DNA of 64,000 bases from Geothermobacter ehrlichii (lineage in GTDB: Bacteria > Desulfobacterota > Desulfuromonadia > Desulfuromonadales > Geothermobacteraceae), in assembly GCF_008124615.1 (NCBI RefSeq), contig NZ_VNIB01000001.1, positions 248,001-312,000 on the forward strand, in the 5' to 3' direction. Positions 1 to 64,000 of the stretch are shown one piece after another. The position numbers were made by a program, and so were the translations under genes. The notes under the pieces are model-generated. The model had not been told where the DNA came from, made no database searches, and worked only from the letters and a program-made list of their open reading frames with translations. Each line of letters opens with the position of its first letter. The first letter of the stretch is position 1.

Positions 1-245
1 TGCTGATCATGGTCGACGACGACCGGCTCGAGCTGCTTCCCGGCGAGCAGGTGCAGAAAAAGATGGTGCGCTTCCGCACCCTGGGCTGCTATCCGCTGAC
101 CGGGGCCATCGAATCGACGGCCACCACGTTGCCGGAGATCATCCGCGAGATGCTGCTGACCCGCACTTCCGAGCGGCAGGGGAGGCTGATCGACCACGAC
201 CAGGCCGGCTCCATGGAGAAGAAGAAGGCGGAAGGATACTTTTGA
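1..245 (+). CDS. cysD: Sulfate adenylyltransferase subunit 2 (CysD), C-terminal part
   Basis: The window opens inside this gene; only about the last 80 codons are present. The visible end contains the CysD C-terminal signature, with a [15 protein letters not shown] stretch and a [18 protein letters not shown] tail. CysD is the ATP-hydrolase-like subunit that, with the CysN GTPase, converts sulfate and ATP into adenylylsulfate (APS) in the cytoplasm. The gene ends 53 bases before the preferred cysNC start, so the two are almost certainly one operon. Because sulfotransferases follow immediately, the APS is probably used for sulfation through PAPS rather than for cysteine synthesis; that last point is inference. 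Confidence 0.93.
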
Positions 246-298
246 AAAACGGTGTCGGCGAAGCCCCCCCTTCGCCCTTCGCCGAATCTGGAGCTTGT

Positions 299-2233
299 AT
301 GAACAGCCAATCGGAACTGATTGCCGAAGACATTCACGCCTACCTGAAGGAACAGGAAGAGAAGTCCCTGCTGCGCTTCATCACCTGCGGCAGCGTCGAT
401 GACGGCAAGTCGACCCTCATCGGCCGGCTGCTGTGGGACTCGAAGCTGATCTTCGAGGACCAGCTGGCAGCGCTGCAGGCCGACAGCCGCCGCATCGGCA
501 CCCAGGGGGACGACATCGACTACGCCCTGCTGCTCGACGGTCTGCAGGCCGAGCGCGAACAGGGGATCACCATCGACGTCGCCTACCGCTTCTTCAGCAC
601 CGACCGGCGCAAGTTCATCGTCGCCGACACCCCGGGCCACGAGCAGTACACCCGCAACATGGTGACCGGGGCCAGCACGGCGCAGGTGGCGGTGATCCTG
701 GTCGACGCCCGCAAAGGCGTGCTGACCCAGACCCGGCGGCACAGCTACCTGGTGTCGCTGGTGGGCATCCGGCACGTGGTGCTGGCGGTGAACAAGATGG
801 ACCTGGTCGACTACCGGCAGGAGCGGTTCGAACAGATCCGGCGCGACTACGAACTGTTCGCCGGCAACCTCGGTTTCGACGAGATCGTCGCCATCCCCAT
901 CTCGGCACTGAAGGGTGACAACGTGCTCAAGGCGCGCGGGAACACCGAGTGGTATGACGGACCGAGCCTGATGAACTACCTGGAAACGGTTCAGGTGGAG
1001 GACGAGACGCGGAAGAAGCCGTTCCGCTTTGCCGTGCAGTGGGTCAACCGTCCGAACCTCGATTTTCGCGGCTTTTCCGGCACCGTCGCCTCGGGGCAGA
1101 TCGCCGTGGGTGACGAGGTGGTAGTGGCCGCCTCGGGGCAAACCAGCCGCGTCAGCCGCATCGTCACCATGGACGGCGACCTGGAGCAGGCCCGCGCCGG
1201 TCAGGCGGTCACCCTCTGCCTGGCCGACGAAATCGACATCAGCCGGGGGGATGTCCTGTCCCGACCCGATGAACGACCGGCCTTCGCCGACCAGTTCGAG
1301 GCGCATCTGGTCTGGCTGCACGAGGATGCCATGCTGCCCGGCCGGACCTATCTGCTGAAGGCGGGATGCAAGACGGTGCCGGTCCAGATCGGCCAGCTCA
1401 AGTACCGGGTGGACGTGAACAGCATGGAACACCTGCCTGCCAGGTCCCTGCAGTTGAATGAGATCGGTGTTGCCAATCTGGCCACCGGGCAGCCCATCGC
1501 CTTTGATCCCTACCGGGAAAACCGTGCCACCGGCAGCTTCATCCTCATCGACCGGCTGACCAACGCCACCGTCGGCGCCGGCATGATCGATTTTCCGTTG
1601 CGCCGGGCGACCAACATCCACTGGCAGTCGGTCGATATCGACAAGATGGCGCGGGCGGTGATCAAGGGGCAGAAGCCCTGTGTCCTCTGGTTCACGGGGT
1701 TGTCAGGCGCCGGCAAGTCGACTCTGGCCAATCTCGTGGAGAAGAAGCTGCATTCCCTCGGATATCATACCTACCTGCTCGATGGTGACAACGTCCGGCA
1801 CGGCCTGAACAGGGATCTGGGTTTTACCGACGCCGATCGGGTCGAGAATATTCGCCGGGTCGCGGAAGCCGCCAAGCTCTTTGTCGATGCCGGTCTCATC
1901 GTGCTGACGGCCTTCATCTCGCCGTTTCGCAGCGAGCGCAAGATGGCCAGAGACCTGCTGGAAGAAGGCGAGTTCATCGAGATCTACGTCAGCACTCCGC
2001 TCGAGGTCTGCGAGCGGAGAGATCCCAAAGGCCTTTATCGCAAGGCACGGGCCGGTGAACTGCCCAACTTTACCGGCATTGACTCCGAATACGAACCTCC
2101 GGAAGATCCCGAAATCGTCGTTGACGGGAGCCACGACAACCCGGAGGAGCTGGCGGAGCTGATCGTCGAAAAAGTTCTCGGCAAGAAAACAGATGATTTC
2201 AGAGATGGAACTCTTTGGCAGGAAGGGTTGTGA
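299..2233 (+). CDS. cysNC: Sulfate adenylyltransferase subunit 1 / APS kinase fusion (CysNC)
   Basis: A 644-residue bifunctional enzyme. The N-terminal two thirds is the CysN GTPase: P-loop GSVDDGKS near residue 31, DTPGHEQ near 110 and NKMD near 165, followed by elongation-factor-like barrels. The C-terminal third is a complete APS kinase with P-loop GLSGAGKST near 467 and the [10 protein letters not shown] and FISPFRSER motifs. Together with CysD it makes APS and phosphorylates it to PAPS, the universal sulfuryl donor. The ATG at 299 has a GGAG box about 8 bases upstream. An in-frame TTG at 242 overlaps the cysD stop but would add 19 residues unlike the family. A sulfotransferase GTG directly abuts the stop codon. 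Confidence 0.96.
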
Positions 2234-3037
2234 GTGTCAATCCGGTTGCGACGAAGAATGAACGCTGCCAGGGAAAGAGAAGGATTCAAGGTCAATTTTC
2301 TGCTCGCCGGAGTACAGAAGGGGGGGACCACGGCTTTGTCGACCTTTCTCGGACAACATCCGGACATCTGTATGGCTCCCTGCAAGGAGGTCCACTTTTT
2401 TGATCGTCCCGACTATGAACACCTTGCGGGTCAGGGAGAGCTTGACCGGACATATCGAAAGGCTTTCCCCAATTATGAGGGCCAGGTTGTTGTTGGTGAA
2501 GCTACGCCGATCTATATCTATTGGCCATGGGCTCCGGAAAGGATTTTCAGATACAATCCGAATATGAAGATACTGATTATTCTGCGCTCGCCCATGGAGC
2601 GAGCCATATCTCACTATCATATGGAGAGGTTCAGGGGAAACGAGAAGAAAAATATTTGTATGGCTTTTTTAATGGAGCCATTTGTTTTGCACAGATATCG
2701 CAAGGATCAGTCAAGCAATTCTCCTCTCAGAGTTTGCAGCTATCTCAGTCGAGGATTTTATGCACGACAGATTCGTCGACTACTCGAATATTTCCCTGAA
2801 AAAAATGTCAGGTTGGTGTGGAATAAGGACTTGAAAGAAAATCATGCAGCAACTCTTGACAAGATATTTGATTTTCTTGAGGTGCCAAAGAACGGAGCAG
2901 GTATTGAAAGGAAAAATATTTTCCAAGGTAAGTATTCAACGGGATTTATTGAAAATATAATTATCTTTATTGGCAGGTTTTTGTATTTTTATGATTGTTT
3001 TATTTTAAGAAAAAAATATGGGCATCTTGTTTTGTGA
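2234..3037 (+). CDS. PAPS-dependent sulfotransferase
   Basis: A 267-residue cytosolic-type sulfotransferase. The PAPS 5'-phosphosulfate loop is GVQKGGTTAL near residue 26, and the 3'-phosphate-binding segment is LRSPMERAISHYHM near 117; both are diagnostic. The acceptor cannot be read from sequence, but the glycan context suggests a sugar. The GTG start immediately follows the cysNC stop, with a GGAAGGG ribosome site 6 bases upstream; ATG 2258 is an alternative. Its 3' half becomes strikingly AT-rich with long T and A runs, unlike cysNC, which points to separate ancestry. Confidence 0.9.
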   Translation: MSIRLRRRMNAAREREGFKVNFLLAGVQKGGTTALSTFLGQHPDICMAPCKEVHFFDRPDYEHLAGQGELDRTYRKAFPNYEGQVVVGEATPIYIYWPWAPERIFRYNPNMKILIILRSPMERAISHYHMERFRGNEKKNICMAFLMEPFVLHRYRKDQSSNSPLRVCSYLSRGFYARQIRRLLEYFPEKNVRLVWNKDLKENHAATLDKIFDFLEVPKNGAGIERKNIFQGKYSTGFIENIIIFIGRFLYFYDCFILRKKYGHLVL

Positions 3038-3044
3038 GTGATAT

Positions 3045-3803
3045 ATGAAGTTTGGAAGGTTTTTGACAGTAGTGTTTTTTTATGTCTATGCCCTTGAAAA
3101 AAAGGAGTGCAAAGATGGGTTTCTTGGCATTCTTTGGTGGGTTATAGACCCTTTGATTTATATGGTGGCTTTTTACGCTATCTTTGCGCTTGGTCTGCGA
3201 GGAAAGGGGACGGAGTTTGCTCCTTTTCTTTTGTGTGGTCTTGTTCCATGGAAATGGTTTGCAAGCTCGATAAACAGGGCTACTGTATCAATAAAGAAAA
3301 ATTCTCAGCTGATAAAACAGGTTTACTTGCCAAAATATGTATTTCCAAGTGTTGAAATTGTTAGGGGTGGTTTTAAGTTTTTGATTTCTTTTTTTGTTCT
3401 TGTTTTGTTCCTGTTTTTTTATAAAGGTTGTTTGATTGACTTATTTTATATTGTGCCAGTATTTATTGCCCAGATGTTTTTTATTTTTTCTCTTGGAATG
3501 TTGCTTTCTTCATTTTATCCTTTTTTGCCGGATATTAAGCTTGTAGTGGAAAACATGATCATGTTTCTGTTTTTTGTTTCTGGAATTTTTTTTGACATAG
3601 ACAAGTTCAGCCCCGAAGTCAGGCAGATTTTCATGCTCAATCCTATGGCAATATTGATCAAGGCTTTCAGAAGGGTTCTGCTCGACAACGATTTTCCGGA
3701 TGTTGGGCAGCTGCTCTATGTCTTCCTGCTCTCTCTGATTCTGTTTATTGCCGCGCTCTGCATACTCAAGCGCTTTGATCGTTTCTATTCGAAGATTGTC
3801 TGA
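3045..3803 (+). CDS. ABC-2 type polysaccharide export permease (Wzm/KpsM-like)
   Basis: A 252-residue integral membrane protein with about six hydrophobic segments, typical in length for Wzm/KpsM. The charged N-terminus followed by KECKDGFLGILWWVIDPL resembles the amphipathic gate helix of O-antigen ABC permeases, and GLVPWKWFASSINR is a typical family stretch. It would form the inner-membrane channel that moves lipid-linked glycan to the periplasm, powered by the ATPase encoded one base downstream. The gene is very AT-rich compared with its neighbours and is probably horizontally acquired. The ribosome site (GAGTGA) is weak. Confidence 0.88.
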   Translation: MKFGRFLTVVFFYVYALEKKECKDGFLGILWWVIDPLIYMVAFYAIFALGLRGKGTEFAPFLLCGLVPWKWFASSINRATVSIKKNSQLIKQVYLPKYVFPSVEIVRGGFKFLISFFVLVLFLFFYKGCLIDLFYIVPVFIAQMFFIFSLGMLLSSFYPFLPDIKLVVENMIMFLFFVSGIFFDIDKFSPEVRQIFMLNPMAILIKAFRRVLLDNDFPDVGQLLYVFLLSLILFIAALCILKRFDRFYSKIV

Positions 3804-3804
3804 T

Positions 3805-4497
3805 ATGTCAGCTGTTTCCATAAGGGTCGAGGGTCTTGGCGTCTACTACCGGCGATGGTCGGGGTTCCTGCGGAAGGACAGGTTTTGGGCCCTTGAGGAT
3901 GTGTCCTTCGAGGTGGCTCGGGGGGAAACCTTTGGCGTAATCGGCCGGAACGGGGCCGGCAAGAGCACGCTGCTGAGCGTTTTGTCGGGCATCTGTGCGC
4001 CTGACCGCGGGTCGGTTGAACTGTTCGGGGGGCGGGCGTCGCTGCTGTCCCTGCAGGTTGGGTTTGTCAAGGAACTTTCTGGACGCGACAATGCCCTGCT
4101 TGGGGCTCTTCTGATGGGGGTCGAGTTGAAAACAGCCAGAAAGCGTCTGAACGATGTGGTTCGCTTTGCAGGCCTCGAAGAGACTATCGATCAGCCGTTT
4201 GAAACCTATTCAGCCGGCATGAAAGCCAGACTGGGTTTTTCGGTGGCCTTTCATGCCCAGCCGGATATCATTCTCCTCGATGAAGTTCTCGGTGTTGGTG
4301 ATGCTGCCTTCAAGAAGAAGTCCTCACAGGCCATGAAGGAGCTCATCTCCTCGCACCGAACCGTGGTGCTCGTATCCCATAACAGCGAGACGATTCTGGA
4401 ACACTGTGACCGTGTTTTATGGCTGGAGCGGGGGCGTGTAAAGCAAGTGGGACGACCGGAAGATGTTGTTGCCGAATACGAACAGACAGTGAAGTGA
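3805..4497 (+). CDS. ABC transporter ATPase for polysaccharide export (Wzt/KpsT-like)
   Basis: A 230-residue nucleotide-binding subunit. It has Walker A GRNGAGKST near residue 47, a signature loop in the YSAGMKARLGF form typical of Wzt/KpsT near 135, and Walker B IILLDEVLGVGD near 155. It stops after the ATPase domain, so it lacks the C-terminal carbohydrate-binding domain that lets some Wzt proteins recognise a capped glycan; in this it resembles KpsT. The ATG at 3805 is one base after the permease stop, so the pair is translationally coupled. A longer frame from 3748 would run inside the permease and is less likely. Confidence 0.93.
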   Translation: MSAVSIRVEGLGVYYRRWSGFLRKDRFWALEDVSFEVARGETFGVIGRNGAGKSTLLSVLSGICAPDRGSVELFGGRASLLSLQVGFVKELSGRDNALLGALLMGVELKTARKRLNDVVRFAGLEETIDQPFETYSAGMKARLGFSVAFHAQPDIILLDEVLGVGDAAFKKKSSQAMKELISSHRTVVLVSHNSETILEHCDRVLWLERGRVKQVGRPEDVVAEYEQTVK

Positions 4498-4551
4498 GTA
4501 TGTCTGATGAATTTGGCTTGTCTGCCGCCAAACCCATGGGGCTGTTAAACA

Positions 4552-5409
4552 ATGACACTGGCAATATTCGATAAATTTATCCGAAGAGTCAACCGGGATC
4601 GAAGGTGTGTTATCGTACACGATCATCTCTTCAAAAATGCCGGTACGACCATCGATTGGGTTCTGAAAAAAAATTTCGGATCAACTTTCGTCGATCACCG
4701 CGATGATGTGTCGATGAAAAAGGGGGCCGAGTACCTTGGGCCCTATATCGTCAAAAACAGAAAAATCGTTGCCATCAGCTCGCATCATATTGTTCTTCCT
4801 CTTCCCTCTCTGCCTGGTGTCAATATCGAGCTGCTGAAAATGTTCAGACACCCTTTGGCGCGCGTCCTTTCTGTCTATTCTTTCGAGAAAAGACAGAAAG
4901 AGCAGACCTTGGGGGCGAAGGTTGCTCAAAGCTCCAGTTTCCGGGAGTATCTGGCATGGCGGTTGTCAAAGGACTCGCCAGGGGTCATTCGCAATTTTCA
5001 TGTGCGCCGACTGCTCCCCGGCCTTATGCGCAACAAGGAGATCAGCGATCAGGAATTCAACATGGCGATCGAAACATTGGAGGGCATGAAATACTTCGGC
5101 CTTGTCGAAGAATTCGATGACAGCATGATTCTCTTTGAAACCAGATTGCGAGAATATTTTCCCGACCTGGATTTTGCCTACAAGGCCCAAAATGTTGGTC
5201 GTGGATTGCCTAAGGAGATTGATGAGGATGTGAGCCGTTTGCGCGCCATGGCCGGCGAAGAGCTGTATGCCCGCCTGGTTGAGGCAAACCGTTTCGACCT
5301 CGAACTGTACCGTTTGGCACGTGACCGGTTTTCCTGCTTTTTGAACGGGCTTTTCGAGCTTGACAAAAAGCGGGCCGATTTCCGTCGTCGCTGCCTTGCG
5401 CTGGTTTGA
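4552..5409 (+). CDS. Sulfotransferase family 2-like protein
   Basis: A 285-residue protein with the sulfotransferase-2/carbohydrate-sulfotransferase type of PAPS site: HDHLFKNAGTTI near residue 22 as the 5'-phosphosulfate loop, and MFRHPLARVLSVYSF near 100 as the 3'-phosphate site. This HxxKNAGT form is the one found in enzymes that sulfate glycans. No signal peptide or membrane segment is seen, so it should act in the cytoplasm before export. It lies 54 bases after the ABC ATPase and 21 bases before the fusion gene, in one operon-like run. The acceptor is unknown. Confidence 0.82.
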   Translation: MTLAIFDKFIRRVNRDRRCVIVHDHLFKNAGTTIDWVLKKNFGSTFVDHRDDVSMKKGAEYLGPYIVKNRKIVAISSHHIVLPLPSLPGVNIELLKMFRHPLARVLSVYSFEKRQKEQTLGAKVAQSSSFREYLAWRLSKDSPGVIRNFHVRRLLPGLMRNKEISDQEFNMAIETLEGMKYFGLVEEFDDSMILFETRLREYFPDLDFAYKAQNVGRGLPKEIDEDVSRLRAMAGEELYARLVEANRFDLELYRLARDRFSCFLNGLFELDKKRADFRRRCLALV

Positions 5410-5430
5410 TCGCCGATAGAAAGTTTTTTT

Positions 5431-8400
5431 ATGGAAGATCGAGAAAAGAGTCTGCTTCTTGTTGCGGGAATGCACCGTAGCGGCACATCGGCCGTTGCTG
5501 GCGCGCTACGTTTTTACGGATTTGATCTCGGAGAGGATCTCCTGCCGGCCAAGAAGGACAATCCCAAGGGGTTTTGGGAGCATAAGGCCGTCGTTGCATT
5601 CAATGATGATTTGCTTTCTTCTCTGGATAGCCGTTGGAATGATCCGTTTATGTTGCCCGAGGATGGTTTTGATGAGGGGAGGGCGGACCAACTTGCCATG
5701 CTGCTGGAGAAGGAGTTCGGCCCGCTTGCCCGGCCATGTGTCAAGGATCCCCGGATCTGTCGTTTGCTTCCCCTGTGGCAGCAGGCGCTGGAAAGGCTTG
5801 GCTGGCAGGCCCAATATTTGGTTGTTTTCCGGCACCCCGGAAGTGTTGCGGCATCTCTTGCTCATCGTAACGGTATCCCCCCGAATGAGGGATTGGCATT
5901 GTGGCTCAGCTACACTCTTTCCTTGCTGAAATCGCTTCCTAACGAGGGTGTCGCCTTTGTCTATTATGATGATTTTCTGGACGATCCGGCCGCCATTCTG
6001 TCCGAAAGATTGGACCGGCTCTTTCCCGCCGAGTCGTTGTTGCCTGATACGGTAGGTCTGAAAAATTTCGTCGATCGTTCTCTTTGTCACCATTGGACAG
6101 AACATGCCCGAAATGGTGATGCTGACATGATCCGGCAGCTCTCGGTGGAGATATTTGACTTTCTGAAGTTTCTCGCCGCCGGTCGGACTCAGTGGAAAAG
6201 CCAAGAAATCGCTGATTTCGTGAGCAGGTTTCGTTCCCTGGAAACTGCCGGGAAGGCCTGGGGAAGGAGCGCGCTGATCGCGGATTTCGGTTCCCGGATC
6301 TCGTATCTGGAGGCCGAACTTCAGGACTCGAACAACAGGTGCCAAGAACTTCGTCGGGAGTTAAACAACCAGCTGCAGGAGCTGAATGCCAGACAGCAGG
6401 AGCTGAATGCCAAACAGCAGGAATTGAACGCCAAACAGCAGGAATTGAACGCCAAACAGCAGGAATTGAACGCCAAACAGCAGGAATTGAACGCCAAACA
6501 GCAGGAATTGAACGCCAAGCAGCGTCAACTGGATGAGATTTATTCTTCACGGTCCTGGAAAGTTGCCAGGGTTTTGAGCCGTGCTTGGCGAGCCTTGCCG
6601 AAGCCTGAACAGCTACAGGAACTCATCTTTCGTCTGGCCAAGCGGGCCTATCACCGCCTCCCGTTGAATATGCGGACAAAAAACAGGCTTCGCTCCGTTC
6701 TGCAGAGGGCTTTTCCCGTGCTCAACAGAGCCAGGGGCGGCAGCGGCAATCAGTCGGGGAATGTTGCGACCGGATTGGGGGCGCAGATCAGGGAGCTGGA
6801 AAGTGCGGTCGACGCCTTGGCTCTCGATGACCTTGATTTCCGGCCTCGGGAGGCAAATCCGCTGGTCTCTCTGATTGTGCCCGTCCACAACAACCTCGAC
6901 TATACGGTTCGGTGTCTGAAGTCCATCTACAGATCCGGGAGCGATATCGATTACGAAGTCATCCTCGTTGACGATCTCTCTGGGGACAACACACCGAAGG
7001 TTGTACAGAAAATCACGGGGCTGGTCTATGTGCGAAACAGGGAAAACCTCGGTTTTCTCAGATCGTGCAACCTGGGTGCCCGAAAAGCGAAAGGTCGTTA
7101 CCTTGTCTTTCTCAATAACGATACGCTGGTTTTTCCCGGCTGGCTCAGTGCCTTGCTCGAACCGTTTCAGCGGGACGACAAGGTTGGCCTTGTCGGTGCG
7201 AAGCTGATTTTTCCGGATGGCCGTCTGCAGGAAGCGGGAGGAATTGTCTGGCGGGATGGTAGTGCCTGGAATTTTGGCCGTCTTGAGGATCCTGAAGCAC
7301 CTGAATACAATTACCTCAGGCAGGTTGACTATCTTTCTGCTGCCTGTATCTGTGTTCCGAAAATCCTTTTTGACCAGCTCGGGGGGTTTGATGAACGTTT
7401 CACTCCTGCTTATTACGAGGACACCGACCTGGCCTTCTCCGTTCGTAAGAAGGGGTTCAAGGTCCTGTATCAACCCCGCTGCCGGGTCGTGCACTATGAA
7501 GGAGTCAGTTGCGGAGCGGATCTCGGGCAGGGGGTCAAGCGCTACCAGCTGATCAACGCCGAGAAGTTTCGCGACAAGTGGCGGGACGTTCTGAAACACC
7601 ATTCGCCCAATGGTCATTTTCCTGAAAGGGAAAAGGACCGCTACTGCAGGGCCCGGGTTCTGGTCGTCGATGCCCTTGTCCCCACCCCTGACCGGGATTC
7701 CGGTTCGCTGCGAATGTTCAATATATTGAAAATTCTGGTCGAAATGGGCTGCAAAGTTACCTTTGTTCCCGAAAACCTTCAGTATCTCGGGGGCTATGTT
7801 GAAACACTTCAGGAGATGGGGATAGAAGTTCTTTACGCCCCCTATGTGTGTCATCTGGGAAGCTACATGGAGCGAACGAGAGGGCTTTATGATGTGGTCG
7901 TTCTCAGTCGGCCTTACGTTGCCGGACTCTGGATGGACACGGCCCGGAAAAATTACCCGGACGCGACATTGATCTACGACACTGTCGACCTTCATTTCCT
8001 GCGGGAGAGGCGGCAGGCGGAAGTGGAACAGAACCACCGGCTGTTCAGGCAGGCCGAGGAGACCGAGGTTCTCGAAACTGGCCTCATGCGCAAGGCTGAT
8101 ACGACCTGGGTCGTCAGTCCGTACGAGCAGGACCTGTTGCGGGGCCGCTACCCGAAACTGCGTGTTGAAGTGCTGTCCAATGTTCACGAGGTTTTTGGCC
8201 GGGCGCGACCATTCGAAGACAGGCGGGATATTCTCTTTGTTGGTGGGTTCAATCACCCGCCGAATGTCGATGCCGTGAGGTTTTTTGTGTCCGAAATCTG
8301 GCCCGGTATCAGGGAGGATAATCCTGGACTGAAGTTTTATGTGGTGGGCAGTGACGTGCCGGATGAGATTCGATCGCTGGCGGATGACACCATTATCGTG

Positions 8401-8739
8401 ACCGGATATGTAGAGGATTTAGCTCCCTATTTCAATCGCTGTCTCATGTCCGTGGCGCCTTTGCGTTACGGTGCCGGGGTCAAGGGGAAGATCAACATGA
8501 GCATGAGTTACGGCGTGCCTGTGGTGGCGACGAGTGTGGGGGTCGAGGGAATGTCGCTCGAGCACGGTGTGGATGTTCTTGTTGGTGACAGCCCGGATGA
8601 ATTTGCCCGGTTGGTGACCAGGCTGTGCCGGGATAAAGAATTGTGGAACAGGCTGTCGGATAATGGAATGAGAAACTTGCAGAAGCATTTTTCGTTCGAT
8701 GCGGCACGCACTGTCCTGGAAAAGATCCTGACGAACTGA
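5431..8739 (+). CDS. Trimodular sulfotransferase / coiled coil / GT2 / GT4 glycosyltransferase fusion
   Basis: An 1102-residue protein with three enzyme-like modules. Residues 1-245 are a sulfotransferase, with PAPS loop AGMHRSGTSAVAG near 11 and 3'-phosphate segment VFRHPGSVAASL near 132. Residues 295-368 are a coiled coil made largely of perfect heptads (NAKQQEL). Residues 475-720 are a GT2 domain with SLIVPVHNN, a DD nucleotide-sugar motif and YYEDTDLAF. Residues 740-1102 are a GT-B fold domain resembling GT4, with FVGGFNHPPN and GVPVVATSVG. It probably adds two sugars and a sulfate to a lipid-linked glycan at the cytoplasmic face. The 21-bp repeats encoding the coil could change its length without breaking frame. 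Confidence 0.88.
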   Translation: MEDREKSLLLVAGMHRSGTSAVAGALRFYGFDLGEDLLPAKKDNPKGFWEHKAVVAFNDDLLSSLDSRWNDPFMLPEDGFDEGRADQLAMLLEKEFGPLARPCVKDPRICRLLPLWQQALERLGWQAQYLVVFRHPGSVAASLAHRNGIPPNEGLALWLSYTLSLLKSLPNEGVAFVYYDDFLDDPAAILSERLDRLFPAESLLPDTVGLKNFVDRSLCHHWTEHARNGDADMIRQLSVEIFDFLKFLAAGRTQWKSQEIADFVSRFRSLETAGKAWGRSALIADFGSRISYLEAELQDSNNRCQELRRELNNQLQELNARQQELNAKQQELNAKQQELNAKQQELNAKQQELNAKQQELNAKQRQLDEIYSSRSWKVARVLSRAWRALPKPEQLQELIFRLAKRAYHRLPLNMRTKNRLRSVLQRAFPVLNRARGGSGNQSGNVATGLGAQIRELESAVDALALDDLDFRPREANPLVSLIVPVHNNLDYTVRCLKSIYRSGSDIDYEVILVDDLSGDNTPKVVQKITGLVYVRNRENLGFLRSCNLGARKAKGRYLVFLNNDTLVFPGWLSALLEPFQRDDKVGLVGAKLIFPDGRLQEAGGIVWRDGSAWNFGRLEDPEAPEYNYLRQVDYLSAACICVPKILFDQLGGFDERFTPAYYEDTDLAFSVRKKGFKVLYQPRCRVVHYEGVSCGADLGQGVKRYQLINAEKFRDKWRDVLKHHSPNGHFPEREKDRYCRARVLVVDALVPTPDRDSGSLRMFNILKILVEMGCKVTFVPENLQYLGGYVETLQEMGIEVLYAPYVCHLGSYMERTRGLYDVVVLSRPYVAGLWMDTARKNYPDATLIYDTVDLHFLRERRQAEVEQNHRLFRQAEETEVLETGLMRKADTTWVVSPYEQDLLRGRYPKLRVEVLSNVHEVFGRARPFEDRRDILFVGGFNHPPNVDAVRFFVSEIWPGIREDNPGLKFYVVGSDVPDEIRSLADDTIIVTGYVEDLAPYFNRCLMSVAPLRYGAGVKGKINMSMSYGVPVVATSVGVEGMSLEHGVDVLVGDSPDEFARLVTRLCRDKELWNRLSDNGMRNLQKHFSFDAARTVLEKILTN
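6385..6531 (+). repeat. Tandem array of a 21-bp unit, seven copies, inside the fusion gene
   Basis: Seven consecutive 21-base units each encode one heptad (NARQQEL, then NAKQQEL copies, then NAKQRQL). Units at 6427, 6448, 6469 and 6490 are identical, and the unit at 6406 differs by one base. Because 21 is a multiple of three, copy-number change by slippage would lengthen or shorten the coiled coil without a frameshift. Identity at silent positions indicates recent duplication rather than selection on the protein alone. Confidence 0.95.
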
Positions 8740-8761
8740 GCCCTGGGCGATGCGGCAAGAA

Positions 8762-9454
8762 TCAGAATTCGTAGCTGAAGCGCTTGATGTCCTCGGCATA
8801 GATTTCTCTCACCATGTCGGCCGTTTCCGGAGTGTACAGGGTTCGGTACGGAGGCTTGGCTGACGGTCCCAGGATTTTCAGCTTGACGCCTTGGGCCGCC
8901 TTTTCGCCCAGCAACTTGCCGACAGTCCTTTTCAGGTCCTCTTCAAGGTTTTCGTAGTGGCAGATAGCATGGGGGGCAATGTTTTTTGCCACGTTGTAAA
9001 GGTAAACCGACTGTGCAGGGTAAACCAGCCTGGGGAGGACGAAAGAGCGCTCCGTCTGCAGGAAGATATTGTCCTCCGGCCTTTTGTCTCTGTATTGCAG
9101 ATAACTTTTGTAGAGAGCCTTGACGAAAGAGGAGAAATCCGGAGCCCAGGAAAGATGTGCCCTGTTCATGCCGGGAGCACCTTCGGGTTTGCTTTTGACC
9201 CAGAAGAAAGCTGATGCCAGTCTGTCCCAAGGGTTCCTGATGGTGGTAAATGTGAAATAGCCCTTCAGGTCTGGATAGCTGTCGAGCAGGGCCGGTAAAC
9301 TGACGTGATTGTGGATTTCGTTTCCGTTCCATTCTCGAGTGAAAAATCGGACTCCAGATTTCTTGAGGATACCTCTAAGACAATGTTTGACAGCCTTGCC
9401 GGCGTTTTTGTGGATGTGGATATAGATAAATTTATAATCAGGACAGATTAACAT
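8762..9454 (-). CDS. Sulfotransferase family 2-like protein
   Basis: A 230-residue protein on the opposite strand to the preceding cluster, tail to tail with the fusion gene (22-base gap, no clear terminator). The PAPS-loop-like segment is IYIHIHKNAGKAV near residue 10, and the 3'-phosphate-like segment is TIRNPWDRLASAFFW near 72, the pattern of the sulfotransferase-2 family. The usual GTT of the loop reads GKAV, which may change activity. The acceptor is unknown; placement among glycan genes suggests carbohydrate. Confidence 0.78.
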   Translation of the reverse strand: MLICPDYKFIYIHIHKNAGKAVKHCLRGILKKSGVRFFTREWNGNEIHNHVSLPALLDSYPDLKGYFTFTTIRNPWDRLASAFFWVKSKPEGAPGMNRAHLSWAPDFSSFVKALYKSYLQYRDKRPEDNIFLQTERSFVLPRLVYPAQSVYLYNVAKNIAPHAICHYENLEEDLKRTVGKLLGEKAAQGVKLKILGPSAKPPYRTLYTPETADMVREIYAEDIKRFSYEF

Positions 9455-9500
9455 AATTGCAATTCTTTCTACCGAGCAGGAGAGATAGATTTCGAATAAA

Positions 9501-10514
9501 TTAGCTTTTTTTCGTGTAGCTTTGTATTAATGTTTCCGTTGATGGAATTTTTATATTTGGCAATATTTGAATTAATTTTTCGGTAAGTTCTTCAATTTTT
9601 TTCCTGTCAAGATTATCGATTGTTTCTGTTGGAAATGTCGATTGCTCCCTGAACTTTAATTCCATGCCATTTTTTAAGTAAATTTCTGATGTTCTTTTAT
9701 TGCATTTTTTGTATTTGTTTATCATTACATTATATAGGTCGAGAGATAACATCGGGCTTCGATCTCCATTGTATGTTGTTGCCAACGTGCGAAACGCCTG
9801 ATAGAGTTCTCTCGATGGGGGTACGCCACTCAGATTGAGCAAGCGTTTGTATTCGATCAGATCGCATCCCAGTGACGGATTCTGATCTTCTGTAGGGGGG
9901 GATATTCTTTCCAGCAGGGAAGCGTCAACGCGCAGAGCCTGTGTCATGAAGTCGGTAATGATGTCATTGCCTTCCAGCATGTTTCTGTCATAGACTCGAA
10001 CAATCAGATTTCTGCGGCCAAACGCCTCTTCCCACTTTTCAAGAAACTGGTCGTAATGTGCACGGAAAATCTGCCTTTCATATTGTTCTATAGTGAGTGT
10101 GAGATCTGTATTCTGAATAGCTTGAGCGTATGACGATATAAGATAACCTGTTTGTTCACGAAGATAAACAATAATGATTGGATTGTAGATTCCTACAACC
10201 TTTTTGATTAGTTGTGGATCACAGTTCTGGAAGGCTTCGCTGCTCAGGATGACGTTATATTTTTCAATGCAACATTTAATTTCTTTAAGCAATGATTGTC
10301 TTGTCTTGTGTTCCTCTTGTGTTAATTGTTTTTTGTTTTTTAATCGTTTTGGAGTGAACTGTTCAGCGAACTGATGGTGACCAAACCCCTTGATGGCCAA
10401 CCGTGGGTAATAAAAACCCATTTTTTTGAGATATTCAGTGTTTGTGTACAAAAACTTCTGAAGGGAACTCGTCCCGGTTTTATGCCTGCCAATGTGAATG
10501 AAAAGTTTTTTCAT
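9501..10514 (-). CDS. Sulfotransferase-like protein, AT-rich
   Basis: A 337-residue protein starting with KKLFIHIGRHKTGTSSLQ, a clear PAPS-loop-like P-loop of the bacterial sulfotransferase-like type. A second conserved block around IVYLREQTGYLISSYAQ near 140 fits the 3'-phosphate site. The gene is much more AT-rich than its neighbours and is reversed relative to the operon, so it looks like a separate acquisition. The ATG complement at 10512-10514 is preferred; a start ten codons further upstream (10544) lies inside the divergent gene. Function beyond probable sulfuryl transfer cannot be stated. Confidence 0.75.
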   Translation of the reverse strand: MKKLFIHIGRHKTGTSSLQKFLYTNTEYLKKMGFYYPRLAIKGFGHHQFAEQFTPKRLKNKKQLTQEEHKTRQSLLKEIKCCIEKYNVILSSEAFQNCDPQLIKKVVGIYNPIIIVYLREQTGYLISSYAQAIQNTDLTLTIEQYERQIFRAHYDQFLEKWEEAFGRRNLIVRVYDRNMLEGNDIITDFMTQALRVDASLLERISPPTEDQNPSLGCDLIEYKRLLNLSGVPPSRELYQAFRTLATTYNGDRSPMLSLDLYNVMINKYKKCNKRTSEIYLKNGMELKFREQSTFPTETIDNLDRKKIEELTEKLIQILPNIKIPSTETLIQSYTKKS

Positions 10515-10518
10515 GGCT

Positions 10519-11445
10519 ATGAAATTAAAGTGTGGATTATTCATTCCTGTCTGTGACGATAGTTATGTCGTAAGACAGGCTATGTCGGTCGCCGAACAGT
10601 GCCTCCAGCCCGATCGAATCCTGATAGTCGATTCTTCGGGTTCTCAGATGGATCTTTCGCCGTATCAGGTGCTAGATGCCGAAGTTGTGAAGATTCCCCG
10701 ACAGGATTTTGATCATGGGGGAACGCGCAACCTTGCCCTTGACGTACTGAGCGGATGTGATGTCATCGTCTATTTGACGCAGGACGCCGTTTTTGCGTCT
10801 AGAACTTCTTTGAGGAATCTCATGTGTGCCTTTCGGGTTGGCGAGGTATCTGCTGCCTATGGTAGGCACGTGCCCTGGGCCCGGTCAAGTGCCATCGCAC
10901 GTCATGCCAGACTTTACAATTATCCCGATCGTCCATCGTACAAAGTACTGGCAGATGCTTCCGAGCAGGGTATCAAGGCAATTTTTATGTCAAATGCATT
11001 TGCTGCCTATCGTCTGTCGGCCCTGAAAGAGATTGGTGGATTTCGAGCTCCGGTTATTATGGGGGAGGATATGGAAGCGGCGGCGCGCCTGTTGCTCGCA
11101 GGTTGCAAGATTGCCTATGTCGCCGAGGCCAGAGTGTATCACAGCCACGAGTATGGTTTGCGGGATGAATTCCGAAGGTATTTTGACATTGGAGTTTTTC
11201 ACCGGGAGCAAGGCTGGATTCTGAAAAGGTTCGGAAGGGCCGAAGGAGAAGGCAGGCGTTTCGTTCGGTCAGAATTGAGTTACCTTCGCCAGCATGCTCC
11301 ATGGCGCATTCCCGAGGCCCTCTTGCGCACCTGTCTTAAATATCTTGGCTATCGGGCAGGGAAAAACTATCATGTGCTGCCTGAATCTTTGCTGCCCAAG
11401 CTGAGCATGAATCGGAACTACTGGCCACGCCGGCGGGTTGCTTGA
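10519..11445 (+). CDS. GT2 family glycosyltransferase (rhamnosyltransferase-like)
   Basis: A 308-residue GT-A fold glycosyltransferase. It opens with the GLFIPVCDDS Rossmann segment, has VDSSGSQMD and LTQDAVF in the nucleotide-sugar region and GEDMEAAARLL as the acceptor/catalytic motif near residue 185. The QDFDHGGTRNLAL stretch is typical of rhamnosyl-transferring GT2 enzymes such as WcaA/RfbF relatives. Three ATGs are possible (10498, 10513, 10519); 10519 gives the usual short lead before the first strand. None has a good ribosome site, and all overlap or touch the start of the reversed sulfotransferase gene. It would extend the lipid-linked glycan in the cytoplasm. Confidence 0.85.
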   Translation: MKLKCGLFIPVCDDSYVVRQAMSVAEQCLQPDRILIVDSSGSQMDLSPYQVLDAEVVKIPRQDFDHGGTRNLALDVLSGCDVIVYLTQDAVFASRTSLRNLMCAFRVGEVSAAYGRHVPWARSSAIARHARLYNYPDRPSYKVLADASEQGIKAIFMSNAFAAYRLSALKEIGGFRAPVIMGEDMEAAARLLLAGCKIAYVAEARVYHSHEYGLRDEFRRYFDIGVFHREQGWILKRFGRAEGEGRRFVRSELSYLRQHAPWRIPEALLRTCLKYLGYRAGKNYHVLPESLLPKLSMNRNYWPRRRVA

Positions 11446-11485
11446 CTGAAGGTCTTCATCATTTCATGTTTCACAGGAGCAACGT

Positions 11486-12901
11486 GTGCTGGTTTGGACC
11501 CTCTTTCTGATCATCGTCGACTTGGTGGCGCTTGTTGGTGCCTTTTTTGCCGGGGGGGAGATCCTTCTGGCTTGGCGCGACCTCGACAGTTATCCATCCT
11601 ATCTCGGGACCTGGGTCCTTTGTTACTCCTCTGGAGTCCCCTTTCTTCTGGCCTGGTTCTGGGTGCGCAGCCACTATGTTCGCCGAAAGCCGTTCTGGGA
11701 CGAACTGCGGGATCTGCTGCAGGGAGTATTTGTCTTTTCGATTCTCTGTGCGGCCTTCCTCTATCTGTCGAAAACGCCTTTTTCCCGTCTGTGGTTTCTT
11801 GGCAGCATGTCGTTTGCGGGCATTTTTCTTCCGCTGTTCCGCTCGCTTTACAAGGCGTCTCTTCTCTGGCTGGGGCATTGGAGGTTGCCGGTTGTGATCA
11901 TTGGCAACGGCCCCAATGCCGTCGACGCAGCCATTGCCCTGAAAAGCGAACGTCTGATGGGGTTCCAGATCCGCAAATTCGTTGCTCTGCCCGAGCATGA
12001 CGGTTACGAACAGGACAGAATAAAGGTGAATGGAGATGCCTATCCTGTCGAAAGAGCCGATGGCGATATCCTGGATCACCTTGGCGACCCCGGGATCAGC
12101 AATGTCGTTGTTGCACTCGAAGTAGGCGGGGTTGTGCGCGAGATTCGCACTATCGAGAAACTGACGCGAGCTGTCAGGAATGTCTACATCGTGCCGGCAC
12201 TCAGGGGGCTGCCCCTGTATGGCATGGAAATCAACTATTTTTTTCGGCACGAGGTTCTCTTGTTGCGGTTGCGCAACAATCTTGCCCGGGTCACCTCGAA
12301 AATCGTCAAGCGCTCATTCGACCTCTTTGCAGCGTTGTCACTGATGATCGCCCTTGCTCCTCTCTTCTGGGTGCTGGTTTGGCTCATCCGCAGGGATGGT
12401 GCCCCTGCCATCTACGCGCATATGCGCATAGGCAGGGGGGGGGAGGAGTTCCCCTGTCTCAAGTTCCGGACCATGGTTCCGGATGCCGAAGCCGTGCTGG
12501 AGAAGATCCTTTCCGAGGATGAAGAAGCCCGCAGGGAGTGGGAAGCGAGCTACAAGCTGAAAAACGACCCGAGGATTACCCGCATCGGGCATTTTCTCAG
12601 AAAGACCAGTCTCGATGAACTGCCTCAGCTGTGGAACGTTCTGCGTGGCGAGATGAGCCTGGTCGGTCCGCGTCCCATCATCCGGGAAGAGATCGACAAG
12701 TACGGCGACGATTTTTACTTCTACAAGGTGGCGCGTCCCGGCATAACGGGCCTGTGGCAGGTGAGCGGCCGCAGCGACATCGACTATCCGAGCCGGGTCG
12801 CGCTGGATGTGTGGTATGTGAAAAACTGGTCGCTCTGGTATGATATTGCCATTCTGTTCAAAACCATCAGGGTGGTCGTGCAGCGCAGCGGTGCCTACTG
12901 A
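11486..12901 (+). CDS. Undecaprenyl-phosphate sugar phosphotransferase, WbaP-like
   Basis: A 471-residue polyprenyl-phosphate hexose-1-phosphate transferase, which starts surface-glycan assembly on undecaprenyl phosphate at the inner membrane. Four hydrophobic segments lie in the first 140 residues, then a CoA-binding-like domain (VVIIGNGPNAVDAA). The catalytic domain starts near 272, with KRSFDLFAAL, KFRTMVPDAE, DELPQLWNVLRGEMSLVGPRP and PGITGLWQVSGR. The full WbaP length and all catalytic blocks are intact. The GTG at 11486 has a GGAG box 7 bases upstream. It is the last gene of the glycan locus; the first sugar (galactose or another hexose) cannot be assigned. Confidence 0.92.
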   Translation: MLVWTLFLIIVDLVALVGAFFAGGEILLAWRDLDSYPSYLGTWVLCYSSGVPFLLAWFWVRSHYVRRKPFWDELRDLLQGVFVFSILCAAFLYLSKTPFSRLWFLGSMSFAGIFLPLFRSLYKASLLWLGHWRLPVVIIGNGPNAVDAAIALKSERLMGFQIRKFVALPEHDGYEQDRIKVNGDAYPVERADGDILDHLGDPGISNVVVALEVGGVVREIRTIEKLTRAVRNVYIVPALRGLPLYGMEINYFFRHEVLLLRLRNNLARVTSKIVKRSFDLFAALSLMIALAPLFWVLVWLIRRDGAPAIYAHMRIGRGGEEFPCLKFRTMVPDAEAVLEKILSEDEEARREWEASYKLKNDPRITRIGHFLRKTSLDELPQLWNVLRGEMSLVGPRPIIREEIDKYGDDFYFYKVARPGITGLWQVSGRSDIDYPSRVALDVWYVKNWSLWYDIAILFKTIRVVVQRSGAY

Positions 12902-12937
12902 TCGTACCGCGGAATTCGATTTTTCAAGGAAAGCAAC

Positions 12938-13816
12938 ATGGCACTCTACAGCATGACGGGCTTCGGCAAGGGCCAGGCCGCAAGTGAAACTTTGACCATC
13001 GGGGTCGAAATCAGGTCGGTCAATCATCGTTTCTGCGATGTCGGTATCAAGGGGCCCAAGGTCGTTGCCCCTCTTGAGGCGGCGCTGAAAAAACGGCTGT
13101 CAGAGCAGCTTTCCCGCGGCAAGGTCGATGTCTTTGTCAATCTGGACATCATCGGCGAGCAGGGCTACGAGGCCAGGGTCAACCTGCCGCTCGCCCAGGC
13201 CGTGGTCAGAGCCCTGACCGAGCTGCGGGAAACGTTTCAGCTGTCGGATGCCGTCACCCTCGACATGCTGTCCCGGCAGAAGGATATCCTGCTGCTCGAG
13301 GAGTCCCTTTCGCTCGACGAGCTCGAGCCCTGCCTCGATCGGGCGCTGCAGGAGGCGATCGACAACCTCGTGGTCATGCGGGCCAGGGAAGGGCAGGCGC
13401 TGCGGGAGGATTTCGAGCAGCGGCTCGCCACTCTGGCCGCGTTGCTCGACGAGATTGCCGGCAGGGCCGACCGGGTGCCGCAGGAGTGGCGGGAAAAGCT
13501 CGAACAGCGGCTTGCCAAATACGCCGACGATATCGAAATCGATCCCCAGCGCATGGCCCAGGAGCTGGCGGTCTATGCCGACCGCTGCGACATCAGCGAG
13601 GAGCTGACCCGTTTTCGCAGCCACCTCGAACAGTTTCGCCAGCTCCTCGATTCGGAAGAGCCGGTCGGCCGCAAACTCGACTTTCTGGTGCAGGAAATCA
13701 ACCGGGAGGCCAACACCATCGGCAGCAAGGCCAATGACGCTCACATCTGCCGCCTGGTGGTCGATATCAAGGCTGAGCTGGAAAAGATCCGCGAACAGGT
13801 ACAGAATGTGGTTTGA
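12938..13816 (+). CDS. yicC: YicC/YloC family endoribonuclease
   Basis: A 292-residue YicC-family protein with the N-terminal YSMTGFGKG signature and the C-terminal EINREANTIGSKA block. The family has endoribonuclease activity and has been linked to RNA turnover and stationary-phase fitness. In many bacteria it sits directly before gmk and rpoZ. Here that order is kept, but a four-helix-bundle gene with flanking repeats separates it from gmk. The start is ATG with AAGGAAAG upstream. Confidence 0.95.
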   Translation: MALYSMTGFGKGQAASETLTIGVEIRSVNHRFCDVGIKGPKVVAPLEAALKKRLSEQLSRGKVDVFVNLDIIGEQGYEARVNLPLAQAVVRALTELRETFQLSDAVTLDMLSRQKDILLLEESLSLDELEPCLDRALQEAIDNLVVMRAREGQALREDFEQRLATLAALLDEIAGRADRVPQEWREKLEQRLAKYADDIEIDPQRMAQELAVYADRCDISEELTRFRSHLEQFRQLLDSEEPVGRKLDFLVQEINREANTIGSKANDAHICRLVVDIKAELEKIREQVQNVV

Positions 13817-13841
13817 GGCAGGGACGGGTGACGGGTGACGA

Positions 13842-13897
13842 GGGACGGGTGACGAGGGACGGGTGACGAGGGACGGGTGACGAGGGACGGGTGACGA
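13842..13897 (+). repeat. Four perfect 14-bp tandem units
   Basis: Units of GGGACGGGTGACGA repeat four times without a mismatch, after a partial copy from 13821. They are composed of two related 7-bp words. The array sits between the yicC stop and the ribosome site of the four-helix-bundle gene. It is too short and unspaced to be a CRISPR array. Confidence 0.97.
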
Positions 13898-13909
13898 GGA
13901 GGGGGACCG

Positions 13910-14263
13910 TTGAAAAGCCATAAGGATCTGTTGGTCTGGCAGAAGAGTGTGGATTTTGTTGCTGCCATTTACGCGGCGACCAAAAGTTGGCCGAGCGAGG
14001 AAATCTATGGTTTGACGTCCCAGATTCGTCGGGCGGCAGTTTCTGTTCCTTGCAACATTGCTGAAGGGGCAGGTCGGGGAGGACGAAGAGAATACACCCG
14101 GTTTCTTGCCATTGCCCTGGGATCTTTGGCTGAAGTTGAGACCCAGCTTGTGATAGCGGATCGTCTGGGATATATGAGGGACTGCTCTGAGCTGAATGAG
14201 AGTCTTCAGGAAATAAGGCGTATGCTGGTCGGTTTGAACAAAAGTCTGGAGGTTGCATGTTGA
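13910..14263 (+). CDS. Four-helix-bundle protein (23S rRNA intervening-sequence protein family)
   Basis: A 117-residue helical protein of the family found in 23S rRNA intervening sequences and as stand-alone genes, structurally related to Avd of diversity-generating retroelements. Diagnostic blocks are KDLLVWQKSVDFV at the start, LTSQIRRAAVSVPCNIAEGAGR in the middle and REYTRFLAIALGSLAEVETQL. The TTG start has a strong GGAGGGGG ribosome site ending 4 bases upstream, supplied by the edge of the repeat array. Its biochemical role is not established for the family. It lies inside the yicC-gmk operon and its stop overlaps the preferred gmk start, so it is co-expressed with essential genes. Confidence 0.88.
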   Translation: MKSHKDLLVWQKSVDFVAAIYAATKSWPSEEIYGLTSQIRRAAVSVPCNIAEGAGRGGRREYTRFLAIALGSLAEVETQLVIADRLGYMRDCSELNESLQEIRRMLVGLNKSLEVAC

Positions 14264-14928
14264 CTCGCCCCCCGTCACTCGTCCCTCGTCACTTGTCCCT
14301 CTCCGTGCCCCGAAACGGAATTCTGTTTGTTGTATCCGCGCCGTCCGGGGCCGGAAAAACGACGCTCTGTCGTTACCTTGTTGACATGTTTCCCGAAATT
14401 CGGCAATCTATTTCGTTCACGACCCGCACTCCCCGCGAGGGAGAGGTCGACGGCGTGGACTACCATTTTGTCGGGCGCGAGACGTTCGAACGGATGGTCG
14501 CCGAGGGGGCCTTCGCCGAATGGGCCGAGGTTCACGGCAATCTCTACGGCACCTCGCTGCGGACCCTGCAGCAGGCCCGGGAAGCCGGTGAGGACATTCT
14601 GCTCGACATCGACTGCCAGGGTGCCGCCCAGTTGCGGGACAGGCTGGACGATGCCGTCTTTGTCTTCATCCTGCCACCGTCGCTGAAAGAGCTGGAGCGG
14701 CGGTTGCGCGGCCGGCAGACCGACGCCGAGGATGTCATCGCCCGCCGGCTGGCCAATGCCCGCCGGGAGATCGCTCAGGCGCACTGGTACGATTATCTTC
14801 TGGTCAATGCCGATCTGGAAGAGTCGGCCGCACAGCTCAGGGCCATTGTCATGGCCGAACGGTGCCGGACCCGGCGCTTCCGGGATGCGCCGGCCCGCTG
14901 GTACGGCATTGACGAACCGGATTGCTGA
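14257..14928 (+). CDS. gmk: Guanylate kinase
   Basis: Phosphorylates GMP to GDP in nucleotide synthesis. The P-loop SAPSGAGKTTLC, the GMP-binding SFTTRTPREGEVDGVDYHFV and the DIDCQGAAQLRD segment are intact. The ATG at 14257 overlaps the four-helix-bundle stop and has GGAGG 4 bases upstream. It adds a 16-residue leader (rich in Pro, Ser, Leu, Arg) that is simply the translated repeat array. The family-like start would be GTG 14305, which has no ribosome site. The native start region therefore seems to have been replaced by the inserted unit. Confidence 0.95.
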   Translation: MLTRPPSLVPRHLSLSVPRNGILFVVSAPSGAGKTTLCRYLVDMFPEIRQSISFTTRTPREGEVDGVDYHFVGRETFERMVAEGAFAEWAEVHGNLYGTSLRTLQQAREAGEDILLDIDCQGAAQLRDRLDDAVFVFILPPSLKELERRLRGRQTDAEDVIARRLANARREIAQAHWYDYLLVNADLEESAAQLRAIVMAERCRTRRFRDAPARWYGIDEPDC

Positions 14929-14955
14929 ACAAACACACTGCTGGAGAGGATACTT

Positions 14956-15162
14956 ATGGCGCGCGTAACTGTTGAAGACTGCCTTACCCAGATTTCCAAC
15001 CGTTTTCTGCTCTGCATGGTGGCGGCCAAACGGTCCAAGCAGCTTTACAAGGGGGCGACGCCCCTGATCGAGAACAAGTCCGGAAACAAGAAGGTGGTTC
15101 TGGCCCTGCGGGAGATCGCCGCCGGCAAGGTCGCCTTCGAAGTGCCGGGAAAGAAAGCCTGA
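14956..15162 (+). CDS. rpoZ: RNA polymerase omega subunit
   Basis: A 68-residue omega subunit with [25 protein letters not shown] and the [15 protein letters not shown] segment. Omega helps assembly of the beta' subunit and forms part of the (p)ppGpp site on RNA polymerase in proteobacteria. It lies between gmk and the RSH gene, the conserved order. The ribosome site GGAGAGG is 8 bases upstream of the ATG. Confidence 0.96.
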
Positions 15163-15229
15163 TCACTGCAGAGTCGTGCGGAAGCGGTACGGACAGGCTG
15201 CTTCCGCATCCTGCCGCCGATCCACGCCC

Positions 15230-17392
15230 ATGACCAGGCCGGACGAAGTCATCGAACGGGTGAGCCGTTACCACCCGGAAGCCGATACCGATCTTCTTCA
15301 CCGGGCCTTCACCTTCTGCCGCCAGGTCTGTCTCGACCGTTCTTCCGGCCCCGGCAAGGCCGTCTGGCAGCATTCCGTCGAAGTCGCCTCCCTGCTCGCC
15401 CAATTGCAGCTCGACATTCCCAGCATCGTCGCCGGCATCCTGCACGATACCATCCGTGACGGCGGTCCCACGCTCGACGAGATCGCCCGGGATTTCGGCG
15501 CCGATATCGCCGAACTGGTCGAAGGCGTCAACAAGATCGGGCGCATTGCCTTCAAGAAGCGGGCGAGGGAGCAGGCGGAAAGCTTTCGCAAGATGTTGCT
15601 GGCCATGGCCAGGGATATCCGGGTCATTCTGGTCAAGCTGGCCGACCGGCTGCACACCATGCGGACACTGGACAGCCGGCCGCCAGAGCAGCAGCTGCTG
15701 CTGGCCCAGGAAACCATGGAGGTGTTCGCTCCTCTGGCCAACCGCATGGGTATCGGCTGGATCAAGAATGAACTGGAGAATCTGTCCTTCCGTTATCTGT
15801 ATCCCGCCGAATACCGGGAGCTGTCCCGCAGGCTGGCCAGGCGCAAGCGGGAGCATGCCCGCTACATCGAGGAAATCAAGCGCAAGCTGGAAAATCTCCT
15901 GGCGGAAAACCGCATTGACGGGCAGGTTTCCGGCCGGGCCAAGCACCTCTACTCGATTTTCATGAAGATGAAGCGTCAGGGGATCGAGTTCGATCAGGTG
16001 CATGACCTGATCGCCTTCCGGATCATTCTCAAGACCGTGCAGGAGTGTTACGCGGTGCTGGGGATGGTGCATGCCCTCTGGAAGCCGATTCCCGGCCGGT
16101 TCAAGGACTATATCGCCATGCCCAAGGCCAACATGTACCAGTCGCTGCACACGACGGTCATGGGGCCGCACGGCGAGCGCATGGAAATCCAGTTGCGCAC
16201 CGAAGAGATGCATCGTATCGCCGAGGAGGGGATAGCCGCGCACTGGAAGTACAAGGAGGGCGGCGGTCCGGTGGCGGCTACGGCGCAGCACGACCGGCGC
16301 TTTGCCTGGCTGCGGCAGATTCTCGAATGGCAGAAGGACCTGAGCGATTCGCGGGAATTTCTTTCCGTCGTCAAGGTCGATCTCTTTCCCGAAGAGGTTT
16401 ACGTCTTTACCCCCAACGGCGATGTCAAGGAGCTGCCGCGCGGCTCCACCCCGATCGATTTCGCCTACGCGATCCATTCCGACATCGGCCATCACTGCGT
16501 CGGGGCCCGGGTCAACGGCAAGCTGGTGCCGCTGAAGACCGAGCTGCAGAACGGCGACATCGTCGAGGTGGTGACTTCTCCCCACCAGGCCCCGAGCAAA
16601 GACTGGCTCAAGTTCGTCCGCACCTCCAAGGCCCGCAACAAGATCCGGCACTGGATCAAGACCGAACAGCGGCAAAAGAGTATCGAACTCGGACGCGAGC
16701 TGCTGGAGAAGAAGCTGCGAAAGTACGGGATGGGGCTGAAGAAGGTCCAGCAGTCGGAAGCTTTTGAGAAGGCCTGGCGGGAGCTCGGTTTCACCCAGGG
16801 CGACGACATGCTGGCCGCTCTCGGTTACGGCAAGGTTTCGCTGGGGCAGGTCGTTTCCCGCATCGTGCCGCGCGAAAAGCTTGACGAAGAAGGCAGCAGG
16901 CCGACAACGCCTCTCGGCAAGGTCGTTGAAAAGATTCGCCGCAAGCCGTCGAGCGCCATCAGGTTGCAGGGGGTCGAAGACATCCTGGTCCGGTTTGCGC
17001 GCTGCTGCAGTCCGTTGCCCGGAGACGAGGTGGTCGGTTTCATCACCCGCGGCAGGGGGATTACCGTTCACACCGCCGACTGCACCCAGGTGCAGGTGGC
17101 CGATCCGGAGCGGCGCGTCAGCGTCGAGTGGGACATGAAGAAAAAGTCCTCGCGGCCGGTCAAGATTCGCGTCTTCTGCGAAGATCAGAAGGGAATGCTG
17201 GCTGGCATCACCGCCGCCATCACCAATTGCGAGGCCAACATCATCAGCGCCACGGTCCGCGCCGAACGCGGCAGGAAGGGGATCAACACCTTCGAGATTG
17301 ACGTGCAGGACCTGGCCCATCTCAACCGGGTCAGGCAGGCGGTGCTCAACGTCAAGGGGGTTTACCGGGTCGATCGAATCCGAGGGCAGTGA
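15230..17392 (+). CDS. RelA/SpoT family (p)ppGpp synthetase with altered hydrolase site
   Basis: A 720-residue long RSH protein: HD hydrolase domain (about 30-190), synthetase (about 220-390), TGS (about 385-445), CC region (CCSPLPGDEV near 590) and C-terminal ACT. Synthetase motifs are intact: HDLIAFRI, RFKDYIAMPK, YQSLHTTV and EIQLRT. In the hydrolase domain H72 and D73 remain, but the HDxxED motif reads HDTIRD (Glu to Arg at 76) and the usual DRLHNMRTL reads DRLHTMRTL (Asn to Thr at 143). Hydrolysis may therefore be weak or lost, although the gene sits in the spoT position after rpoZ. The ATG at 15230 is chosen by homology; it has no clear ribosome site. Confidence 0.93.
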   Translation: MTRPDEVIERVSRYHPEADTDLLHRAFTFCRQVCLDRSSGPGKAVWQHSVEVASLLAQLQLDIPSIVAGILHDTIRDGGPTLDEIARDFGADIAELVEGVNKIGRIAFKKRAREQAESFRKMLLAMARDIRVILVKLADRLHTMRTLDSRPPEQQLLLAQETMEVFAPLANRMGIGWIKNELENLSFRYLYPAEYRELSRRLARRKREHARYIEEIKRKLENLLAENRIDGQVSGRAKHLYSIFMKMKRQGIEFDQVHDLIAFRIILKTVQECYAVLGMVHALWKPIPGRFKDYIAMPKANMYQSLHTTVMGPHGERMEIQLRTEEMHRIAEEGIAAHWKYKEGGGPVAATAQHDRRFAWLRQILEWQKDLSDSREFLSVVKVDLFPEEVYVFTPNGDVKELPRGSTPIDFAYAIHSDIGHHCVGARVNGKLVPLKTELQNGDIVEVVTSPHQAPSKDWLKFVRTSKARNKIRHWIKTEQRQKSIELGRELLEKKLRKYGMGLKKVQQSEAFEKAWRELGFTQGDDMLAALGYGKVSLGQVVSRIVPREKLDEEGSRPTTPLGKVVEKIRRKPSSAIRLQGVEDILVRFARCCSPLPGDEVVGFITRGRGITVHTADCTQVQVADPERRVSVEWDMKKKSSRPVKIRVFCEDQKGMLAGITAAITNCEANIISATVRAERGRKGINTFEIDVQDLAHLNRVRQAVLNVKGVYRVDRIRGQ

Positions 17393-17419
17393 GTCGTATC
17401 AGCATGGGAGGTTGAAGAC

Positions 17420-17809
17420 ATGGGCAAGGAGATCTTTTCGACGGCATCGGCGCCGGCGGCCATCGGCCCCTATTCGCAGGCGGTCAGGGTGGGGGATCTG
17501 CTCTTCTGTTCCGGACAGATTCCCCTGGTGCCGGAAACGGGGGAGGTTGTCGGTGAGGATTTGGAGGCGCAGGCCGAACAGGTGATGAAGAACATGGGCG
17601 CGGTTCTGGCCGCGGCCGGGCTCGATTACCGACATGTGGTCAAGACGACCATCTACATGACCGACCTGTCGCGTTTTGCCGAGGTCAACGCCATCTACGG
17701 GCGGTATTTCCCGCAGCAGCCGCCGGCCCGGGCCACGGTCGAGGTCAGTCGCCTGCCGAAGGACGTGCAGATCGAAATCGAGTGGGTTGCCAGTTTTCAG
17801 GCCGGTTGA
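17420..17809 (+). CDS. ridA: RidA family enamine/imine deaminase
   Basis: A 129-residue RidA/YjgF protein, which hydrolyses reactive 2-aminoacrylate-type enamines formed by PLP enzymes. The family signature is present: APAAIGPYSQAV at the start, LLFCSGQIPL, and the C-terminal PARATVEVSRLPKDVQIEIE, with the catalytic Arg in PPARATVEV. It is the last gene of the yicC operon, 27 bases after the RSH gene, and is followed by a strong terminator. Confidence 0.95.
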   Translation: MGKEIFSTASAPAAIGPYSQAVRVGDLLFCSGQIPLVPETGEVVGEDLEAQAEQVMKNMGAVLAAAGLDYRHVVKTTIYMTDLSRFAEVNAIYGRYFPQQPPARATVEVSRLPKDVQIEIEWVASFQAG

Positions 17810-17871
17810 ACCGGTTGGGAGAGGGGGCTGGCGCCGATATTTCGGGTGTCTTTCGGATGTGTCCGGCAAGC

Positions 17872-17907
17872 AAAGAGGGCGGGCCCGCAAGGGCCCGCCC
17901 TCTTTGT
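17872..17907. terminator. Bidirectional intrinsic terminator between ridA and rpmB
   Basis: A perfect 15-bp GC-rich stem (17872-17886 with 17891-17905) with a GCAA loop, flanked by AAAG on one side and TCTTTG on the other. It lies between convergent genes and should stop both. Confidence 0.9.
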
Positions 17908-17930
17908 GAATGTGGTGTCCTGTCCGGCTG

Positions 17931-18125
17931 TCAGCCCGCCTTGACGACGGCCCCCGAACGAATGCAGCGGGTGCAGACCTTCATCGAGCGGACCTGTCCG
18001 TTGTTCTGAACCGCCCTGACCTTCTGCAGGTTGGGGTACCAGATCTTACGGGTCTTGTTATGGGCATGACTGACATTGTTGCCAGTGGTTGGTTTCTTTC
18101 CGCAAACTTCGCAAACCTTGGCCAT
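17931..18125 (-). CDS. rpmB: 50S ribosomal protein L28
   Basis: A 64-residue L28 with the zinc-ribbon form: two cysteine pairs, CEVCGKKP at the start and CTRCIRSG near the end, and the [18 protein letters not shown] core. The ribosome site GAGGAGGT is very strong. It is a single-gene transcript running opposite to the yicC operon. Confidence 0.97.
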
Positions 18126-18158
18126 GGTCGGTTACCTCCTCGAGAATCAGAACGCAAT

Positions 18159-18187
18159 CTTCTAGCATGCTTCCATCAAGATTGCAA
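18159..18187 (-). promoter_or_regulatory. Candidate sigma70 promoter for rpmB
   Basis: On the minus strand TTGCAA (18182-18187) is separated by exactly 17 bases from TAGAAG (18159-18164). Each box matches the consensus at four of six positions. It lies about 35 bases before the L28 start. Confidence 0.5.
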
Positions 18188-18196
18188 GATTTTTTA

Positions 18197-19435
18197 TCAC
18201 CGGCGCCGTTTGCGGCCGGCGACGGCGAGAAGCTCCAGGGCGGTGAGGGCCTCGCCCGCCAGTCCGAGTTTCGGGTAGAGCAGCGCGCCGGAGGCCAGGT
18301 GGAGGTTTCTTCGGCCCAGCCCGGGGTTGCCCAGACGGCCGCAGAAACCGGCCGCCGCGGCGGGGGGGTGGGGAGTTTCGATCAGCAGCGGCAGGTAGTC
18401 GGTAAAGGGGAAGAGCCTGTCGAGCCGGGCCTTCAGCTCCGGGGTTTCGCTCAGGCCGCAGGCCGTACGGAGCCAGATGTCAGGCCGGCCTTTTCGGCTG
18501 CCAATGGCGATCTGCAGCGGACCGATGTCGCTGGCGAACAGAATCCTCGAGGCATGAACGGCGGCGACCCTGCCGACGAAACGGTCCAGGCGCCAGAGGC
18601 CGGAGCGCGGCTTCTGCAGGGTGGCCGCATCCAACCCCTCGATCGGCCAGCCGGGCTGCCCGGCCAGGGCGACGAGTCCCGCCTGGATTTCTTCTTCGCC
18701 GAATCGGCAGCTCCACCGTCCCGCCACCTGTTTCAGCGCCGTCAGGGTGAAGGCATCGCGATGGGGCACTCCCGCCTCGTTCAGGCGGCGGGAGAGCAGC
18801 GAATCGAGAACGGCCGGCGCCACGCCGTGTTCATTGCGCAGCTGGGCCACGGCGAGGGCAGCCTCGATGACGGTGATGGTGTCGGCCGGCTCGAGGGTTG
18901 CGGTTGAAAGCAGCCCGGAGATCACCCGGGTCGCGGTTGCGGAAGCCCTGGCCGCCTGCAGCCAGTCGGTCAGCAGTTGTCGGTGCAGGCGTGGCGACAG
19001 GCCGTGCTTGATGGCAAGAAACGGCCAGCGCAAGCGGTCTGACCAGCCGCCGGCGGGGGAAAACTTCTCCTGAAGCAGCACCGCCTGCACTTGCCCTCCC
19101 AGGCCGTTCAGCCGGTCGAGCAGGTCGAGAATCTCCGCTGCCTGCCGCGGGTATTCGCGCTGCAGCTCGTCGCGCAGGGGGGCTTCTCCGTGCAGCAGCA
19201 GGCAGGCATCATCCTGACGGAAGTGAATCGGCAGGGGAGGGGCGAGGCAGGTTCGGCCGCCGATTTGTTCGAGCAGGTGTTCCAGCAGAATCGAGGAGGA
19301 CCAGAGCAGGGAGGACGGCCAGCCGAAGCCGTTCAGGTGCAGGATGCGCATCCCGTCACGGGCCAGGATGGCGGCGGCGATCCGGCCGGCGGGAGCGTCG
19401 CCGATAACGATCAGGTCGTAGTACTGTCCCGCCAT
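18197..19435 (-). CDS. FAD/NAD(P)-binding oxidoreductase-like protein
   Basis: A 412-residue protein beginning with a Rossmann strand, DLIVIGDAPAGRIAAAILAR, followed by MRILHL, the layout of FAD-dependent amine-oxidase/phytoene-desaturase relatives. The dinucleotide motif is degenerate (GDAPAG rather than GxGxxG), so cofactor binding is uncertain. The C-terminal block with LHLASGALLYPKLGLAGEALTALE resembles the closing FAD-contact segment of such enzymes. The substrate is unknown. The start could be ATG 19435 or TTG 19453; the latter has a better ribosome site (GGAAGA) but overlaps the DUF523 gene upstream. Confidence 0.7.
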   Translation of the reverse strand: MAGQYYDLIVIGDAPAGRIAAAILARDGMRILHLNGFGWPSSLLWSSSILLEHLLEQIGGRTCLAPPLPIHFRQDDACLLLHGEAPLRDELQREYPRQAAEILDLLDRLNGLGGQVQAVLLQEKFSPAGGWSDRLRWPFLAIKHGLSPRLHRQLLTDWLQAARASATATRVISGLLSTATLEPADTITVIEAALAVAQLRNEHGVAPAVLDSLLSRRLNEAGVPHRDAFTLTALKQVAGRWSCRFGEEEIQAGLVALAGQPGWPIEGLDAATLQKPRSGLWRLDRFVGRVAAVHASRILFASDIGPLQIAIGSRKGRPDIWLRTACGLSETPELKARLDRLFPFTDYLPLLIETPHPPAAAAGFCGRLGNPGLGRRNLHLASGALLYPKLGLAGEALTALELLAVAGRKRRR

Positions 19436-19439
19436 GCGT

Positions 19440-19910
19440 CTATTCCCGTGCAAGATCTTCTTCCGACATCAGCCGCAGGCCGTTCTGTTCGAGCAGGGCG
19501 GCGGTGACTCCCATTCCGGAGACGATCTGTCCCCGGCGGTAGATCTGGCGGACGCCGCAGGAGGGGCTGCGTTCCTTGAGCAGGGCGCAGGTGCAGGCGC
19601 AGATTTGTGCGACCTTGAGGGTCTCCCGGGCGCCCTGGATGAAGCGGCGGCTCATGTCCGTGCCGTGGATGCTGGTGACGCGCCCGCGGTTGGCGAGCAG
19701 TGCGGCGCCGTCCCCCTCGCTGAATTCCGTTTGCGGGCGGGGGGTCGGCAGGCCGGCGAGCTGTTCGGGACAGACCGGAACGGCGACCAGGGCGTGCTCG
19801 CGCAGATGGGCGATGACGCCGTCGTGGCGCTTTTCGCCACCGTCGTAGCGGCAGTTCACCCCCAGTAGACAGGCGCTGACCAGAATCCTGTCGCCAGGGC
19901 GCGGCGTCAT
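19440..19910 (-). CDS. DUF523 family protein
   Basis: A 156-residue DUF523 protein. Family marks are LVSACLLGVNCRYDGG at the start, VCPEQLAGLPTPR, and a cysteine-rich KERSPSCG block near residue 110. Several conserved cysteines suggest metal or cluster binding, but no biochemical role is known to me. It lies one base after purN on the minus strand and immediately before the flavoprotein, so all four minus genes from purM form one transcript. Confidence 0.9.
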   Translation of the reverse strand: MTPRPGDRILVSACLLGVNCRYDGGEKRHDGVIAHLREHALVAVPVCPEQLAGLPTPRPQTEFSEGDGAALLANRGRVTSIHGTDMSRRFIQGARETLKVAQICACTCALLKERSPSCGVRQIYRRGQIVSGMGVTAALLEQNGLRLMSEEDLARE

Positions 19911-19911
19911 C

Positions 19912-20570
19912 TCAGCCTTCCAGCGGCGGATTGACCAGGGCGCTCTCGCCTGGATCGAGGGGAGGATCGATCAGGACCCGGCGGCCCTCGATGCGCAGGC
20001 GTCCCTGGGCGAAGAGCTCGATGGCCCGGGGATAGATGCGGTGTTCCTGCTGCAGAATACGACGGGAGAGGGTCTCCTCGGTGTCGTCCTGCAGCACCGG
20101 CACCACTGCCTGCAGAATGATGGGGCCGGTATCGACGCCGTTGTCGACGAAGTGCACGGTGCAGCCGGCAAAGCGTACTCCGTATTCGAGGGCCTTTTTC
20201 TGGGCGTGCAGTCCGGGAAAGGCGGGCAGCAGTGCCGGATGGATGTTCATGATGCGCCCGGGAAAGGCGTCGAGCAGAACCTCGGTGAGCAGGCGCATGA
20301 ACCCGGCCAGCACCACCAGTTCGACGCCGGACTCCCGCAGGGCGGCGACCAGTGCCCGGTCGTAGTCCTCGCGGCTGGTGAAGGGCCTGTGATCAATGCA
20401 GCGGGCCGGAATGCCGGCCTTGCGCGCCCGTTCGAGGGCACCGGCATCGGGATTGTTGCTGATGACGACGGCAATCTCGGCCGGCAGGCTGCCGTCGGCG
20501 CAGCGGTCGATGATCGCCTGCAGATTGGTTCCCCCGCCCGAGGCGAGGATGCCGAGTCGCAGTTTGCCGC

Positions 20571-20574
<4 letters not shown>
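19912..20574 (-). CDS. purN: Phosphoribosylglycinamide formyltransferase
   Basis: A 220-residue GAR transformylase of the 10-formyl-THF type, step three of purine synthesis. It carries the phosphate loop [11 protein letters not shown], the catalytic [10 protein letters not shown] with His, and [16 protein letters not shown] with the catalytic Asp. The start codon overlaps the purM stop (ATGA), indicating translational coupling. Confidence 0.97.
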
Positions 20575-21641
<1,067 letters not shown>

Positions 21642-21670
21642 GGTGCCCTCCTGGGAGAAAAGTGGACCTT

Positions 21671-21699
21671 TTTGTAAATCAACGGCGTTCAGGTGTCAA
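21671..21699 (-). promoter_or_regulatory. Candidate sigma70 promoter for purM
   Basis: Minus-strand TTGACA (21694-21699), a 17-base spacer, and TACAAA (21671-21676). The -35 box is perfect. It lies about 30 bases before the purM TTG start, in the divergent purM-rimI gap. Confidence 0.6.
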
Positions 21700-21739
21700 T
21701 GGTTGCCTCGAACGGGGCTGTCGACGGGTGGCGAAGTTC

Positions 21740-21768
21740 TTTACAGGCCGGTTGGCCTCATCTATCAT
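21740..21768 (+). promoter_or_regulatory. Candidate sigma70 promoter for rimI-pyrK-pyrD
   Basis: TTTACA (21740-21745), a 17-base spacer, TATCAT (21763-21768), about 60 bases before the rimI start. It is back to back with the purM promoter, so purine and pyrimidine genes share this control region. Confidence 0.55.
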
Positions 21769-21830
21769 ACGCTGGACCCGGTTCCGGCGCCCAGTGCCCA
21801 TGAACGCGGGGCGATGACAGCGGTGGAGCG

Positions 21831-22286
21831 ATGTCTATGCCGGTCGCCATCAGGCCGATGACCAGAAGCGATATCGAACAGGTTACCCTGATCGAGCGTG
21901 CTTGTCAGCCCCATCCCTGGGACGCCGGAATTTTTCGCCGCGAACTGGACAACCCCGACGCCAGGCTGGTCGTCGCCGAAACGGCTGGCTGCGTCGCCGC
22001 CTTTCTGGTGAGCTGGCAGGTGCTGGACGAGGTTGAGATTCACAATGTCTGTGTCGCTCCGGCTTTCCGCCGGCAGGGGCTGGCGCGCGCCCTGCTGACG
22101 GACCTGTTCACTGCCACGGAGGGAGCGCGTCATTTTCTCGAAGTCAGAGTCGGCAACCTGCCTGCCGTCAGGCTCTACGAAAGCCTCGGCTTCGTCCGGC
22201 AGGCGGTCCGCCGACGCTATTATCATGACGGCGAAGACGCCCTGGTCATGGTCCGCGAGGCCGGGGCCGCCGGAATTCGACCCTGA
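21831..22286 (+). CDS. rimI: Ribosomal protein bS18 alanine N-acetyltransferase
   Basis: A 151-residue GNAT-fold acetyltransferase with RimI features: an N-terminal RPMTRSDIEQVTLIERACQ helix pair, the acetyl-CoA loop VAPAFRRQGLARALL, LEVRVGNLPAVRLYESLGF and the C-terminal RRRYYHDGEDALVM. It would acetylate the N-terminus of S18 and possibly other proteins. ATG 21831 and ATG 21837 are both possible starts. Confidence 0.92.
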   Translation: MSMPVAIRPMTRSDIEQVTLIERACQPHPWDAGIFRRELDNPDARLVVAETAGCVAAFLVSWQVLDEVEIHNVCVAPAFRRQGLARALLTDLFTATEGARHFLEVRVGNLPAVRLYESLGFVRQAVRRRYYHDGEDALVMVREAGAAGIRP

Positions 22287-22306
22287 ATGCTGGAGAGATT
22301 CGACCC

Positions 22307-23164
22307 ATGCCCAATTTCAAGACCCGCATCCTGGCCAACCAGGAAATCGCGCCGGGATACTGGCGCATGCGCATCCAGGCCCCGGGAGCCGTCGCCGCCT
22401 GCCGGCCGGGCCAGTTCCTGATGTTTCGGGTGCAGCTGTCCCTGCTGCCGCTTCTGCGTCGCCCCTTCGGCATTTTCCGCACCGGGTTCCAGCCGTCCGA
22501 TGTCGACGGCCTTCCTCCCGTCGAATATCTCGAAATTCTCTACAAGGTGGTCGGCCAGGGAACGGCGATGATGAGCGAACTGCACCAGGGCGACCGGGTG
22601 GAGATCCTGTCGCCGCTGGGCCGCGGCTTCGATCCCGGGCAGCCGGGCAGGGAGAAGATTCTGGTTGGTGGCGGCATCGGGCTGGTGCCGCTGTTCATGC
22701 TCGCCGAACAGCTGGTTGCCGACAGCAAGGTGCGTCTGCTCATGGGCGGCCGCACACGCGACGACATCATCGCCATCACCGAGTTCGAGCGTCTCGGGGT
22801 CGAAACCTACACCTCGACAGAGGACGGCAGCCTCGGCGAGCAGGGACTGGTGACCGACGTGCTAGAGAAGAAGCTGGACCAGGTCGCCGACGCTGAAGTC
22901 TTTGCCTGCGGTCCGATGCCGATGCTGGAAGCGGTGCACCGGATTTGCAGCCGCCACGGCGTGCCGCTGCAGGTTTCCCTCGAGGCCCTGATGGCCTGCG
23001 GGGTCGGCGCCTGTCTTGGCTGCGTGGTCAAGGGAGCCGGCCATTCCGACGAAAATCCCCGCTACCTCTGTACCTGCAAGGAGGGGCCGGTGTTCCGCTC
23101 GGAACAGCTCGACTGGAGCCGCCTGGAAAAGACCGACAGTTTCTGCGAGGGGTGCAAGCAATGA
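22307..23164 (+). CDS. pyrK: Dihydroorotate dehydrogenase electron-transfer subunit
   Basis: A 285-residue PyrK, the FAD/2Fe-2S partner of the class 1B dihydroorotate dehydrogenase, passing electrons to NAD. It has the flavin-binding [10 protein letters not shown], the NAD-binding [20 protein letters not shown] and the four-cysteine cluster loop [13 protein letters not shown]...CTCKEGPVF near residues 230-260. Its stop overlaps the pyrD start. Confidence 0.96.
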
Positions 23165-24096
23165 GCGAGGCAAAAGAAATGAAGGTTTCCCTGGCCGTCG
23201 AGGTGGCCGGCATCCAGATGAAAAACCCGGTCATGCCGGCTTCAGGCACCTTCGGCTACGGCGAGGAATACGCACCCTATATCGACCTGAACAACCTGGG
23301 GGCCATCGTCACCAAGGGTCTGTCCCTGCGCCCCAAGGCGGGCAATCCGACGCCGCGCATCACCGAGACGGTCAGCGGCATGCTCAACGCCATCGGCCTG
23401 CAGAATGTCGGCGTCGACGCTTTCATCGAGCACAAAATGCCCTTTCTGCGCGAGCTCAACACGCCGGTCATCGCCAATTTCTTCGGCAACACCCTGGACG
23501 AGTACGGCGAGGTGGCGAGGCGGCTCGATGCCATTCCAGAGCTGGCTGGCGTCGAGCTGAACATCTCCTGTCCCAACGTCAAGCAGGGCGGGATTGTCTT
23601 TGGCACCGACCCCAAGGCGGCCTTCGACGCCGTCAACGTGGTGCGGAAAAATCTGCGGAAGCCGCTCATTGTCAAGCTCACGCCCAACGTGACCGATATC
23701 ACCGAAATCGCCCGGGCGGCCGAGGATGCCGGTGCCGACGCCCTGAGCTGCATCAACACCATCACCGGCATGGCCATCGATGTCCGGACCCGCCGGCCGA
23801 AGATAGCCAACCGTACCGGCGGTCTGTCGGGGCCGGCCATCCGCCCGGTCGCGGTGCGCATGGTGCATCAGGTCGTGCAGGCGGTGAAGATTCCGGTCAT
23901 CGGCGTCGGCGGCATCAGTACGGCCGAGGATGCGCTCGAATTTCTCATCGCCGGTGCCAGCGCGGTTCAGGTCGGCACGGCCAATTTTGTTGATCCCGAC
24001 GCCATGCAGAAGGTGATCGACGGCCTGGAGCGTTTCTGCCTGGAGGAAGGTATCGGGGACATTCGCACGCTGATCGGCAGTCTGGAAGGGCAGTGA
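23161..24096 (+). CDS. pyrD: Dihydroorotate dehydrogenase, class 1B catalytic subunit
   Basis: A 311-residue FMN enzyme oxidising dihydroorotate to orotate. It has [16 protein letters not shown], the active-site loop [14 protein letters not shown] with the catalytic Cys of class 1[10 protein letters not shown], and the FMN phosphate segments [16 protein letters not shown] and [10 protein letters not shown]. The ATG overlaps the pyrK stop by four bases. Its own stop codon lies inside the left arm of a heptamer-type inverted repeat. Confidence 0.97.
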
Positions 24097-24156
24097 CAAG
24101 TGCCCGGGTGACGAGTAACGCGTAAAACCCGTCGCTTGTCACCCGTCACTCGTCAC
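24093..24156. repeat. Gene-less inverted pair of the heptamer repeat family
   Basis: The left arm (24093-24122) and right arm (24128-24156) form a near-palindrome of about 29 bases per arm around a short A-rich loop. Both arms consist of the same 7-bp words (GGTGACG, AGTGACG, GTGACAA) as the arrays around the four-helix-bundle gene at 13821-14301. It includes the pyrD stop codon. It could act as a transcript hairpin or be an empty form of the element. Confidence 0.85.
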
Positions 24157-24165
24157 CGATTTTAC

Positions 24166-26808
24166 ATGGAGATCATCACCACCCACGTCAACGCCGATTT
24201 CGACTGTCTCGGCGCCATGATCGCCGCCCGGAAGCTCTATCCGGAAGCGGAGATGGTCTTTCCCGGTTCGCGGGAGAGAAACCTGCGCGAGTTCTTTTTG
24301 CGCAGTACCGCCTACGCCTTCGATTTCAAGCGCCTGCGCGATATCGATCTGGCGGCGGTCGATCGCCTGATCCTGGTCGATGTCAGCCAGTCGGAGCGCA
24401 TCGGTCCTTTCGGCGACCTTGCCCGCAATCCGCAGATACAGGTCCATATCTACGATCATCATCCCGCCGAATCCTCCGACCTTGAGGCCGAGCTGGCCGA
24501 CATCCGCCCGGTCGGCTCGACGGTCACCGTCTTCTGCCAGATTTTCATGGAGCGCGGCATCCGGCCCGATCCGGAAGAAGCCACCCTGATGATGCTCGGA
24601 CTCTACGAGGATACGGGCAGCCTGCAGTTCAGCAACATCACCCGCGCCGATTTCGAGGCGGCCGCCTTTCTGCACGAGTGCGGTGCCGTGATGCAGACGG
24701 TGAGCGAATTTCTCACCCAGGAGCTGACCGCCGAACAGGTCGATGTTCTGCACCAGCTGATCAAGAACCGCCAGGTGCTGAGCGTCAACGGCGTCGACAT
24801 CTCCATCAGCCATGCGACCACCGCTCACTATGTCGGTGACCTGGCGGTGCTGGCGCACAAGCTCAAGGACATGGAAAACCTCGACGCCCTGATCATCGCC
24901 GCCCGGATGGAGGATCGGGTGTTCATGGTCGGCCGCTCGCGCATTCCCGAGGTGCATGTCGGCTCCATTCTCGAGGAATTCGGCGGCGGCGGGCATTCCT
25001 TCGCCGCTTCCGGCACCGTCAAGGGGCAGACCCTGGTGCAGATCCTCGACCGTCTGCCGGGTGTGCTGCAGCGGCAGGTCAATCCCCGCTGGCGGGCCGC
25101 GCAGCTGATGTCCTCGCCGGCCAAGACCATCGCCCCGACGCAGACCATCGCCGAGGCGCGCGATCTGCTCACCCGTTATCACATCAACGTGCTGCCGGTG
25201 GTCGAGCAGGGACGGGTCGTGGGGCTGATCAGCCGGCAGACCGCCGAAAGGGCGGCTTTTCACGGCCTGGAGCGCCGTCCGGTGGGCGATTACATGGAAT
25301 CGGATTTTTCCGTCGCCGCGCCGGACAGTTCGCTGCAGTATCTGCAGGAGCTGATCGTCGACCGCAACCAGCGGCTGGTTCCCATCGTCGATGAAAGCGG
25401 ACTGGTCGGGGTGCTGACCCGCACCGACCTGCTGCGCAAGCTGATCGAAATGGGTCGCATCGCCTCGAGCGGGCAGGACGCCGCCCGGGATCTTCCTGAT
25501 ACCTGGCTGAAGAAGAAGCAGCTTGCCCGCTTTCTGCGGGAAAGGCTGCCGAAACGGATTCACGATCTGCTGAGGGATTTCGGGCAGGTTGCCGACGATC
25601 TCGGTCTGAATCTTTTCGTCGTCGGCGGTTTTGTCCGTGACCTGTTGCTGCGTCAGGAGAATTTCGATATCGATCTGGTCGTCGAAGGGGACGGCATCGC
25701 CTTTGCCCGCCGCTGCGCCGAGCGCTTCGCCTGCCGTTTTCGCAGCCACGAAAAGTTCGGCACCGCCGTGATCATCTTCGAGGACGGCTTCAAGGTCGAT
25801 GTCGCATCGGCGCGCATGGAATACTACAGTCGGCCGGCGGCTTTGCCGACGGTCGAATACGCCTCCATCAAGCTCGATCTGTTTCGGCGTGACTTCACCA
25901 TCAACACCCTGGCCATCGCCCTGAACAGGGGTCGCTACGGCGAGCTGCTCGATTTTTTCGGCGGCCAGCGCGATCTCAAGGACAAGGCGATCCGCGTGCT
26001 GCACAATCTCAGTTTCGTCGAGGATCCGACCCGGGTTTTCCGTGCCGTCCGCTTCGAGCAGCGCCTTGGATTCCGCATCGGCCGGCCGACCGAACATCTG
26101 CTGCGCGGCGCCGTGCGCCAGGGTTTCGTCGAGCGGGTGGGGGGGAGCAGGCTCTTCCGTGAACTCGAACTGATCCTGCGCGAGCCGGATCCCTGGCCGG
26201 CGGTCGAAAGGCTGGCCTCTTTCGACCTGCTCAGGTTCGTTCATCCGCAACTGAAGCTGGACAAGACGCTCGCCCGCGTTTTTGCCGAGGCGAGCCGGGT
26301 CGTCCACTGGTACCAGCTTCTTTTTCTCGAGCGTCCCTGCCGCCCCTGGCTGATCTATTTTCTCTGCCTGACCTCGGCCCTGGGCAGAGAGGCGATGGCG
26401 GAGGCCTGCCGCCGACTCAACGTTCCCCCGCGGATTGCGCGGCTCGTCACCGAGGGCCGGGAAGAGGCCCTGGCCGTCCGGCAGCGGATGAGGCGATGGC
26501 GGCACAGAAAGAAGCCGCCGGCCGCCAGCGAAATCTACCGGCTTCTGCATCCTTTGGAACGGGATCTGGTGCTCTTTGTCATGTCGCTGGCCGAGGACGA
26601 GAGGATCAAGCAGTGGATCAGTCACTATTTCAACCACCTGGCCCAGGTGAAATGCGAGCTGGACGGGGACGATCTTCGCCAGCTCGGCATCCCGCCGGGC
26701 CCGGTCTACCGAGCGATTCTGGATGACCTGCTCAACGCCCGTCTCGACGGCCGTGTGACCGGCCGGGACGAGGAGCTGGCCTACGTCCGCAGGCGGCATC
26801 TTTCGTGA
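24166..26808 (+). CDS. DHH phosphoesterase / CBS pair / tRNA nucleotidyltransferase-poly(A) polymerase fusion
   Basis: An 880-residue three-part protein. Residues 1-310 are a DHH/DHHA1 phosphoesterase (NADFDCLGAM, DHH motif in IYDHHPAE, and the GGGGH segment EFGGGGHSFAASG). Residues 320-440 are two CBS domains that probably bind an adenine nucleotide. Residues 480-880 are a class II nucleotidyltransferase head, with VVGGFVRDLLL and FDIDLV metal-binding aspartates, plus the neck/body. Related fusions in Geobacter-type bacteria add A or CCA ends to tRNA; the DHH part may degrade oligonucleotides. ATG 24166 follows the repeat; an upstream start at 24136 would only translate repeat sequence. Confidence 0.92.
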   Translation: MEIITTHVNADFDCLGAMIAARKLYPEAEMVFPGSRERNLREFFLRSTAYAFDFKRLRDIDLAAVDRLILVDVSQSERIGPFGDLARNPQIQVHIYDHHPAESSDLEAELADIRPVGSTVTVFCQIFMERGIRPDPEEATLMMLGLYEDTGSLQFSNITRADFEAAAFLHECGAVMQTVSEFLTQELTAEQVDVLHQLIKNRQVLSVNGVDISISHATTAHYVGDLAVLAHKLKDMENLDALIIAARMEDRVFMVGRSRIPEVHVGSILEEFGGGGHSFAASGTVKGQTLVQILDRLPGVLQRQVNPRWRAAQLMSSPAKTIAPTQTIAEARDLLTRYHINVLPVVEQGRVVGLISRQTAERAAFHGLERRPVGDYMESDFSVAAPDSSLQYLQELIVDRNQRLVPIVDESGLVGVLTRTDLLRKLIEMGRIASSGQDAARDLPDTWLKKKQLARFLRERLPKRIHDLLRDFGQVADDLGLNLFVVGGFVRDLLLRQENFDIDLVVEGDGIAFARRCAERFACRFRSHEKFGTAVIIFEDGFKVDVASARMEYYSRPAALPTVEYASIKLDLFRRDFTINTLAIALNRGRYGELLDFFGGQRDLKDKAIRVLHNLSFVEDPTRVFRAVRFEQRLGFRIGRPTEHLLRGAVRQGFVERVGGSRLFRELELILREPDPWPAVERLASFDLLRFVHPQLKLDKTLARVFAEASRVVHWYQLLFLERPCRPWLIYFLCLTSALGREAMAEACRRLNVPPRIARLVTEGREEALAVRQRMRRWRHRKKPPAASEIYRLLHPLERDLVLFVMSLAEDERIKQWISHYFNHLAQVKCELDGDDLRQLGIPPGPVYRAILDDLLNARLDGRVTGRDEELAYVRRRHLS

Positions 26809-26888
26809 CGGCACAATCGTTTCCCTTCATTGACTCGCCCTGACCCATCTGTTAAATAGGTGCGAATCCCTTGCTGGAAAGGTCTCAG

Positions 26889-27575
26889 GTGGAAACGCTT
26901 CTCGCCAAAATCTCCATTATGCTCGCCCCGGCGCTCTTTGCCGTTACCATGCACGAGGTCGGGCATGGCTGGGTGGCTGAAAAGATGGGGGACCCGACCG
27001 CCCGTCTGCTCGGCAGACTGACCCTGAATCCCTTCCGCCATCTCGACCCGATCGGTACCCTGGCCCTGTTCCTTTTCGGATTCGGCTGGGCCAGGCCGGT
27101 GCCGGTCAATTTCGGCAACATGCGCAACCCCCGCCAGGGCATGATCTGGGTGGCGCTGGCCGGACCGGCCGTCAATCTGCTGCTCGCCTGCCTGTCGGCG
27201 CTGCTGCTGCGCGGGCTGTTCATCGTCGGCAGCGAGCTGGTCGATGCCGGCACCCTGGTCGACAGGGTGCTGCAACCGCTGGCCCTGATGGTGGCCTCGA
27301 GCCTCTTCATCAACGTTCTGCTTGGCACCTTCAACCTGCTTCCGGTTCCTCCGCTCGACGGCGGCCGGGTTTTGTCCGGGCTGCTTCCCGAAAGGCAGGC
27401 GGCCTTTCTGGCCAAAATAGAGCCCTTTGGGTTCGTCATCGTTCTGCTGCTCATCTTCTATACCGATATCTGGAGACTGGTGCTCGGTCCCCTGATCTGG
27501 GGGATCGTGGCGGGACTTTCCGGGCCGGCAGCTCCCCTGGTGCACCAGATGGCGGGGATACTGGTCGGTCACTGA
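26889..27575 (+). CDS. Site-2 protease family (M50) membrane metalloprotease
   Basis: A 228-residue membrane protein with the zinc motif MHEVGHGW near residue 18 and the second zinc ligand in NLLPVPPLDGGRVL near 155. At least four hydrophobic segments surround them. It lacks a PDZ domain, so it belongs to the compact M50 group whose substrates are unknown. The GTG at 26889 is preferred because GGAAAGG lies 6 bases upstream; TTG 26871 would add six residues. It precedes scpA by 6 bases, a common pairing. Confidence 0.87.
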   Translation: METLLAKISIMLAPALFAVTMHEVGHGWVAEKMGDPTARLLGRLTLNPFRHLDPIGTLALFLFGFGWARPVPVNFGNMRNPRQGMIWVALAGPAVNLLLACLSALLLRGLFIVGSELVDAGTLVDRVLQPLALMVASSLFINVLLGTFNLLPVPPLDGGRVLSGLLPERQAAFLAKIEPFGFVIVLLLIFYTDIWRLVLGPLIWGIVAGLSGPAAPLVHQMAGILVGH

Positions 27576-27581
27576 GGCCGT

Positions 27582-28349
27582 ATGAAGCTCGACATCAAGC
27601 TGGAAAACTTCGAGGGTCCGCTCGATCTCCTGCTGCACCTGATCAAGCAGAACGAGATGGATATCTGGGATATCCAGATCACCCGGATAACCGAGCAGTA
27701 CCTGGCGATTCTCGACGCCATGCAGAGTCTCAATCTCGATGTTGCCGGCGAGTTTCTGGTCATGGCCGCCACCCTGCTGCACATCAAGTCGAAGCTGTTG
27801 TTGCCCCAGTCCGAGTACGAGGAAGGGGAGGAAGAAGAGGAGGATCCGCGGGCCGAACTCGTCCGCCGCCTGCTCGAGTACCAGAAATACCGTGAGGCGG
27901 CTTTCGATCTGGACGACCGGGAGATCCTCGGTCGGGACGTCTTCGCCCGCAAGTTTACCCCGCCCGACCTGGACGGCGAGGAGGAGGACGAATTTTTCGA
28001 AGTCAGCCTCTACGACCTGGTGGAAGCGCTGCAGGACGTGCTGGCCAGGATGCCGAAGGAGGTGGTGCACGAGATCGGCTTCGAGACGATTTCCATCGCC
28101 GACCGGATCAATCACATCCTGGGACGGCTCAGCGGTCGGGAAAGCCTCGCTTTCATCGACCTTTTTTCCGAACGTCCGGCCCGCAACGATGTCATCGCCA
28201 CCTTTCTGGCCATGCTCGAACTGGTCCGGCTCCGGACTATCCGGCTGATGCAGACCAGCAGGTGCGGAGAGATCTGGATTTTTCCCGTCGCCGATCCTGC
28301 CGAGGCGCTTTCGGTTCCCCTGGAGGATGAAAGTCTTGGATACCACTGA
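27582..28349 (+). CDS. scpA: Segregation and condensation protein A
   Basis: A 255-residue kleisin that bridges SMC heads in the chromosome condensation complex. The N-terminal block YDLKLENFEGPLDLLLHLI-type sequence (here DIKLENFEGPLDLLLHLIK) and EFLVMAATLLHIKSKLLLP are diagnostic, followed by an acidic linker and a C-terminal winged helix. Its 3' end overlaps scpB by 23 bases. Confidence 0.96.
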   Translation: MKLDIKLENFEGPLDLLLHLIKQNEMDIWDIQITRITEQYLAILDAMQSLNLDVAGEFLVMAATLLHIKSKLLLPQSEYEEGEEEEEDPRAELVRRLLEYQKYREAAFDLDDREILGRDVFARKFTPPDLDGEEEDEFFEVSLYDLVEALQDVLARMPKEVVHEIGFETISIADRINHILGRLSGRESLAFIDLFSERPARNDVIATFLAMLELVRLRTIRLMQTSRCGEIWIFPVADPAEALSVPLEDESLGYH

Positions 28350-28929
28350 ACTGACATCGCTGCTCGAGGCGCTGGTCTTCGTCTCCGACGTGCCGGTGCA
28401 GGCCGACAAGCTGGCCGAGACGCTTGAGCTGGACAAGGGCGTTGTCCGGTCCCGGCTCGAAGCTCTGGTCGAAGAGTACGACCGGCGCGATGGCGGCATC
28501 CGCTTGGTCTGTGTTGCCGGCGGTTACCAGTTCAGAACCGATGCCCGCTGGGCCGACTGGATCCGCCGGGCGAACAGGAACCGGCCGTTCCGCTTTTCGC
28601 GCGCCGCACTGGAATGTCTGGCGATCATCGCCTACCGGCAGCCGGTTACCCGCGGCGATGTCGAATACCTGCGCGGAGTCGATTCCGGCGGGGTGATCAA
28701 GACCCTGCTCGACAAGCGCCTCATCCGCATCCTGGGCAAGAAGGACGTGGCCGGCCGGCCGCTGATCTACGGCACCACCAGGGAGTTTCTCGAGGTTTTT
28801 GGTCTGCACAGCCTGAATGATCTGCCCACCCTGAAGGAGTTCAGCGAACTCGACCTCGATCTCGCCGATGCCACCGAGGCACCGGCGGGCGACGATGAAA
28901 GTGCGGGCGAGGACGATGCTGCCGGCTGA
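28327..28929 (+). CDS. scpB: Segregation and condensation protein B
   Basis: A 200-residue ScpB with two winged helices, ending in an acidic tail. Typical segments are LLEALVFVSDVPV, ALECLAIIAYRQPVTRGDVEYLRGV and KKDVAGRPLIYGTT. It dimerises and binds ScpA to regulate SMC. GGAGG directly abuts ATG 28327, so TTG 28336, nine bases after that box, is an alternative start. Confidence 0.95.
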   Translation: MKVLDTTELTSLLEALVFVSDVPVQADKLAETLELDKGVVRSRLEALVEEYDRRDGGIRLVCVAGGYQFRTDARWADWIRRANRNRPFRFSRAALECLAIIAYRQPVTRGDVEYLRGVDSGGVIKTLLDKRLIRILGKKDVAGRPLIYGTTREFLEVFGLHSLNDLPTLKEFSELDLDLADATEAPAGDDESAGEDDAAG

Positions 28930-28953
28930 AAGACGCATGCGGGTTGCCGACGG

Positions 28954-29664
28954 GTGAAGCAACGGCTGCAGAAACTGATCGCCGCCGCCGGGTTGGCGTC
29001 GCGCCGGCAGGCGGAAAGCTGGATAGCCGCCGGGCGGGTTCGGGTCAACGGCCGGGTCGCCCGTCTGGGCGAACAGGCCGATCCCAGTCGGGATTGCATC
29101 GAAATCGACGGCCGGCCCCTGCCGCGCCGGGAACCGCCGATCTGCATCCTGCTCAACAAGCCCGCCGGCTGCCTGACGACGCGGCGTGATCCGCAGGGCA
29201 GACCGACGGTTTTCGATCTGGTCCGCGATGTACCGGTCCGGCTCTTCGCGGTGGGCCGGCTCGACTACAACACCGAGGGGTTGCTGCTGTTGACCAACGA
29301 CGGCGCCCTGGCCCATCATCTCGCCCATCCCCGCCATGAAGTCGACAAGACCTACCTGGTCAGGGTGCGCGGCCGTCTGACGCCGCAGAAGATTCGCCAG
29401 CTGGAAAGCGGTGTCCGTCTGGAGGACGGCATGACCGCGCCGGCGCGCGTCCGCCCCGGGGCGCAAAGCGGCAGCCACCAGTGGTTCGAAATTACCATTC
29501 ACGAGGGCCGCAACCGCCAGGTGCGACGGATGTGCCAGGCGGTCGGGCTGCCGGTCAGCCGCCTGCGCCGCATCCGCTTCGCCTTTCTCGACCTGGGCGA
29601 TCTCGCGCCCGGACGCTGGCGCAAGCTTTCTCCCCAGGAGCTGGTCCGGTTGAAAAGTCTTTGA
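28954..29664 (+). CDS. rluB: Pseudouridine synthase, RsuA/RluB family
   Basis: A 236-residue enzyme with an N-terminal S4 RNA-binding domain (LIAAAGLASRRQAESWI) and the catalytic GRLDYNTEGLLLLTNDG with the essential Asp. The NRQVRRMCQAVG motif near 190 completes the RsuA/RluB/RluE family. RluB-type modification of 23S rRNA is the most likely role, by its location next to scpAB. The start is GTG. Confidence 0.92.
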   Translation: MKQRLQKLIAAAGLASRRQAESWIAAGRVRVNGRVARLGEQADPSRDCIEIDGRPLPRREPPICILLNKPAGCLTTRRDPQGRPTVFDLVRDVPVRLFAVGRLDYNTEGLLLLTNDGALAHHLAHPRHEVDKTYLVRVRGRLTPQKIRQLESGVRLEDGMTAPARVRPGAQSGSHQWFEITIHEGRNRQVRRMCQAVGLPVSRLRRIRFAFLDLGDLAPGRWRKLSPQELVRLKSL

Positions 29665-29717
29665 GTCTTGGCATACTTGCATGGATTGAAATCATTCCAC
29701 CTGCTGGAGGGAATCCC

Positions 29718-31112
29718 ATGACCATCCGTTTTGATTACACCTGCATGATGGCCGATGTTGTCGGCGAACGTTGCGGCATTGACCCGTCCGAGCTGGCGGC
29801 GCTTGAGGAGCGGGCCGCCGCCATCCATCGCGACCTGATGGCTCGCAAGGAAGGGGGCGAACTGCCGTTTTACGACCTGCCGTTCCAGGATCAGGTCGCC
29901 GGCGAGGTTCGGCGCCTGGCCGACGAGGTGGCCGAACGCTTCGATCACCTGGTGGTGCTCGGCATCGGCGGTTCGGCGTTGGGGACGCAGGCGCTGTTTC
30001 GGGCGCTGGCCCCCCTCTATCACAACCATCTGTCGCGCGAGCAGCGCCGCGGCAGGCCGACGCTGCACGTGCTTGACAATGTCGACCCCTGCGGCTTCGG
30101 CGAGGCGCTCGATCTGCTTGCGCCGGACAAGACCCTTTTCTGCGTCATCTCCAAATCGGGGTCTACGGTAGAGACCAGCGGCCAGTTTCTGGTCGCCCGA
30201 CAGTGGTTGGCTCGGGCGGTCGGCGAACGCTGGAAGGAGCATGTCGTCGTCATCACCGATCCGGAAAAGGGAGGGCTTCGGGCGATGGCGAACGAGCAGG
30301 GCATCCGCTCCCTGTCGATTCCGCCGGGCGTCGGCGGCCGTTTTTCCGTTCTGACCCCGGTCGGTCTTTTCCCCCTGGCGGTTGCCGGTGTCGACATCGA
30401 GGCGCTGCTGGCCGGGGCGGCGCAGATGTCGGCGCGGGTGACCCGCCCCGGCCTGATGGACAATCCCGCCTATCTGAACGCGGCGCTGCAGTATCTCGCC
30501 TACCAGAAGGGGATGCGGATTTCGGTGATGATGCCCTACAGCGACCGCCTGAGGGATGTGGCCGACTGGTTCCGCCAGATCTGGGCGGAGAGCCTGGGCA
30601 AGAAAACCGCCCTGGACGGCCGCGAGGTTCATGTCGGGCCGACGCCGGTCAAGGCGCTGGGGACCACCGATCAGCACTCGCAGGTGCAGCTCTATATCGA
30701 GGGGCCTTTCGACAAGGTCATCACATTTCTGGTGGTGGAAGATTACGGACGCGATCTGCGCTTCGAACGCTGTGTCGAGGCGCCGCATCTCGATTTTCTG
30801 CATGGCAAGAGCATGGCCGAACTGATCCGGGCCGAACAGCAGGCGACCGCCGTGGCGCTGGTCAGGGCGGGGAGGCCGAACTGTTCCTTTATTCTTGACC
30901 GGATCAGTGCAGAGAACCTGGGCGGGCTGCTCTACCTGTTCGAGGTGCAGACCCTTTTCGCTGGTGGCCTGTTTGCCATCGACCCTCTCGACCAACCGGG
31001 GGTCGAGGCGGGCAAGGAGTACACCTACGGCCTGATGGAACGGCCCGGTTTTGCCGAGCGGAAAGAGGAGGTCGAAGCCTGGCTGTCCGGTGTAAACAGG
31101 CGTCAACTCTAA
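29718..31112 (+). CDS. pgi: Glucose-6-phosphate isomerase
   Basis: A 464-residue Pgi interconverting glucose- and fructose-6-phosphate. It has the phosphate-binding GIGGSALGTQAL and VISKSGSTVET, and the catalytic region with FPLAVAGVDIEALL and GTTDQHSQVQLY. ATG 29718 has a CTGGAGGG ribosome site 7 bases upstream. An upstream frame extension overlapping rluB is not needed. The protein is of the shorter bacterial/archaeal-like length. Confidence 0.95.
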   Translation: MTIRFDYTCMMADVVGERCGIDPSELAALEERAAAIHRDLMARKEGGELPFYDLPFQDQVAGEVRRLADEVAERFDHLVVLGIGGSALGTQALFRALAPLYHNHLSREQRRGRPTLHVLDNVDPCGFGEALDLLAPDKTLFCVISKSGSTVETSGQFLVARQWLARAVGERWKEHVVVITDPEKGGLRAMANEQGIRSLSIPPGVGGRFSVLTPVGLFPLAVAGVDIEALLAGAAQMSARVTRPGLMDNPAYLNAALQYLAYQKGMRISVMMPYSDRLRDVADWFRQIWAESLGKKTALDGREVHVGPTPVKALGTTDQHSQVQLYIEGPFDKVITFLVVEDYGRDLRFERCVEAPHLDFLHGKSMAELIRAEQQATAVALVRAGRPNCSFILDRISAENLGGLLYLFEVQTLFAGGLFAIDPLDQPGVEAGKEYTYGLMERPGFAERKEEVEAWLSGVNRRQL

Positions 31113-31133
31113 CAAATCCTCCCGGTTCAGTCC

Positions 31134-31162
31134 TTGACAGTCCCGGCTGTGCTGGTTTAGAT
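31134..31162 (+). promoter_or_regulatory. Candidate sigma70 promoter before the large TPR gene
   Basis: TTGACA (31134-31139), a 17-base spacer, TTAGAT (31157-31162). The first box is perfect and the second matches four of six positions. It lies in the 94-base gap after pgi, about 45 bases before the next start. Confidence 0.7.
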
Positions 31163-31206
31163 TCAAACTTTACTGAATATGTCCGTTTGCCATCCGGGTG
31201 AGTACC

Positions 31207-33636
31207 GTGTCCAATAAAGCCAAACTTCTTGCTTCCGCACAGAAAAACCTCCAGAAGGGTCAGTTGACCAAGGCGATCAGGGACTACCAGAAGATCGTCG
31301 AAATCGACCCCAAGGACATCCGCAACCGGCAGAAGCTGGCCGAGCTGCTCAGTCGGGCCAAACTGACCGAGGAGGCGCTGCAGGAGTATGAGGCGGTCGC
31401 CAAGTATTACGCCGAAAACGGTTTCTACCTGAAGGCGATCGCCGTCTACAAGCAGATGCAGCGCCTCGATCCGGCTCAGGTCCGCATCTATTACCGTCTG
31501 GCCGAGCTGAATGAAAAACAGGGCCTGATCGGCAACGCCTTGGCCGAGTACAAAAGTCTGGTCAGCTATTACGAGCAGAACCAGATGCCATCCGAGGCGA
31601 TCAACGTCCTGCAGAAGATGAAGGACCTCGAGCCGGAGAACCTCAATGTGCTGGTCAAGATCGCCGAGGCCTATGCCCGCACGGGCATGAAGGACAAGTC
31701 GAGGGAAGAATTCCTCGAAGTCGTCAGCCGACTCAGAGAGAAGGGGGAATACCCCAAGATCCTCAAGCTCTGCGAGCTGCTTCTGCCCTTCTTTCCCGAA
31801 GATCCCGAAGCTTTGGCGGCCAGGGCCGAGGCCCTGATCCGGACCGGCGACCATGCCGGTGCCATCGAGATTCTCCAGCGGGTCACGGCCGGCAGCCCGG
31901 AACTGCCCTATTTCAAGCTTCTTGCCGAAGGATACAGGCAGGCGCAGGATTACGACCGGGAAGGCGAAGTCTGGCAGCGCGTTCTGGAGCTCGATCCCGA
32001 AGATCTGGAACATCGCCTGGCCCGGATTAGGGCCTGCATCGATGGCGGTCGTTACGAGGCCGCTCTCGACGAGCTGGAAGAATGGAAGGACAACTTCGTG
32101 CAGGCCGACATGACAGGCCAGGTCAAGAGTTGTTACGAGCGGCTGCACGAGGTGTTGCCCGAGGACGAGCGAATCGCCCGTACCCTGCGCGCCATCTACG
32201 AAATGACGGGCGAGGGGGACAAGCTCTTCGAGCTGATGGCCGACAGTGAGCAGACTGAAGGTTCGGCGACCTTCGGTGCCGATCTGGAAATACTCGAGGA
32301 CGAACCGGTCGACGAGGCCTTGGCCGACCTCGAAGAGCTTGCCGCTGATGAGCTTGAGGAGATCGGCGAATCCGCCGGAGTGGATGCCGGGGGTGGTGCT
32401 GATGACGAACCGGCAGAGAGTCCAGAATCGGATGAAACGTCAGGGGAAGCGGGTCTTCAGACTTCGGAAGGCGAGGGCTCGGTGCCTGATGGCGATGCTG
32501 CCGGAGAGAGGATAGCCGATGCGGAGCCTGCCGGGGAGGCCGACGAGGTACCCCTGGAGTTTCTCGAGGAGGTGGCCGAAGAAGAACCCGAAGAGGCCGA
32601 GTCGGCAGCGGCCGAGTCTTTCAGCCTCGACGATTTGGCTGCCGACGGTGAGGAGATCGAGTTGGAACTCGAGCTGGAGCTGGAGCTCGATCTCGATGAC
32701 GAGCCGGAGGCTGTCGCCTCTCCCCCCATGGCGGATGCCGCGGAAAATGCGGACGCCGGGCTGCAGTCGGCAACCGGGGCCGATGAAGACGCGGAAGCCC
32801 TCGTCGAGGCCGGTGTCGGTGAAGAAGAAGGGGGGGATGTGGCGGAGATTGCCGGTGAACAGAGTTTTGCGGACGAAACGGTCCGTTCCGAGCCGGCCGT
32901 CGAGGGCGAACCCGAACTTGTGGTCGAACCGGATGAAGAGTTCGACCCTGCTGCCATGCTCGAGGAAGCGGCCTTCTACCTGCAGCAGAAACTGTTCGAC
33001 GAAGCCGAGAAGCTGTGCCGCAGCATCCTTGAAACCGATCCCGAAAATGCCGCCGCCCGGGCGCGTCTGGACGAAATCGGCGCTGCCCGGAGGGCGGCGG
33101 AAGAACCCGAGGCGGCTGCCGAGTCCGAACCGGAAGAAAGCTTCGACTGGGACGACGCCCTGAAGGAGATTCTTGGCGACAGCATTGGCACCATCGATGC
33201 GGAAGATGCCGAGTCGCACTACAACCTCGGCATTGCCTACAAGGAGATGGGGCTGATGGACGACGCCATCAAGGAATTCGATACCGCCATGGGCCATCCC
33301 TCGCGCCGGCTGTCGTCCCTTGCCCTGAAGGCTCTCTGTCTGGTAGAAAAAGGGGACTATCCGGCCGCCGAACAGACGCTCAGCTTCGGTCTGGCCTGCC
33401 CCGACCTGAACCGGGAAGAGCGGCTGAACCTGCTCTTCGAGATGGGCCAGCTCAAGGAACAGGTTGGGTCTTATGAAGAGGCTTTGGACTGGTTTCTCAA
33501 GGTAGCCGACGAGGACCATTTCTACCGGGATGTCGGGATCAAAATCCGCGGTCTTCGCCAGCGTCTTGGGCTTCCCGACAAAGGGCTTGAAGAGAATGCC
33601 GGCGTCGGCAGGCGTGGCAAAGTGACCTATCTCTAG
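31207..33636 (+). CDS. Large TPR protein with long acidic low-complexity linker
   Basis: An 809-residue protein with two TPR blocks, residues about 10-330 and 650-790, joined by some 300 residues dominated by Glu, Asp, Ala and Gly. The linker contains a run of alternating Glu and Leu around residue 487. No signal peptide or membrane segment is seen, so it is probably a cytoplasmic scaffold. It precedes an ExeA-like ATPase by 26 bases, suggesting a shared function in assembly or secretion; no partner can be named. GTG 31207 has GGGTGAG 4 bases upstream and is preferred over GTG 31198. Confidence 0.85.
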   Translation: MSNKAKLLASAQKNLQKGQLTKAIRDYQKIVEIDPKDIRNRQKLAELLSRAKLTEEALQEYEAVAKYYAENGFYLKAIAVYKQMQRLDPAQVRIYYRLAELNEKQGLIGNALAEYKSLVSYYEQNQMPSEAINVLQKMKDLEPENLNVLVKIAEAYARTGMKDKSREEFLEVVSRLREKGEYPKILKLCELLLPFFPEDPEALAARAEALIRTGDHAGAIEILQRVTAGSPELPYFKLLAEGYRQAQDYDREGEVWQRVLELDPEDLEHRLARIRACIDGGRYEAALDELEEWKDNFVQADMTGQVKSCYERLHEVLPEDERIARTLRAIYEMTGEGDKLFELMADSEQTEGSATFGADLEILEDEPVDEALADLEELAADELEEIGESAGVDAGGGADDEPAESPESDETSGEAGLQTSEGEGSVPDGDAAGERIADAEPAGEADEVPLEFLEEVAEEEPEEAESAAAESFSLDDLAADGEEIELELELELELDLDDEPEAVASPPMADAAENADAGLQSATGADEDAEALVEAGVGEEEGGDVAEIAGEQSFADETVRSEPAVEGEPELVVEPDEEFDPAAMLEEAAFYLQQKLFDEAEKLCRSILETDPENAAARARLDEIGAARRAAEEPEAAAESEPEESFDWDDALKEILGDSIGTIDAEDAESHYNLGIAYKEMGLMDDAIKEFDTAMGHPSRRLSSLALKALCLVEKGDYPAAEQTLSFGLACPDLNREERLNLLFEMGQLKEQVGSYEEALDWFLKVADEDHFYRDVGIKIRGLRQRLGLPDKGLEENAGVGRRGKVTYL

Positions 33637-33662
33637 CACAGCGGGATGAGGCCGCAGCAATC

Positions 33663-34562
33663 ATGAGTTACCTGGAACACTTCGGTCTGGAAAGGGAGCC
33701 TTTTTCCAACGCCCCAGACGCCAAGTTCTATTTCAACTCCGAACAGCACAGTCAGGCGCTGCTGCGGTTGATGTACGCGGTCGACTCCAACAAGGGGTTG
33801 GCCGTGCTGGTCGGCGGCGTCGGTACGGGGAAGACCACCCTGGCCCGGCGCATGCTCGAGAATCTGCCGGAGGACAGATACGAGTCCTCGCTGCTGGTCA
33901 TGGTCCATTCCGGCATCACCCAGGAATGGATTCTGACGCGCATCGCCATGCAGCTCGGGGTGCAGAATCCGGCCGACGATCGTCTCAGCCTGCTGAAACA
34001 GCTGTACGAGCGGCTGCTCGATATCGAAGCCGGCGGTCGCAAGGCGGTGGTTCTCATCGACGAGGCGCAGATGCTGGAATCGCGGGAGCTGATGGAGGAA
34101 TTTCGCGGCCTGCTCAATCTCGAGATTCCCGGCAAGAAGCTGCTGAACATCATTTTCTTCGGGCTGCCCGAGGTCGAGGACTGCCTGCGGCTCGATGAAC
34201 CGCTGGCGCAGCGGGTGGCGGTGAAGTACCACCTGAAATCGATGACCGTCGAAACGACGGCCGCCTACATCAAGCACCGTCTGCATGTGGCCAAGGCCCC
34301 GCGCATGCTCTTCGACGAGGAGATCATTCCGGAGATCTATCGCTATGCCGGCGGTGTGCCGAGGCTGATCAATACCATCTGCGACAACTGTCTGTTCGAA
34401 GCCTTTATGCGCAAGCTGCCCCGGGTCAACGGCCAGGTGCTGCAGTCGGTGGTGGGCGATCTCGGTCTGTTGCAGCAGTCGCTGATTCAGGCGTCCGCGC
34501 AAACAGTCGACGACGATCTGGACGAAATCGAAAGCATGCTTGACCGCCTCGAACAGAAATAG
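33663..34562 (+). CDS. ExeA/GspA-like AAA ATPase
   Basis: A 299-residue AAA ATPase of the ExeA/TniB type. It has the N-terminal YLEHFGLEREPFSNAPD signature, Walker A GGVGTGKTTLARR near residue 58, Walker B VVLIDEAQML near 135, and a sensor region with GGVPRLINTICDNCL. ExeA-like proteins help place secretin complexes or serve as AAA partners in other membrane machines. No transposase is nearby, so a transposition role is unlikely. It lacks the C-terminal peptidoglycan-binding domain of classical ExeA. Confidence 0.88.
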   Translation: MSYLEHFGLEREPFSNAPDAKFYFNSEQHSQALLRLMYAVDSNKGLAVLVGGVGTGKTTLARRMLENLPEDRYESSLLVMVHSGITQEWILTRIAMQLGVQNPADDRLSLLKQLYERLLDIEAGGRKAVVLIDEAQMLESRELMEEFRGLLNLEIPGKKLLNIIFFGLPEVEDCLRLDEPLAQRVAVKYHLKSMTVETTAAYIKHRLHVAKAPRMLFDEEIIPEIYRYAGGVPRLINTICDNCLFEAFMRKLPRVNGQVLQSVVGDLGLLQQSLIQASAQTVDDDLDEIESMLDRLEQK

Positions 34563-34581
34563 GCAACCGTCGAACGATTCG

Positions 34582-34609
34582 CGGCCGGGCCTCCGGCCGT
34601 TTCTTTTTT
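34582..34609 (+). terminator. Intrinsic terminator between the ExeA-like gene and mutL
   Basis: A perfect stem CGGCCGG (34582-34588) with CCGGCCG (34593-34599) and a GCCT loop, followed by TTTCTTTTTT. It ends only about 12 bases before the mutL ATG, so mutL may depend on readthrough or on a promoter inside the preceding gene. Confidence 0.88.
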
Positions 34610-34621
34610 GCAGGGACAGCC

Positions 34622-36433
34622 ATGTCCAGTCAGATTCGCATTCTCCCCGAACACCTCTGCAACAAGATCGCCGCCGGCGAGGTCATCGAGAGGCCGGCCT
34701 CCGTGGTCAAGGAGCTGGTGGAGAATTCCCTCGATGCCGGGGCGTCGGAAATCACGATCGAGGTGGAGAAAGGCGGCCGCAGGCTCATCCGCGTTATTGA
34801 CGACGGCTGCGGCATGGGCCGGGAGGATGTCTTTCTCTGCCTGGAGCGTCATGCCACCAGCAAGATAGCCAGTGATGCCGACCTGTTCAGCCTGCGCACC
34901 CTCGGTTTTCGCGGTGAGGCCCTGCCGTCCATCGCTTCGGTCTCCCGCATGACTTTGCGATCGCGTCCGGCCGACAGCGAGGCGGGCATGGAGCTCGTCA
35001 TCGAGGGAGGCGACATCAGAAGGGCCGAAGCCTGCGGCATGGCCGTGGGCACCTCCATCGAAGTCCGGGATCTCTTCTTCCGGATGCCAGCCCGGCGAAA
35101 ATTCCTGCGCCGCGACGAAACCGAACTGTCGCACATCGGTGACGTGGTGACCAAGATCGCCCTGGCGCATCCCGCGGTGCAGTTCCGTCTTCTGCACCAG
35201 GGACGCAAGCTGGTCGATGTCCGCCGCAACGAGGATCTGCGTAGCCGGGTGACCGGCCTGCTGGGCCGCTCCCTGGCGGGGGAGTTGCTCGCGGTCGACT
35301 GCAGCGGCGCCGAGGGCAGGGTTCATGGTCTGGTTGGTCCGCCGCAGACCAGCCGCGCCACGACCGGCGCCATCTACACTTTCGTCAACGGGCGCACCAT
35401 CCGTGACCGGGTGGTGCAGCATGCCGTCATGGAGGCCTACCGGACGCTGTTGCCCAAGGGACGCTACCCGGTGGTTGTCCTCTTTGTCGAGATCGATCCT
35501 GCCGAAGTCGACGTCAACGTTCATCCGACCAAGCACGAAGTGCGGTTTCGGCACCAGGCGCAGGTTCATGATTTCATCGCAGACGCCATCCGGAAGGTGC
35601 TGGGCGATTCGAGCTGGCTGCTGCAGGAGTCGCCGTCGCAGAACGAATCGTCTCCCTTGAATCCCCAGGGGCCGCCCTGGCGGACGCCGGCAGGAGGCGA
35701 GGTTGCCGAGCGCTGCCGGGAAGGTGTTCGCGAGTCGCTCGACCGTTACATGCAGCGGCGGACCGATGTCGCTCCGTCGGTGCCGGGATGCTCCCTGATC
35801 CGGATGCCGGAGAAGGAACCGGCAGACAATACGGCGGAAGCCGCCAACGGATTCTTTTCCGGTCTGCGCTATATCGGCCAGTATCATGACAGCTATCTGC
35901 TCTGCCAGGATGGAGACGACCTGATCCTGATCGATCAGCACGCCGCTCACGAAAGGGTCGGCTACGAACGGCTCAGGCAAGGGTGGCGGCGGGGAGAAAT
36001 CGAGCGGCAGCAACTGCTTTTCCCACCAGTAATGGAATTCAGCCATGCCGAAGCCGACCTGGTCAAAAGTCACCTGGGACATTTTTCCGAGCTCGGTTTC
36101 GAGCTTGAACATTTCGGTGGCAACAGCTATGTGCTGAAAGCCATTCCCCAGATCCTGGCCCGGGACGACGCCGAGACGCTGGTGCGTGACGTCGTCGACG
36201 AACTCGGCCGTCTCGGCAGAAGCAGCCTGATCGACGAGGCCGTCGACCGGGTGTTGATTCGCATGGCCTGCCACAGCATGGTCAGGGCCAACCAGGCCCT
36301 GACGCCCGAACAGGTCAGGGCGCTGATGCGGCAGCTCGACAGCATCGACTTCAACGCCCAGTGCCCCCATGGGCGGCCGGTGATGCACCGGTTATCGCTG
36401 GCCGAGGTCGAGAAATTCTTTCATCGCAGCTGA
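34622..36433 (+). CDS. mutL: DNA mismatch repair protein MutL
   Basis: A 603-residue MutL. The GHKL ATPase domain shows IAAGEVIERPASVVKELVENSLDAG, DDGCGM and GFRGEALPSI. The C-terminal domain carries DQHAAHERVGYE and CPHGRPV, the metal-binding motifs of MutL proteins that are nicking endonucleases, as expected in bacteria without MutH. The stop overlaps the miaA start by one base (TGATG). Confidence 0.97.
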   Translation: MSSQIRILPEHLCNKIAAGEVIERPASVVKELVENSLDAGASEITIEVEKGGRRLIRVIDDGCGMGREDVFLCLERHATSKIASDADLFSLRTLGFRGEALPSIASVSRMTLRSRPADSEAGMELVIEGGDIRRAEACGMAVGTSIEVRDLFFRMPARRKFLRRDETELSHIGDVVTKIALAHPAVQFRLLHQGRKLVDVRRNEDLRSRVTGLLGRSLAGELLAVDCSGAEGRVHGLVGPPQTSRATTGAIYTFVNGRTIRDRVVQHAVMEAYRTLLPKGRYPVVVLFVEIDPAEVDVNVHPTKHEVRFRHQAQVHDFIADAIRKVLGDSSWLLQESPSQNESSPLNPQGPPWRTPAGGEVAERCREGVRESLDRYMQRRTDVAPSVPGCSLIRMPEKEPADNTAEAANGFFSGLRYIGQYHDSYLLCQDGDDLILIDQHAAHERVGYERLRQGWRRGEIERQQLLFPPVMEFSHAEADLVKSHLGHFSELGFELEHFGGNSYVLKAIPQILARDDAETLVRDVVDELGRLGRSSLIDEAVDRVLIRMACHSMVRANQALTPEQVRALMRQLDSIDFNAQCPHGRPVMHRLSLAEVEKFFHRS

Positions 36434-37368
36434 TGGACATGGCCGCAATCCTGCAACCATTGATCGTTGTCTGCGGTCCGACCGCCTGCGGCAAGACCGA
36501 TCTCTGCCTGCGTCTGGCCGGGCATTTCGATCTGGAGATCGTCTCCGCCGATTCACGCCAGGTCTACCGGACGATGGATATCGGCACGGCGAAACCCGAG
36601 CCGGCAGTTCTGGAGCGGGTGCGGCATCACCTGGTCGATGTCGTCGATCCGGACGAGGACTTCACCGTGGCGCATTTTGTCGAGCAGGGAAGGCGGGCGA
36701 TCGAAGGCATCCGTGCCGCGTCCAGGCTCCCCGTGCTGGCGGGGGGGACCGGGCTCTACATTCAGGCCCTGACCGAAGGTCTGGCCGACGTGCCGCCGGC
36801 CGATCCGGCGTTTCGGCAGAAGATGAAACGGCTGGCGCAGGAGCACGGAAACGAATGGCTTCTCGAACGGCTGAAGAGGGTCGATCCTGTGCTCGGGGCC
36901 AGGTTGCGGTCGGGGGATCAGGTGAGAATCATCCGCGCCCTCGAGGTTTTCGAACAGTGCGGCCGGCCCCTTTCGGAGATTCAGCGCCGGCACGGCTTTT
37001 CCGACCGGCCCTACCGGCTGCTCAAAATCGGGCTCGCCGTCGAGCGCGAGGAACTCTACCGACGAATTGAGCTTCGCACAGAGGCGATGTTCGCCGCCGG
37101 ACTGGTCGACGAGGTGCGGGCTTTGCTCGATCGCGGCTATGATCCTGCGCTCAAGGCCCTGAATACCATTGGTTATCGGGAGGTGATCGGTTATCTGCAA
37201 GGCAGGCACAGCCTGCAGGAGGCGATCGAACGGGTCAAGCGCAACACCCGCCGCTATGCCAAACGACAGCTGACCTGGTTTCGCAGGGATGAATCGATAA
37301 ATTGGGTTGACCCCGACCGAGAGTTTGCTAAAATCACAGAGTTAATTGCCAAATTCAATGTTCCCTAA
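36433..37368 (+). CDS. miaA: tRNA dimethylallyltransferase
   Basis: A 311-residue MiaA that adds a dimethylallyl group to A37 of tRNAs reading UNN codons. It has P-loop VVCGPTACGKTDL, SADSRQVYRTMDIGTAKP and GGTGLYIQALTEGL. The ATG overlaps the mutL stop. miaA followed by hfq is a widely conserved pair. Confidence 0.97.
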   Translation: MDMAAILQPLIVVCGPTACGKTDLCLRLAGHFDLEIVSADSRQVYRTMDIGTAKPEPAVLERVRHHLVDVVDPDEDFTVAHFVEQGRRAIEGIRAASRLPVLAGGTGLYIQALTEGLADVPPADPAFRQKMKRLAQEHGNEWLLERLKRVDPVLGARLRSGDQVRIIRALEVFEQCGRPLSEIQRRHGFSDRPYRLLKIGLAVEREELYRRIELRTEAMFAAGLVDEVRALLDRGYDPALKALNTIGYREVIGYLQGRHSLQEAIERVKRNTRRYAKRQLTWFRRDESINWVDPDREFAKITELIAKFNVP

Positions 37369-37380
37369 AAAGGAGTGGAC

Positions 37381-37614
37381 ATGCCTAAGACACCGTTCAA
37401 CATCCAGGATCAGTATCTCAACCAGGCGCGCAAGGAGCGGGTTCGGGTCGAGGTTTGCATGATGTCCGGCGACAAACTCGAAGGTTTCATCAAATCCTTC
37501 GACAGCTTCTGCGTCCTGGTCGACAGTGGCGGCGATATCCTGCTCTACAAGCACGCCATCTCGTCCATCACCTCGGCGGACGGCAGCTTCCGGCTGCATG
37601 GCGGCCGGGACTAG
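37381..37614 (+). CDS. hfq: RNA chaperone Hfq
   Basis: A 77-residue Hfq with Sm1 and Sm2 motifs: NIQDQYLNQARKERV, GFIKSFDSFCVLV and the YKHAISSI signature, in which KHA forms the proximal RNA site. There is no long C-terminal tail. A GGAG box lies 6 bases before ATG 37381; a GTG at 37375 would touch that box and is rejected. It ends the mutL-miaA-hfq group. Confidence 0.97.
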   Translation: MPKTPFNIQDQYLNQARKERVRVEVCMMSGDKLEGFIKSFDSFCVLVDSGGDILLYKHAISSITSADGSFRLHGGRD

Positions 37615-37643
37615 ACCGTCTTTCCAGTCAAGATTCGCATGAC

Positions 37644-37689
37644 AGCAGGTCCCCGGGGCGATCCCGTCCGGGGACCTGTTTGTTTTTTG
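37644..37689 (+). terminator. Intrinsic terminator after hfq
   Basis: CAGGTCCCC (37646-37654) pairs with GGGGACCTG (37670-37678), followed by TTTGTTTTTT. It is the classical hairpin and T-tract and would end the mutL-miaA-hfq transcript. Confidence 0.88.
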
Positions 37690-37765
37690 CGCGGATGCCT
37701 TCAGCCGGGCAGAGAGTGTCAGACATTGGCGGCCGGTGCTGGCCGCCGTGAAGGGGGAGGTAACG

Positions 37766-38554
37766 ATGAAGGAAGATGTCGGCAGATTGCGGGAACAGGG
37801 CCAGTTGGCGCTGGAACAGGGGCAGGCCGGAAAAGCGGTCGCCTGTCTGGAAAAGGCCAGGGAACTGGCGCCGGACGACCTGGAGGTCAGGCATCTTTTG
37901 ATCGAGGCTCTGCAGGAGGCGGGGCGGTTCGATTGGGCCGAGGCCGAAATCGAGCAGACGCTGTCTTTGGCCCCCGGCGATTTTTCGCTGCTGTTGAGCA
38001 AGGGAGATCTGCTGTTCGCCCGCGGGCGGATCGACGAGGCACGCGACTGCTACCGGCAGGCGGTCGAAGGCGGCGAACAGGCCGCGGACGCCTGGGTCAG
38101 CCTGGCCCTGACCTGGTATCACCAGGGAGATATCGGCCAGGCGCGCGACTGTTGCCAAAAGGCGCTCGAGCTCGAGCCGGATTCGGTTTTCGCCCTTAAC
38201 TGCATGGGGGACATTCTGGCGGCCGAGGGGGATGTCGACGGCGCGCGCCGTTCCTACGAGCGGGTGGTCGATCTCGAGCCGGACGACCCGCAGGCGCACT
38301 ACAGCCTCGCCGAACTGATGTACGACCAGGGGGAGCTGCAGGCGGCCGAGAGGAAATGCCGGCAGGTTCTCGGACTCGATCCGGCGTTCGCTTTCGCCTG
38401 GCTGACGCTCGGCAATATCTATCTCGACCAGGAACAGCCGCGCGAGGCGATTCACGCTTTCAGCAAGTTTCTCGAGCTGGAAAAGGGCGAGCAGGCCGCC
38501 CAGGCCCGGGATGAGGTCAAGGCGGTGATCGAGGGGCTCAGGGCCGAACTCTGA
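37766..38554 (+). CDS. TPR repeat protein
   Basis: A 262-residue soluble protein made almost entirely of about seven TPR units (for example WVSLALTWYHQGDIGQARD and LTLGNIYLDQEQPREAI). No catalytic domain or signal peptide is seen; it should be a protein-binding scaffold. The ATG at 37766 has GGGGGAGG 5 bases upstream, so the longer frame from 37736 is not needed. It stands between hfq and lrgA, with no clue to a partner. Confidence 0.87.
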   Translation: MKEDVGRLREQGQLALEQGQAGKAVACLEKARELAPDDLEVRHLLIEALQEAGRFDWAEAEIEQTLSLAPGDFSLLLSKGDLLFARGRIDEARDCYRQAVEGGEQAADAWVSLALTWYHQGDIGQARDCCQKALELEPDSVFALNCMGDILAAEGDVDGARRSYERVVDLEPDDPQAHYSLAELMYDQGELQAAERKCRQVLGLDPAFAFAWLTLGNIYLDQEQPREAIHAFSKFLELEKGEQAAQARDEVKAVIEGLRAEL

Positions 38555-38569
38555 CTGCGGGAGGAAAGC

Positions 38570-38923
38570 ATGGTTAGAGGTCTGGCGTTGCTGCTCGGAT
38601 TTCAGCTGCTTGGTGAGCTGATCAGCCGGCTGACCGGCATTCCCATTCCCGGCAATGTCATCGGCATGGCACTGATGCTGGCGGCGCTCGGTTCCGGTCT
38701 GGTGCGCCTGGCCTGGGTCGAAGAGGCTGCCGAGCTGCTGTTGTCGCACCTGGCCCTGTTCTTCATTCCCGCCGGTGTCGGCGTCATGGTCTACGGCAAG
38801 CTGATCGCCAGGGAGTGGTTGCCGATTTCGGTGGCCACCGTCGTCAGCACCTTTGTCGTCATGGCGGTGACCGGAAAGGTGGCGCAGCGACTCGAAAAGG
38901 GGGAGAGGCAGGATGCTGAATGA
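38570..38923 (+). CDS. lrgA: CidA/LrgA family membrane protein
   Basis: A 117-residue holin-like protein with four hydrophobic segments. The LLLGFQLLGELISRLTGIPIPGNVIGM start and the LLLSHLALFFIPAGVGVM block are typical. LrgA/LrgB pairs influence autolysis and the export of small metabolites such as pyruvate or glycolate. It overlaps lrgB by 11 bases. Confidence 0.93.
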   Translation: MVRGLALLLGFQLLGELISRLTGIPIPGNVIGMALMLAALGSGLVRLAWVEEAAELLLSHLALFFIPAGVGVMVYGKLIAREWLPISVATVVSTFVVMAVTGKVAQRLEKGERQDAE

Positions 38924-39608
38924 GCTGATCGCGACCCCCCTGTTCGGGGTCTTTCTCACCCTGGCGGCCTATGCGCTGGCCCAGATTCTCTACCGGCGGA
39001 CCGGCAGTATCTTCTTCAATCCGGTGGCCCTGTCGATCTCGGGCATCATCCTCTTTCTGCTTGCGAGCGGCATTCCCTATGACGCCTACGCTGTCGGCGG
39101 TCGTTACGTTCTCTTTCTGCTAGGACCGTCGGTGGTCGCTCTCGCCGTGCCCCTTTATGTCCGTCGACAGGAGATCTGGAAACGCCGGGGGCCGATTTCG
39201 GTCGGCATCTTCGCTGGCGCGGTCAGTTCGGTGGTTTCGGCCTCGGGGCTGGCCTGGCTGCTGGGCGGAAGCCGGGATGTCGTGCTTTCGCTGGCCCCCA
39301 AGTCGGTGACCACGCCGATCGCCATCAGCATCGTCGAAAAGATCGGCGGCATCGCCCCTCTGACCGCGGCGCTGGTGGTTCTCACCGGTTGCCTCGGAGC
39401 GATCTGCGGTCCGGAATTCTGTCGCTTCATCGGCATCCGTAGCGAGGTGGCGACCGGGCTGGCGGTCGGTACCGCGTCGCATGGCATCGGTACCGCCCGG
39501 ATGCTCGAGGTCAGCGAACTGGGCGGCGCCGTGGCGGGGCTGGCGATCGGCCTGAACGGGCTGGTGACTGCCTTTCTGCTGCCGCTGCTCTTCGTTCTGG
39601 CACGCTAG
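38913..39608 (+). CDS. lrgB: LrgB family membrane protein
   Basis: A 231-residue LrgB/YohK/PlgG-type membrane protein with about six to seven hydrophobic segments. Typical blocks are LYRRTGSIFFNPVALSISG, LAPKSVTTPIAISI and GTASHGIGTARMLE. It is paired with LrgA and presumably forms one transport or membrane-control unit with it. A terminator follows. Confidence 0.94.
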   Translation: MLNELIATPLFGVFLTLAAYALAQILYRRTGSIFFNPVALSISGIILFLLASGIPYDAYAVGGRYVLFLLGPSVVALAVPLYVRRQEIWKRRGPISVGIFAGAVSSVVSASGLAWLLGGSRDVVLSLAPKSVTTPIAISIVEKIGGIAPLTAALVVLTGCLGAICGPEFCRFIGIRSEVATGLAVGTASHGIGTARMLEVSELGGAVAGLAIGLNGLVTAFLLPLLFVLAR

Positions 39609-39639
39609 GAGGGGGTCGGTGTTTTTTGATGCCGGCAAA

Positions 39640-39675
39640 GAAAAAGGCAGAAGCCCTGCGGCTTCTGCCTTTTGG
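39640..39675. terminator. Bidirectional intrinsic terminator between lrgB and the PxxKW gene
   Basis: AAAAGGCAGAAGCC (from 39642) pairs perfectly with GGCTTCTGCCTTTT (to 39673) around CTGC. The flanking A and T runs let it act on both convergent genes. Confidence 0.9.
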
Positions 39676-39697
39676 TCGATGGGAATTTTTCCGGAAC

Positions 39698-39976
39698 TTA
39701 TCTGCCGCCGCGCTTGGACGCCTTGAGCGGGTTGATGCGCTGTTCGACCAGCTTCTTCTCCACCTTCTTGTGGGTCGCGAAATTGCAGATGTTGACAGCC
39801 CACTTCTGGGCGGGAGAAGGAGCGACGGAGCAGACCTTGCCGATCTTGCTTTCGACGATACGCTCACAACCTTCGCATTGCTCGACGATCGGCTGGCATG
39901 AGTTCCCTTCGAAGGTGCAGCCGTTCTTTCTCCAGAAGGTGCACTCGACACCGGGCTGAACTGTCTGACACTGCAT
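39698..39976 (-). CDS. PxxKW family cysteine-rich protein
   Basis: A 92-residue protein with nine cysteines, including CQTVQPGVEC, CEGC and the PAQKW motif that names the family, and a basic C-terminus (LKASKRGGR). It probably binds metal or an Fe-S cluster; its function is unknown. The ATG at 39974-39976 has AGGAG about 9 bases upstream. The longer frame from 40018 is not needed. It is transcribed alone. Confidence 0.85.
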   Translation of the reverse strand: MQCQTVQPGVECTFWRKNGCTFEGNSCQPIVEQCEGCERIVESKIGKVCSVAPSPAQKWAVNICNFATHKKVEKKLVEQRINPLKASKRGGR

Positions 39977-40035
39977 GGTGGCAAATCTCCTTGAACGTTC
40001 TGTTGGGATCGTTGTCATTAACTCAAAGACGGTAT

Positions 40036-40064
40036 TAAATAACCGAACCGGCAGCCGATGTCAA
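40036..40064 (-). promoter_or_regulatory. Candidate sigma70 promoter for the PxxKW gene
   Basis: Minus-strand TTGACA (40059-40064), a 17-base spacer, and TATTTA (40036-40041) in an AT-rich stretch. The start codon is about 60 bases further on. Confidence 0.5.
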
Positions 40065-40085
40065 TGTATTTTCGCATTTTTTGCC

Positions 40086-40114
40086 TTGACCCTCATGTCG
40101 GCCGGGACTAATCT
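40086..40114 (+). promoter_or_regulatory. Candidate sigma70 promoter for the YkgJ-like gene
   Basis: TTGACC (40086-40091), a 17-base spacer, TAATCT (40109-40114). The predicted transcript start falls on or next to the ATG at 40124, and there is no ribosome site, so the mRNA may be leaderless. Confidence 0.45.
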
Positions 40115-40123
40115 GCCCGCGTC

Positions 40124-40420
40124 ATGAAAGAACGTCCCGCTCCGCAATCACCCGTCTGGGAAGCGCTCTGCGAGCGTTGCGGCCGCTGCTGCTTCGAAAA
40201 GATCGAATATGAAGGGGAGGTCTACTATACCGATCGCCCCTGTCCCCACCTCGATCCCGAAACCCGGCTTTGCAGGGTCTATGACCAGCGGCACCGGATT
40301 CATCCCGAATGCGTTCCCCTCGATGAAACGATTCTCGATATGGGCGTCCTGCCCGGCGACTGTCCCTACGTCCGCGGACGCACCGGCGTCAAGCATCCCC
40401 GGCTGTGGGACGAGGACTGA
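40124..40420 (+). CDS. YkgJ/YcgN-type cysteine-cluster protein
   Basis: A 98-residue protein with the CxRCGRCC cluster near residue 16, further cysteines in PCPHLD and RLCRVYDQR, and a late DCPYV. This pattern is the YkgJ/UPF0153-UPF0260 family, proposed to bind zinc or iron; no enzyme activity is established. It stands alone between the PxxKW gene (divergent) and the phosphohexomutase. Confidence 0.87.
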   Translation: MKERPAPQSPVWEALCERCGRCCFEKIEYEGEVYYTDRPCPHLDPETRLCRVYDQRHRIHPECVPLDETILDMGVLPGDCPYVRGRTGVKHPRLWDED

Positions 40421-40564
40421 AGCCGTCCGTCGCGTTCTGTTTGCTGCCGTCGAGGCTTTCATATTTTCTGTCAGCTGGTATTGTTTTTGGCGCAGGGCAT
40501 GAACTGATTGTTGCCAGCGTCATGTCCCTGCAGGGTGTTGCAAATGAATCCCAGGAGGAAAATC

Positions 40565-41989
40565 ATGTCGCAGATCAAGTTTGGAACTTCCGGCTGGAGA
40601 GGCGTCATCGCCGAGGATTTCACCTTTGAACGGGCACGTGTCGTTTGCCAGGCCATCGCCGACTACCTGCACGACGAAGGGGTGGCGGAGGGCGGTGTCG
40701 TCATCGGTTACGACACGCGGTTTCTCGGCAGGCGTTTTGCCGAAGAAGCGGCGCGGGTACTCACCGGTTCGGGGATCCGGGTTTTTCTCTGCGACCGGGA
40801 TACGCCGACTCCGGTCATCGCCCACGAGATTCTCAGGCGCCGGGCGGCCGGCGCCATCAATTTCACCGCCAGCCACAACCCGGGAGAATACAACGGGCTC
40901 AAGTTCTCTACGGCCTGGGGCGGTCCGGCTCTGCCGGAAACGACACGCGACATCGAGCAGCGGGCCAACAGTATGCTTGGCGAGATGACCTATCGCGAGC
41001 TGACCTTCGGCCAGGCGCGCCAGCAGGGACTGCTGAAGGATATCGACCCGGGGGAGAGCTACCGCGATAAGCTGCGCGATCTCATCGATTTTCGCGCCAT
41101 CCACAGCGCCGGCATGCGTGTGGCGGTCAACCCGCTGTACGGGACCGGCCGCGGTTATCTCGACCGTCTGCTGCTTGAGGCCGGCGTCGCCGTGGCCACG
41201 GTCAACGGTCAGCCCGATCCCTGTTTCGGCGGCTTTCCTCCCGAACCGGCGGAAGAGAACATCCAGGATTTCATTCAGCTGGTCAGGGACGACGAGGGTA
41301 TCACCCTCGGTCTGGCAACCGACGGTGACGCCGACCGCTTCGGTATTCTCGACGCTGACGGCAGCTATATCCAGCCCAACTACGTTCTGGCGCTGCTGGC
41401 CGATTATCTGTTGTCCGTCAGAGAGGAGAAGGGAGCGCTGGCGCGTTCGGTGGCGACTTCGCATTTTCTCGACGCAGTCGCCGCCTGTCACGGTCAGGAG
41501 CTGCTCGAAACCCCGGTCGGGTTCAAATATATCGGCGAATACATCCGGGACGACCGCATCCTCATCGGCGGCGAGGAGAGCGCCGGTCTCTCCATTCGCG
41601 GCCACGTCCCGGACAAGGACGGGATTCTGGCCTGCCTGCTGGTGGCGGAGATGGTGGCACGCACCGGCAAGTCGCTCAAGCAGCTTCTTGACGCGCTGTA
41701 CCGCAAGGTCGGGACCTTTCATACCCGACGGATCAACCTGCAGCTGACCTCCGGTCTCGAGGCCGCCTATGCCGACAAGGTGGCTGCGACTCCGGACAGC
41801 ATCGCCGGCCGCCGGATTACGGACGTGGTGACGGTCGACGGCACCAAGTTTCTGCTTGAAAACGGTTGCTGGGTGCTGTTCCGCAAGTCGGGCACCGAGC
41901 CGGTTGTCCGGGTCTACGCCGAAGCGTCGACTGAAGATGAGCTGAACGAAATCCTTCAGGCGGCAAAAGGGTTTATCCTCGAAAACTGA
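40565..41989 (+). CDS. Phosphoglucomutase/phosphomannomutase family protein
   Basis: A 474-residue alpha-D-phosphohexomutase. It opens with KFGTSGWRGVIAEDFT, carries the catalytic phosphoserine loop NFTASHNPGEYNGLK, the metal loop ATDGDADRFGI, the sugar-binding GGEESAGLS and the phosphate-binding RKSGTEPVVRVYAEA. Substrate choice between glucose and mannose phosphates cannot be told. AGGAGG lies upstream of ATG 40565. It could feed sugar nucleotides to surface glycan synthesis. Confidence 0.94.
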   Translation: MSQIKFGTSGWRGVIAEDFTFERARVVCQAIADYLHDEGVAEGGVVIGYDTRFLGRRFAEEAARVLTGSGIRVFLCDRDTPTPVIAHEILRRRAAGAINFTASHNPGEYNGLKFSTAWGGPALPETTRDIEQRANSMLGEMTYRELTFGQARQQGLLKDIDPGESYRDKLRDLIDFRAIHSAGMRVAVNPLYGTGRGYLDRLLLEAGVAVATVNGQPDPCFGGFPPEPAEENIQDFIQLVRDDEGITLGLATDGDADRFGILDADGSYIQPNYVLALLADYLLSVREEKGALARSVATSHFLDAVAACHGQELLETPVGFKYIGEYIRDDRILIGGEESAGLSIRGHVPDKDGILACLLVAEMVARTGKSLKQLLDALYRKVGTFHTRRINLQLTSGLEAAYADKVAATPDSIAGRRITDVVTVDGTKFLLENGCWVLFRKSGTEPVVRVYAEASTEDELNEILQAAKGFILEN

Positions 41990-42015
41990 ATGTGGATTGC
42001 AAAAGGCAACGAAGA

Positions 42016-42045
42016 AAAGGGGCGCCGTCGGCGCCCCTTCGATTT
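42016..42045. terminator. Bidirectional terminator between the phosphohexomutase and FmdB genes
   Basis: AAGGGGCGCC pairs with GGCGCCCCTT around a GTC loop (42018-42040), with AAAA before and a T-rich tract after. It sits between convergent genes. Confidence 0.88.
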
Positions 42046-42079
42046 TTCATGACCGACGCACGGCCGGTCCGAGTCAGGC

Positions 42080-42271
42080 TCAGGTAAAGCCTGTGCTGCC
42101 GCCCCCGCAGGAGTTGCCGCCGCCGGCGCCGCCCAGCGCGGCCGCCGGCACGGACACCGCGCGGGTCGCGGTTTCGCCGCAGATCGGGCAGGGATGCTCG
42201 AGTGCGCCGCTTCGGCTCAGTTTCTCGAATTTTTCTCGGCATTTGGCACAGTAGAATTCGTAGATCGGCAT
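42080..42271 (-). CDS. FmdB family zinc-ribbon protein
   Basis: A 63-residue protein starting MPIYEFYCAKC, with the partner pair CPICG, a zinc ribbon of the FmdB/CxxC_CxxC_SSSS regulatory family. The tail is rich in Gly, Ser and Cys (GGNSCGGGSTG). It was originally seen with formamidase genes but is widespread with no fixed role. ATG at 42271 has GGGAGGAAT upstream; a longer frame to 42466 is not supported. Confidence 0.9.
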   Translation of the reverse strand: MPIYEFYCAKCREKFEKLSRSGALEHPCPICGETATRAVSVPAAALGGAGGGNSCGGGSTGFT

Positions 42272-42602
42272 CGTGATTCCTCCCGTTTTCGTGTTTGACG
42301 GCGAAAGTCGTCTGTCTGTTTTTCTCTTCGCGTCTTGGCTGCCTGCGTTTGCAGCTTCCGTCCTTTCCGCCGTCTCTGGGCTGTCGAACATGCTCTTTTG
42401 CCCTTGAATTCCTTTGGGTTTCTGCCCCCAAGGATGGGCCTGCTTTTTCTTATTCAATAATTGCAATTCTTGGATAAGTGAGGGGACAAGTCAAGGGGGC
42501 TGTTCTGGTGCAGGATCGTGTTGGGGATGGTGCTTGACATTTTTTGAAAAAGTCAAATAATGTCCAAAATTGTCCAATCAAGAGTAAAAAGCGGGGAATT
42601 TA
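42272..42602. other. Divergent control region between fmdB-like and the HTH-EIIA gene
   Basis: These 331 bases hold no convincing gene. The right part contains the promoter and repeats listed separately. The left part has an fmdB ribosome site and pyrimidine-rich sequence, but I could not identify a clear promoter for the minus gene. Confidence 0.6.
42534..42563 (+). promoter_or_regulatory. Sigma70 promoter with operator-like repeats before the HTH-EIIA/Ehr operon
   Basis: TTGACA (42534-42539), an 18-base spacer, TAATGT (42558-42563). The -35 box and spacer contain a near-palindrome, TTGAC (42534) to GTCAA (42552), around complementary T and A runs. Just downstream TGTCCAA is repeated at 42561 and 42571, exactly 10 bases apart. 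This looks like a regulated promoter; the repressor might be the encoded HTH protein itself. Confidence 0.65.
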
Positions 42603-43286
42603 ATGAATCTGTCGGTCAAGGATGCCTCGGCACTGCTGACGGTATCGGAAAAAACCATCTATCGCTGGATTCAGCAGGGCGCAATACCGGTTTACAAGGT
42701 CCGTGGCAGTTACAGGTTCAACCGGGCCGAGCTTATCGAATGGGCGACCTCCCGTCGCATCGGCATTTCCGCCGACGCCCATGCCGAACCGGAAGAAGAT
42801 GCCCGCCCCTTGCCTCAACTGCGGGATGCGCTGGAAGCCGGCGGCATTATCTACCGGCTGGAGGGCCGGAACCGGGACGAGGTCTTGCGATCCCTGGTGA
42901 GAGATTTGCGGCTGCCGGAAGAGGTCGACCGCCATTACCTGCAGCAGGTTCTGATCGCCCGTGAAAACCTGGCTTCAACGGCATGCGGCGATGGCGTGGC
43001 CCTGCCGCATCCGCGCAGTCCCGGCCTGCTCAACCTGAATCGGCCGACCCTGACCCTGGCCTTTCTCGAACATCCGGTCGATTTCGGTGCGCTCGACGGG
43101 TTGCCGGTCAGGGTTCTTTTCGTGCCGCTTGCGCCGACACTGCGTGCTCATCTGCATCTTTTGCGTCAGGTGGCGCATGTGCTGCACGATCCGCAGGTTC
43201 GTGAAGTCCTTGGGCGGCAGGGGAGCAGGGAAGAAATATTCGCGGTTCTGGAACGAAGCGCCGGGACGCGAACCGAAACGCGATAG
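42603..43286 (+). CDS. Excisionase-type HTH / PTS EIIA (PtsN-like) fusion regulator
   Basis: A 227-residue two-domain protein. Residues 1-55 are an excisionase/MerR-like winged helix (LSVKDASALLTVSEKTIYRWIQQGAIP, then YRFNRAELIEWA). Residues 75-220 are a PtsN-type EIIA domain with the phosphorylatable His in GVALPHPR near 140. Such a protein could bind DNA under control of the nitrogen-type phosphotransfer chain. It directly precedes the Ehr genes by 44 bases and is probably their regulator; that is inference from position. Confidence 0.87.
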   Translation: MNLSVKDASALLTVSEKTIYRWIQQGAIPVYKVRGSYRFNRAELIEWATSRRIGISADAHAEPEEDARPLPQLRDALEAGGIIYRLEGRNRDEVLRSLVRDLRLPEEVDRHYLQQVLIARENLASTACGDGVALPHPRSPGLLNLNRPTLTLAFLEHPVDFGALDGLPVRVLFVPLAPTLRAHLHLLRQVAHVLHDPQVREVLGRQGSREEIFAVLERSAGTRTETR

Positions 43287-43330
43287 GGTCTTGCCGGCGC
43301 ATTTTTCCTCTCAGGGAGGTTATGGAGATC

Positions 43331-45343
43331 ATGTCAATGTCTTATGCCTATGTTGCCGTTGTCGCCGCCCTGTTGTCGGGACTGTTGCCGCTGCTCTGGC
43401 CACGCAACGGCATGGCCGTCAAAATGACGGCTTTTCCTCTGTTGGGCATCTCTGGCCTTGCTGGTGTCATCAGCGGGGTCACTGCGCTGGCCGGAGGAAA
43501 GGGGGGGCGTGACATTCTTCCGGTCGGGCTGCCCTGGCTGAATTGTCACCTGCGCCTCGACGCGCTTTCCGGGTTTTTTCTGGCCGTGGTCAGTCTGGTT
43601 GCCCTGGTGGCGGCCATTTACGGACCAGCCTATGTCCGGGAGTATGAGGAGGGGCCGCAGCCGTTGCTGCCGCTGACCCTCTTCACCGGGCTGTTTGTTG
43701 CCGGCATGGATATCGTGTTGCTGGCAGCCGATGCCTTTTCTTTCATGATCGGCTGGGAAATGATGTCGGTGACCAGCTATTTTCTGGTCGCCTACCAGCA
43801 TCAGCATGAGGTCAACCGGCAGGCTGCCTTCATCTATCTGCTGATGGCACAGGTCGGCGGGCTGTTCATCCTGCTTGGCTACGGGGTGCTGGCGGGATTC
43901 GGGCAGGGGTTCGACTTCACCCACATGGCCCGAGCCCAGCTCTCGGACGGCTGGAGTACAGTTGCCTTTCTGTTGGCCTTCATCGGTTTCGGCATGAAGG
44001 CCGGCGTGGTGCCACTGCATGTCTGGCTGCCCCAGGCCCATCCGGTTGCGCCGAGTCACGTTTCGGCGCTGATGTCCGGCGTCATGCTCAAGGTGGCGGT
44101 CTACGGTTTTATCCGCTTCACCTACCATCTGCTCGGCGGCATTCACTGGCAATGGGGGGCGCTGGCTCTGTTTGTCGGCAGCTCTTCGGCGGTGCTCGGC
44201 GTTCTTTACGCCCTGATGCAGCACGACCTGAAGCGCCTGCTCGCCTACCATAGCGTCGAGAACATCGGCATCATCTACATTGGCCTTGGTCTGTCGATGA
44301 TTTTTGCCGGGACCGGCCATCCGGCCCTGGCGGCACTGGGTCTGGTCGCGGCGCTCTACCACTGCCTCAATCATGCGTTGTTCAAAAGCCTGCTCTTCTT
44401 TGGCGCCGGTGTCATTTTGCAGCAGAGCCATGAACATGATCTGGAAAAGATGGGCGGTCTGATTCGCCGATTGCCGGTCACCGCAACCTGTTTTCTGATC
44501 GGTTGCATCAGTATATCGGCACTGCCGCCATTCAACGGCTTCGTCTCCGAGTGGCTGACCTTTCAGACTGCATTGCAGGGGCCGGTTTTGACCAACAACA
44601 TTCTGGCGGCCCTGATTCCTGTGGCCGCCGCGGTTCTCGCCCTGACAGGCGCCCTGGCGGCCGCCTGCTTTGTCAAGGTGTACGGCGTCTGTTTTCTTGG
44701 CCTGCCCCGCAGTGAAAACTGTGCCTCGGCCCGGGAAACCGGACAAGGTCCGCTGCTGGGACAGATCCTTCTGGCACTGCTCTGTCTGTTTTTCGGCGTG
44801 TTGCCCTCCTGGACCGTTGGCCGGCTGGAGCATGTTGCGCGGCTCTTCTTTCCCGGCGGCATGCCGGAGACCACCGCTCACGGCTGGCTCTGGCTGACAC
44901 CGGTTGCTCCACATGTAGCGTCCTATGGTGCGCCGATGGTGCTGCTGGGGGTAGGTCTGGCCTGGCTGCTGTCCTGGCTCTGGGTGCATCCGCGGCGGCG
45001 GAAAACGCCAGTGCGGATCGGCTCTGCCTGGGATTGCGGCTTCGGCCCGCTGAATGCCCGCATGCAGTACACGGCGACGGCCTTCACCATGCCGATACGT
45101 CGCATCTTCCGGCCGGTGTGGCCGATCGAGGAATCATTCCAGGAATCCGCGACGGGATCGCCCGGTGGGCGTTACCGGCTGAAGATCGGCGACTGGGCCT
45201 GGCTGAAATTCTATGAACCGATCGGTCGCCTGCTGCTGGCCGGCGCACGGCGGCTGGCGATGATTCAGGGAGGCAATATCCGCACCTATCTCGCCTATTC
45301 CTTTTTTACCTTGCTCGTTCTGTTGCTGGTGGTGTCGTTATGA
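43331..45343 (+). CDS. Ehr complex antiporter-like subunit (HyfB-like)
   Basis: A 670-residue membrane protein with some 15 hydrophobic segments, homologous to HyfB/NuoL/MrpD. The ion-pumping core is visible in GFGMKAGVVPLHVWLPQAHPVAPSH and LAYHSVENIGIIYIGLG, with the conserved lysines and histidines. It should translocate protons or sodium in the membrane arm. ATG 43331 is preferred since GGGAGG is only two bases from ATG 43322. Its stop overlaps the next start (ATGA). Confidence 0.9.
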   Translation: MSMSYAYVAVVAALLSGLLPLLWPRNGMAVKMTAFPLLGISGLAGVISGVTALAGGKGGRDILPVGLPWLNCHLRLDALSGFFLAVVSLVALVAAIYGPAYVREYEEGPQPLLPLTLFTGLFVAGMDIVLLAADAFSFMIGWEMMSVTSYFLVAYQHQHEVNRQAAFIYLLMAQVGGLFILLGYGVLAGFGQGFDFTHMARAQLSDGWSTVAFLLAFIGFGMKAGVVPLHVWLPQAHPVAPSHVSALMSGVMLKVAVYGFIRFTYHLLGGIHWQWGALALFVGSSSAVLGVLYALMQHDLKRLLAYHSVENIGIIYIGLGLSMIFAGTGHPALAALGLVAALYHCLNHALFKSLLFFGAGVILQQSHEHDLEKMGGLIRRLPVTATCFLIGCISISALPPFNGFVSEWLTFQTALQGPVLTNNILAALIPVAAAVLALTGALAAACFVKVYGVCFLGLPRSENCASARETGQGPLLGQILLALLCLFFGVLPSWTVGRLEHVARLFFPGGMPETTAHGWLWLTPVAPHVASYGAPMVLLGVGLAWLLSWLWVHPRRRKTPVRIGSAWDCGFGPLNARMQYTATAFTMPIRRIFRPVWPIEESFQESATGSPGGRYRLKIGDWAWLKFYEPIGRLLLAGARRLAMIQGGNIRTYLAYSFFTLLVLLLVVSL

Positions 45344-46284
45344 AAGGCTGGGTGCTCGCCATCATCCAGACCGGTCTGCTGGTTTTCGGCGCTCCTTTTC
45401 TGACCGGCTGGGTCAAGTGGATCAAGTGCAAGCTGCAGTCCCGGCAGGGACCGCCTCCCTGGCAGCCCTATCGCGATCTGGTGCGTCTGTTCGGCAAGGA
45501 AGTGGTGGTTGCGGAGAGCGCCAGTCCGATCTTTCGCATCGCGCCCTACGTGGTCTTTAGCATCACCGCGCTGGCCTGCTCGGTGGTGCCGATGGTGGCA
45601 ATCGGCTTGCCGACCGCGGCCATTGCCGACGTCATCGTCCTGGTCGGCTTTTTCGCGCTTGGACGTTTCTTTCTGGCCCTGGCCGGGATGGATGTCGGCA
45701 CCGCCTTCGGCGGCATGGGATCGTCGCGCGAGATGACCATTGCCTCGCTGGCCGAACCGGCGATGCTGATGGGGGTCTTTACCCTGGCGATGACCGTGCA
45801 CAGCACCAACCTGGCCACGATGATCGGCTACCTGATCGCGCAACCCTTTCAGCTCTATCCTTCGTTCGTATTTGCCGCCATGGGCCTGGTGCTGGTGGCG
45901 GTGGCCGAAACCGGCCGTATCCCGGTCGACAACCCCGCCACCCATCTGGAACTGACCATGGTCCACGAGGCGATGATTCTCGAATACAGCGGTCGCCACC
46001 TGGCGCTGATGGAGTGGGGGGCGATGCTGAAGCTGATGATCTACAGCGTTCTGCTGGTCAACCTCTTCTGCCCCTGGGGCGTGGCGAACGACTTCACGCC
46101 ACTGCCGTTGCTGCTGGGTCTGGCGGTGATCACCGGCAAGCTTCTGCTGCTGGGGACGGCTTTGGCCGTGGCCGAAACCGGGCTGGCCAAGATGCGCCTC
46201 TTCCGGGTGCCGCAATACCTCGGCCTGGCTTTCATTCTCTGCCTGCTCGGCATGCTCAGCCACGTGATTCTGGAGGTGAACTGA
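45340..46284 (+). CDS. Ehr complex NuoH/HyfC-like membrane subunit
   Basis: A 314-residue membrane protein of the NuoH/HyfC/EchB family, the anchor between the redox and membrane arms. It has WIKCKLQSRQGPPPWQPYRDL, FGGMGSSREMTIASLAEPA and the ETGRIPVDNPATHLELTMVHEAMILEYSG loop with the conserved acidic residues. It is translationally coupled to its neighbours. Confidence 0.93.
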   Translation: MKGWVLAIIQTGLLVFGAPFLTGWVKWIKCKLQSRQGPPPWQPYRDLVRLFGKEVVVAESASPIFRIAPYVVFSITALACSVVPMVAIGLPTAAIADVIVLVGFFALGRFFLALAGMDVGTAFGGMGSSREMTIASLAEPAMLMGVFTLAMTVHSTNLATMIGYLIAQPFQLYPSFVFAAMGLVLVAVAETGRIPVDNPATHLELTMVHEAMILEYSGRHLALMEWGAMLKLMIYSVLLVNLFCPWGVANDFTPLPLLLGLAVITGKLLLLGTALAVAETGLAKMRLFRVPQYLGLAFILCLLGMLSHVILEVN

Positions 46285-46286
46285 TC

Positions 46287-46964
46287 ATGTCCCTGACCCA
46301 GCTTCCCCTGGCGGAACAGGCCGTTCTGACACTGGCGGCTCTGGTTCTCTTTACGTCCTTTCTGCTGCTGGCGCAGAATCGCATCGTCAGCCTGATTCAC
46401 ACCTTTGCTTGGCAGGGGGGACTGCTCTTCGTTGCCACCTGTCTCATGGCCCTGACTTCCGGGCGGCATCATCTCTTCATTTCCGCGTTCATGACCTTGG
46501 CATTGAAGGTCGTTTTCATCCCCTGGCAGCTCAGGCGGCTGGTGGTAAAACTCGACATCCGCCGCGAGGTCGAGACGGTTGGCGGTCCGTCGCTGATCAT
46601 GATCGGCGGCGGGGCGCTGGTGCTGTTCAGTTACTATGTGGTGCTGCCGATCCGCGAACTTTCCTTTCTCGCCACCCGCAACACCATAGCGGTGTCCCTG
46701 GCGGTGGTGCTGGTCGGCATGCTGATGATCATCACCCGGCGCAAGGCGGTCGCCCAGGTGATCGGTTTCATGTCGATGGAAAACGGTCTTTTTTTCGCGG
46801 CCGTCTCGGCCACCTACGGCATGCCGATGGTGGTGGAGCTCGGCATCGCCTTCGACGTGCTGGTTGCGGCCATTCTGTTCGGTATTTTCTTCTTCCAGCT
46901 GCGTTCAGGCATCGGTTCGCTGGATGTGGATCACCTGAACCGGCTGCACGAGGTGGATCGATGA
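46287..46964 (+). CDS. Ehr complex HyfE/NuoK-like membrane subunit
   Basis: A 225-residue membrane protein of the HyfE/MrpC-NuoK group with about six hydrophobic segments. The IGFMSMENGLFFAAVSATYGMP segment carries the membrane glutamate used in proton relay. GGAGGTGA lies 7 bases before ATG 46287. The end overlaps the following gene. Confidence 0.9.
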   Translation: MSLTQLPLAEQAVLTLAALVLFTSFLLLAQNRIVSLIHTFAWQGGLLFVATCLMALTSGRHHLFISAFMTLALKVVFIPWQLRRLVVKLDIRREVETVGGPSLIMIGGGALVLFSYYVVLPIRELSFLATRNTIAVSLAVVLVGMLMIITRRKAVAQVIGFMSMENGLFFAAVSATYGMPMVVELGIAFDVLVAAILFGIFFFQLRSGIGSLDVDHLNRLHEVDR

Positions 46965-48427
46965 TCGCTCTCTATCTGACCCTGCTCATCCCCCTGACGG
47001 CAACACTGGTTTTTGCCGTCATCGGCCACTGGAAATTTGCCGGCACGCTCAACCTGCTGGTCTGCATCGCCACCTTTGTCACCTCTTTGCTCTGCGCCAT
47101 CAACGTTTTCGATCATGGCCCCCTGATGTCGCCGGGCAAGCTCTTCTATGTGGATGCCTTCAACGTCTATCTGATTCTGGTCAACGCCCTGGTCGGCCTG
47201 ACAACGGCCATCTTTTCGCGTCCCTACATGGCGCACGAGGTCGAGATCGGCCGGGTCGACGATGCCCGCATGCGCCTCTACCATTCGATGTACCAGGGTT
47301 TCTTGCTGACCATGCTGGTCGCGCTGACCACCAACAATCTCGGGCTGCTCTGGGTGGCTGTCGAGGGGGCGACGCTGGCGACGGTGCTGCTGGTATCCCT
47401 CTACCGCACTCCCGAATCGATCGAGGCCGGCTGGAAATATTTCATCCTCTGCGGGGTTGGCATTGCCCAGGCCCTGTTCGGTACGGTGCTGGTCTATTTC
47501 GCCGCCGAACGGGTGTTGCCCGGGGTCGAGGAGGCCCTTTTGTGGAGTGTGCTGAAAGAGCATGCCGCGCAGCTTGAGCCGACGGTTCTCACCCTGGCAT
47601 TCGTCTTTCTGCTGGTCGGTTACGGCACCAAGATCGGACTGGTGCCGCTGCACAACTGGTTGCCGGACGCACATTCGGAGGGCCCGACGCCGATGTCGGC
47701 GATCCTTTCCGGACTGCTGCTCAACGTCGCTCTCTATGCTGTCGTGCGCTACAAGATGCTGATCGAGCCGGCTCTTGGCAATCACCTGCCCGGCTACCTG
47801 ATGATGGGTTTCGGCATGCTCTCCTTTACCGTTGCCGGTATCCTGTTGCACCGGCAGCGGGACATCAAACGGATGTTTTCCTACTCGTCGATCGAACACA
47901 TGGGGCTGATGACCCTGGCGTTCGGTATCGGCGGTCCGCTGGCTACCTTCGGAGGCCTGCTGCACATGATCGTTCATTCGCTCACCAAGTCGGCCATTTT
48001 TGTCACGGTTGGCCATGCCGCCCATGTCGCCGGCACCCAGAGCATCGACAGAATCCGCGGCCTGATTCGCACCCAGCCAGCCATCGGCTGGAGTCTTCTG
48101 CTCGGTACGGTGGCCATTGCCGGATTCCCTCCTTTCGGGGTGTTTACCAGCGAATTTTTGCTCTTCTCGGCGACCATGAAGAGCTGGCCCTGGCTGGTCA
48201 TTCCGCTGTTGCTCGGGCTTGCTGTCGCCTTTGCCGGACTGTTCCGCCATCTGCAGCCGATGGTATTCGGTGAGCCGCCGCAGGGACAGAGGCCGGTCAG
48301 GGCCAACCTGCTGCCGGTGCTGTTGCACCTGCTGCTGGTGCTGTGGCTGGGGATCTCGATTCCCGACGTCCTTTCACGCTGGCTCGATCAGGCGACCATC
48401 ATGGTGGTCGGAAAGGGGGTGCTATGA
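46961..48427 (+). CDS. Ehr complex antiporter-like subunit (HyfF-like)
   Basis: A 488-residue second antiporter-like subunit (HyfF/NuoN/MrpD family) with about 14 hydrophobic segments. Core motifs are YGTKIGLVPLHNWLPDAHSEGPTPMSA and FSYSSIEHMGLMTLAFG. Two pump-like subunits in one operon suggest more than one ion moved per electron pair. It starts on the ATGA overlap with the HyfE-like gene and ends on the same overlap with the large subunit. Confidence 0.91.
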   Translation: MIALYLTLLIPLTATLVFAVIGHWKFAGTLNLLVCIATFVTSLLCAINVFDHGPLMSPGKLFYVDAFNVYLILVNALVGLTTAIFSRPYMAHEVEIGRVDDARMRLYHSMYQGFLLTMLVALTTNNLGLLWVAVEGATLATVLLVSLYRTPESIEAGWKYFILCGVGIAQALFGTVLVYFAAERVLPGVEEALLWSVLKEHAAQLEPTVLTLAFVFLLVGYGTKIGLVPLHNWLPDAHSEGPTPMSAILSGLLLNVALYAVVRYKMLIEPALGNHLPGYLMMGFGMLSFTVAGILLHRQRDIKRMFSYSSIEHMGLMTLAFGIGGPLATFGGLLHMIVHSLTKSAIFVTVGHAAHVAGTQSIDRIRGLIRTQPAIGWSLLLGTVAIAGFPPFGVFTSEFLLFSATMKSWPWLVIPLLLGLAVAFAGLFRHLQPMVFGEPPQGQRPVRANLLPVLLHLLLVLWLGISIPDVLSRWLDQATIMVVGKGVL

Positions 48428-50025
48428 GTTGCGTGCAAGCCGCCGATATCACCGGCGCAAAGGTTGGCGACCTGGCCGCGCGGCTGATCGACGCCGGTCT
48501 TGCCGAGGCGCTTGGCGCGCTTCCCGGTTTGCGGGGCCGGCTGCGGATCGCTGCCGGGGACTGGGGGCGTGCCGCCGCGATCGCCGCGCAGCAGGGAGTA
48601 CGCTGGTCGGCGATCTGGGGCGACCATCGGCCGCCGGAAATAGTCATCCGTTCGCTCCTTTTCGGTTGCGACGGCTATCTGCTGCTGGTGACCGCGGTCA
48701 GCGATGAACAGCCGGAACTGCCTTCGCAGACGCCGTTTTTTGTTGCTGCCAATCGTCCGGAGCGAACCCTGAGCGACATGTTCGGGGTGCGTTTTGTCGA
48801 CCATCCCGACTCTCGCCGCTGGCTGCGGCATCGGGCCTGGGCCGGGGACGATTTCCCTCTGCGCCGGGAGTTTCCGCTTTCCGGCAGTAGCAAGGACGCG
48901 ACGCCGGCCGACAGTGATTATCCCTTCCCATCCGTCGATGGCGAGGGGGTCTATGAAATTCCGGTCGGGCCGGTGCATGCCGGCATCATCGAGCCCGGAC
49001 ATTTTCGGTTTCAGGCGGTCGGCGAGACGATCCTGCGCATGGAGGAACGTCTCGGCTACGTTCACAAGGGGGTCGAGAAGCTTGCCGAGGGGCGCGACCT
49101 GACCGGGTTGGCGCGTCTGGCCTGCCGGGTGTCCGGCGACAGCGCTGTGGCTCACGGCTGGGCAGCCTGCCAGGCCGTGGAACGCGCTCTGGGCGTCGAG
49201 GTTCCGGCACGGGCCCTGGTCCTGCGGGCAATTCTGGCCGAGCGGGAGCGAATAGCCAATCATCTCGGCGACATCGGAGCGATTTGCAATGACGTCGGTT
49301 TTGCCTTCGCCCAGGTCCAGATGAGCCGGCTGCGCGAGCTGGTGTTGCGCCAGAACCTGGAACTGTTCGGCCATCGGCTGCTGTTCGACCGGGTGGTTCC
49401 GGGGGGCGTGGCGGTCGATCTCGATTCCAGCGGCGTGAAGGCCATGCGTGAAGCGCTGGCTGAGCTGCGCGCCGATGTCGAAGAGCTGCTGCCGTTGCTG
49501 CTCGAATACCCGAGTCTGCAGGACAGGCTGCGCGGGACCGGGGTCCTTACTCCACAGACGGCGAGGCGTCTCGGTGTTACCGGGTATGTCGGCCGGGCTT
49601 CCAACCTGCAGGACGATCTGCGCCGCGATGCTCCCTACGCCCCCTACGATCAACTTCGGGTCGAGGTGCCGGCCTATCCGGATGGGGATGTCGCCAGGCG
49701 TGTCCGTGTTCGTGGCGAGGAAGTGCTGGTCGCCGTCGGTCTGATCGAACAGCTGCTGGCCAGGCTTCCGGAGGGTGCTTTGTGTGTCGACTGTCCCGCT
49801 CCCGGACGTGATGTCGAGGGGATCGGCCTGATCGAAGGCTGGCGCGGCGAGACGGTCGCCTTTGTCCGGTTGTCGCCCGAAGGGAGGGTGGAGCGTTACT
49901 TTCCGCGCGATCCGAGCTGGCTGTCATGGCCGGCGTTGGAAGTGCTGCTTGCGGATGTGATCGTGCCTGATTTTCCGGTGAACAACAAGTCGGTGAATGG
50001 CTCCTATTCGGGGCACGATTTATAG
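48424..50025 (+). CDS. Ehr complex large subunit, NuoC-NuoD/HyfG-like without NiFe ligands
   Basis: A 533-residue fusion of a NuoC-like part (about 1-160, with SDMFGVRF) and a NuoD/NiFe-hydrogenase large-subunit-like part. True NiFe hydrogenases hold the metals with two CxxC motifs. Here the first reads C234-R-V-S237 with only one Cys, and the C-terminal motif (usually DPCxxCT) is replaced by NNKSVNGSYSGHDL with no Cys. It therefore should not carry a NiFe centre. It probably passes redox energy like NuoD, to an unknown substrate. ATG 48424 overlaps the preceding stop. Confidence 0.92.
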   Translation: MSCVQAADITGAKVGDLAARLIDAGLAEALGALPGLRGRLRIAAGDWGRAAAIAAQQGVRWSAIWGDHRPPEIVIRSLLFGCDGYLLLVTAVSDEQPELPSQTPFFVAANRPERTLSDMFGVRFVDHPDSRRWLRHRAWAGDDFPLRREFPLSGSSKDATPADSDYPFPSVDGEGVYEIPVGPVHAGIIEPGHFRFQAVGETILRMEERLGYVHKGVEKLAEGRDLTGLARLACRVSGDSAVAHGWAACQAVERALGVEVPARALVLRAILAERERIANHLGDIGAICNDVGFAFAQVQMSRLRELVLRQNLELFGHRLLFDRVVPGGVAVDLDSSGVKAMREALAELRADVEELLPLLLEYPSLQDRLRGTGVLTPQTARRLGVTGYVGRASNLQDDLRRDAPYAPYDQLRVEVPAYPDGDVARRVRVRGEEVLVAVGLIEQLLARLPEGALCVDCPAPGRDVEGIGLIEGWRGETVAFVRLSPEGRVERYFPRDPSWLSWPALEVLLADVIVPDFPVNNKSVNGSYSGHDL

Positions 50026-50210
50026 TTTTCAGTCAGAAACGGCCCTTTTTCGCAATCTCGGCGTCACCCTGTGCGTTTGCTTGTGCGGCGTAGCCGACTA
50101 CCCCTCCGCGCAGATGCCCGGGTTCCTTGACCTTGCGAAAAATTGCTCGTTTCTGCTCTGAAAACATGGACTGGGTTTCTGACTTCTGAAGTCTTTTAAG
50201 GGTTTCAATC

Positions 50211-50723
50211 ATGCTTCGCATTTTTGATCGAATCCGTCGTACCGGTAAATTGACTGAACCTCTGCCTGAAGTCGATTCCCGAATCGCGGAACTGGGAGCT
50301 GCCTGCCAGAGGGAGATTGCCCGCAGCTTCGGGCGATCGCTGGCCATTCGCATGGTCGATGCCGGTTCGTGCAATGGCTGCGAACTGGAAATGCACGCGG
50401 TCAACAACAGTTTCTACGATATCGAGCAGTTCGGCATTCATTTTGTCGCTTCGCCGCGCCATGCCGATCTGTTGCTGGTGACAGGCGTTGTCTCCCGCCA
50501 CATGGAAGAGGCTCTGCGGCGCACCTATGCCGCCACTCCGGCGCCGAAACTGGTGGTCGCCATGGGTGACTGTGCCGGTTGCGGCGGCGAGTTCGGCAGC
50601 TCCTACGCCAGTTGCGGCGCTGTTGCCAATGTGATTCCGGTCGATGCGGTCATTCCCGGTTGCCCGCCGGGTCCGGCGCAGTTGTTGCGTGGATTGCTCG
50701 AGTTGCTGCAGCGGACGGCCTGA
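50211..50723 (+). CDS. Ehr complex small subunit, NuoB/HyfI-like
   Basis: A 170-residue NuoB/HyfI-type iron-sulfur subunit. The four cluster N2 cysteines are present: CNGCE at residues 54 and 57, GDCAGCGG and PGCPPGP. So the terminal [4Fe-4S] cluster is kept although the large subunit lost NiFe. It is the last Ehr gene, with a 185-base gap before it that holds no gene I recognise. A REP-like element and a terminator follow. Confidence 0.93.
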   Translation: MLRIFDRIRRTGKLTEPLPEVDSRIAELGAACQREIARSFGRSLAIRMVDAGSCNGCELEMHAVNNSFYDIEQFGIHFVASPRHADLLLVTGVVSRHMEEALRRTYAATPAPKLVVAMGDCAGCGGEFGSSYASCGAVANVIPVDAVIPGCPPGPAQLLRGLLELLQRTA

Positions 50724-50737
50724 GCGGGCCAGCCTGA

Positions 50738-50856
50738 CAGGTTGCTCAAAAAGGATCGGATGCAAGGCATCTAATTGCGGAGCATGAGGTGTGCTTGACT
50801 CTGTACGTCGAATAGCGCGTGCGTAAGTCAAGCTGCAGAGTTTTTTAAGCAGACTG
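50738..50856. repeat. REP/MITE-like palindromic element
   Basis: About 119 bases bounded by imperfect inverted ends, CAGGTTGCTCAAAAA on the left and the complement CAGTCTGCTTAAAAAA on the right, with a GTAC near the centre (50803). The layout resembles extragenic palindromes that I know to be common in Geobacter-type genomes. It lies between the last Ehr gene and the terminator. No coding potential is seen. Confidence 0.6.
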
Positions 50857-50892
50857 AAAAAAGGGGCCACCTTGCGGCGACCCCTTTTTTTC
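50857..50892. terminator. Bidirectional terminator between the Ehr operon and hcp
   Basis: AAAAAAGGGG (50857-50866) pairs with CCCCTTTTTT (50881-50890) around a 14-base interior. A and T runs on both sides make it suitable for the convergent genes. Confidence 0.88.
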
Positions 50893-50912
50893 GTTTCAGA
50901 GCCCGGCTGGGT

Positions 50913-52550
50913 TCAGCCGAGAATCTGCTTCAGGTCCTCTTCTGCGGTGCTGATCGGAGCGATGTTGTAGTTTTCGACCAAAAAGTTCAGCACGTTGGGC
51001 GTGATGAAGGCCGGCAGCGAGGGACCGAGCTTGATGTTCTTGATCCCCAGGTGGAGCAGGGTCAGCAGAATGGCGACCGCTTTCTGCTCGTACCAGGAGA
51101 GGATCATCGACAGCGGCAGGTCGTTGACGCCGCAGTCGAAGGCGTCGGCCAGGGCCAGGGCGATTTGCACCGCCGAATAGGCGTCGTTGCACTGACCGAC
51201 GTCGAGCAGGCGCGGAATGCCGCCGATGTCGCCGAAATCCATCTTGTTGAAGCGGTACTTGCCGCAGGCCAGGGTGAGGATGACCGTATCCTTGGGGGCT
51301 TTTTCGGCGAACTCGGTGTAGTAGTTGCGGCCCGACTTGGCGCCGTCGCAGCCGCCGACCAGGAAGAAGTGCTTGATGGCGCCGGACTTGACCGCCTCGA
51401 TCACCTTGTCGGCGACGCCGAGCACTGCGTTGTGGCCGAAGCCGACCAGGATCTCCTTGCCGGGGTTGTCCTCGAAGCCGTCACAGGCCAGGGCGCATTC
51501 GATCACCTCGGAGAAATCCCAGCCGTCGATGTGACGAACGTCGGGATACTGCACACGCCCCCAGGTAAAGAGCCGGTCCTTGTAGTTGTCGGCCGGACGC
51601 TGGATGCAGTTGGTGTTGAAGATGATGGCACCGGGAAAGTCCTGGAACTCCTTGTACTGATCCTGCCAGGCGCCGCCGAAGTTGCCGACCAGGTGGGCAT
51701 ATTTTTTCAGACCGGGATAACCGTGGGCCGGCAGCATTTCGCCGTGGGTGTAGATGTTGATGCCCTTGCCTTCGGTCTGCTTGAGCAGTTCTTCGAGGAA
51801 ACGCAGATCGTGGCCGGAGACCAGGATCGCCTTGCCGGCCTTGGTGCCGAGCTGGACGGGGGTTGGTACCGGATGGCCGTAGCGGTCGGTATGGGCCTTG
51901 TTGAGCAGCTCCATGGCCAACAGGTTGATGCGGCCGGTTTCCAGTGCGAGTTCGACATAGTCCATCAGCCCGAGGCTGTCGTCGAGCAGCTTGCTCAGGG
52001 CCTTGTGGGTGAAGGCGTAGATCTCATCGCTTTCGCGCTCGAGGATGATAGCGTGGTCGGCGTAGGCGGCGTAGCCCTTGACGCCGAACAGGATGGTGCT
52101 GCGAATCGACTGGATGTCGGCGTCGACATTCGGATCCTTGACGCCGTGCAGCTGGGCCAAGGCGAGCTGGGCGGCGCGATCGGCGGGGAACTCCCAGTTC
52201 TGGGCGGCTTCCGGGATCTGGCCGGTGTAGGCGCCGCCATTTGCTTTTTCGAACAGGGCGCGCGCCTGCTCGCGGTAGCCGACAGCTTCGGCGATGACCT
52301 TGGCGACCGAATCGTCGTCGAAATCGACATTGGTGACGGTGGTGAAGAGGGCCTCGATGACGAAGCGGTCGATGGCGTTGTCGCTGGCCCCCTTTTCACG
52401 GGCCAGGTCGGCCCAGAAGCCGATCCCCTTCAGGGCATGGACCAGCAGGTCCTGCAGGTCGGAGGTGGTGGGCTGCTTGCCGCAGACCCCGACCTTGTCG
52501 CACCCGATTCCCTTTGCCGCGGTTTCACACTGGTAACAGAACATGGGCAT
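50913..52550 (-). CDS. hcp: Hybrid cluster protein (hydroxylamine reductase), class I
   Basis: A 545-residue Hcp. The N-terminal cluster motif is C5-x2-C8-x8-C17-x5-C23, the spacing of class I enzymes from strict anaerobes with a [4Fe-4S] cluster. Hybrid-cluster segments include HGEMLPAHGYPGLK, IIFNTNCIQRP, FLVGGCDG and GQCNDAYSA. Hcp reduces hydroxylamine and nitric oxide and protects against nitrosative stress. It is a single-gene transcript with an inverted repeat about 110 bases upstream. Confidence 0.97.
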   Translation of the reverse strand: MPMFCYQCETAAKGIGCDKVGVCGKQPTTSDLQDLLVHALKGIGFWADLAREKGASDNAIDRFVIEALFTTVTNVDFDDDSVAKVIAEAVGYREQARALFEKANGGAYTGQIPEAAQNWEFPADRAAQLALAQLHGVKDPNVDADIQSIRSTILFGVKGYAAYADHAIILERESDEIYAFTHKALSKLLDDSLGLMDYVELALETGRINLLAMELLNKAHTDRYGHPVPTPVQLGTKAGKAILVSGHDLRFLEELLKQTEGKGINIYTHGEMLPAHGYPGLKKYAHLVGNFGGAWQDQYKEFQDFPGAIIFNTNCIQRPADNYKDRLFTWGRVQYPDVRHIDGWDFSEVIECALACDGFEDNPGKEILVGFGHNAVLGVADKVIEAVKSGAIKHFFLVGGCDGAKSGRNYYTEFAEKAPKDTVILTLACGKYRFNKMDFGDIGGIPRLLDVGQCNDAYSAVQIALALADAFDCGVNDLPLSMILSWYEQKAVAILLTLLHLGIKNIKLGPSLPAFITPNVLNFLVENYNIAPISTAEEDLKQILG

Positions 52551-52659
52551 TCTCCTTTTTCTCAGGTTTTTGCAGGATATCGAGCGATACGGCGCCGAAA
52601 ACGGTTCCGCCGGCTCACGCGCCGTTTCCCGACATCCCGTCTGTCGGCCTTATGTGCTC

Positions 52660-52684
52660 TTAACAAAAAATACTCTTTTGTCAA
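52660..52684 (-). promoter_or_regulatory. Operator-like inverted repeat upstream of hcp
   Basis: TTAACAAAA (52660-52668) and TTTTGTCAA (52676-52684) form a 9-base inverted repeat with one mismatch and a 7-base loop. On the minus strand it includes a TTGACA box. Spacing is unlike the usual CRP/FNR 14-mer, so the regulator is not assigned. Confidence 0.45.
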
Positions 52685-52821
52685 ACTGGCAGGTCGCCCC
52701 GACGCACATTGCGCTATAATTGATTTCGGCTGTTCGACCTTGATGCGCACCTTAGCGCAGCAGGTTCTGTTCAGCCTTGACGCAAATCAAAGATGCGGAA
52801 TTTCAGTAGGAGTTTTCAAAA

Positions 52822-53227
52822 ATGGCTTCTGGCCGCAACTGCTGGCTGATGAAATCGGATCCGGACTATTTCAGTCTCGACGATCTGAAGAACGCTCCGG
52901 GCGGGACGACCTGCCGGGACGGTGTGCGCAACCATCAGGCGCGCAACCTGCTGCGCGACCGGATCCGGGGCGGCGACGGAGTTCTTTTCCAACACAGCAA
53001 TATCCGGTGGTCGGCTATTGGCGGCATCGCGCAGGTGGGCAGAGGCGGGTAACCCGACCACACCGCTCTCGATCCGGAATCCGACCATTTCGATCCCCTG
53101 CCCAGGACGGGGAAGAAGCATGATGGAGGTTTTGGAGCAAGAACGGATGGCCTGTTGGCGTGGCCCCGTCGCTTGCCGTTTTGACAAAATCGGTCGGCTC
53201 GGTTATAAAATCCGATTCATGAAATGA
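52822..53227 (+). pseudogene. Decayed EVE-domain protein
   Basis: Codons 1-76 read as the first half of an EVE domain (CWLMKSDPDYFSLDDL, VRNHQARNLLRD, VLFQHSN). An in-frame TAA at 53050-53052 replaces the expected aromatic codon. Translation past it continues in frame with PDHTALDPESDHFDP, which is clearly EVE sequence. After about 53095 the likeness continues only in another frame (RSMMEVLEQE), so a frameshift followed. EVE domains normally have about 150 residues and bind modified bases. The gene is therefore a recent pseudogene. A TATAAT at 52715 may be the relic of its promoter. Confidence 0.82.
53181..53209 (+). promoter_or_regulatory. Near-consensus sigma70 promoter for the PilZ gene
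   Basis: TTGACA (53181-53186), a 17-base spacer and TATAAA (53204-53209), eleven of twelve consensus bases. It lies within the remnant of the EVE pseudogene, about 50 bases before the PilZ start. Confidence 0.85.
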
Positions 53228-53258
53228 TTTTTCTGCCTTGTGAAGGAAGGGACGCTGC

Positions 53259-53600
53259 ATGGCGGACAACAGAACACAGCCGAGACATCGCAAGCGGATT
53301 CAGGTGCGTTACGGGGTCGAGCATCCGAGCCGCATTGCGTTTACCGAAGACGTATCCGACGAGGGATTTTTCATCAGGTCCGCCCTGGTGCAGAAACCGG
53401 GCACCATCCTGCAGGTGGAGATGATCACCCCCGAGGGTGAGGTCGTGCTTCTCGAAGGAAGAATTCGCTGGGCGAAGAAGGTGCCGCCCAATCTCCTGGC
53501 CCGGGTGAAGGGGGGGATGGGCATCAAGATCCGCTCCTTCCACCAGGGAGAGGAAGCCTACCGCAGGCTCTGTCAGACGTTGCGCGAACGGCTCGCCTGA
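53259..53600 (+). CDS. PilZ domain protein
   Basis: A 113-residue single-domain protein with the c-di-GMP signature: an RxxxR-like RHRKR near residue 9 and DVSDEGFFI (the D/NxSxxG motif) near 32. It probably binds c-di-GMP and acts on an unknown partner controlling motility or matrix. GGAAGGG lies 7 bases before the ATG. It stands alone with its own strong promoter. Confidence 0.9.
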   Translation: MADNRTQPRHRKRIQVRYGVEHPSRIAFTEDVSDEGFFIRSALVQKPGTILQVEMITPEGEVVLLEGRIRWAKKVPPNLLARVKGGMGIKIRSFHQGEEAYRRLCQTLRERLA

Positions 53601-53645
53601 GCGCCTGATGGACCGGCGAACCGTTCCTTCGGGCTCAGACAGGCC

Positions 53646-55028
53646 TCAGCCCACTTCGTTGTACTCCCTTTGCCGAAAGGTGACGCCCAGTTGCCTGGCC
53701 AAGGCGCGGCAGGCGTCGATGTCGATGCCGGGCAGGGTGACCGCGGTCGCCGTCACTTCCGGAATGCAGGCGGCGGCCTGGCGCAGAAACTCCTGCACGG
53801 CGGCGAACGCTTTCTCGCCGAATCTGGACTGGCACCACTGCTGGTAGGTCGCCGCGTCGGCGGCGTTGAGCGAAACCGAGATCGCGTCGACCAGTCCGGC
53901 AAGCTCGGGCAGGATGTTGCGCCCATGGACCAGGTTGGCCTGGCCGTCGGTGTTGATGCGGACCTTTACGCCGCGCTCTTTCAACCAGCAGGCCACTTCC
54001 CTGACCAGGTCGAGCCGCAACAGGGGCTCGCCATAGCCGCAGAAGACGACTTCGTCGTAGGCGGTCGGGTCGCCGATGGCGGCGACCACCTCGTCGAAGG
54101 TCGGTTCGCGGTCGAGTCGCAGCTGGTGCCCCTTGACCTGAAAATCCCTGAATTTAGCGCAGAAACGGCAGGCGTTGGTGCAGCGGTTGGTAATGTTGAG
54201 GTACAGGGAGTTGCGAATCGCGTAGGCGATGCGCGCCTTCTGGTCGACCTGGCCGATACCGAACAGCCGGTGGGCGTTGACGCTGGTGATGCGGGCGATA
54301 TCCTCCAGGCTCAGACCCTTGACCTCGGCGATGGTTTCGGCCGTCATGCGCATGTGGGCCGGCTCGTTGCGTCTGCCTCTGCAGGGCTGCGGGCTGAGGT
54401 AGGGACAGTCGGTTTCGATCAGCAGATGTTCGGTCGGGACCATGCGCGCCACCTCGCGCAAGGCCTCGTTTTTCGGATAGGTCACCGGACCGGCGAAGGA
54501 GATGTAGAAGCCGAGGTCGATGCAGGCCCGCGCCAGTGCCTGGTCGCCGCTGAAACAGTGCATCACCCCGCCGATACTGCCGGCGTCTTCCTCTTCGAGG
54601 ATGGCGATGACGTCCTCGTGCGCGTCGCGGTCGTGGACGATGACCGGCAGGCCCAGCTCCCTGGCCAGCCGCAGCTGCCGGCGGAAGGCACGGCGCTGGC
54701 TGTCGCGCGGTGACCGGTCGCGGTAGTAGTCGAGGCCGATTTCGCCGATGGCGACCACTCCCGGTTTTGCTGCCAGCTGGCGCAGGGTGGCGATGGCAGC
54801 GTCGTCCAGGGAGGCCGCGTCGTGCGGATGGATGCCGACGGCGGCGGAAAGCCGGCTGTTGTTTTCCGCCAGCCGGCAGTTGATGCGGGAACTTTCCAGG
54901 TCGCAGCCGATGGTGATGATGTGCTGGATGCCGTTGTCCGACGCGCGCTGCAGCACCTCGTTCAGATCGTCGCGGAACTGGCCGCTGTCGAGGTGGGCGT
55001 GGGTATCAATCAGCGGGGGCAGGGACAT
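53646..55028 (-). CDS. TatD family hydrolase / radical SAM fusion
   Basis: A 460-residue fusion. Residues 1-255 are a TatD metal-dependent nuclease (IDTHAHLD, GEIGLDYY, HDRDAHED, HCFSG, ETDCPYL). A short linker leads to a radical SAM domain with CTNACRFC near 295 as the cluster motif and VFCGYGEPLLR. TatD proteins are 3'-5' exonucleases or deacylases; the linked radical SAM part has no known substrate. ATG at 55028 is preferred; the frame to 55088 has no TatD homology. It lies 74 bases after metG, as yabD follows metS in Bacillus. Confidence 0.92.
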   Translation of the reverse strand: MSLPPLIDTHAHLDSGQFRDDLNEVLQRASDNGIQHIITIGCDLESSRINCRLAENNSRLSAAVGIHPHDAASLDDAAIATLRQLAAKPGVVAIGEIGLDYYRDRSPRDSQRRAFRRQLRLARELGLPVIVHDRDAHEDVIAILEEEDAGSIGGVMHCFSGDQALARACIDLGFYISFAGPVTYPKNEALREVARMVPTEHLLIETDCPYLSPQPCRGRRNEPAHMRMTAETIAEVKGLSLEDIARITSVNAHRLFGIGQVDQKARIAYAIRNSLYLNITNRCTNACRFCAKFRDFQVKGHQLRLDREPTFDEVVAAIGDPTAYDEVVFCGYGEPLLRLDLVREVACWLKERGVKVRINTDGQANLVHGRNILPELAGLVDAISVSLNAADAATYQQWCQSRFGEKAFAAVQEFLRQAAACIPEVTATAVTLPGIDIDACRALARQLGVTFRQREYNEVG

Positions 55029-55044
55029 GAACAACTCCGTCAAG

Positions 55045-55074
55045 AGGAAGGGGCGTCCTGCTTGCGACGCCCCT
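55045..55074 (-). other. Hairpin between metG and the TatD fusion
   Basis: AAGGGGCGTC and GACGCCCCTT form a stem in the 74-base gap. The T-tract on the minus strand is poor, so it may be a weak terminator or mRNA-stabilising hairpin rather than a full stop. Confidence 0.5.
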
Positions 55075-55102
55075 TCGGTCTGATGCATTACCTGGTTTCA
55101 GT

Positions 55103-56638
55103 CTAGTCGGTTTCGATGCGCGGGAACAAGGGGGGGGCCTTGACGATCGCCGTACCCGGCTCGAGCAGTCCCCAGCTGTCCCGTCCCTCGAGGGTCGTGT
55201 CGGCGGACTCGTCGCCCAGGGTCCTGAGGATGGTAGCTGCGGTGTCGGGCATGAAGGGCGCCAGCAGCAGGGCGACCAGCCGCTGCAGCTCCATCAGGTT
55301 GTACATGACGGTCCCCAGCCGCTGTCTCCGGTTTTCGTCCTTGGCCAGGGTCCAGGGCGTGGTTTCGTCGATGTATTTGTTGCCGGCGCTGATCAGCTCC
55401 CAGATGGCGATCAGCGCCTTGTTGAAGGCGAGATCGTTCATGTGCCGGTCGACATCGGCGATGACCGCCGGCACTGTCTGCTCCACCAGCTTGCGGTCGA
55501 TCTGTTCGGGAGCTTCCGGGGCGGGGAGGGTGCCGCCGAAGTACTTGTGCACCATCGAGGTGGTGCGGCTGAGCAGGTTGCCCAGATCGTTGGCCAGATC
55601 GGAATTGATGCGGTGTATCAGGGCGGCGTGGGAGAAGTCGCCGTCCAGTCCGAAGGGCACCTCGCGCAGCAGGAAATAGCGGATGGGGTCGACGCCGTAC
55701 TTGTCGACCAGCATGTTCGGCTCGACAACGTTGCGCAGGCTCTTGCTCATCTTCTGCCCCTCGACCGTCCACCAGCCGTGGGCGAAGACCTTCTTCGGCA
55801 GCGGCACCCCTGCCGCCAGCAGGAAGGTGGGCCAGTAGACGGTATGGAAGCGGAGGATGTCCTTGCCGATGACATGGACGTCGACCGGCCAGAAGCGGGC
55901 GAAATTGCCGTCGGGGTCGTCCGGATAGCCGATGGCGGTGATGTAGTTGGTCAGGGCGTCGAACCAGACGTAGATGACATGCCGGTCGTTGCCGGGGACG
56001 GGGATGCCCCAGCTGAAGGTGGTGCGGGAGATCGAAAGGTCGCGCAGTCCCTCCTTGATGAAGCTGATGATTTCGTTGCGCCGGGTCCTGGGCTGGATGA
56101 AGTCGGGATGCTTTTCGATGTGCTCCAGCAGGGCGTCCTGGTATTTGCTCATGCGGAAGAAGTACGATTCTTCCTTCAGCTTTTCCGTCGGCCGGCCGCA
56201 GTCCGGGCAGTTACCGTCAATCAGTTGGGTTTCGGTCCAGAAGGTTTCGCAGGGGGTGCAGTACCAGTCCTCGTATTCGCCGAGGTAGATGTCGCCCTTG
56301 GCCTTGATGATCTCGAAAAGGCGCCGCACGCCCTTCTTGTGCCGTTCCTGGGAGGTGCGGATGAAGTCGGTGTTGGCGATGTTCAGTTTTTCCCACAGGC
56401 TCTGGAACCGCTGCATGACGCGGTCGGCCAGTTCGAGCGGGGTTTCGCCCTGGGCGATGGCCGCCTTCTCCACCTTCTGGCCGTGCTCGTCGGTTCCGGT
56501 CAGGTAGAAGACCTGGTAGCCGCGGGCCTTCTTGTAGCGGGCGAGCACGTCGCAGGCGACGGTGGTGTAGGCGTGACCGATGTGGGGGACATCATTCACG
56601 TAGTAGATCGGTGTCGTGATGTAGAAGGTCTTTTCCAT
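55103..56638 (-). CDS. metG: Methionyl-tRNA synthetase
   Basis: A 511-residue class I synthetase: HIGHAYT near residue 17, zinc knuckle CTPCETFW...CPDC and KMSKS near 300. It ends without the C-terminal tRNA-binding (EMAP-like) domain present in longer MetG. ATG at 56638 follows a GGGAG box about 11 bases upstream; a frame four codons longer also exists. It is part of the holB-ricT-metG-tatD block. Confidence 0.97.
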   Translation of the reverse strand: MEKTFYITTPIYYVNDVPHIGHAYTTVACDVLARYKKARGYQVFYLTGTDEHGQKVEKAAIAQGETPLELADRVMQRFQSLWEKLNIANTDFIRTSQERHKKGVRRLFEIIKAKGDIYLGEYEDWYCTPCETFWTETQLIDGNCPDCGRPTEKLKEESYFFRMSKYQDALLEHIEKHPDFIQPRTRRNEIISFIKEGLRDLSISRTTFSWGIPVPGNDRHVIYVWFDALTNYITAIGYPDDPDGNFARFWPVDVHVIGKDILRFHTVYWPTFLLAAGVPLPKKVFAHGWWTVEGQKMSKSLRNVVEPNMLVDKYGVDPIRYFLLREVPFGLDGDFSHAALIHRINSDLANDLGNLLSRTTSMVHKYFGGTLPAPEAPEQIDRKLVEQTVPAVIADVDRHMNDLAFNKALIAIWELISAGNKYIDETTPWTLAKDENRRQRLGTVMYNLMELQRLVALLLAPFMPDTAATILRTLGDESADTTLEGRDSWGLLEPGTAIVKAPPLFPRIETD

Positions 56639-56653
56639 GAGAATCGTCACTCC

Positions 56654-57772
56654 CTATTCGCTGGCCTTCGGCTGGCGGCGTCTGCGACGGCTTCGCCGCC
56701 TCGGTTTTTTCTTGTTGTCGCCTTCGCTGCGGACGGTATTGCGGCTTTCGTCGCTCTCCGGCGTCTGCGGCTGTCGGGGCGCGGCCTGCTTGGCCTGCGT
56801 TTCCGGGGGGTCGCCGCCGTCTGTCTTCTTCTTGCGCTTGCGCGGCCGCCGCCGGCGCTTCGGTTTGTCGCCTCCGTCCGTCTCCTCCGGCTGCTTGCGC
56901 GATGTTTCGCCGGGGGAGGGGGCGGACTCCGGCGCCTGTTCCCTGGTCTGGGCGGCCTGCGGCTGCGGCGCGGTGATCTCTCCCTTTTCGAACTGTTCGG
57001 CGGTCAGCTTGATCCGCTGGCCGTCCGGCATGGCCAGGGTCATTTCGCGGCGCAGGATGTTGACGTCGATCACCTGCACCCGCTGGCCGTTGAATTCGAT
57101 CTTCTTGCCGCACTTGGGCAGCCCCTTGCGATGTTCGCAATAGGTTTCGAATTCGTAGGAAAGGCAGCAGAGCAACCGGCCGCACTGGCCGGAAATCTTG
57201 TTCGGGTTCAGGGCCAGCCCCTGCTCCTTGGCCATCTTGACCGACACCGGGGCGAATTCGGTCAGAAATGTGCAGCAGCACAGTTCGCGGCCGCAGACGC
57301 CGAGACCGCCGACCAGCTTGGCCTCGTCGCGAACGCCGATCTGGCGCATCTCGATGCGGGTGTGGAAATGATGGGCGAGATCCTTGACCAGCTCGCGAAA
57401 ATCGACCCGGCCGTCGGCGGTGAAAAAGAAGATGATTTTCGAACCGTCGAACTGGTATTCCGCCTTGACCAGTTTCATCGGCATCTGCCGCTCTTCGATA
57501 CGGCGCAGGCAGAACCTGTAGGCCTCGTCTTCGCGGGCAGCGTTGACTTCGGCCATTTTCAGATCCTCTTCGGTGGCCAGGCGGATAATGTTTTTCAGCT
57601 CCTTGGGCGATTCGCTTTCCTCGACCTCCCTGACCGGCAGAACGACGGTACCCAGGGCCCGGCCGCGGTCCGTCTCGACCACGACCCGGTCACCGACGGC
57701 GAGCTCGAACTGCTGGGCGTTGAAATCGTAGCGTTTGCCGGCAGGGCGAAACTTTATGGTGACAACACGCAT
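56654..57772 (-). CDS. ricT: PSP1 domain regulatory protein (RicT/YaaT) with long basic tail
   Basis: A 372-residue protein. Residues 1-265 are the conserved PSP1/RicT region with the cysteine-rich CGRELCCCTF and CGRLLCCLSYEFETYCEHRKGLPKCG segments. In Bacillus RicT works with RicA and RicF, binds Fe-S clusters and affects RNase Y processing. Residues 280-372 are an unusual tail of Lys/Arg clusters alternating with acidic, Pro and Gln stretches, suited to RNA binding. Position next to holB matches Bacillus, although no RicA/RicF genes are seen here. Confidence 0.88.
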   Translation of the reverse strand: MRVVTIKFRPAGKRYDFNAQQFELAVGDRVVVETDRGRALGTVVLPVREVEESESPKELKNIIRLATEEDLKMAEVNAAREDEAYRFCLRRIEERQMPMKLVKAEYQFDGSKIIFFFTADGRVDFRELVKDLAHHFHTRIEMRQIGVRDEAKLVGGLGVCGRELCCCTFLTEFAPVSVKMAKEQGLALNPNKISGQCGRLLCCLSYEFETYCEHRKGLPKCGKKIEFNGQRVQVIDVNILRREMTLAMPDGQRIKLTAEQFEKGEITAPQPQAAQTREQAPESAPSPGETSRKQPEETDGGDKPKRRRRPRKRKKKTDGGDPPETQAKQAAPRQPQTPESDESRNTVRSEGDNKKKPRRRSRRRRRQPKASE

Positions 57773-57796
57773 GTCTTTAGTGTCTTTCCTTCCTTC

Positions 57797-58765
57797 TTAT
57801 GCCGCCAGCTTCTGGATCAGAACGTTCATGGCCAGGTGACGATTGATGTTGCGTTCGAGCTGGCTGCGGGCTTCGACCAGGGCCGTCAGCTTGTCCAGCA
57901 GCCCCTGCAGAGATTCGCGACGGGCCATCGCGTCGATTTCGTCCAGGTGGTCGAGATTGACGATTTCCTCCTCGGGCCGACCGAGACGGCGGTGGAGTAC
58001 GTCGCGCAAAAACGACTGAACGATTTCGAGAATGTCGTCGAGCTCGTCCTTTCTGGCGTCCAGATATTCGGCCAGTTTCAGCCGCTCCAGGGCGTCGGTC
58101 ATGTTGCCGGACGTCAGACGTTGCAGAGCTTCCCGGCGCAGGGCCTCGAAGGCTTCCCGGTTGCGGCCGAAGGCCCTGGTGAAACTGCCGTCCGACAGGG
58201 CGGCGTGAATGTGGGCCTCGGTTTCGTCCAGCCCGAGCTTGTCGACGAGAACATCGCGGATCTGTTCCCGGGAGAGCCGGCGGAACGGCAGCCGCTGGCA
58301 GCGGGAGCGGATGGTCGTCAGCAGCCGTTCGGGCCGGGAGGCCAGCAGGATCAGCATCGCTTCACCGGGTGGCTCCTCGAGGGTTTTCAGCAGGGCGTTG
58401 CCGGCGGCCGGGTTGAGGGTGTCCGCCTGGTCGATGATGCAGATCTTCTTTGTTCCTTCCAGCGGACGGTAGGCCAGTTCCCGCTGCAACTCGCGGATCT
58501 GGTCGATCTTGACGCCCGCGCCCGCCGGTTCGACCATGTGCAGATCGGGATGGTTGTTGTGGTCGACCTTGCGGCAGGCGGAGCAGGTTCCGCAACCCGT
58601 CTTTCTGTGACAGTAGACGGCTCTGGCGACAGCCAGGGCGACCAGCTTCTTTCCGACTCCCTCCGGCCCTTCGAACAGATAGGCGTGCGCCAGCCTGCCG
58701 GAGGCAATGGCGCGGCGAAGAATGTCTTTCTGGCGGTTGTGGCCAATGATCTGGTCGAAGGTCAT
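57797..58765 (-). CDS. holB: DNA polymerase III delta prime subunit
   Basis: A 322-residue clamp-loader subunit: FDQIIGHNRQKDILRRAI at the start, P-loop EGPEGVGKK, zinc cysteines CHRKTGCGTCSAC, and KKICIIDQADTLNPAAGNALLKTLEEP. It helps load the sliding clamp. ATG at 58765 (MTFDQI) gives the usual N-terminus; an upstream frame to 58828 overlaps the promoter region of rnc and is rejected. Confidence 0.95.
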   Translation of the reverse strand: MTFDQIIGHNRQKDILRRAIASGRLAHAYLFEGPEGVGKKLVALAVARAVYCHRKTGCGTCSACRKVDHNNHPDLHMVEPAGAGVKIDQIRELQRELAYRPLEGTKKICIIDQADTLNPAAGNALLKTLEEPPGEAMLILLASRPERLLTTIRSRCQRLPFRRLSREQIRDVLVDKLGLDETEAHIHAALSDGSFTRAFGRNREAFEALRREALQRLTSGNMTDALERLKLAEYLDARKDELDDILEIVQSFLRDVLHRRLGRPEEEIVNLDHLDEIDAMARRESLQGLLDKLTALVEARSQLERNINRHLAMNVLIQKLAA

Positions 58766-58900
58766 GTCGAAGTCTGTATCCCTGACCCTTCGCCGTGCGC
58801 ACGTGCGATGCGAAAAGGGCGCGAACAATCAGTCGGATAACGGAATGGAACATTATAGAAAACCGCCCGGCAAAGAATCAAGCAGAAAGCCCGGGCGGCG

Positions 58901-58929
58901 TTGCCAGCGGGAGGCAAAAGGGCTATACT
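58901..58929 (+). promoter_or_regulatory. Candidate sigma70 promoter for rnc
   Basis: TTGCCA (58901-58906), a 17-base spacer, TATACT (58924-58929), about 40 bases before the rnc start. An inverted repeat CCGCCCGG/CCCGGGCGG (58863-58898) lies just upstream, in the holB-rnc gap. Confidence 0.7.
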
Positions 58930-58970
58930 TCCCCCCGCCCGGCGGGGATATCGACACAAGCGCAAGAGGG

Positions 58971-59675
58971 ATGTTCTTGATCAGCGACAATCTGGAAGGT
59001 TTTCAGCAGCGTCTCGGCTACGTTTTTCGTGACGAGGGACTTCTCGTCAAGGCTCTGACCCACAAGTCGTACGCCAACGAGCATCGGGAAGAGGGCGCGA
59101 TGGACAATGAGCGCCTCGAGTTTCTCGGCGATGCCGTTCTCGATCTGGCGGTCAGCCAGATCATCTTTCACCGGCAGCCGCGTCTGGCCGAGGGGGAAAT
59201 GACCCGTGTCAGGGCCGAAGTGGTCAGCGAAAGGAGTCTTGCCGCTGTCGCCCGCAGACTGGGGATCGGCGAGCATATCCGGCTCGGCCGCGGCGAAGAG
59301 CTGACCGGCGGCCGGGAGAAGGACAGCCTGCTAGCCGATGCCGTCGAGGCGGTTCTCGGCGCGATCTTTCTCGATGGCGGCTTCGACCACGCCGACCGGG
59401 CGGTGCGCCGCTGGATGGCCGGACAGATCCTGGAGGCCTCGAAGGAGAAGAGCGGTCTCGACGCCAAGACCCGTTTGCAGGAGCTGCTGCAGGCCAGGGA
59501 GGGGCGTCTGCCCCGCTATGTTCTCAAGGGCACCGAGGGGCCGGACCACGCCCGCCTCTACCATGTCGAGGTGCAGTTTGACGGCGAGCCGATTGGGGAG
59601 GGGCGGGGGCGCACCAAGAAGCAGGCCGAGCAGCGGGCCGCCAGGCAGGCCCTGGAGAAGCTGGCCGACGCCTAG
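58971..59675 (+). CDS. rnc: Ribonuclease III
   Basis: A 234-residue RNase III. The catalytic NERLEFLGDAVLDLAVS is complete, DAVEAVLGAIFLDGG holds the second acidic pair, and the C-terminal dsRNA-binding domain (DAKTRLQELLQ to KKQAEQRAARQALEKL) is present. It processes rRNA and mRNA duplexes. An AAGAGGG box directly abuts ATG 58971, so TTG 58977 is an alternative start six bases after it. Confidence 0.96.
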   Translation: MFLISDNLEGFQQRLGYVFRDEGLLVKALTHKSYANEHREEGAMDNERLEFLGDAVLDLAVSQIIFHRQPRLAEGEMTRVRAEVVSERSLAAVARRLGIGEHIRLGRGEELTGGREKDSLLADAVEAVLGAIFLDGGFDHADRAVRRWMAGQILEASKEKSGLDAKTRLQELLQAREGRLPRYVLKGTEGPDHARLYHVEVQFDGEPIGEGRGRTKKQAEQRAARQALEKLADA

Positions 59676-60677
59676 GTGAAGATCTACCCGTTTTTCATCC
59701 CGGGGCAGGGCTGCCCCTCGCGTTGCGTCTACTGTCGGCAGGAGCTCTTTGCCGGCGCTGGCGCGCCGCCTTCTCCGGCAGAGGTCGCCGCCACCCTGGA
59801 GCGCTGGCTTCCGCGGCGGGGAGAGGGAGAAATCGCCTATTTCGGCGGCAGCTTCAGCCTGTTGCCGCCGGAAAGACAGCAGGCCTACCTGGAGGTCGCC
59901 GCCGCCTTTGTCGACGCCGGCCGGTGCTCCGGCATCAGGATCTCGACGCACCCGCTGGGACTCGGGGCGGAAACCCTCCGCCTTCTTCGCCGATTCCGGG
60001 TGACCACGGTTGAAGTCGGCTGCCAGAGTTTCGACGATGAGGTGCTGAGGCAGGCGAGGCGTGGTCATGATGCCGCGACTGCCATCGACGGGCTTTCCCG
60101 TCTTGGCCGCTCTGGTTTCAGGGTCGGTGTGCAGCTCATGCCGGGGCTGCCGGGCGGCAGTTCGGCGGAGGCGCTCGATTCTCTGCGCACGGCGCTCGAT
60201 TTGCCGGTGGATTTCTTTCGCTTCTATCCGACGGTGGTGCTTCCCGGCACGCCGCTGGCGCAGCGGTGGCGGCAGGGAGAGTACCGCCCCTGGGATCTGG
60301 ACGAGGCGGTCGACTGCTGTGCCCGCATGTACCTGCTCTGCCTGCGGGCGGGGGTTCCGGTCATCCGCATGGGGGTGCCGCCGCTCGATCTCTCTCCTCT
60401 TGCCGGTCCTTGGCATCCGGCCTTCGGGCAGCTGGTCAAAAGCCGCCTGTGGTACCATGTTCTGGCGGCGGTGCTGCCCCGGCACGCCGAACGGCAGGTC
60501 GCCGTCAGCCCGGACGAGCTGAGTGACGCTCAGGGGCATGGCAGAAGCAATCTGAGCGCCCTGGAGCGACGTTGCGGATTGTGGCGCCTGGTGACGGATG
60601 CGGCGGTGCCGGCCGGCCGTTTCCGGATCGGGTCGCGTATTTACAACCTTGCAGACGTGGAGACGGACTGGTCATGA
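59676..60677 (+). CDS. Radical SAM protein, Elp3-like N-terminal type
   Basis: A 333-residue radical SAM enzyme: CPSRCVYC near residue 13 is the cluster motif, YFGGSFSLLP and TVEVGCQSFDDEVL resemble Elp3 and coproporphyrinogen-oxidase-like families. There is no acetyltransferase domain, so it is not a full Elp3. The substrate is unknown. The GTG start directly follows the rnc stop, and the stop overlaps the era start, placing it in the rnc-era operon where it recurs in related bacteria. Confidence 0.87.
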   Translation: MKIYPFFIPGQGCPSRCVYCRQELFAGAGAPPSPAEVAATLERWLPRRGEGEIAYFGGSFSLLPPERQQAYLEVAAAFVDAGRCSGIRISTHPLGLGAETLRLLRRFRVTTVEVGCQSFDDEVLRQARRGHDAATAIDGLSRLGRSGFRVGVQLMPGLPGGSSAEALDSLRTALDLPVDFFRFYPTVVLPGTPLAQRWRQGEYRPWDLDEAVDCCARMYLLCLRAGVPVIRMGVPPLDLSPLAGPWHPAFGQLVKSRLWYHVLAAVLPRHAERQVAVSPDELSDAQGHGRSNLSALERRCGLWRLVTDAAVPAGRFRIGSRIYNLADVETDWS

Positions 60678-61579
60678 ACGAATATGATAGCGGGGGCTTT
60701 CGCAGTGGTTTTGCCGCCCTGGTCGGCAGGCCAAATGTCGGCAAGTCGACCCTGCTCAATCGCATCCTCGGCCAGAAGATCGCCATCACCTCGCCGAAGC
60801 CGCAGACCACCCGCAACCGGATACTGGGCATTCACCACATGCCGCAGGCCCAGATCCTGTTTCTCGACACGCCGGGGGTGCATCGTTCCTTCGGCAACAA
60901 GCTCAACCGCTACATGGTGGAGCAGGCGCTGTCGGCGCTGGATGAGGTCGATGTGGTGCTGCTGCTGGTCGAGGCGGACCGGCCGGCAGAACTCGAGCCG
61001 CAGATCCGCCGTTCACTCGAAACGGCGAAAAAGCCGGTGCTGCTGGTTCTGAACAAGATCGACCGGGTGGCGCCGCCGGAGCTGCTTCTGCTGATCGACG
61101 ACTGGCAAAAGCTTTATTCCTTCGCCGAGATCGTCCCCGTCTCAGCCCTGACCGGGGAGAATGTCGACCGGCTGGTTTCGGTGGTGACCGGCTATCTGCC
61201 GGAAGGGCCGCCGCTCTATCCCGAGGACATGGTGACCGATCTGCCCGAGCGGTTTCTGGTGGCCGAGATGGTCCGTGAACAGGTGCTGAAGAAGCTTCAG
61301 CAGGAGATTCCTTATGGCGTCGCGGTACGGGTCGAAAGCTTTGAGGAAGAGCCCGACCGCGACCTGGTCGTCATTCACGCCGTCATCCACGTGGAGCGGG
61401 ATTCGCACAAGCGGATCGTTGTCGGCAAGGGCGGGGCGATGATTCGCGAAATCGGCCGCAACGCCCGTCGGGACATCGAGCGGCTGCTGGGGACCAGGGT
61501 CTTTCTGCAGCTTTTCGTCCGGGTTGACCGGAACTGGACGCAGTCGGACCGGTTGTTGCGCGAATTCGGGTACGAATGA
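60674..61579 (+). CDS. era: GTPase Era
   Basis: A 301-residue GTPase for 30S subunit maturation. P-loop GRPNVGKSTLLN, switch KPQTTRNR, DTPG and NKID are intact, and the C-terminal KH domain has IVGKGGAMIREIGRNARRDIERL. ATG 60674 overlaps the radical SAM stop (ATGA). Confidence 0.97.
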   Translation: MNEYDSGGFRSGFAALVGRPNVGKSTLLNRILGQKIAITSPKPQTTRNRILGIHHMPQAQILFLDTPGVHRSFGNKLNRYMVEQALSALDEVDVVLLLVEADRPAELEPQIRRSLETAKKPVLLVLNKIDRVAPPELLLLIDDWQKLYSFAEIVPVSALTGENVDRLVSVVTGYLPEGPPLYPEDMVTDLPERFLVAEMVREQVLKKLQQEIPYGVAVRVESFEEEPDRDLVVIHAVIHVERDSHKRIVVGKGGAMIREIGRNARRDIERLLGTRVFLQLFVRVDRNWTQSDRLLREFGYE

Positions 61580-61631
61580 AGAATCAGCCAGCCGCAAGTC
61601 GTTAGCTGTAAAACACTGGAGTTCTTTTCGC

Positions 61632-62945
61632 ATGTTGCCTGTTGTTGCCATCGTTGGCCGGCCGAATGTCGGCAAATCGACCCTGTTCAATCGTCTGCTC
61701 GGCAAGCGCAAGGCGATTGTCGAGGATATTCCCGGGGTGACCCGCGACCGCAACTATGCCCGCGTCGACCGGTTTGGCCGCCCCTTCCTGCTGGTCGATA
61801 CCGGCGGTTTCGAACCGGCCAGCGAGGACCGGCTGCTGGCCCAGATGCGCGAACAGTCGCAGCTGGCCATCGAGGAGGCCGATATCATCCTGCTGGTGCT
61901 TGACGGCAAGGAGGGGCTGACACCTTCCGATGTCGAGGTGGTCGAGCTGCTGCGGCGCCACGACAAGCCGCTGCTCTGTCTGGTCAACAAGATCGACGGC
62001 CCCAGGGACGAGGCCAACACGGCCGAGTTCTATGCCCTGGGGCTGGACGAGATCCTGCCGCTGTCCGCCGCCCATGGTCATGGCGTCTCCGATCTGATCG
62101 TCCGGCTGGAGGAGCTTTTGCCGCCGGTCCGCGAAAGGGAGCGCGCCGGGGACGAAACCCGCCTCGCCATCATCGGTCGCCCCAATGTCGGCAAGAGCTC
62201 GCTGGTCAACCGCATTCTCGGCTACGAGCGGGTCGTCGCCAACCCGATCGCCGGCACCACGCGGGACTCGGTCGACACTCCTTTCACCTACAACCACCGC
62301 AGCTATCTGATGATCGACACCGCCGGCATCCGGCGCAAGGGGCGCGTCAGCCAGAAGCTGGAAAAATTCAGCGTCATTCAGGCGCTCAAGGCGATGGAAC
62401 GCGCCCATGTCGTGCTGGTGGTTATCGATGCGGCCGAGGGGGTGACCGACCAGGATCTCACCGTTGCCGGCTATGCCGAGGAGAAGGGGCGGGCGGTGAT
62501 GCTGGTGGTCAACAAGTGGGATCTGGTAGAGAAGGATCACACCACCATGGGCAGCTACGTCAAGGATCTGCGCGCCCGCTTCAAGTTTCTGCCCCATGCG
62601 CCGGTTCTGTTCGTTTCGGCGCTGACCGGACAGCGCGTCGCCAAAATCATGGCCGAGGTTGAGAAACTGGCCGATGAGTTCAACAGGCGGCTGCCGACAT
62701 CGGCCCTCAACAAGGTGCTGCGCGAAGCGGTCGAGGCGCACCAGCCGAGCATGTTTCGGGGCAAGCGGCTGAAGTTCTTCTATGCCACCCAGACGGCGGT
62801 CAGGCCGCCGACCATCACCGTCTTCGTCAGCCGGGCCGATGGTGTCCATTTCAGCTACCAGCGCTACCTGGCCAACAGATTCCGTGAAGCGCTCGGTCTG
62901 ACCGGTTCTCCGTTGCGGGTGCGTTATCAGAGCCGCGAACATTGA
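61632..62945 (+). CDS. der: GTPase Der (EngA)
   Basis: A 437-residue tandem GTPase for 50S assembly. The first domain has GRPNVGKSTLFN, DTGGF and NKID; the second has GRPNVGKSSLVN, DTAGIRRKG and NKWD. A KH-like domain closes the protein. ATG 61632 gives the standard N-terminus; a frame extension from 61524 overlaps era and is rejected. Confidence 0.97.
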   Translation: MLPVVAIVGRPNVGKSTLFNRLLGKRKAIVEDIPGVTRDRNYARVDRFGRPFLLVDTGGFEPASEDRLLAQMREQSQLAIEEADIILLVLDGKEGLTPSDVEVVELLRRHDKPLLCLVNKIDGPRDEANTAEFYALGLDEILPLSAAHGHGVSDLIVRLEELLPPVRERERAGDETRLAIIGRPNVGKSSLVNRILGYERVVANPIAGTTRDSVDTPFTYNHRSYLMIDTAGIRRKGRVSQKLEKFSVIQALKAMERAHVVLVVIDAAEGVTDQDLTVAGYAEEKGRAVMLVVNKWDLVEKDHTTMGSYVKDLRARFKFLPHAPVLFVSALTGQRVAKIMAEVEKLADEFNRRLPTSALNKVLREAVEAHQPSMFRGKRLKFFYATQTAVRPPTITVFVSRADGVHFSYQRYLANRFREALGLTGSPLRVRYQSREH

Positions 62946-63077
62946 CGGAGAAAGCGCCGGTGAATGTGCTTTACTTGTCGCCAAGGCTGGGATATATTTA
63001 TTTTCATTTAAATTTTCGCCCCTTATGGCGTTTTCCGGGGGATTCCCTCTGCCGGTTTCTGCAAAGGCTGATTGTCC

Positions 63078-64000
63078 ATGAGTCTGGTCGGTAATCTCGA
63101 AGATCTGGGGCTGGGCGATATCCTGCAGATCGTCAGTCTCAGTCGCAAGTCGGGTGTGCTGCGTCTACGCAGCCACGACCGGGAGGGGACGATCGTCTTT
63201 TTCAACGGCCAGGTCATTCGTGCCACTTCCAGTCAGCACCGTGAAAACCTGGGTCATCTGCTGCTTCAGCGAGGGATGGTCGACGCCGACACCCTGCGTC
63301 AGGCTTTGACGCTGCAGAAGCGGATGGCCGATCCGCCGCGGCTCGGCGTCATTCTCGCCGAGCACTTTCAGGTTGATTCCGAACTGGTCGAACAGGCGGT
63401 CAAGGAACAGATCGAGAAGGTCGTCTACAGCTTCTTCAGCTGGAACGAAGGCACCTTCGCTTTCGAGCTGTGCGAGCCGGAAGAGATGACGGATGCCCAG
63501 GCCCCTCTCGCCTACATGCTCGACAAGGGGCTCAACCCGCAGTGGCTGGCCATGGAGGGGAGCCGGATCCTCGACGAGAGGCGGCATCGCGGCGAGGACC
63601 TGGAGGATGTCGCCGCCGCGGAGGTCGCCGACATCGACGGTCTGCTGGGTGAGCTGGCCGAGGAAGATACTGAGTCTTCACCGGTTGTCGAGGCTGCGGT
63701 CGGCGATGCGGCAGCGAGGGCGGAAATTCCGGGGACGCAGCTGTTGCTTGTTGACGATGACTCCCTGACCCGCAATCTGCTGGCCGGCGAGCTGGATCGC
63801 CAGGGATTCCGGGTTGAAACCTTCGCCGATGGCCGTCCCTTTCTCGAGGCGCTGGAGGCGACGCGCCAGCGAGGGGGAAATCCGGTCCTGGTAATCGACC
63901 TGATCATGCCGCGCATGGACGGCAGCGGCATTCTCGGCGGTCTGGAGCTCGCCGAGAAGATAGCTGCCGGGGGGGATGTCTCTTCCGTACTGATTCTGAC
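63078..64000 (+). CDS. DUF4388 / response-regulator receiver protein, cut by window end
   Basis: An open frame from ATG 63078 to the window edge (307 codons so far). Residues 1-105 are a DUF4388 (PATAN-like) domain, SLVGNLEDLGLGDILQIVSLS and GTIVFFNGQVIRATS. Residues 110-230 form a helical acidic linker. From 230 a receiver domain has LLLVDDDSLT and the phosphoacceptor Asp in VLVIDLIMPRMDG. DUF4388 with receiver domains is common in deltaproteobacterial and Myxococcus-type signalling for surface motility; the output here is unknown. The end of the receiver domain is missing. Confidence 0.88.
   Translation, partial: MSLVGNLEDLGLGDILQIVSLSRKSGVLRLRSHDREGTIVFFNGQVIRATSSQHRENLGHLLLQRGMVDADTLRQALTLQKRMADPPRLGVILAEHFQVDSELVEQAVKEQIEKVVYSFFSWNEGTFAFELCEPEEMTDAQAPLAYMLDKGLNPQWLAMEGSRILDERRHRGEDLEDVAAAEVADIDGLLGELAEEDTESSPVVEAAVGDAAARAEIPGTQLLLVDDDSLTRNLLAGELDRQGFRVETFADGRPFLEALEATRQRGGNPVLVIDLIMPRMDGSGILGGLELAEKIAAGGDVSSVLIL

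Follow-up and report, generated by a model that had tools for sequence, protein, structure and literature searches.

A single-chain sulfotransferase, coiled-coil and glycosyltransferase protein of Geothermobacter ehrlichii with a possible role in capping an exported polysaccharide

The fusion gene and its locus

The window analysed here is a 64,000 nt stretch of Geothermobacter ehrlichii DNA (GCF_008124615.1, NZ_VNIB01000001.1, positions 248,001-312,000 of the forward strand). Nucleotides 5431-8739 (+ strand) form an uninterrupted single frame of 1102 amino acids that had been predicted to join a sulfotransferase (ST), a coiled coil and two glycosyltransferases (GTs) in one polypeptide; the frame, Pfam searches, a family profile and the modelled fold bear this out. 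The ST module (residues 1-256; 5431-6198, +), defined by its AlphaFold model and by PDB and profile matches, is followed by a continuous helix (residues 257-371; 6199-6543, +), which we propose to be a coiled-coil ruler and which appears both in the AlphaFold model and as coiled-coil-like Pfam matches at residues ~288-384. A junction recognised from the model and from relatives (residues 372-470; 6544-6840, +) then leads to a GT2 module of GT-A fold (residues 471-735; 6841-7635, +), with PDB matches and conserved NND and ED motifs, and to a GT4-type module of GT-B fold (residues 740-1102; 7648-8736, +). The Pfam matches of these two modules are PF00535 at residues 480-598 (E 3.8e-26) and PF13692 at 932-1068 (E 1.5e-24), so that a domain search returned the GT2, GT4-type and coiled-coil-like parts, the ST being nearly invisible alone and seen through its family profile.

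The full-length AlphaFold model (pLDDT 84.8) comprises the helix at 257-371, the GT-A domain and the GT-B domain. A fold search with this model returned mostly matches to the GT modules, among them GalNAc-transferases, K4 chondroitin polymerase and the GT-B enzymes BshA and MshA. The modelled helix is terminated by an SRSWK motif that recurs in relatives as SxSWKxTxPLR; the junction helices beyond it (375-433) are of low confidence, and by analogy with WbdD residues 372-470 may be a membrane-proximal anchor. The usual second Glu of EX7E is missing from the GT4 module: residues 1014-1025 (~8470-8505) carry a Met where relatives have this Glu, and in the subclade the site varies (M, Q, T) with two nearby lysines conserved.

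G+C content is 0.44-0.54 across ~2-12 kb of the window compared with ~0.62 elsewhere. The fusion gene is preceded, in order and all on the + strand, by a CysN-CysC fusion for PAPS supply (242-2233), a separate sulfotransferase (PF00685; 2234-3037), a Wzm-like ABC-2 transporter permease (3045-3803), a Wzt-like ABC ATPase (3748-4497) which completes the ABC-2 exporter, and a weak Sulfotransfer_2-like gene (4552-5409). The DNA that immediately precedes the window holds CysD and a second APS kinase; genes there were named from sequence, except for two families that were searched for, as GmhA-like, HldE, GmhB, a nucleotide-sugar dehydrogenase, RmlB/D/A/C, APS kinase and CysD. Past the fusion come a further separate sulfotransferase of the Sulfotransfer_2 type (PF03567; 8762-9454, -), a P-loop gene, a GT2 gene and a WbaP-type undecaprenyl-phosphate sugar-phosphate transferase for chain initiation (11486-12901, +; TIGR03022 above cut-off). 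The P-loop gene (9501-10544, -) encodes a 347-aa protein with a GRHKTGTSSLQ loop and no credible Pfam match, possibly another sulfotransferase. A putative O-antigen-ligase-like membrane protein, so named from its sequence, is encoded at L146 1861-3087.

A second CysD gene in the same genome (contig C6, L150/L151) is 99.7% identical to the copy beside the window; the accompanying second CysN shows 88.5% identity over the stretch, with 100% in its first part, and both adjoin PAPS-reductase-family genes. The window's cysDN pair thus appears to have arisen by recent duplication or by conversion.

A sulfotransferase family with exchangeable partners

Used as a single sequence, the N-terminal module had almost no matches in Pfam, NCBIfam or the PDB (residues 1-285 against PF13469, Sulfotransfer_3: E 0.084) and its identity was therefore drawn from a family profile and from the fold. 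The profile was built from 25 relatives, 22 of which match PF13469 individually, and it matches SULT1A1 (1cjm, E 9.2e-7) and a tyrosylprotein sulfotransferase, TPST (8w5z, E 9.5e-7). In the profile alignments GMHRSGTS (residues 13-20; 5467-5490, +), the expected 5'-phosphosulfate loop, falls on GMPRSGTT of TPST; KDPR (residues 105-108; 5743-5754, +) falls on KDPF of TPST; and R134-x7-S142 (5830-5856, +), the expected 3'-phosphate-binding motif, falls on the R-x7-S of SULT1A1. Common to the ST relatives are GMHRSGTS, N44, G47, E50, KDPR, R134, P136, S142, R146 and W158, while GMHRSGTS, N44, G47, E50, K105-D106-P107, R134 and S142 are invariant in 78 ST sequences. The AlphaFold model of residues 1-285 has a pLDDT of 92.3, and each of its best five PDB matches (E 1.1e-5 to 3.6e-3) is a sulfotransferase, TPST1 and TPST2 with bound PAP being among them. 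Given TM-scores of ~0.43-0.52 we regard the module as a distant member.

By family, on its motifs and modelled fold, the N-terminal module is a PAPS-type sulfotransferase, as had been predicted, and at this level the check gave no sign that a PAPS pocket is lacking. It has the fold, phosphosulfate loop, KDP lysine and R-x7-S motif of the PAPS-dependent sulfotransferases (PF13469/TPST/SULT) but differs from them in belonging to a distinct GMHRSGTS subfamily that is often fused to coils and GTs. Catalytic transfer of sulfate from PAPS is suggested by fusion and linkage to APS kinase: at locus L060 an APS kinase (PF01583, E 2.9e-51) is fused to an ST-family module, and at seven further loci an APS kinase is encoded close to the ST. 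The L060 frame (1057-2505; 483 aa) places a PAPS-maker and a PAPS-user in one chain. Two other loci (L049, L050) encode triple fusions of GT2, GMHRSGTS sulfotransferase and a Sulfotransfer_1-like module, with two sulfotransferase families per chain.

Across the phylum, 52 of the 395 genomes sampled hold the ST family; for the order the count is only 7 of 136. Among 80 named loci, ten (L067, L068, L069, L090, L094, L097, L120, L126, L133 and L144) encode ST, linker, GT2 and GT4 in this order with homologous GT modules; their sources are Lysobacteraceae/Rhodanobacteraceae, Halieaceae, other Gammaproteobacteria and one Campylobacterota MAG, and the proteins are 34-38% identical to the window fusion overall, with 48-55% identity in the GT2 module and 10-19% in the middle region. 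An assembly artefact or accidental fusion is thereby refuted and its probability is negligible; in its favour, an ortholog was not found in the only other sampled genome of the genus, which is 84% complete.

The architecture varies among relatives. The L090 gene has a stop that interrupts GT4; L133 (1186-5256) encodes a 1357-aa ST-coil-GT2-GT4-ST frame in which a 42% homolog of the window's 4552-5409 product follows the GT4 module; and in L082 the ST-coil and GT2-GT4 parts are adjacent separate ORFs. In L085 an in-frame stop (6438-6440) lies within an 84-bp repeat array between the ST-coil and GT2-GT4 halves. Homologous GT2-GT4 modules also occur with a methyltransferase, either at the same place as the ST (L021, L022) or C-terminally (L023); with an N-terminal GT2 and coil (L157-L159, L161); and without a partner (L155, L156). 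Since a GT2 can stand N-terminal of the GT2-GT4 pair, and since L045 and L046 have the ST-GT2-GT4 order without a coil, this position is not restricted to terminators.

Wzt homologs were encoded within the fetched stretch for 41 of 112 ST ORFs and directly upstream of the ST gene in 19, of which 16 have an extended Wzt. All four extended Wzt proteins tested carry Wzt_C (PF14524), the cap-binding domain, which is absent from the Wzt of the window and of L126.

The closest relative with published genetics comes from Aeromonas salmonicida. L101 4047-7415 matches the 1122-aa Aeromonas salmonicida 'WbbB' (wbsalmo ORF20), an assignment made because the flanking Wzt (438), WecB (370) and 355-aa GT fit the published gene table (Table 2, PMC4483657). 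This gene was described as capsule-synthesis/GT1/GT2, with no mention of a sulfotransferase at the N-terminus of its product; its deletion abolishes O-antigen, for which no sulfate was reported (PMC4483657). We find that the N-terminus is a GMHRSGTS module. The protein therefore shares with the window fusion an N-terminal GMHRSGTS sulfotransferase, a coil, two GTs and an ABC-2 exporter locus, but GT4 precedes GT2 (ST-coil-GT4-GT2) and its Wzt has Wzt_C. That no sulfate was found in this O-antigen is compatible with one sulfate at the chain end or, equally, with an inactive ST module.

The helix and its 21-bp repeats

The modelled helix spans 115 residues, or ~17 nm at 0.15 nm per residue, in a monomer model with modest pLDDT (~40-76 over most of its length). 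It is encoded in part by a tandem array of 7.1 copies of a 21-bp unit (6375-6523, +; 96% match), each copy specifying one QQELNAK heptad with one leucine per turn; the later five units are identical except for one base, silent positions included.

In the parts of the 112 ST ORFs that follow the ST domain and belong to no other domain, we found 41 tandem arrays, spread over 33 ORFs. All periods are divisible by 3, and 32 of the 41 are multiples of 21 (binomial p 8e-20 for a null of 1/7, which exaggerates the contrast as coils are heptad-periodic regardless). Of the 49 arrays in the remainder of these loci, 7 have a period divisible by 21 (Fisher p 7e-10), two of these seven being one methyltransferase-coil-GT2-GT4 gene counted twice (L003/L021). 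Between related pairs with at least 58% ST identity, indels of at least 5 aa were multiples of 7 in 12 of 18 cases (p 6e-7, with a cut-off set after viewing and pairs that are not independent). Two Pseudomonas proteins have ST domains 96% identical; the difference between them is exactly 14 residues and lies in the predicted coil. Variation in coil length has already been noted for E. coli capsule methyltransferases (PMC13171606); here, the array periods and indels suggest that the length of the putative ruler evolves by whole heptads.

Comparison with terminator-ruler-polymerase proteins and a proposed role

ABC-transporter O-antigen pathways include 'terminator - molecular ruler - polymerase' proteins, whose layout the window fusion shares in its predicted series of enzyme, coil and two GTs. 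Within one chain, Klebsiella O12 WbbB and O7 ORF6 each hold a cap enzyme, a coil and two GTs, and in characterised systems the terminator is always distal (PMC11231755); the window ST is likewise distal, a long modelled helix of modest confidence standing between it and the GTs. WbbB (Klebsiella O12/Raoultella terrigena) also shares the N-terminal position of the cap enzyme and the ABC-transporter locus (PMC11231755). The window fusion differs from it in having a sulfotransferase where WbbB proper has a GT99 Kdo transferase, in its GT2 and GT4-type modules in place of GT102/GT103, and in a Wzt that lacks the cap-binding domain. ORF6, a methyltransferase-kinase followed by a coil and two GT2 modules, has the same general order (PMC11231755) but a methylphosphate cap, a second GT2 and an extra CBM-like domain. 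In E. coli O9a WbdD and WbdA, a coiled coil holds the transferase ~20 nm off with the polymerase opposite (PMC5082667); these are two proteins, with a methylphosphate cap and a mannosyltransferase polymerase, and split forms likewise occur within the window's ST family (L082). The missing Wzt_C is the main departure of the fusion from these prototypes, and because of it we do not count the fusion fully among the cap-coupled export systems.

The caps described by Kelly et al. are Kdo, methyl and methylphosphate, and their text contains no word starting with 'sulfat' (PMC11231755). In the literature that could be searched, an incomplete search that may have missed prior proposals, no sulfotransferase was described as a chain terminator. 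The original remark that no characterised protein was known with this order of domains thus holds for the exact order within that literature, but not for the general layout, which is characterised with other enzymes at the place of the ST.

The predicted part in polysaccharide assembly is in keeping, by analogy, with both layout and locus. Our leading reading, held with about even confidence, is that the fusion is a single-chain polysaccharide assembly protein like WbbB or WbdD plus WbdA, with an ST-made sulfate as the chain-ending cap. Computation yields the module folds and motifs, the long helix, recurrence, modular swapping and the nearby PAPS genes and exporter; the mechanism, for which we infer that the ST is active, what it acts on, and that it caps while the helix measures, would run as follows. 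The C-terminal GT2 and GT4 modules would lengthen an undecaprenyl-linked chain at the membrane while the long helix kept the PAPS-dependent ST ~17 nm off, so that only sufficiently long chains could reach it; sulfation of the non-reducing end would then stop growth and set chain length before export by the ABC transporter.

A terminal sulfate cap is favoured by the invariant PAPS motifs and sulfotransferase fold; by APS kinase fused or adjacent to family members and the PAPS genes beside the window gene; by the 115-residue helix between ST and GTs in a layout shared with characterised proteins; by the methyltransferase at the ST's place in L021 and L022 and the split form; by ST genes directly after wzt, mostly extended, with Wzt_C in those tested; by the A. 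salmonicida protein that is needed for an O-antigen with sulfate unreported; and by array periods and indels that favour whole heptads. It is weakened by the lack of Wzt_C in the window and L126, unlike the prototypes; by the equal compatibility of the A. salmonicida result with an inactive ST; by relatives of the same class with an N-terminal GT2 and by the coil-less L045 and L046; by the modest confidence of the coil model and the single leucine per turn of QQELNAK; and by a GT4 without the second EX7E Glu.

The original prediction had the fused enzymes possibly fixing the repeat pattern. Two results tell against this, namely the position of the ST at the far end of a ~17 nm modelled helix, where chain terminators lie (PMC11231755), and the failure to find sulfate in the O-antigen of A. 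salmonicida, source of the closest relative with published genetics (PMC4483657); our preference for a terminal cap is nevertheless held with only about even confidence. Given the other sulfotransferase genes in the locus, the repeat is probably sulfated as well. That the fused ST itself sulfates every repeat or a regular subset during GT extension, with the coil as scaffold only, is unlikely but a serious contender: the locus has a PAPS supply and several sulfotransferases, a combination described as a hallmark of gene clusters for sulfated polysaccharides (PMC11641403), the window Wzt is without a cap-binding domain and some relatives have no coil, whereas standalone sulfotransferases are available for the repeat, in addition to the two results above.

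An ST module that is inactive, or is only a structural or binding domain of a modular GT protein, would account for an essential A. salmonicida protein without detected O-antigen sulfate and for the free swapping of N-terminal partners, yet it is improbable against PAPS motifs invariant across 78 diverse relatives and the fusion and linkage to APS kinase. Still less probable is an ST acting on some other acceptor, such as a lipid-linked primer, an adaptor sugar or a protein; the best fold matches do include tyrosylprotein sulfotransferases, but the family is consistently clustered with glycan export and GT genes.

The broader statement, that sulfate is a further cap beside Kdo, methyl and methylphosphate in a widespread family of single-chain and split proteins and that glycan length is retuned by whole heptads (multiples of 21 bp), is tentative and falls a little short of an even chance. 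If true, it would give a function to a large family now annotated merely as sulfotransferase or glycosyltransferase, and would explain why a locus needs such a protein although no sulfate is seen in its repeat unit, as in A. salmonicida. Coil length would then predict modal chain length, and repeat change in heptad units would be a simple DNA mechanism for the evolution of surface-glycan length.

Short repeats of another kind also occur in the window. Five perfect 14-bp repeats (13823-13899) lie between YicC-like and guanylate-kinase-like genes, and a related 14-bp array (14263-14301) is found just within the following frame.
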